This document shows, in pieces, positions 1-21,354 of a stretch of DNA of 21,354 nucleotides (position 1 is its first letter; each line of letters opens with the position of its first letter). This DNA is from a virus. The notes below the pieces were generated by a model. It was not told the origin of the DNA, ran no database searches, and was given only the letters and a program-made list of their open reading frames with translations. Both the position numbers and the translations under genes were made by a program. The stretch covers positions 1-21,354 of the IMG/VR virus record IMGVR_UViG_3300006921_000200, one strand, 5' to 3'.

Positions 1-112
1 GACAGCACTTCAAGTTTTATCAGTCCCATTAACGCGCGCTCGTGCTCAAGTTCTTATCTCTGCGGTTGTGCACTCCTTACGGAGAGGCAGAATAGATAGT
101 GATCTATAAAAA

Positions 113-206
113 AAATAAAAGGGTAGGGAACTGAGTACATTGTTACAAGGACAACAAACACGAAGCCTTGATATTTCCAGTACTGCTTAGATATACCCTT
201 TTATTT
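113..206 (-). terminator. Long-stem terminator or small structured RNA after the 213-713 gene
   Basis: A 13-bp perfect inverted repeat pairs 113-125 with 194-206, separated by 68 nt, starting 7 nt after the stop codon of the leftward gene. On the minus strand the second arm runs into a T-rich tract (positions 117-108), as in an intrinsic terminator. The loop can fold further: CAAGG and CCTTG arms flank a 15-nt loop. The 68-nt insert is large for a simple terminator, so a small RNA ending here is also possible. Positions 1-112 hold no feature I can support. Confidence 0.5.
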
Positions 207-212
207 ATCTTG

Positions 213-713
213 TTAATATATTGCAAAGCCTCCAGAGGCTTCACAAAATGTTGCAAATTCTAATGCATTAGCTACACTAAAAGGATAACCATTTCTCCAG
301 TCATCCTTAGGTAGATCTGCTTGTTGTTGGTTGTATACTGAGCAATATTTATCAAGATCTCCTGATTTATTAGCATCTCGTATACGTTTAGCTATTCTTT
401 TAGCTTTAGCTTTGGATATAAAGTGACCATCATTAAATGTACCTGAAGACATATCTTTTTCTTTAAGAATATCATTACAGAGTTCACAAGTATACATCCA
501 TAGTGGTCTCCACCACCATATATTGTTTCTGAAATAAGTACCAGGCGATAATTGATCTATCGCTTGTTCATGAGCCCATATCTTATCATGTTTTTCAGAA
601 GTATCTAAATCTTTATCATTAGTAATCTTATCTATTTTCTTTTGAATACTATTGATTTCTTTAATATTTACTCGAGGCACTATAGGTGCCTTTCCATATA
701 AATCGAATCCCAT
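213..713 (-). CDS. Conserved phage protein of unknown function (FRNN-WWWRPLW type)
   Basis: This 166-residue protein starts with MGFDLYG. It carries a tryptophan-rich motif FRNNIWWWRPLW at residues 62-72, a NDGHxIS motif near 94-100, a lysine-rich helix at 101-115, and ends in FCEASGGFAIY. From memory, small proteins that begin MGFD-YG, share the FRNN-WWWRPLW core and end in FCE-SGGF are common in phages and prophages, and no function is known to me. The usual copies often have a CxxC zinc-knuckle insert before the C-terminal YPFS segment. It is absent here, where only C76 and C79 (CELC) occur. The start ATG at 713 lies 33 nt after the tmRNA 3' end, so the gene may be read through from the tmRNA transcript. 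A terminator-like structure follows the stop. Identity as a real gene is secure; function is unassigned. Confidence 0.85.
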   Translation of the reverse strand: MGFDLYGKAPIVPRVNIKEINSIQKKIDKITNDKDLDTSEKHDKIWAHEQAIDQLSPGTYFRNNIWWWRPLWMYTCELCNDILKEKDMSSGTFNDGHFISKAKAKRIAKRIRDANKSGDLDKYCSVYNQQQADLPKDDWRNGYPFSVANALEFATFCEASGGFAIY

Positions 714-746
714 ATAATTTGTTTTAATTTGGTTAATAATTAAGTG

Positions 747-1158
747 TGGAGATGGGGGGAGTCGAACCCCCGTCCAGCATTGGTTGTTAAAGTACAGATA
801 TACAAGCTTTTAAGTAATTAGTTTTAATTTAATACCCATCGCGTGGGTGCCCTTATGCATTACTCACGCACTTCAGGCTGCGGGATGTCCCCTAGAAGGC
901 ACCACTTCATTAGGTTCCGTAGGCTATTAACCCGTAGAGAGTTGTATTAAGTGACAACTATAACATCATATATAACACCTTTGAAATAACTACCTAGGCA
1001 GCTACAGCAAGTTCTACACTTTGTAGTGGTAGAGCACTAGAGTGAGACTCAGCTCCTATCGGAGTGAGCTTCACCACAGAATAACTATTTTCGCCAGTTA
1101 AAAAGCATCGTGCTTGCCGTACAATCGTCTACAATGTGTCAAAATCCAGGTCATCCCC
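747..1158 (-). ncRNA. ssrA: Transfer-messenger RNA (tmRNA), phage-encoded, with long tag
   Basis: tmRNA rescues ribosomes stalled on mRNAs lacking a stop codon and adds a degradation tag. On the minus strand the 5' end GGGGATGACCTGGATTTTGA (1158-1139) matches the conserved tmRNA start (GGGGNTGATTCTGGATTCGA). The 3' end has a T-arm of GGGGG, loop TTCGACT, CCCCC, followed by CATCTCC and discriminator A at 747. The 3' CATCTCC pairs with the 5' GGGGATG as the 7-bp acceptor stem with one G-U. CATTG (1137-1133) and CAATG near 782-778 can form the base of helix P2. The resume region ACTGGCGAAAATAG matches the Bacteroidota tmRNA context. CCA is not encoded (CAC follows), as is common for tRNAs in this phylum. 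The length of about 412 nt is at the long end for one-piece tmRNA. The 5' end overlaps the preceding coding sequence by 30 nt. Confidence 0.95.
994..1095 (-). other. tmRNA tag reading frame, 33 residues
   Basis: Reading from the conserved resume triplet GGC (1095-1093) gives GENSYSVVKL..., which ends ...VELAVAA before TAG (996-994), 33 residues in all. The start resembles the usual Bacteroidota tag (GENNYALAA type, stated from memory). The end AVAA is a typical ClpXP/ClpAP-type hydrophobic degron, as in alphaproteobacterial tags. The extra segment can itself fold: GTGGT and ACCAC arms enclose a CTCC-GATA-GGAG hairpin. The resume position is inferred from context, not measured. Confidence 0.8.
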
Positions 1159-1512
1159 TTTGTTCTTCTGATCGCTATGTAAATAAACCATACCATCATC
1201 AAATCCATTTATAAAATCTTGGATTGTACCGTACATATGTTCTGCAGTCTTCTGACCACAGCCATCCAGTTCCTTAAAGCTTGGAACTGTCATAAAGATT
1301 AAATGATTGTAGTTTAGTATCTCATACTCATCTAGTATTGATTTACCTCTACTGTTTAATCTATTATAGATCTCTAATCTATATTTTTCCTTCATTTTGG
1401 CAAGATGCTCTTCATCATTCTTGAGCTTTTCTTTCTCGCACGGTTCTTCATAACCAGGTCCTTTTTCACCTTTTACAAAGCATTTCCAAAGATTTTTAAA
1501 TAGTTTGATCAT
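1129..1512 (-). CDS. Small protein with helix-hairpin-helix-like motif; 3' end overlaps tmRNA
   Basis: This 127-residue hydrophilic protein has a stretch around residues 57-100 with LDGCGQKTAEHM at 82-93. This resembles the helix-hairpin-helix (G-x-G-x-K-T-A) seen in DNA-repair proteins and in the RNA polymerase alpha C-terminal domain, which suggests nucleic-acid binding. The assignment is by eye only. The start ATG overlaps the stop of the upstream gene (ATGA at 1512-1509), so translation is probably coupled. The last nine codons plus TAG (1158-1129) are also the first 30 nt of the tmRNA. Cleavage at the tmRNA 5' end would therefore remove the stop codon from this message. The C-terminal peptide GDDLDFDTL is dictated by the conserved tmRNA 5' sequence, so its acidic character may be incidental. 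Confidence 0.75.
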   Translation of the reverse strand: MIKLFKNLWKCFVKGEKGPGYEEPCEKEKLKNDEEHLAKMKEKYRLEIYNRLNSRGKSILDEYEILNYNHLIFMTVPSFKELDGCGQKTAEHMYGTIQDFINGFDDGMVYLHSDQKNKGDDLDFDTL

Positions 1513-1907
1513 AATTTAGTTTTTAATTTGTTAATAATTGAGTCCATTACAGCTAAGAAATCTCTATTACTGAGCATTTCTAGCTTAATATCATGTACAA
1601 TAGGATCTAAATTCTCCTCTTCTTTTGATGCTTTCCCATCTGCTATTTCTTTTAGCATTTTCATCATTTGTTCAGGTGAATCAGAGTCCATTATATCATT
1701 GATTTGTTGTTTAGCACATACTTCCTGATCGTTTTCACGCTCTATATATATGTGTAGTTTACAGTATACTTTAGCATCAGGATAGTTTAACGCATCTGTT
1801 GCAGCATCTGTCATTTGTTTAACATAGCCTCTTAAGGCTATCTTATCATCCAGTTTATTAAGTTCATCTAATAACTGGTCATGTTTCTTATCTAAATCTG
1901 TGGCCAT
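1509..1907 (-). CDS. Hypothetical acidic phage protein
   Basis: This 132-residue protein has no family I recognise. It is highly charged, mostly helical in appearance, and begins with a heptad-like segment (MATDLDKKHDQLLDELNKL, residues 1-19). A possible short strand region, AKVYCKLHIYIER, sits near residues 45-57, and a methionine-rich stretch (MMKMLKEI) near 80-87. It has no signal peptide or membrane segment. Its stop overlaps the start of the next leftward gene by four bases (ATGA), which supports both starts and coupled expression. A 55-nt AT-rich spacer separates it from the gene upstream. Confidence 0.75.
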   Translation of the reverse strand: MATDLDKKHDQLLDELNKLDDKIALRGYVKQMTDAATDALNYPDAKVYCKLHIYIERENDQEVCAKQQINDIMDSDSPEQMMKMLKEIADGKASKEEENLDPIVHDIKLEMLSNRDFLAVMDSIINKLKTKL

Positions 1908-1962
1908 AAGTTATTGTTTTATAAGATTATTATTAAAATATAAGATATATAGTGATAAAATC

Positions 1963-2367
1963 CTAAAACTCATCGCCTTTTGAATCATCAATTATCTTTC
2001 TTAGACTCTCCTCACTGATAAAGTCTTGTGGTTTGATGGGCTGTCCATCTTTTGCTTTTAAATTAATGGCCATGTCAAGCACATCATTTCTCATTCTCTC
2101 CAGTCCTTCTTTATGTTTGGACTCTGCGACTCCCATTCCGCATACAAACATAAGACATATTAGTTCTGGTAAAGTGTTGATCTCTACATTATCGAGAACA
2201 TGTTCAACTATTTTGGTTAGTATCATGTTATCCATCTGTGGGCTGATCGAAGCCATAGTTTTACTGAACTTGTCTATTAATTCTTCATTAACACCAAAAC
2301 AATCTTGTAGCGTATTCTTTTCGTGATTAAGTATTAATTTCTTAAGCTCTTCGTTTAAGTTATTCAT
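1963..2367 (-). CDS. Hypothetical phage protein
   Basis: This 134-residue protein is mostly alpha-helical by composition, beginning MNNLNEELKKLILNHEKN. A hydrophobic segment (ELICLMFVCGMGVAE, around residues 63-77) is too short and too interrupted by charge nearby to be a clear membrane helix. No domain is recognised. The start ATG at 2367 follows an AT-rich tract with ACACTTTG (2391-2384), a weak match to the host -7 element. It is the first protein gene after the long structured non-coding stretch at 2400-3420, and a terminator-like hairpin at 2416-2454 separates the two, so it may begin its own transcript with the two genes that follow. Confidence 0.75.
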   Translation of the reverse strand: MNNLNEELKKLILNHEKNTLQDCFGVNEELIDKFSKTMASISPQMDNMILTKIVEHVLDNVEINTLPELICLMFVCGMGVAESKHKEGLERMRNDVLDMAINLKAKDGQPIKPQDFISEESLRKIIDDSKGDEF

Positions 2368-2399
2368 GTTATTACATTGATTACAAAGTGTTAATAAAA

Positions 2400-3420
2400 A
2401 AAAGAGAAATCAAGCTAATAACTAAATCCCTGGTTAACAAGGAAATAGTTATTAAAATGATTTAAAATATAAAACAAAAACTACGGGTACAATATCGTAA
2501 TTTGACAAGTATCTGTTCAATCTAAATTATAGTTCATCTGTTATCAGAATCATATACAGTGCAGAATAGTCCTTTGGCCCTTTGGGTATCGATAAGACCT
2601 TGAGTTTTCGTTTCCAACATTTAGTTTCATTTGCGTAATGGGGTTAGCAAATTACTTACATTCTACGCCACGTGAAGGCAGTTGTTTGTCTGTAGAACTT
2701 GCATAAGCTGAGATTATACTTATGACACACATCTTTAGTTGTTTAGTTCCCGTTAAGGTTTACAACATATCCACTATCGTCTCCGATAGTAATGTGCAGT
2801 GACGGTTAGTTAGACTAACCACTTCTAATGTTACCACTTACTCACGATCTACTCAAACGTAATATAAAGCCGCTAAACTCTATACCAGTCTTTCAATCGC
2901 AAACAGAATCATCTTGAGGAATCATCCACTCTCCTTCTAGAGGAGATTTAGTCACCTTTCAGTGATAACAGGCCAACACTTGTTCTTTTGATTAATATTA
3001 TGGAATTAACCATTTTTTTGCATCTACTGTCCAGGATGTGGTTGGTCCACAATTGCTTTATCACCTTTTGAGTGACAAAATACAATACATCCCAGGTATA
3101 ACTTTCCATCGTTATGATATTTCGTGACAATCCTATTCCCTAGGACCACCAGTTATACTGATTTATACATCTAATTAGATTGGAGTCTAACTCGATATTA
3201 AATCTACAGTTTATCTTATTGTTGTTACCAACTCACATCCCATCAAGAAGGATGCACACATACACTCAGACGATAGTCCTCTGTTGCCGTGTGATATACT
3301 GCTTGTTTGGATTGACTCTCCGAAGAGAGCAACAATTACTGTTCATGCGTTGCAGTAATCATCTTTAGGCATATTGCTATGCTTATCAGGCCAAACCCTA
3401 TTTTAAAGTTTGTAATGAAG
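2400..3420 (-). ncRNA. Candidate large structured non-coding RNA, about 1 kb
   Basis: No protein gene is credible here. The frames present are short, lie in all six phases, and the longest (60 codons, 2948-3130 minus) runs through hairpins. Perfect or near-perfect stems are dense. Read on the minus strand, several are closed by stable tetraloops: GCATA-GCAA-TATGC (3382-3369), CTCTC-TTCG-GAGAG (3329-3316), TCACT-GAAA-GGTGA (2965-2952) and ACTATCG-GAGA-CGATAGT (2790-2773). Other stems are ATTACTG/CAGTAAT (3359-3335), TCCTA/TAGGA (3145-3131), TGTGG/CCACA (3051-3037), TCTCCT/AGGAGA (2946-2930), GGTTAGT/ACTAACC (2820-2804) and CATAAG/CTTATG (2724-2702). GNRA and C(UUCG)G loops appear only on this strand; their complements are not special, which fixes the direction. 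Upstream, a terminator (3471-3498) isolates it from the SSB-like gene. Size, phage context and a nearby tmRNA recall GOLLD and ROOL RNAs, but no class is assigned. Exact ends are unknown. Confidence 0.6.
2416..2454 (-). terminator. Hairpin with distal T-tract ending the 2400-3420 transcript
   Basis: TAATAACTA (2416-2424) and TAGTTATTA (2446-2454) form a perfect 9-bp stem, with a short inner CCT/AGG pairing. On the minus strand the stem is followed, about 14 nt later, by a run of eight T (2405-2398). It separates the structured region to its right from the gene starting at 2367. The T-tract is not directly adjacent, so termination strength is uncertain. It could simply be the 3' domain of the RNA. 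Confidence 0.45.
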
Positions 3421-3470
3421 AATAAAAAGAAAAATAATAATTATTAATCCATTACATATGAGAAAAGGAA

Positions 3471-3498
3471 GAAAGACAGGACTGGATCACTGTCTTTC
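3471..3498 (-). terminator. Intrinsic terminator after the SSB-like gene
   Basis: GAAAGACAG (3471-3479) and CTGTCTTTC (3490-3498) form a perfect 9-bp stem with a 10-nt loop, 27 nt beyond the stop codon of the leftward gene. On the minus strand the stem is followed by a pyrimidine-rich run (TTCCTTTTCTC). It marks the end of the leftward operon that includes the gene at 3525-4058. Confidence 0.7.
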
Positions 3499-3524
3499 AA
3501 CCTATAAATTACCTAGTTTCCATC

Positions 3525-4058
3525 TTAAAATGGTGCGTTAGGTGCCGCTTCAGTTGTAGCTGCTTCTGATGTTTCAGTCTCAGTCTCAAAGTCACTAGGC
3601 TCTTCAAATGCTGCTTCACCTGCAATAACACCATCAGATGTCATTAGTTGGTGTCCCTGTGATTTGAATACAGAAGTGATAGTCTCTCCCTTAAGAACAA
3701 CAGAAGTATAAGACATAACTTCACGACCGTCAACTGTATAAGGAACAACAGATTTAGTAACGATGTCGCCAGGTATATTCTTACCAACGAATTGTTTGAT
3801 TAAAGAAGGATTACCAGCTTTCCATACTGGATTGTCTTCAGAGTCAGTAGTTTGAGCTATAACTCTAGTTCTTTCAGCCCCAAATGGGTTAGAAGGATCT
3901 CTAAATACTGCGATGTAATATTTTCTACCGTCAGATGTTAGATTTAGTTTACCGTTAACGCCATCTTTGTCGTCAACTAATTGTGCATCAGCTTTTGCTG
4001 ATAATCTTACAGTAACTAGTTGTAAGGCTGCGTCAGGATTGATTGTGTTCATGTCCAT
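3525..4058 (-). CDS. SSB-like single-stranded DNA-binding protein (OB-fold type), candidate
   Basis: This 177-residue protein has a beta-rich core (residues about 10-130) followed by a disordered acidic tail rich in E, T and A that ends in APF. An acidic tail ending in Pro-Phe is the hallmark of bacterial and phage SSBs, whose tip recruits replication and repair partners. The core has YYIAVFRD (47-54) and ERTRVIAQ (61-68). The same pattern, YALFRFR then QRTKAVFA, appears in the gene at 5476-5841, so the two are probably paralogues. The assignment rests on tail plus composition, not on a profile match. Start: ATG at 4058; a second ATG two codons later is possible. It follows the interrupted gene after 2 nt and is ended by the hairpin at 3471-3498. 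Confidence 0.6.
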   Translation of the reverse strand: MDMNTINPDAALQLVTVRLSAKADAQLVDDKDGVNGKLNLTSDGRKYYIAVFRDPSNPFGAERTRVIAQTTDSEDNPVWKAGNPSLIKQFVGKNIPGDIVTKSVVPYTVDGREVMSYTSVVLKGETITSVFKSQGHQLMTSDGVIAGEAAFEEPSDFETETETSEAATTEAAPNAPF

Positions 4059-4060
4059 AA

Positions 4061-4342
4061 TTAATAATTTAAATTGGTTTTGTTATACATTAAGTTATAC
4101 TCTAAAAAGAGAGACAGTTTGAGTTCAAGTGCGACTACATCTAAAACAAGTATTAGAAAAGATGCCATCCACTTATGTCTAGGAACAGTTTGGCTTTTAT
4201 TAAATGGTGTGCTCCATTCCTTTTGATATGGTTATACTTTTACATATTCATACTTATTTGTCTTACAACATAGACCACGAAGACGGTAATCAATACCATT
4301 GAAGGAATATGTTGGACCAAGATACTGTCTAGATGAAATCAT
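4061..4342 (-). pseudogene. Small gene interrupted by an in-frame TAA, or a 36-residue protein
   Basis: The ATG at 4342 overlaps the stop of the preceding gene as ATGA, as with the other coupled pairs in this chain. The frame encodes MISSRQYLGPTYSFNGIDYR..., a 36-residue product, up to TAA at 4234-4232. The same frame then continues for 56 further codons (PYQKEWSTPFNKSQTVPRHK..., then a hydrophobic beta-like end) to a second TAA at 4063-4061, two bases before the next gene. The composition on both sides looks like one small phage protein of about 93 residues. Either a nonsense mutation has broken it, the stop is read through, or only the first 36 codons count. TAA is a true stop elsewhere (for example after the APF tail of the SSB-like gene), so a general code change is unlikely. 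Confidence 0.4.
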
Positions 4343-4572
4343 CTACAGGTGTATCTGTTATCATACCATATAGATGTAAACAACAGTAATAATATCGTTG
4401 TTATAATCGATGTAAGTATCAGTCCATCGGATCTTAACGAGTCTACAAAAGACAAGTCAGTAAGTATCCAACAGAATAATGTATACATTATGTGTATGAA
4501 TAAGTATGTAAGTGACAAAGATGCCACTAGTTGAAAAATTTTCTTTACGATGTGATTAGTATAAGTTATCAT
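4339..4572 (-). CDS. Small membrane protein, two predicted transmembrane helices
   Basis: This 77-residue protein has two hydrophobic segments, around residues 12-36 (IFQLVASLSLTYLFIHIMY...) and 50-68 (GLILTSIITTILLLLFTSI), joined by a short polar loop with D and R, and ending in basic residues. This suggests a small inner-membrane protein. Function is unknown; phage examples include holin-like and superinfection-exclusion proteins, and nothing here favours one. It is tightly embedded in an overlap chain: its ATG overlaps the upstream stop (4572-4569) and its stop overlaps the next ATG (4342-4339). No lysis gene is adjacent, so a holin call would be unsupported. Confidence 0.6.
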   Translation of the reverse strand: MITYTNHIVKKIFQLVASLSLTYLFIHIMYTLFCWILTDLSFVDSLRSDGLILTSIITTILLLLFTSIWYDNRYTCR

Positions 4573-4781
4573 AACTCATTCTTATCTTTAAATCGTAAAC
4601 CGCACTCAATACTTACAAAAGGGAGAAGTATGATGAGTCGTCTCGTGTTGGAGAAGAAATCTAACCCACATCCTAGTCCAATAAATGGCACAAGATCCAG
4701 ATTGAAGATATATCTCCCATTTAATTTGACTAAATTCATTGGTCTAATTATTTGGTTAAACAATAGGTTAAAACAAAACAC
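4569..4781 (-). CDS. Small hypothetical phage protein with GTG start
   Basis: This frame of 70 codons opens with GTG at 4781, and its stop overlaps the next gene's ATG by four bases, which argues it is translated. The sequence has alternating hydrophobic, beta-like segments (RYIFNLDLVPFIGLGCGLDF, then RRLIILLPFVSIECGLRF), a pattern I associate with short phage proteins of unknown function. The start is uncertain: an in-frame ATG lies at residue 15, and upstream the frame is closed by TAG four codons before residue 1's alternatives. The stretch 4782-4939 holds no feature beyond a 20-codon frame that I do not support. Confidence 0.5.
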   Translation of the reverse strand: MFCFNLLFNQIIRPMNLVKLNGRYIFNLDLVPFIGLGCGLDFFSNTRRLIILLPFVSIECGLRFKDKNEL

Positions 4782-4939
4782 TGGTCTCTTCGTATCCTAT
4801 GTTTCAAGGAGATTGTTTTAATACTCAGTTAGACCATGTGTTTGGTAGGTTATCACATCAGATATTATTTTCGTTGTCATCTAAGTCAATAGTGAGTAGG
4901 AATATAATTCTATCCGTTTAGTGATAGGTGGTACATCTA

Positions 4940-5194
4940 TTAGAACTTCTCGTCTACTGGTTGAGTTTGTGCATCAACAGTTTCAAGAATGTTACAGATA
5001 GATTTTGTTTCTTCTGTCATTGCTCGTCTGTCATCATATGACATTTCATCGTGTTTAATAGTATCTTCTAGAGCACTTACTAAAGTCCTAGCTAGTCTAC
5101 TAAGTTTATAACACTTACTATCCAATGACTTGATAGATTTATCTCTCTTTTTAAGTGCAGAGATCGCACTATTAATATCTAATTCCATTATCAA
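4940..5194 (-). CDS. Small helical phage protein, unknown function
   Basis: This 84-residue, charged, helical protein has two likely helices: residues 8-45 (ISALKKRDKSIKSLDSKCYK... with heptad-like hydrophobics) and 50-75. A short disordered tail ends in DEKF. No family is recognised. The frame opens with ATG at 5194, with a second ATG two codons in (MIM) that could be the true start. No host-type promoter is visible directly upstream. It lies between two intergenic gaps and so may have its own leader. Confidence 0.7.
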   Translation of the reverse strand: MIMELDINSAISALKKRDKSIKSLDSKCYKLSRLARTLVSALEDTIKHDEMSYDDRRAMTEETKSICNILETVDAQTQPVDEKF

Positions 5195-5475
5195 AAGGTT
5201 TTAGGTTTTTCCATTAGAGCTATATTATAGTAATGGAGTCTATAATGTCGTTGTCCCATTGAGGGTAGATATGAGGGTTGAGAACATTAGGTAACGCTCT
5301 CGAACACTCAAACGACATAAAAGAGTGACAAACTCTCTTAGGCCAAGATTTAGTGAGGTTGTTTGATACGTGAGCCAGGTAAAACAGTAGCAATATCTGT
5401 AGTTATTGGGCCAAAGTAGTTGTTGAAGCCTGGGTGGAGCAGAACAACAAGGCGTTAGCCTTGCTGTCCATTGTC
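5195..5475 (-). other. 281-nt gap with possible broken coding remnant
   Basis: There is no intact gene of useful length. On the minus strand one frame gives a protein-like stretch (HPGFNNYFGPITTDIATVLP...) ending at TAA 5352-5350. A second frame, offset by one base, continues with SWPKRVCHSFMSFECSRALP... down to TAG at 5222-5220. Together they could be one small gene broken by a frameshift, but neither half has a clear start. A hairpin-terminator sits at 5448-5463, and AGAGT/ACTCT arms lie near 5321-5336. I cannot decide between a decayed gene and an untranslated leader for the 84-residue protein. Confidence 0.3.
5448..5463 (-). terminator. Hairpin terminator after the 5476-5841 gene
   Basis: CAAGGC (5448-5453) and GCCTTG (5458-5463) form a 6-bp GC-rich stem with a 4-nt loop, 12 nt past the stop of the leftward gene. 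On the minus strand the stem is followed by TTGTTCT. It is a plausible intrinsic terminator, perhaps a partial one, because further leftward genes lie downstream. Confidence 0.5.
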
Positions 5476-5841
5476 CTAGAACGGTGATGAGGACTCTACA
5501 TCAGATGCAGACTCTTCGAAGTCTCCTTCGTCATCGTCTGGTGCATAGTCCCAAGTGTCAGGACTGAACGCTAGCACATCGCCTGACTTGAGCTGGTCAA
5601 GAGGCATAGGCACCTGGTCTGCGAACACAGCCTTAGTACGCTGAGGTCTACAGTCTATTACGCCCTTAGGTAGGTTAGAGGCCATGCCTTCACGGAACCT
5701 GAAGAGCGCGTATTGTGTGCCGTTCGCTGCGGTCTGCACTGTTACCGCGTCAGTTGCTTGAGCTGAAGCCTGACCTGCTTCCTTAACCATAGGAGCTACG
5801 ATGGTAGCTAGTATAGTGCTCTGAGTGTTCTCTGTTGCCAT
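5476..5841 (-). CDS. SSB-like protein with acidic PF tail, GC-rich outlier
   Basis: This 121-residue protein has an alanine- and threonine-rich N-terminus and a core containing NGTQYALFRFRE (40-51) and QRTKAVFADQ (67-76). Its strongly acidic tail (DDDEGDFEESASDVESSSPF) ends in PF, as in SSBs. The core motifs parallel those of the 177-residue protein at 3525-4058 (YYIAVFRD, ERTRVIAQ), so the pair look paralogous. It is the first leftward gene from the divergent region. Base composition stands out: lines sampled inside the gene are about 53-57% G+C against roughly 35-40% around it, with frequent GCC, CTG and ACC-type codons. This suggests recent acquisition or strong codon selection for high expression. 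Single-strand DNA binding is inferred, not shown. Confidence 0.6.
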   Translation of the reverse strand: MATENTQSTILATIVAPMVKEAGQASAQATDAVTVQTAANGTQYALFRFREGMASNLPKGVIDCRPQRTKAVFADQVPMPLDQLKSGDVLAFSPDTWDYAPDDDEGDFEESASDVESSSPF

Positions 5842-6022
5842 ATCAATTGGTTTTAGAGTACGCTACCCAGAGTTGGAGATTCATATCTCTCTTTCAGGTA
5901 CGGGGGTAGTTTCCGTCCAGAATTTAGCGGGGGAGTTTGCTTAGTAGTGGGTTAAACGCTCGATTACTGACACATTTTTTTAAATTAGATGATCTATATT
6001 TTTTTTATAATATATTTTTTTA

Positions 6023-6030
6023 TATCTTTG
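6023..6030 (+). promoter_or_regulatory. Bacteroidota-type -7 element TATCTTTG (upstream)
   Basis: TATCTTTG matches the Bacteroidota consensus TAnnTTTG. It is identical to the copies at 7197 and 12977. The -33 TTG is not evident in the preceding A/T tract. It would start a transcript near 6040, about 330 nt before the first gene, giving a long leader or a separate small RNA. Confidence 0.45.
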
Positions 6031-6039
6031 CCCCATCAC

Positions 6040-6290
6040 TTAATATAGGAACTACTATATATAAGGACACATCGCCAAGAGAATAAAGGATATGAAGCGG
6101 TGCCACTACGTCTTACGTATGCACTTCTTTAAGACTGCATACACCACCCACTTTAATTAGCGGGGACGGACTGAGGTAGAAACTCAGTCTAGAATGGAGC
6201 TTTAGGCTGCTCCCCCTCTCCTGAGGTTTTCTGGGAATTCAACAACACACTTGCGGGAGGGATAAGGTGTTGTGTCTCCACTACTAGCTA
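6040..6290 (+). ncRNA. Structured leader or small RNA candidate
   Basis: Downstream of the 6023 promoter, several stems can form: GTCTTA/TAAGAC (6110-6115 with 6130-6135) interleaved with GTATGC/GCATAC (6117-6122 with 6137-6142), GACTGAG/CTCAGTC (around 6169-6190), GGAGC/GCTCC (around 6196-6213), and ACAACAC/GTGTTGT (around 6242-6275). A second promoter (6337) re-initiates for the gene at 6370, so this RNA need not be part of that message. The strand is inferred from the promoter only. Confidence 0.35.
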
Positions 6291-6313
6291 CTCAATAATA
6301 CTTAAGTATATAC

Positions 6314-6344
6314 TTGCATAGTAAATATAAATATTATATATTTG
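6314..6344 (+). promoter_or_regulatory. Promoter for the rightward operon at 6370
   Basis: TTG at 6314-6316 and TATATTTG at 6337-6344 are separated by 20 nt, as in Bacteroidota sigma-70-type promoters (-33 TTG, -7 TAnnTTTG). The G of the -7 box lies 26 nt before the ATG at 6370, the same distance as at the 7197 promoter and one more than at 12977. Confidence 0.65.
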
Positions 6345-6369
6345 TAAAGTATAACTATATAAATATATA

Positions 6370-6741
6370 ATGAAGAGAGTAAAGAAAGAAGTGCTTAAGA
6401 GTTCTGCATTTTACCCGAAGTATCTCAAATTGATAAATGTAATACTACCAGATCCGTTAACTCAACGTGAGATAGATGTGCTATCAGCGTTTATGGGGTT
6501 GAAGGGGGATTTAGTGGAATTAGATAGGTTTGGTACTCAGGCAAGAACTGTTGTGCGTAAACGTCTAGGATTCAAAACTCATTCTAATTTAGATAACTAT
6601 ATAAAGTACTTCAAGAACAAGGGGGTTTTAGTGCTTAATCCTAAAACTAAACAATTAGAACTGAACAAAAGAATAGAGATACCGAAGAATGAGAAAGAGA
6701 TCTCTTTAGCTTTTGTTTTTAAAATAAAGGACCATGAATAA
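6370..6741 (+). CDS. Winged-helix-like DNA-binding regulator, candidate
   Basis: This is a 123-residue basic protein and the first gene of the rightward block. LTQREIDVLSAFMGL (30-44) resembles the first helix of LuxR- and MarR-type helix-turn-helix domains. RFGTQARTVVRKRLGFKTHSNLDNYIKYFKNKGVL (53-87) fits a recognition helix followed by a wing leading into a beta hairpin (LVLNPKTKQLELN). This suggests a phage transcription regulator, a position consistent with controlling the late operon. Related proteins next to HU-like genes are, as I recall, found in crAss-like phages. Its stop overlaps the next ATG by a few bases (6734-6741). No N-terminal extension is possible past the promoter. The function is inferred from fold-like pattern only. 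Confidence 0.6.
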   Translation: MKRVKKEVLKSSAFYPKYLKLINVILPDPLTQREIDVLSAFMGLKGDLVELDRFGTQARTVVRKRLGFKTHSNLDNYIKYFKNKGVLVLNPKTKQLELNKRIEIPKNEKEISLAFVFKIKDHE

Positions 6742-6964
6742 TATAGAGCAAGAAACAACAATAGAAGATCATATTACAATCATGCTGAGGGATTTTATTT
6801 TTAAATATGAAGAACGCCCTGAATTAGTGGTGCTAGATATAGGATCAGCCTCTGCTCTTAAAGAAGAGTTAGGCTTATCTGCATTAGATGAACTTAAAAG
6901 GTACTCAGGAATGGATGTAGCCTTTGTAATGGATAGCGATGGACAGACAATCAAGTTTTATTAA
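6734..6964 (+). CDS. Small hypothetical phage protein
   Basis: This 76-residue acidic protein overlaps its upstream neighbour by 8 nt and the next gene by 26 nt, so all three are probably translated as a unit. The N-terminal half is helical (IEDHITIMLRDFIFKY). The second half is of alternating pattern (ELVVLDIGSASALKEELGL, then MDVAFVMDSDGQTIKFY). No domain is recognised. The tight packing between a DNA-binding regulator and an HU-like protein suggests an accessory role in the same process. Confidence 0.7.
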   Translation: MNNIEQETTIEDHITIMLRDFIFKYEERPELVVLDIGSASALKEELGLSALDELKRYSGMDVAFVMDSDGQTIKFY

Positions 6965-7229
6965 AGACTTAAGTAATGAACACAAACTTCCTGAGATTGT
7001 AGTTAGGACAATAGTTAGATCACAGTTTGGGTTTGTTAAAGAGGCAATAGAGAAAGATGATCCTGAGGGGGTTTTATTGCATTCCTTTGGAACATTTAGA
7101 GTTAAACGAGGGAGAGTTAATGGTCTTTTAAAGGGGTATTTAAAAGGACTGAGAAAAAAAATGGGAAAAGACTTGAATTTAATAAAAAAAATTAAGTATC
7201 TTTGGTCCATAAGAAATAAAGTTTATTAA
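6939..7229 (+). CDS. HU/IHF-like DNA-binding protein
   Basis: This 96-residue basic protein resembles the HU/IHF family. Helices at residues 5-38 (SFIKDLSNEHKLPEIVVRTI... QFGFVKEAI) are followed by the diagnostic SFGTFRVKRGR (49-59), equivalent to the GFGTFEVRxR segment of HU. The C-terminal part is lysine-rich (KGLRKKMGKDLNLIKKIKYL) and lacks the recognisable proline-tipped beta arm, so DNA bending may differ from cellular HU. HU/IHF-like proteins near the head of the structural block are known from crAss-like phages. The start ATG lies within the 3' end of the preceding gene. The last codons contain a promoter for the next gene (7197-7204). Confidence 0.8.
   Translation: MDRQSSFIKDLSNEHKLPEIVVRTIVRSQFGFVKEAIEKDDPEGVLLHSFGTFRVKRGRVNGLLKGYLKGLRKKMGKDLNLIKKIKYLWSIRNKVY
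7173..7204 (+). promoter_or_regulatory. Internal promoter inside the HU-like gene
   Basis: TTG at 7173-7175 and TATCTTTG at 7197-7204 are 21 nt apart, and the -7 G is 26 nt before the ATG at 7230. The geometry matches the promoter at 6314-6344. It would let the structural genes from 7230 onward be expressed independently of the regulator and HU-like gene. Confidence 0.6.
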
Positions 7230-7445
7230 ATGGCACATAAAGATGCAGCAAAGTCAGCGAAGCTTTTTTACGAAAGCATGAAAGCGGCTCAACAGAGAGA
7301 TCTATCAGAATTGATCGAAGATCAACAAGAACTTTCTGAAAAGGAAAACCAACCAACAGTAGATCTTAGTTCAAAAATATTAGAACAAGCTAAGAAGCTA
7401 CATGAAACTGAAATTATTATTAATCAAATCAATAAATTGAAATGA
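7230..7445 (+). CDS. Small coiled phage protein
   Basis: This 71-residue helical, charged protein (MAHKDAAKSAKLFYESMKAA... then QAKKLHETEIIINQINKLK) has heptad-like spacing and no recognised domain. It begins directly after the HU-like stop and is the first gene downstream of the internal promoter. Its TGA overlaps the next ATG (7442-7445), indicating coupled translation. Small helical proteins in this position of phage operons are often scaffold or virion accessory proteins, but nothing here proves that. Confidence 0.75.
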   Translation: MAHKDAAKSAKLFYESMKAAQQRDLSELIEDQQELSEKENQPTVDLSSKILEQAKKLHETEIIINQINKLK

Positions 7446-7708
7446 CAACAGAAGCAACGGTTGGACCAGCACCAACAATGACAGGCGCTCCAGAAGGAGG
7501 CCAATTTGTAACGCCAGAACAAATGGCAGAACACAAAGAAGCAACAGAATTTGCAAAACATGCGCAGATGTCTGAGCTAAAAATGAGAAAAGCTAGTATT
7601 ATATTACAGTCCTTATCAGTAGGAGGTGATGTAGTAGAGCCTTTATTTGACAAAAAGACTCGTAAAGAGTTACAAGACAAAGTAGCATCAATTTTAAAAA
7701 CCTTATAA
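7442..7708 (+). CDS. Small hypothetical phage protein
   Basis: This 88-residue protein has a low-complexity start (MTTEATVGPAPTMTGAPEGG) rich in P, T, A and G, then a helical segment from about residue 25 (PEQMAEHKEATEFAKHAQ...) to the end (KELQDKVASILKTL). The disordered head and helical tail suggest a peptide that binds a partner. No family is recognised. It overlaps the preceding stop by four bases and lies 1 nt before the following gene. Confidence 0.75.
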   Translation: MTTEATVGPAPTMTGAPEGGQFVTPEQMAEHKEATEFAKHAQMSELKMRKASIILQSLSVGGDVVEPLFDKKTRKELQDKVASILKTL

Positions 7709-7709
7709 T

Positions 7710-7985
7710 ATGGAAGGAATTAAGAACAGAGTCGTAACTGACGAAAATATTCAAATGACCTTTTGTGCAAACTGTAAAAACTGTCCATCAGTAGATATGA
7801 CCCTGGAATCTGACGAGGTAATCGTTGGAGGAGAAGAGGAAGGGTTTACATCTTTTACAAAGGAGCAGTTTAAGCTTTTTATTGCAGAAGCAAAAGCGGG
7901 TACATTTGATGATATGCTTAAAGATGTAGATAAACCAGTAACTAGGACAGGGGGATTAGCTCCTGATTGTGGTCCAAGTATATAG
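7710..7985 (+). CDS. Small protein with clustered cysteines
   Basis: This 91-residue acidic protein contains FCANCKNCPSVDM near residues 18-30 (C19, C22, C25) and C87 near the end (APDCGPSI). CxxCxxC suggests a metal site or disulphide cluster. The middle is acidic with short strands (SDEVIVGGEEEGFTSFTKEQF). No family is recognised with confidence. It is followed within 2 nt by another cysteine-rich small protein, so the two may act together. Confidence 0.75.
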   Translation: MEGIKNRVVTDENIQMTFCANCKNCPSVDMTLESDEVIVGGEEEGFTSFTKEQFKLFIAEAKAGTFDDMLKDVDKPVTRTGGLAPDCGPSI

Positions 7986-7987
7986 TT

Positions 7988-8314
7988 ATGGGAATATTTA
8001 AGAATATAGTAGACGGTTGGTCGAATTATTATGCAGCAATCAGTGAAGAAGGGCTTTCAGATGAGATTCAAGCATTGGCAGATACTAGAGCCGAGGTATG
8101 TGGTGAGTGTCCTGAGCTCGTAGAGTCGGGCATCTGGAAAATTTTCAACCGAGTGCTTCCTGATGGCAGGACTATTAAGCAAAGACAATCAGCTATTGCA
8201 GAAACAGATAAGAATAATAAAGTACATAAAGGATATAAGTGCGGAAAGTGCGGATGTGCATTTCCACAGAACGTATATGCACCAGATAAAAAGTGTCCTT
8301 TAGGTAAATGGTAA
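7988..8314 (+). CDS. Small zinc-ribbon-like phage protein
   Basis: Taking ATG at 7988 as start gives 108 residues beginning MGIFKNIVDGW. A TTG seven codons upstream is open but less likely. Cysteines are arranged as C38-x2-C41 and C85-x2-C88-x-C90 with a final KKCPLGKW (C103). Paired CxxC clusters that end in CPLGKW are, as I recall, typical of a small phage protein family found near structural genes, probably zinc-binding. Function is unknown. The neighbours are the cysteine-bearing 91-residue protein upstream and the co-chaperonin 11 nt downstream. Confidence 0.75.
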   Translation: MGIFKNIVDGWSNYYAAISEEGLSDEIQALADTRAEVCGECPELVESGIWKIFNRVLPDGRTIKQRQSAIAETDKNNKVHKGYKCGKCGCAFPQNVYAPDKKCPLGKW

Positions 8315-8325
8315 AAATATAAATA

Positions 8326-8616
8326 ATGAAATTAGACGAAACAGTAAAAAACATAAAATTAATAGGCGATAATATATTAGTTTTTGTAGAGCCTCCTAAA
8401 AAAGAGACTCAGAGTGGTATTATAGTATCTGAAGAGGTAGCTAGAGAACATTCAGAGCTTTATGGGGAAGTAGTTGCAGTAGGACCTAGTGTAAAAGATT
8501 TTTCAGAGGGAGATGTAGTTTTATTACCTCCACATGGAAGTACTCCAACTGTATATAAGAATATTGTATATCACGTATTTAAAGAATATAGTCTATTTGC
8601 TAAAATAGAGGAATAA
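8326..8616 (+). CDS. groES: GroES-type co-chaperonin (Cpn10)
   Basis: This is a 96-residue protein, the usual Cpn10 length. DNILVFVEPPKKETQSGIIV (15-34) corresponds to the first strand plus the mobile loop, whose hydrophobic tip GIIV binds GroEL. GEVVAVGP (47-54) and EGDVVLLPPHG (61-71) are the conserved barrel strands, and LFAKIEE ends the fold. It caps the host chaperonin chamber during folding. Phage-encoded examples such as T4 gp31 are needed to fold the major capsid protein. No GroEL is present in the window, so it presumably works with the host chaperonin. Its position just before the packaging and portal genes suits capsid folding. The stop overlaps the next start. Confidence 0.93.
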   Translation: MKLDETVKNIKLIGDNILVFVEPPKKETQSGIIVSEEVAREHSELYGEVVAVGPSVKDFSEGDVVLLPPHGSTPTVYKNIVYHVFKEYSLFAKIEE

Positions 8617-8831
8617 TGACAGATAAGAGTTCTCATATAGTTGAGATCACGATCAAATCGGATACGCCTGAGATTGTTCAGGCTTTTATCTATGGTTACT
8701 TTGGTGAAAATTGTAACGTAGATAGAACTCCAGAGGCGACTTTTAAACTTGTAGTTAAAGAAGAAGAGTTAGACTACGAGTTAGACTTGACTAGAGAGAA
8801 AGACATAGAAGACGAACGTGAATTTATTTGA
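8616..8831 (+). CDS. Small acidic hypothetical protein
   Basis: This 71-residue protein overlaps the GroES stop by one base and the next gene by 14 nt. It has a beta-alpha-beta look (HIVEITIKSDTPEIVQAFIY, then TFKLVVKEEELDYELDL) and a very acidic C-terminus (TREKDIEDEREFI). No family is recognised. Tight overlaps on both sides make it a real gene in the operon. Confidence 0.7.
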   Translation: MTDKSSHIVEITIKSDTPEIVQAFIYGYFGENCNVDRTPEATFKLVVKEEELDYELDLTREKDIEDEREFI

Positions 8832-9366
8832 TTTACAAAACAGGAAAGTAGTTATCGCTCCTGCCGCTCTTTTAATTCCAGAATTTAAAGAGATATGGGA
8901 GCGTGACGAAACTGAATATAAAGAAATAGCATTAGCTGAACTTAGTTATGTGTATTTCGTATCAGACTATAAATCTATTTATAGATCTGGAATCTCAGAA
9001 GGTGAGTTGCATGCTGTTGTTGCTAAGGACTTTTTAAAGGATGAGGCTTACGAGCCTTGTCCGCAAGTCCGATCTGCAATGACTAAGTATATGATGCTAC
9101 AAGAAACTCCATCTATGCGATTACTAACAGCATCTTTAAGTACAATAGACAAGTTAACTGACTATTTACAACATGTTGACTTATCAGAACGAGATGCTAG
9201 AGATAAACCCGTATATAAACCGAGTGATATAACTAATTCTTTGAAATCAATTGGAGGAATTGTGGAATCCTTACATAAAGTAAGGGCTCAAGTAGAGAAG
9301 GAACAGCAATCAGCAGCGTCTTTAAGAGGCCAGCGTACGAAAGGTAACAGAGAAGATCCAACCTAA
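8818..9366 (+). CDS. Phage structural-region protein, unknown function
   Basis: This 182-residue protein starts at GTG 8818, inside the end of the previous gene. It has an N-terminal mixed domain (MNLFDLQNRKVVIAPAALLI, EIWERDETEYKEIALAELSY), a central helical part, and a basic, disordered tail (SLRGQRTKGNREDPT). Proteins with a LFDLQN start and the AELSYVYFVSDY motif occur, as I recall, just upstream of terminase and portal genes in Bacteroidota phages, so a packaging or virion role is likely. A small terminase subunit is possible given the position before the large subunit and the helical build, but no helix-turn-helix is clear. It ends 1 nt before the next gene. Confidence 0.7.
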   Translation: MNLFDLQNRKVVIAPAALLIPEFKEIWERDETEYKEIALAELSYVYFVSDYKSIYRSGISEGELHAVVAKDFLKDEAYEPCPQVRSAMTKYMMLQETPSMRLLTASLSTIDKLTDYLQHVDLSERDARDKPVYKPSDITNSLKSIGGIVESLHKVRAQVEKEQQSAASLRGQRTKGNREDPT

Positions 9367-9367
9367 A

Positions 9368-9991
9368 ATGAATTTTGGAATGAAATACTATAGAGAACAG
9401 ATTCAAAAAGCAATGCTGGAAAAAGGATATAAATACTTTACTAGCGATAACTATGATGTTAATATTATAGGGATTAGAAACTCCGAGACAAAAGGAGAAG
9501 TTACAAATAAGTTTGATGATATAATGACCATCTCCTATAAGGATAAAGATGGTAAATGGTGGTACCACGAGTTTGAGTGTACTACTGATCCTGGAGATGA
9601 CTATATAGATGCGCCTATGTCTCCTAATAAAGGATGTGCAGTATTAAAACCTGGGCAATATAGAGGTAGTCATAAAATAAGATTACACGGTGGTAAGTAT
9701 ACTGCCTTAGGTCAAAAGAAAGATGTAACAGTTTATAGAGATAATAACAGGAATGATAAGTATGAGTTCGATGAATCAACCTGTGATACTGGTGTATTTG
9801 GGATTAATATACATAGAGCAACTAAATACGCAGGAAAAACATCTACTAATGTAGATAAATGGTCAGCAGGATGTCAAGTAATTGCATCTAATGATGACTG
9901 GCATACTTTTTTAGATATATGCCAAACAGCAAGAGAGATATGGGGAAATTCATTCTCTTATACCTTACTAGAGAGTAAAGATTTAACTTAA
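9368..9991 (+). CDS. L,D-transpeptidase-like (YkuD-fold) peptidoglycan-acting protein
   Basis: This 207-residue protein has the features of a family common in Bacteroidota and their phages: TTDPG (72-76), a chain of VLKPGQYRGSHKI and LHGGKYTALGQ (92-115), VTVYRDNN (120-127), GINIHRAT (145-152) and WSAGCQVIA (165-173). H149 and C169 in the S-x-G-C-Q context match the catalytic His and Cys of L,D-transpeptidase-type domains (H-x(14-19)-S/T-x-G-C). The role could be cell-wall cleavage at lysis or entry, or wall modification. There is no signal peptide, so export would need a holin or virion packaging. The position inside the packaging operon rather than a lysis cassette is notable. The family match is by motif; the reaction is inferred. 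Confidence 0.75.
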   Translation: MNFGMKYYREQIQKAMLEKGYKYFTSDNYDVNIIGIRNSETKGEVTNKFDDIMTISYKDKDGKWWYHEFECTTDPGDDYIDAPMSPNKGCAVLKPGQYRGSHKIRLHGGKYTALGQKKDVTVYRDNNRNDKYEFDESTCDTGVFGINIHRATKYAGKTSTNVDKWSAGCQVIASNDDWHTFLDICQTAREIWGNSFSYTLLESKDLT

Positions 9992-10015
9992 AACTAATAT
10001 TTAAAAACAACAACA

Positions 10016-10477
10016 ATGGCAATAACAAAAGGAAAATTCACTTTAACTTCAACTGATTTGACCAGTGATCAGATCAACTTTAATGTAGAACAAGAGTGTA
10101 AAACTGCACCATATAGTGATGGATGTGATTCAACAAGCGGATTAGCAAGAGTAACAATTGCTTCAGGAGGCGCGTTTACATTTGATACAGATGATAAATT
10201 TATAAGAAAATCTATTGCATCAACTACTCCAGGAACTAACTGGCACAAAAACTATTTATACGTTAAGAATGTAAATACTACAAATGTCACTTTAAAAGTA
10301 ACAATTGATAGTAGTACTTATCTTCCATCATTGGAGGGATGTACTTCATGTGATATGGTAATAGCAATGCTAGAAAAAGATGATTGGTTACAATTTCCGT
10401 GGACAGCAAACGTAGATTTAAAAGTACAAGCAGTAAGTTCGGATGATTGTTTAATGGAATATATGATCATAAATTAA
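10016..10477 (+). CDS. Probable small virion structural protein
   Basis: This 153-residue protein is rich in T, S, D and V with alternating beta-like segments (GKFTLTSTDL, ARVTIASGGAFTFDTDD, NTTNVTLKVTIDSS, ANVDLKVQAVSSDD), suggestive of an all-beta decoration or head-fibre protein. It has five cysteines, including CTSCD (108-112). No signal peptide or catalytic motif is seen. A 24-nt AT-rich gap precedes it, and its stop codon shares one base with the next ATG (TAATG at 10475-10479). Family unknown to me; the structural role is inferred from composition and place. Confidence 0.65.
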   Translation: MAITKGKFTLTSTDLTSDQINFNVEQECKTAPYSDGCDSTSGLARVTIASGGAFTFDTDDKFIRKSIASTTPGTNWHKNYLYVKNVNTTNVTLKVTIDSSTYLPSLEGCTSCDMVIAMLEKDDWLQFPWTANVDLKVQAVSSDDCLMEYMIIN

Positions 10478-10611
10478 TGGCCAGAGGAGTACAAAATTCG
10501 TATACAAAGCCATCAAGACGAAAAAGACCAGGAGTACATTCTAAAACAAAAACGTCTAATTCTAAAAACTCAAAGTATTACTTAAAAAAATACCGTGGAC
10601 AAGGAAAATAG
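10477..10611 (+). CDS. 44-residue basic protein (KYRGQGK end)
   Basis: ATG at 10477 overlaps the previous TAA, and the frame runs 44 codons to TAG at 10609-10611: MARGVQNSYTKPSRRKRPGV..., then a lysine-serine-asparagine linker and YYLKKYRGQGK at the end. It is strongly basic, with no hydrophobic core, and so is likely disordered and possibly nucleic-acid- or capsid-binding. Tiny basic proteins with KTSNSKNSKYY...KYRGQGK-like sequence just upstream of terminase occur, as I recall, in Bacteroidota phages. The last 17 nt overlap the start of the next gene (GTG 10595). It is short but well supported by overlaps on both sides. Confidence 0.7.
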   Translation: MARGVQNSYTKPSRRKRPGVHSKTKTSNSKNSKYYLKKYRGQGK

Positions 10612-10921
10612 TGAACTTAAAAAATTAAGAGAAAATGAGAAGGCATTGCATCTGGCTATGTATAATGCTTTTTTACTGATAACAGGACGTAAATCTTACG
10701 AGGACTTTGAAAAAGAAGAAGGATTTTGGTTGCCTGAGGGTTTTCATGAGCTTGAATCTATCGATAATATAATGAATTACTTTATTGAATTAGAGGATTA
10801 TGAAAAGTGTGCAGAATTAAGGGATTTAAAAGCACAGATAGAACGAAAGGAAGCAAAGAACAAACTCAGTCACTTATTTCAAACTACTAAATGGAAGATA
10901 GACACAGACGATCAGATATAA
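10595..10921 (+). CDS. Small protein with UVR-like motif
   Basis: This 108-residue helical protein starts at GTG 10595 within the previous gene. Its C-terminal part, MNYFIELEDYEKCAELRDLK (64-83 by count), resembles the UVR motif (a short helical hairpin, EDYEKAAxLRD) found in UvrB, UvrC and other proteins as an interaction module. Related small proteins are common in phages and no enzymatic role is implied. The gene overlaps the terminase start by 31 nt (10891-10921), which implies coupled translation and perhaps a partner function in packaging. The motif match is clear by eye; the role is open. Confidence 0.7.
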   Translation: MDKENSELKKLRENEKALHLAMYNAFLLITGRKSYEDFEKEEGFWLPEGFHELESIDNIMNYFIELEDYEKCAELRDLKAQIERKEAKNKLSHLFQTTKWKIDTDDQI

Positions 10922-12960
10922 TCATTGCACAACCGTGGGAAGACTTAGAAAAATATAAAGATAATCCTGTAAGACATACAACTCAGGACTATTTAAAATT
11001 TATAAACACTGAAATTTTTAGTGAAACTTCTAAATACTTTTTAAAACACGGGGTATATACTCACGCTCCTATGGGAACATCTGAGTATATAGAGTTCTGG
11101 GATAGAGAAGAAGAGAGATGTAAAAATGGATATACTGTAGGAGGAGTCCGAATTACTGGAGAGCACTATGCTTATCTAAATTATGGTCGTATCTTAGCGA
11201 CTATTGACGATGGTAAACGTCAAAGAAAAATAGACACATTCCCTAAGTTTCTAGACATGGACTATTATTGGTACCATGAATTAGAACAAGCCGAACAGAA
11301 TGGCCAAGGAATGATCGTTGTAAAAGCCAGACGTAAGGGATTCTCATATAAGAATGCCTTTGGAATGGCTTGGAAATACAACTGGTTTCCTTATTCTATT
11401 TCTATATTAGCAGCCTTTGAAAAAACTTTCTGGGCTAATACTATGGAAATGACCAAAAATATGGTCAACTTTATTAATGAAAATACAGATTGGGCAAAAG
11501 GATTTTTACATGATAGACAAGATGCATTCAAAGCAGGGTATGTAGAGAAAGATAAAATCTCAGGGATTAATATCGAGAAAGGATTTAAATCTGAAGTACT
11601 AGCCTTATCATTTAAAGACTCCCCTCAAAAATCTGTAGGACGTACTGCTGAGCGAATGCTTTTTGAGGAGGCAGGAGATTGGCCAGGATTATTACAAGCG
11701 TACCAACGTTCTTATCCTCTATTCAAAGATGGTAATATTATGATTGGTATCCCTATTATATATGGAACAGGGGGTAATAATAAAAATGGTACAAACGCTG
11801 ATTTTGAGGAAATGTTTTATAATCCTTCTGCTTATGGATTACGATCATATGAAAATATATATGATGAAAATGCTGTAGGAGAAGCGGGGTGGTTTGTAGA
11901 TGATGCATGGTACCGAGAGCCTTTTGTAGATAAACAAGGTAATGCTCTTAGAGAAAAAGCAGTCGAAGATATAGATCTAGAAAGAGAAGAAAAGAAAAAA
12001 GCAGATCCTAAGGCTTATAATATGATGGTAACACAGCACCCTCATAATCCTAAGGAAGCATTCTTAAGAAACGAAGGTTCTATATTTCCAACAGTGGAGT
12101 TATATAATGTACTAGCAAAGTTAAAGTCAGACGATAGATATAAAAAACTAGGAACTGCTGGAGAGTTATATGAGGAAGAAGGAGAGGTTAGATTTAAACC
12201 TGATTTAGCGAAGAAGCTATATCCTATTATAAAACATCCTCATAGTATAAAGGATCCGCAAGAAGGATGTGTTATGGTATACCAACATCCCCCAGAAGAT
12301 ATTCCTTTTGGGTTATATAAAATAGGATTAGACCCTGTCGCATTTGATAAGTCAGGAAGTAAATCTTTAAACGCTTGTTACGTATATAAATCATACCAAA
12401 AATTTGATTATGGTTACGATGAAATTGTAGCAGAGTACGTAGGAAGACCAGATAATATTGAAATTTATAATAGAAATTTAGAGCTATTATCTGAGTATTA
12501 TGGAGGAGCACAAATAATGTTTGAGAATGACAGGGGAGAAGTCTTGTCATATTTTAAAAGAAGAGGTAAGCTTGGTTTATTAGCTGATCAACCTGATAAT
12601 GTTATCTCAAAAATAATCAAAGCTTCTACAGTCTCCAGAATAAAAGGTTGTCATATGAATGACAAAATGAAAGATGCAGGAGAAAAATTTATACTGAGAT
12701 GGTTATGGACGGAACGAGGAGAGAATGAAGATGGGAGTAAGGTATATAATATGGATTTAATTCCTTCGGCAGGATTATTAGAAGAATTAATACAATATCA
12801 TAGACTAGGAAACTTCGATAGAGTAATGGCATTTATGCAATTGATGTTCTCTGTAGAAGAACGATATGACTCCGAAATCCACGAGCAACCAGCAAATAAT
12901 CACTCTGCAGAGTATTTAGTCACTAATATAACTAAAATGTTTGGTAAAAAACGTAGGTAA
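10891..12960 (+). CDS. terL: Terminase large subunit (DNA-packaging ATPase-nuclease)
   Basis: This 689-residue protein powers genome translocation into the procapsid and cuts the concatemer. The N-terminal ATPase has VVKARRKGFSYK (143-154), an unorthodox Walker A of the R/K-rich phage type, followed by RMLFEEAGDW (255-264) as Walker B with the catalytic Glu. A long linker leads to an RNase H-like nuclease domain with candidate acidic ligands in KIGLDPVAFD (477-486), MFENDRGE (543-550) and a further acidic region near MKDAGEKF (593-600). GEHYAYLNYGRI (90-101) near the N-terminus is a motif I associate with terminases of crAss-like and related Bacteroidota phages. The length is at the upper end for TerL, as in that group. 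The first codons overlap the upstream gene. Confidence 0.92.
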   Translation: MEDRHRRSDIIIAQPWEDLEKYKDNPVRHTTQDYLKFINTEIFSETSKYFLKHGVYTHAPMGTSEYIEFWDREEERCKNGYTVGGVRITGEHYAYLNYGRILATIDDGKRQRKIDTFPKFLDMDYYWYHELEQAEQNGQGMIVVKARRKGFSYKNAFGMAWKYNWFPYSISILAAFEKTFWANTMEMTKNMVNFINENTDWAKGFLHDRQDAFKAGYVEKDKISGINIEKGFKSEVLALSFKDSPQKSVGRTAERMLFEEAGDWPGLLQAYQRSYPLFKDGNIMIGIPIIYGTGGNNKNGTNADFEEMFYNPSAYGLRSYENIYDENAVGEAGWFVDDAWYREPFVDKQGNALREKAVEDIDLEREEKKKADPKAYNMMVTQHPHNPKEAFLRNEGSIFPTVELYNVLAKLKSDDRYKKLGTAGELYEEEGEVRFKPDLAKKLYPIIKHPHSIKDPQEGCVMVYQHPPEDIPFGLYKIGLDPVAFDKSGSKSLNACYVYKSYQKFDYGYDEIVAEYVGRPDNIEIYNRNLELLSEYYGGAQIMFENDRGEVLSYFKRRGKLGLLADQPDNVISKIIKASTVSRIKGCHMNDKMKDAGEKFILRWLWTERGENEDGSKVYNMDLIPSAGLLEELIQYHRLGNFDRVMAFMQLMFSVEERYDSEIHEQPANNHSAEYLVTNITKMFGKKRR

Positions 12961-12976
12961 TTAAACTTTTTTTAAT

Positions 12977-12984
12977 TATCTTTG
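12977..12984 (+). promoter_or_regulatory. Promoter -7 element for the portal gene
   Basis: TATCTTTG fits TAnnTTTG and is followed by GTAAG, with the portal ATG 25 nt after the final G. A T-run (12967-12973) precedes it; a -33 TTG is not obvious. It lies in the only gap of note between terminase and portal. Confidence 0.6.
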
Positions 12985-13008
12985 TAAGTACCGTTTATAT
13001 ATACTACT

Positions 13009-15516
13009 ATGTCATCATATACATTTCCACAGCAAAGGCTAAGCTATAGTGCCAAAAAGAAGAATGAGTTCCAATGGGGCAAGGATGTACTAGATACTCT
13101 TGAGTCATACGGGAAAGAGCAGGCTGCTTCAGCGGGCTTTCAAAGTACTGAAGCACGTAAGAGAATAAATTATGATCTATTTAATGGTATATTAAACGTT
13201 TCAGACTTCGAGTATGTATGTAAACCTTACGGTATAGATGGTGTAGGAGAACTTCCTGCAGAGATTAGACATTATGATATTATATCTCCTAAACTACGTG
13301 TGTTATTTGGTGAGGAAATAAAAAGACCATTTAATTACAAAGTAGTAGCTACAAATCCAGAGGCAATTACAGAACGAGAAAAAGCACAAGCGGACATGTT
13401 GCGTGATTATATGCAACAGAAAGTGCAAGCGCAGATACAACAAGCAATGCAGGAAGCTGGGATTAATCCTGAGGGAGGCCCTCAAGATTCCCAGGATCCA
13501 GAAGTGATGCAGCAGCAGCAAATGCAAATGCAGCAGATACAACAACAGATGACCCCTCCTCAGATCGAAGAGTATATGAAAAGAGATTATCAAGATCATA
13601 GAGAGATAATGGGTAATCAAATCTTAGGGTATCTGAGAAGAGAACAAAAAATAAGAGAAAAATTTGTTAAAGGGTGGAAGCATGGTCTTATAACATCGGA
13701 AGAAGTTTATTATGTAGGTATTATTAATGGAGAACCTGTAGTTAATACAGTTAATCCATTATTCTTTACACATGATAAAGATCCTGATTTGGATTATATT
13801 GAAGATGGACAATGGGCCAAATACTCTATGAGAATGACTGCAGGATCTGTAGTAGATACTTTTGGAGAATACCTTACCCAGGCACAAATTAAAGACCTAT
13901 ACTCCGATTCAGCCGCTTCAGGCACGTCCCACCCGCTAGGTTCAAAAGAATTTTCCTATGATTCGGACCAGCTATTCTCAGAGTCTTTCCATACAGATTG
14001 GGACCCCGCGAGTACTAGAGACTCCAGCGCACGTGGTTACATTAATGTAATTCACTGTGAATGGAGATCTCTGAAAAAAATAGGATTCTTAACATTTGTG
14101 GATGATGATTTCTCTGAGCAAGAGACTATAGTCGATGAGACATATACGTTAAATAAGCCAGGAGGAGATCTTAAAATCAAATGGGAATGGATTCCTGAAA
14201 TATGGGAAGGTACTAAAATAGGTAGTGATGTATATTGTAATATACGTCCAAAACCAAATCAATCTAAAGATATAGACAATTTATATTCATGTAAGTTAGG
14301 ATATGTAGGATCAACTTACAATAATTTAAATGCTTATCCAGTATCTTTAATGGATAGAATGAAACCTTACCAATATCTATACAACATTATGATGTATAGG
14401 TTAGAATTAGATTTAGCATCGGATAAAGGTAAAAAATTCCTAGCCGATATTAATCAGATACCATCTTCAATGGGTATTGACATGGAAAAGTGGTTATATT
14501 ATTTTGACGCTTTAGGTATAGCATTTATTAATCCTAAAGAAGAAGGAAAGAGAGGAGAACAAAACCACTTCAACCAATGGCAATCTATTGATTTATCAAT
14601 GGCGCAGACTATCCAACAGAAGATTGGATTACTAGAATATTTAGAAGCGCAATGTAGCGAGGTATCTGGGATAACAAAACAACGAGAAGGCCAGGTTGGA
14701 CCAAACGAACTGGTAGGAAATACTGAACAAGCAGTTGTTCAATCTTCAGCAATCACTGAAGAATTATTTTACACACACAATTCTATTAAAGGTAGGGTCC
14801 TAGAGGCGTTGTTAGATACAGCTAAGGTTGCTTGGGGTGATGGTAAGACCAAAAAAATCCAGTATATCTTAGATGACATGACTACCCATTTACTTACGGT
14901 AGATCCAGTACAATTACCAGAATCTTCTTTTGGAATCTTTGTTTCAGATTCTTCTAAAGATAGAGAGCTTTATTTAACTATGAAACAATTAGCGCACGCA
15001 GCATTACAAAATCAAACTGCTGAGTTGTCCGATGTAATTAAAATGTTATCTACTGACTCTACTGCTGAAATCAAAACTCTTCTTGAGAAATCTGAAGAAG
15101 CTAGAAAAGCAAGAGAAGATCAAATGCAACAATCTCAACAACAAGGTCAGCAAGCGCAGATTGAAGCTCAAAAAGAAATCGAAGCTCAAAAATCTCAACT
15201 TAAGAAATACGAGATTGATGAAGATAATGATACAAAAATTAAAGTTGCTGAAATTAATGCCTTTAGAGGAAAAGAAGATCAAGATATAAACGGTAATCAA
15301 ATTCCTGATCAATTAGAAATCGAAAAACTTAAGATACAAGTTCAGAATACTGATAAGAAAATGGATCTTGAGAATCGTAAGCTAGATGTAAAAGAAAAGG
15401 AATTGGTATTAAAAGATCAACAGGCTGATAGAAAAATGCGAGAAGATCGTAAAAATAAAGATGCCGATAGAAAATCTAAAGAAAAACAAGCGGCTAAGAA
15501 AAAGAGTGATAAATAA
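13009..15516 (+). CDS. Portal protein
   Basis: This 835-residue protein forms the dodecameric ring at the capsid vertex through which DNA passes. The N-terminal half has the portal pattern of crAss-like and P22-like phages: INYDLFNGILN (53-63), ISPKLRVLFGEEIKRPF (91-107), a Gln/Met-rich insert of about 60 residues (roughly 135-195), and KGWKHGLITSEEVYYVGIINGEP (220-242). The later clip/stem region includes SGITKQREGQVGPNELVGNTEQAV (near 560-583), typical of portals. The last 140 residues are a highly charged coiled coil with Gln/Lys/Glu repeats and a poly-basic end (KKKSDK), probably the barrel or tail-facing extension. A DINGNQIPDQLE stretch inside it looks like a calcium loop. The gene has its own promoter at 12977, and the next gene starts 9 nt after its stop. 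Confidence 0.88.
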   Translation: MSSYTFPQQRLSYSAKKKNEFQWGKDVLDTLESYGKEQAASAGFQSTEARKRINYDLFNGILNVSDFEYVCKPYGIDGVGELPAEIRHYDIISPKLRVLFGEEIKRPFNYKVVATNPEAITEREKAQADMLRDYMQQKVQAQIQQAMQEAGINPEGGPQDSQDPEVMQQQQMQMQQIQQQMTPPQIEEYMKRDYQDHREIMGNQILGYLRREQKIREKFVKGWKHGLITSEEVYYVGIINGEPVVNTVNPLFFTHDKDPDLDYIEDGQWAKYSMRMTAGSVVDTFGEYLTQAQIKDLYSDSAASGTSHPLGSKEFSYDSDQLFSESFHTDWDPASTRDSSARGYINVIHCEWRSLKKIGFLTFVDDDFSEQETIVDETYTLNKPGGDLKIKWEWIPEIWEGTKIGSDVYCNIRPKPNQSKDIDNLYSCKLGYVGSTYNNLNAYPVSLMDRMKPYQYLYNIMMYRLELDLASDKGKKFLADINQIPSSMGIDMEKWLYYFDALGIAFINPKEEGKRGEQNHFNQWQSIDLSMAQTIQQKIGLLEYLEAQCSEVSGITKQREGQVGPNELVGNTEQAVVQSSAITEELFYTHNSIKGRVLEALLDTAKVAWGDGKTKKIQYILDDMTTHLLTVDPVQLPESSFGIFVSDSSKDRELYLTMKQLAHAALQNQTAELSDVIKMLSTDSTAEIKTLLEKSEEARKAREDQMQQSQQQGQQAQIEAQKEIEAQKSQLKKYEIDEDNDTKIKVAEINAFRGKEDQDINGNQIPDQLEIEKLKIQVQNTDKKMDLENRKLDVKEKELVLKDQQADRKMREDRKNKDADRKSKEKQAAKKKSDK

Positions 15517-15524
15517 TTCTGCGT

Positions 15525-18500
15525 ATGGGACATCACACGAAAGAACACCAAGTCGCTAATTATTTCGGTATAAAGCTTAGGGATAAAAACAAATTCCCTA
15601 GAAGCGTCAAGTCAGTATTAAAAGATCGTTTAAGTGAGGACGAATATTCTAATCTTTTAAAATATTATACTGACGAAGCAGGATCTCCCAATGTTATGTT
15701 TTATGACCAGGCTAGTTTTATGAATAGCCCTTCAGGATGGACAGGATGTAATACATTTGCCTCAGGAAGACCAGGGTGGTATAATCCTTATGATAATACT
15801 ATCTATCTCCATAGTGATGCGAAAGGCGATGACAAGGAGATTTTTAGAATGGTCTTTGAGGAATTAGGGCACGCCAGACAAAAGAGAGATATACAAAAGG
15901 TACAAGAGACAAGTCCATCAATGCAGTTTATAGATAATTATCTACTCGCAGGAGATGGGCCTTCTCATATACAGACTGCTGGTGTAATAGGAGGTAATTT
16001 AAAAAATGCTCATAAGGGATTAGGAAAGCCTACACTAACTGACTGGAATGTGATTGATTATTGGACCAATGTGTTCAGTTCTGAGCACCAGGGTCACTTG
16101 TATAATACTGATGATAATAATTACGAAGAGACTGTACATACAGGAGACATAAAACAAGATCTTATTACTGATGTTTTCGGAAGAGATGGAGTTAAAAATT
16201 ATTTAAGTATAGGAGATAATAGTACAGAGCATAGACACCAAGGTGCATTTAATCAGACAGCACTTAATTATTTTGAGGGTAATTACCAGAAAAAACGAGC
16301 CAAGAGAGAACAGCTTTATGGAGCTATATTTAATAAAGCAGGGGAGTTAATACACAAAGCTACAGAATTCGGAACAGACGGTCTAAAACAGCTAGCATCA
16401 GACGGACTAAACTTTATGGTTGAGTCGCCCGATATGATACGAGGCGGAATCTACAAAGGATTTCAAAAAGCAGGGGAGTTAATAAATGAAGTTAAAGACT
16501 GGGAACAAGGAGGACATATAAATGCAACTACCCCTAGTGCAAGACATAGAGGATTAGAAGGGGCCAACCCTGGTACCTCAGCTTCTCTTATTTATTCAGA
16601 TCACAGAGGACGTAAACTTGAAGGAAGACAGAGCTATCCAGTACGCGTATACGCAGACGGTGCTTATGTTGGGGTCTTAAAGCCAGGAGAAACTATGGAA
16701 AACTTTTCTGCACAACGCATAGATGAGGTACCTATGATGGAAGAAGGTACTAATGTGGTTGCTCCTCAAGAAGATCCTGTAGAATATGATTTGAAGGATG
16801 CTACAGTAACGGTAGATCGTTCTCAATACACAGCTATTCCTCAAACGCATTTTGATATGCCTGAAGGAGATTTCGATTTTAGTTATGACAAATGGACGGG
16901 GGAGTTGGATGATGAGGGTTGGCGTATATATGAAACGGTTAATACTACGGGAACACACGATCCTAATTGGTATACCTCAGATTTTGATCCTTACGAATAT
17001 TATAAACGAAATGCTGACGGAGAGTATGATGACGCAACTAAGCATCTTATAAAATCTTATCAGAAGAGCCCATATATGGGGAAAAATGAGTACGATGAGT
17101 CCTATATGACACATCCTCTTGCGTGGAATGAGGATAGATTAGAACTTGAAAATCAAGCTCGTCTTAATCAGGCTGATATAAATAAAATATATAATTTAGA
17201 TGGAACTCTAAAGCCTGAATATAACCAGCAGTTAGGACCACAAAGATATTTACGTCCTTTTGGACCTGATCCTAAAGATGCTCCAAACCAACGACCTCAA
17301 ACGAAAGGAAGATGGGCATCTGAGCATCAAGAGGGATTCGCTTCAGGCTGGGGAAAGGATGGTTTAGGAAGTCCTTCAGAATTAACTGATAAAGAGTTAA
17401 AGGACTTATATAAAGAATATAAAAACTCAAATGGGTTTGGTAAGATGAAGAAAAAAGAATTCATCGAGCGCTATAGGTCAGGAGATAAATTTTATCCAAA
17501 TATACCCTCAGTGGACCAGGAGCTTGCCAATATAAAAACTTTTTCAGATGCAGTAAATCCTATTAAACCTGAGCATAATGAATTACAAAAAGAATTTCTT
17601 ATAGGAGGAATAAATTCTGACCTATATAGAGAAAAATTAATTAAATCAGGATATGAGAATGTTGATGAAATAATAGCTCAAAGAGAGGAACATTTAGCGA
17701 ATAGTAATTTTGTATATGAAGATACTGCAGATCAATATACTGATGAATATGTGTATTACAAGGGAGGACCAGAGAGCTCTATGGCTAAAGACAGAGATGA
17801 TCCTGCATATCCTGTTCATACCAATAGAGTATTTAGGGTTCAAGATAAACTGAATGTCTTAGGAAATATATACGAATCAGAAGGGAGAACTTTAGATCTT
17901 AAGAAAGCTCTGAATATGCGTAATGATTATACCCCTTGGGGAGATGAGAGTGCCCCTACTGAGCATGGTTTTTATTCAGGAGATGAAGATGATGCTTTAT
18001 TTTGGGCTCAGCTGGGAAGAGGTTTTAACGTAGGACAGTATCTGGGTGATAAAATATTATTTGGAACAAGCGGATCAAGAGCGTATACAGGCAGCCACGG
18101 TGAGCGTGCTGGTGACGTGGTTTTATCTCCTAGGCAAGCACAGGGGCTTAATATTGATATGGGAGGAGATGGAAGTGTAGAGCAGCTTGAATCTAGTTTA
18201 GATGAAATTCTTTTTCACGAGAACGCACATATGGCGGGAGCTACAACGAATAGACCTGATGGATTAAATCAATACGATCAAGATCTGATAATTAAATATA
18301 TGACAGATAGTGGGATTGATGTATCAACTCTTAGTGATCACGATGCTTCTCCCGCTGAAAGAAAGGCAGACCTAGATGGATTAAGATGGAAGATGTTTAA
18401 TACTATAGGATATGATTATAGAACAACCAAGCTGACTCCTGCGATTTTACAACAATATAAAAAATACGTTGCAGAGAATCCTTCTCCTAGTTTAGTAAAT

Positions 18501-21354
18501 GACAGAAACTTTAAATTCTTTAATGATGAGAGTTTAATAAACTTTAATAATGATGTGGCGCATCACAAGATAAACAATCAGTCAGTTAATAACATAGGCG
18601 CAGAAGATCTACACTTGGTAGGAGCTCAACAAAGTAAATATGGAGGGCCTGCTAAATACCAAGGCGGATCAAACGTTCAAATACAAGAACCTAATTTAGA
18701 TATACAAGCTGATACTACAGGCACAAAAACCATAAATCCTCTAGAAAGCATTTTTTCAAAAGAAGAGTTAGACTATGTAGACTTTATACAAAATAGAAAG
18801 CCTTATCGCGATCATACTACTACAGGAGAAGATCCCGAATTATTCTATTTAGATTTATATAATACAGAACTTACTGCTGATGATCTTTTAGAATTTTATG
18901 TTTGGAAAGATACCCTAGCACAAAGAAGATCTTTATTAAATAATACAACTAAAGATGAGGAATTAAAGAGGCTTGATATGGATAAGGGAGCGTATGATAT
19001 TCAAGGATTTTGGAAGTCTGGGGATTATGAAAACACAGACTCTGATGGACATGGAGCCGATACATGGAAGAAACCAAATCACGTTACCTTCAGTAATGAG
19101 TCTAAGTATGCTAAAAACTATGAGCTGCCTGAAGGAGAAGACGATGATAGATCAGAATACGAGGGAGGCCTCTGGAATTCTGACGGAGGGTATGTACCTT
19201 CTCAACATAATATGTACGGGAACGAACGTTTACACAGGGAGTTCTCTGATCCAAATCGTCCTGAACATTTGTTTATGGGGAATGATTTAATTTATAATCA
19301 CCCTTTATTTCTAAAATCAGGCTTGATGCCTGCTGATAGTATACCTCAACTTAATTATCAGCAAGGTAATGAATTCCCTACAAAGTACCAAGACGGAACA
19401 AATGTTACAGCAGAAGAAGAACCTTTATTTATTCCAGAACCGAATACTCCAGAAATGGATGCGAAGTTTACAAATATGTATAGAGAGCAGGATGAACGTA
19501 CCCTAAATGATGTGACTTTTGATGGGAGTACAGAAGATGGTATGTTGGATTATTTAAAATTTACAGAGAATAGTGTTGCTGCAGGGTATAAGAAAAATAA
19601 AGACGGTGAGTTTAGATGGTATCCCCATAAAGATAGTAAGGGAATATTGACTATTGGATATGGTCATAATATTAACAAAGGAGAAGATTTTTCTAAAGGA
19701 TTAACTCAAACTGAGGTTGATGATTTATTGAAAGCAGATATGAAAGTACATACAGATCTTTTAGAACGAAATGTACCTGAGTGGGAAAATTTATCTACTC
19801 TACAACAAAATGCTTTATTAGATATTCAATATAATATCAGAGGAAATGTTTGGACAAAGTTTCCTTCATTTACAAAAGCTGTTGTAAATAAAGATTGGAA
19901 AAATGTAGTATTAGAAGGATCTAGAGAGGAATATAATGGTGATCCTAATCAAAGAAATACTGCGTTCTATAAGAGCCTTATAGAGCCAATGGTGGAAGAA
20001 TGGAGGCCTGAGATACGTAATCCAAAGGCTACTATAATTAGTCCTGAGCTTCTTGAGCAGAGTAGATATGTAGCAGAACAAGATAATACACGAGTTGGAA
20101 ATAATTCTTTTGGAGGATGGAGAGATGGATCTCGTGTAACAAAGTATCAAGACGCAAGTCAAGTAAGGAATGATGCGTTTGTGCCTGTTGATCAGGATCC
20201 TGTTGATATATCTGAAGGATTAGATAATACATATCTACAGACACAGCAGAAATATCCTAATTTTTCTGATCAAGAAATTTATAAGTATTATTTAGAGGGC
20301 ATAAATCCTTCAGACGGAATGATAAATAATATGATGCCAAATGTCTATGCTATGTCAGAAAACATTATAGAGCCTGTTCCTTTTTTCTCTACTACTTTTA
20401 GTACACAGATGGATACTCCAAATCTTTATAAAAACACTGGAGAACAATGTATTGCTTACGGTAAAGTAGTGGATGGGTGTTCAGGAGGATTACAATTAGG
20501 GATGGAATTTAATACAGACTTAACTAAAAGTGGAGTAAGAGATATTAATGGTTTAAAGGGAGATGCTTGGCAGATGCATAATAATGTTGTTGAATCAGGA
20601 GGACAATCCCTATTTAATTATTCTGATTATATGGATTATGAATATTTAAGAGAAAATCCAAATATTGCAACAGGAAGTTATTTATTCGATAGATATAATA
20701 ATGCTCGTAATCAGTTAGGAAATAATGCTAAGTTAGATGAAAGTACTTTACAGGTAGGAGACTTTGTAGATCTTTTTTATAATGGTTCTTCTTATCAGGG
20801 AGAGGCAGTTAGAGATGGATATGGTTCTAATATGAATTCTCATGTAGGTAAGATTACTGAGAAGAATGGAAAACTCTATGTTACTCATAATGTAAGTGGG
20901 ACGTGGCATTCAGATCCTTTAGAGAACTTATTAGAAAATCAAAGAATGCATAACGGCCATCAAGTAATGGTAGTTGGAGGGTATCGCCCTAAATACGAAA
21001 CAGGGTTAGTAAGTGGAGTATCTTTTAATCCTGATAATTATGATGGCATCGAGCTTAAGCATAAGGGAAGTATTCTTCAAGGCTGGAATGGTGCCGCATC
21101 GATGGACTTTCTTAATAACCTAGCTTTAACTATGCCTGATATTCAGAATGATTTTGGTTTAAGCGATGGAGATAGTTCTTTAATTGCTAAGCTGTCTTAT
21201 GGTACTTTTGGTATAGAATCTACTTTTGCTGAAGGAAATAGATACGATCATAAAAGTTGGGCCAGAGAACTCTTAAGAGGATGGAAGTCTCTAGATAATC
21301 AAACGCAGGCTCAGATGAATACGGCTTCTTATCCGCTTATGATGACAGCGGGGA
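15525..21354 (+). CDS. Giant modular virion protein with protease, lysozyme and peptidase domains (partial)
   Basis: The frame opens at ATG 15525, 9 nt after the portal stop, and stays open for at least 1943 codons to the window edge. Modules by residue are: EELGHARQ (112-119), a zincin-like helix lacking the first His of HExxH; HENAH (898-902) with ExxAD (945-949), an intact gluzincin-type zinc site; a phage structural-type motif DTWKKPNHxTFS (1179-1190); a GH24/T4-type lysozyme (about 1340-1487) with E1348, D1370, T1376 and TIGYGH; a CHAP/NlpC-like region (about 1630-1822) with C1642, GDAW and SHVGKI (H1773); and GIESTFAEG with E1898, transglycosylase-like. There is no signal peptide. KAGELI is duplicated (271, 315). 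Four short linkers of the KYQDGTNV type separate modules. It is probably a virion-carried wall-penetrating or tail-internal protein. Lysozyme and HENAH calls are firm by motif; the peptidase is moderate; the transglycosylase is weak. Confidence 0.85.
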   Translation, partial: MGHHTKEHQVANYFGIKLRDKNKFPRSVKSVLKDRLSEDEYSNLLKYYTDEAGSPNVMFYDQASFMNSPSGWTGCNTFASGRPGWYNPYDNTIYLHSDAKGDDKEIFRMVFEELGHARQKRDIQKVQETSPSMQFIDNYLLAGDGPSHIQTAGVIGGNLKNAHKGLGKPTLTDWNVIDYWTNVFSSEHQGHLYNTDDNNYEETVHTGDIKQDLITDVFGRDGVKNYLSIGDNSTEHRHQGAFNQTALNYFEGNYQKKRAKREQLYGAIFNKAGELIHKATEFGTDGLKQLASDGLNFMVESPDMIRGGIYKGFQKAGELINEVKDWEQGGHINATTPSARHRGLEGANPGTSASLIYSDHRGRKLEGRQSYPVRVYADGAYVGVLKPGETMENFSAQRIDEVPMMEEGTNVVAPQEDPVEYDLKDATVTVDRSQYTAIPQTHFDMPEGDFDFSYDKWTGELDDEGWRIYETVNTTGTHDPNWYTSDFDPYEYYKRNADGEYDDATKHLIKSYQKSPYMGKNEYDESYMTHPLAWNEDRLELENQARLNQADINKIYNLDGTLKPEYNQQLGPQRYLRPFGPDPKDAPNQRPQTKGRWASEHQEGFASGWGKDGLGSPSELTDKELKDLYKEYKNSNGFGKMKKKEFIERYRSGDKFYPNIPSVDQELANIKTFSDAVNPIKPEHNELQKEFLIGGINSDLYREKLIKSGYENVDEIIAQREEHLANSNFVYEDTADQYTDEYVYYKGGPESSMAKDRDDPAYPVHTNRVFRVQDKLNVLGNIYESEGRTLDLKKALNMRNDYTPWGDESAPTEHGFYSGDEDDALFWAQLGRGFNVGQYLGDKILFGTSGSRAYTGSHGERAGDVVLSPRQAQGLNIDMGGDGSVEQLESSLDEILFHENAHMAGATTNRPDGLNQYDQDLIIKYMTDSGIDVSTLSDHDASPAERKADLDGLRWKMFNTIGYDYRTTKLTPAILQQYKKYVAENPSPSLVNDRNFKFFNDESLINFNNDVAHHKINNQSVNNIGAEDLHLVGAQQSKYGGPAKYQGGSNVQIQEPNLDIQADTTGTKTINPLESIFSKEELDYVDFIQNRKPYRDHTTTGEDPELFYLDLYNTELTADDLLEFYVWKDTLAQRRSLLNNTTKDEELKRLDMDKGAYDIQGFWKSGDYENTDSDGHGADTWKKPNHVTFSNESKYAKNYELPEGEDDDRSEYEGGLWNSDGGYVPSQHNMYGNERLHREFSDPNRPEHLFMGNDLIYNHPLFLKSGLMPADSIPQLNYQQGNEFPTKYQDGTNVTAEEEPLFIPEPNTPEMDAKFTNMYREQDERTLNDVTFDGSTEDGMLDYLKFTENSVAAGYKKNKDGEFRWYPHKDSKGILTIGYGHNINKGEDFSKGLTQTEVDDLLKADMKVHTDLLERNVPEWENLSTLQQNALLDIQYNIRGNVWTKFPSFTKAVVNKDWKNVVLEGSREEYNGDPNQRNTAFYKSLIEPMVEEWRPEIRNPKATIISPELLEQSRYVAEQDNTRVGNNSFGGWRDGSRVTKYQDASQVRNDAFVPVDQDPVDISEGLDNTYLQTQQKYPNFSDQEIYKYYLEGINPSDGMINNMMPNVYAMSENIIEPVPFFSTTFSTQMDTPNLYKNTGEQCIAYGKVVDGCSGGLQLGMEFNTDLTKSGVRDINGLKGDAWQMHNNVVESGGQSLFNYSDYMDYEYLRENPNIATGSYLFDRYNNARNQLGNNAKLDESTLQVGDFVDLFYNGSSYQGEAVRDGYGSNMNSHVGKITEKNGKLYVTHNVSGTWHSDPLENLLENQRMHNGHQVMVVGGYRPKYETGLVSGVSFNPDNYDGIELKHKGSILQGWNGAASMDFLNNLALTMPDIQNDFGLSDGDSSLIAKLSYGTFGIESTFAEGNRYDHKSWARELLRGWKSLDNQTQAQMNTASYPLMMTAG
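16335..16484 (+). repeat. 18-bp direct repeat encoding KAGELI
   Basis: AAAGCAGGGGAGTTAATA occurs identically at 16335-16352 and 16467-16484, 132 bp (44 codons) apart and in frame. It suggests a small internal duplication in the giant gene, with surrounding codons diverged. Confidence 0.7.
19542..19985 (+). other. GH24 (T4-type) lysozyme domain inside the giant protein
   Basis: Residues about 1340-1487 carry FTENS (E1348 as catalytic acid), YPHKDSKGILTIGYGHN (D1370, T1376), LTQTEVDDLLKADM, a QQNALLDIQYNIRG segment equivalent to the lysozyme QQRALVxxxFNxG helix, and FYKSLIEP near the end. It cleaves peptidoglycan between MurNAc and GlcNAc. The catalytic residues align with E11, D20 and T26 of T4 lysozyme. 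Confidence 0.85.

Follow-up and report, generated by a model that had tools for sequence, protein, structure and literature searches.

The gene-free interval on the minus strand of the window (the whole stretch of 21,354 nucleotides of viral DNA analysed here) encodes a roughly 700-nt RNA of the GOLLD family. This RNA adds a new member to a known family and does not constitute a new class. Taking all data together, we are highly confident that such a minus-strand RNA, carried by a marine crAss-like phage, is the best overall explanation of the region. The interval, about 1.1 kb long and flanked by genes at 3525-4058 and 1963-2367 on the same strand, holds only two open reading frames of 60-62 aa, both with a TTG start, confirming the lack of a credible gene that had been noticed in an earlier sequence-only reading. 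The hairpins described there on either flank, one of them with a T-run, are both present in the sequence, and the tmRNA placed three genes away was found downstream. The coordinates of all features are collected in Table 1.

Table 1. Features of the GOLLD region in the window and of related elements in homologous loci (L numbers).
Feature	Position	Strand	Evidence
Terminator-like hairpin of the gene upstream of GOLLD	3471..3498	-	sequence
GOLLD 5' domain, outside the Rfam model	~3096..3400	-	covariation; conserved start GGGUUUGGCC at 3398
First 5'-domain hairpin, GCAA loop	3370..3381	-	GNRA loop in 11/11; stem covaries
5'-domain hairpin, C(UUCG)G loop	3316..3327	-	relatives keep the stem; loop there often GCAA
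GOLLD conserved 3' region, whole RF02032 model (1-416)	2705..3095	-	214 bits; covariation
Single-hairpin arm replacing two consensus hairpins	2865..2882	-	one hairpin in 11/11
Core hairpin with GAGA loop	2775..2788	-	core helix 9; pairing 100% across the 11 sequences
Second conserved non-coding element, not GOLLD	~2455..2690	-	identity in L073-L075; ~235 nt
Terminator-like hairpin and T-run	2416..2454	-	sequence; conserved in L073-L075
Phage tmRNA, tag AESHSSALPLQSVELAVAA	744..1158	-	ARAGORN; RF00023 64.1 bits
83-nt tmRNA-like element	L076 2311-2393 (-); L081 1006-1088 (+); L078 2183-2265 (-); L003 1188-1270 (+)		
CCCAA(A/C)GGGCCAAAGGACT block	L054 2355-2388 (-); L050 295-327 (-); L085 2457-2489 (+)		
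AAACCCCUNCUAU..GUGG motif	L043 742-778 (-); L004 10225-10254, 9204-9296 (-); L076, L077 after GOLLD		

The family identity was established by the Rfam search that the sequence-only reading had proposed, which returned a single GOLLD match in the window. This match covered the model end to end with an E value of 1.3e-59 and lay 64 bits above the gathering score of 150, while none of 14 control genomes contained a match to the same model. The accession previously given for GOLLD, RF01998, had to be corrected to RF02032, a model that describes only the conserved 3' region of the RNA. Of the two identities put forward earlier, a large ornate RNA or a new class, the former was thus borne out by the full-length match and by covariation and the latter was dropped. 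ROOL (RF03087) was rejected as an alternative identity, no Rfam match being returned in the window or in 38 related records by a search run without a positive control.

The minus strand was picked by the Rfam match and by the tetraloops. Perfect stems, 5 bp or longer and ending in a GNRA or C(UUCG)G loop, occurred three times on the minus strand and never on the plus strand, the restriction to one strand having been noticed before, and 1000 dinucleotide shuffles returned a mean of 0.045 such stems and a maximum of one. The 701-nt minus strand at 2705-3405 folded with z = -3.4; since the opposite strand was also low (z = -3.1), folding energy alone cannot pick the strand. The extent of the RNA is smaller than the 2400-3420 originally assigned to it, as GOLLD occupies only about 2705-3400 and the stretch 2455-2704 was no more stable than its own shuffles (z = -0.42).

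The terminase (10891-12960) and portal (13009-15516) proteins of the phage share about 38% identity, over 89-98% of the length, with their counterparts in Crassvirales of the family Suoliviridae such as cr60_1 and cr4_1, on which grounds we assign the phage to the crAss-like phages. Fpv1, which NCBI does not assign to Crassvirales, is also similar, and any exact rank is thus provisional. Homologues were gathered from IMG/VR as 64 loci recovered through the terminase and seven through a GOLLD DNA pattern. A GOLLD above the cut-off was found in 10 of 50 related phage records searched whole, a value that is not a frequency because many records are fragments. No GOLLD match was detected in three relatives of 85-95 kb (G023, G029 and G031), suggesting that the RNA is not universal among relatives, and RF02032 was absent from the five Suoliviridae genomes and the Fpv1 genome searched. 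When the whole region was compared by blastn with 50,697 phage records, the only match was one of 58 nt in a 634-kb phage whose own GOLLD scores 287 bits. The DNA pattern also matched L008, whose record contains no RF02032 match, and Pedobacter and Pseudomonas genomes (L086-L091), where RF02032 was found in none of the four genomes searched; all of these were taken as chance matches. Three stricter GOLLD DNA patterns had no match in IMG/VR.

Alignment of 11 sequences demonstrated a conserved secondary structure in both domains. The core comprises 72 predicted pairs, 48 with compensatory changes, and its covariation score was 0.578, compared with 0.265 in shuffles and at most 0.139 with slid partners. 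The 5' domain comprises 60 predicted pairs in 10 helices, 40 of the pairs with compensatory changes, and scored 0.635, compared with 0.269 in shuffles and at most 0.158 with slid partners. Paired fractions were 93.9% in the core and 95.1% in the 5' domain, percentages that lean towards the predicted structures because these came from the same alignments as were scored; several of the 11 sequences are, moreover, close relatives. Compensatory changes, which occur in most helices, are therefore stronger evidence than the percentage paired. The 5' domain and its common start were present in all 11 RNAs, and in the first hairpin of this domain the loop was GCAA, GUAA or GUGA with compensatory changes in all five stem pairs.

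These data also bear on the view that the interval is ordinary intergenic or decayed coding sequence whose stems arose by chance. The two short reading frames would be in keeping with it; however, the E value of the Rfam match, a number of capped hairpins never reached in the shuffles, compensatory changes in 88 of the 132 predicted pairs of the two domains and indels of varied length among the homologues all speak against it. No intact protein gene was found in the homologous interval, and the covariation had already refuted this reading, which we consider to have virtually no chance of being correct.

The sequence preceding GOLLD differs among the relatives. In the window and in L073-L075 a terminator-like hairpin, which in the three relatives is another hairpin at the same place, is followed by an AT-rich stretch and then by the GOLLD start. 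A Pistol ribozyme was detected near the GOLLD boundary in L079 and L082 (67.6 and 69.4 bits; gathering score 34.5). An 83-nt tRNA-like element abuts GOLLD in L078, and lies about 115 nt upstream of it in L076 and L081 and about 1.2 kb upstream in the L077 contig. At the GOLLD 5' boundary of L080 (record G033) neither device was found. A 50-nt replacement occupies there the place of the tRNA-like element of L078, and G033 carries a Pistol ribozyme of about 49 bits at 89034-89095(+), away from the GOLLD boundary.

The 83-nt element matched the tmRNA model end to end, with 51.8 bits in L076 and L081. Its acceptor stem has 7 bp, the third of them a G-U pair; a T arm is present, and a long hairpin, closed by UUA, takes the place of the mRNA-like part, so that no tag is encoded. 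The long stem covaries, reading GUCUG/CAGAC in L076 and GAAUG/CAUUC in L078, and an exact pattern for the element matched four IMG/VR contigs only. In the window, L010 and L057 a full tmRNA occurs downstream of GOLLD instead of the tRNA-like element, in the window at a distance of about 1.5 kb.

Pistol cuts at a conserved G-U that immediately precedes the 3' strand of P2. The 5' end so predicted for L079 falls in column 24 of alignment A2, and the nucleotide following the discriminator base of the tRNA-like element of L078 falls in column 23, thus two unrelated devices predict nearly the same 5' end. GOLLD helix 1 starts at column 30; since the device places the predicted end 6-7 nt before this first helix, we infer that the GOLLD 5' end is precisely set in relatives. 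Self-cleavage by Pistol is established (PMC4604425), and precise ends would fit a requirement that monomers be freed from a longer transcript before they assemble. The generality of 5'-end setting is weakened by L080 and by the loci in which the device lies off the boundary, by about 40 nt in L082 and by at least about 115 nt in L076, L081 and L077.

The solved GOLLD of env-38 is a 14-mer that forms a symmetric, hollow, RNA-only cage (PMC12286853). Its half-shells are joined by the self-kissing loops L21a and L21b and by one A-minor contact, B10 (PMC12286853). The Rfam consensus has two hairpins in the half-shell-joining arm, at about 233-246 and 249-263, and by our own numbering env-38 nucleotides 656-657 would map to the first of them. 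A single hairpin was found instead of this two-hairpin arm in all 11 crAss-like GOLLDs; the two-hairpin arm is a structural detail of env-38 and of the consensus and not a condition for Rfam membership. The remaining hairpin has a loop with GC in the window group, with GAUC in L082 and with GGCC in L076, L077, L078, L080 and L081. In every lineage the centre of the loop is thus self-complementary, which is what retention of one self-kissing contact would lead one to expect.

Because one consensus arm hairpin is missing throughout, the same 14-mer cage may not form, and the RNA could make a different particle, for example an open 7-mer half-shell. That L21a and L21b join the env-38 half-shells lends weight to this alternative, since one of the two hairpins of the joining arm is absent from all 11 RNAs; nevertheless, the remaining loop has kept its self-complementary centre in each lineage, as if one contact were retained, and B10 also joins the halves in env-38. 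We consider a different particle rather unlikely. A cage closed through fewer arm contacts enters a broader proposal, possible but doubtful, in which GOLLD is a movable cassette in marine crAss-like phages, with a variant one-kissing-arm cage and with interchangeable 5'-end devices, i.e. direct start, Pistol ribozyme or tag-less tmRNA-like element. Assembly of the cage would, in this proposal, require monomers with a defined end, and this would be why the 5' end is exact. Between L079 and L073, identity at the DNA level is 94% for the GOLLD core but only 78% for the terminase; between the window and L073 the corresponding values are 87% and 88%. L079 and L073 share an ORF of 38 to 39 codons after GOLLD and differ in their 5' devices. 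These comparisons fit an exchange of GOLLD by recombination.

Downstream of GOLLD the window contains a second conserved non-coding element, 82-91% identical in L073-L075 with 1-nt indels, by which a coding function was rejected; no Rfam match was returned up to E = 1, and a known RNA was rejected as well. The hairpin that follows, of which a terminator scan reported the inner stem (2427-2443), is likely the 3' end of the transcript, and the element is probably co-transcribed with GOLLD up to this point. The conserved small ORF directly after GOLLD in L073, L074, L075 and L079 is absent from the window; its product has a hydrophobic C-terminal half, e.g. MNKVKVIRRLRWELTQCKRTILFHRLVICILIILVFIY, and a type I toxin was considered. 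A block of 31-34 nt, CCCAA(A/C)GGGCCAAAGGACT, is common to the second element and to long non-coding stretches of other loci.

With the loss of the ORF that separates GOLLD and the element in relatives, the two might function in the window phage as a single, longer RNA of about 950 nt. The element directly follows the GOLLD 3' end in the window, with a 38-codon ORF in between in L073-L075, and no minus-strand terminator was found between the two except for a hairpin within the GOLLD core. However, the element is without unusual stability, the GOLLD of L079 has no such element downstream and the Rfam match already ends at the 3' end of the GOLLD family, so that a single longer RNA appears quite improbable and we retain a GOLLD of about 700 nt.

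Other non-coding stretches and genes were observed in passing. Ahead of the rightward operon, at 6066-6112(+), lies a motif of 47-51 nt, GAYAC-(6-bp stem)-CARGARAA..AUGA-(stem)-CNACUACGUC, whose stem shows compensatory changes across 20 distinct sequences from related phages; no Rfam match was found at this motif, which is likely a new cis-regulatory RNA motif. A conserved non-coding stretch at L003 1956-2400(+) is common to L003, L002/L081 and L004/L076/L045, and a 62-nt piece of it, GGATAGAATTATATTCC...AAAATAATATCTGA, occurs in the window at 4858-4917(-). The motif AAACCCCUNCUAU..GUGG recurs in several non-coding stretches per genome, and L043 and L004 share a longer block beginning CAGACCGTTTTTCC. 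Further gene-free stretches of the window are conserved in relatives (4059-4338, 5189-5475, 5842-6369, 8832-9078 and 10478-10657), that at 5842-6369 belonging to a cluster of 63 non-coding stretches from 30 loci. The window also encodes a phage GroES-like co-chaperonin (PF00166) at 8326-8616(+). An ORF at 15525-21353(+) is 1943 aa long or longer, and a phage lysozyme domain lies in it around residues 1363-1461.

As to how the RNA might work, GOLLD probably starts at a promoter within the AT-rich sequence that follows the upstream terminator; this promoter was not located, sigma-70-type sites being no commoner than in shuffles. The RNA would run from about 3400 to 2705, with a precise 5' end and with transcription continuing through the second element to the terminator at 2416-2454. 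By analogy with env-38, GOLLD copies may assemble into a symmetric RNA-only cage and may be made late in infection, as GOLLD expression has been reported to rise during lysis (PMC12286853). The authors of the cryo-EM study suggested phage tRNA-type RNA or ribosomal particles as cargo (PMC12286853); these are the likeliest candidates here too, although our confidence in such a cargo is low.

GOLLD is one of the few natural RNA-only cages known, and 11 GOLLDs from one phage lineage, with differing 5' devices and all with one contact hairpin missing, make it testable whether 5'-end processing controls assembly and which contacts the cage needs. We found no literature link of GOLLD to crAss-like phages, Pistol or a tag-less tmRNA in the literature searched, which excludes most subscription journals and thus provides weak evidence of novelty.

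In comparison with known systems, the RNA resembles the env-38 GOLLD in its full-length 3'-region match, its separate and more variable 5' domain, its phage setting near a tRNA-type gene (the tmRNA) and the short AU-rich linker after the first hairpin domain. It differs from env-38 in being carried by a crAss-like phage, in having one arm hairpin and not two, and in that relatives bear, at the 5' end or close to it, a Pistol ribozyme or a tmRNA-like element that lacks a tag. ROOL is also a large phage RNA forming a cage, with a sequence and fold different from those of GOLLD. The theta ribozymes of gut phages are likewise small and self-cleaving and have been put forward as a means of defining the end of a non-coding RNA (PMC10879173). 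However, they are HDV-like and their proposed role is the trimming of tRNA 3' trailers (PMC10879173), whereas here it is Pistol that precedes GOLLD, in two relatives and not in the window.
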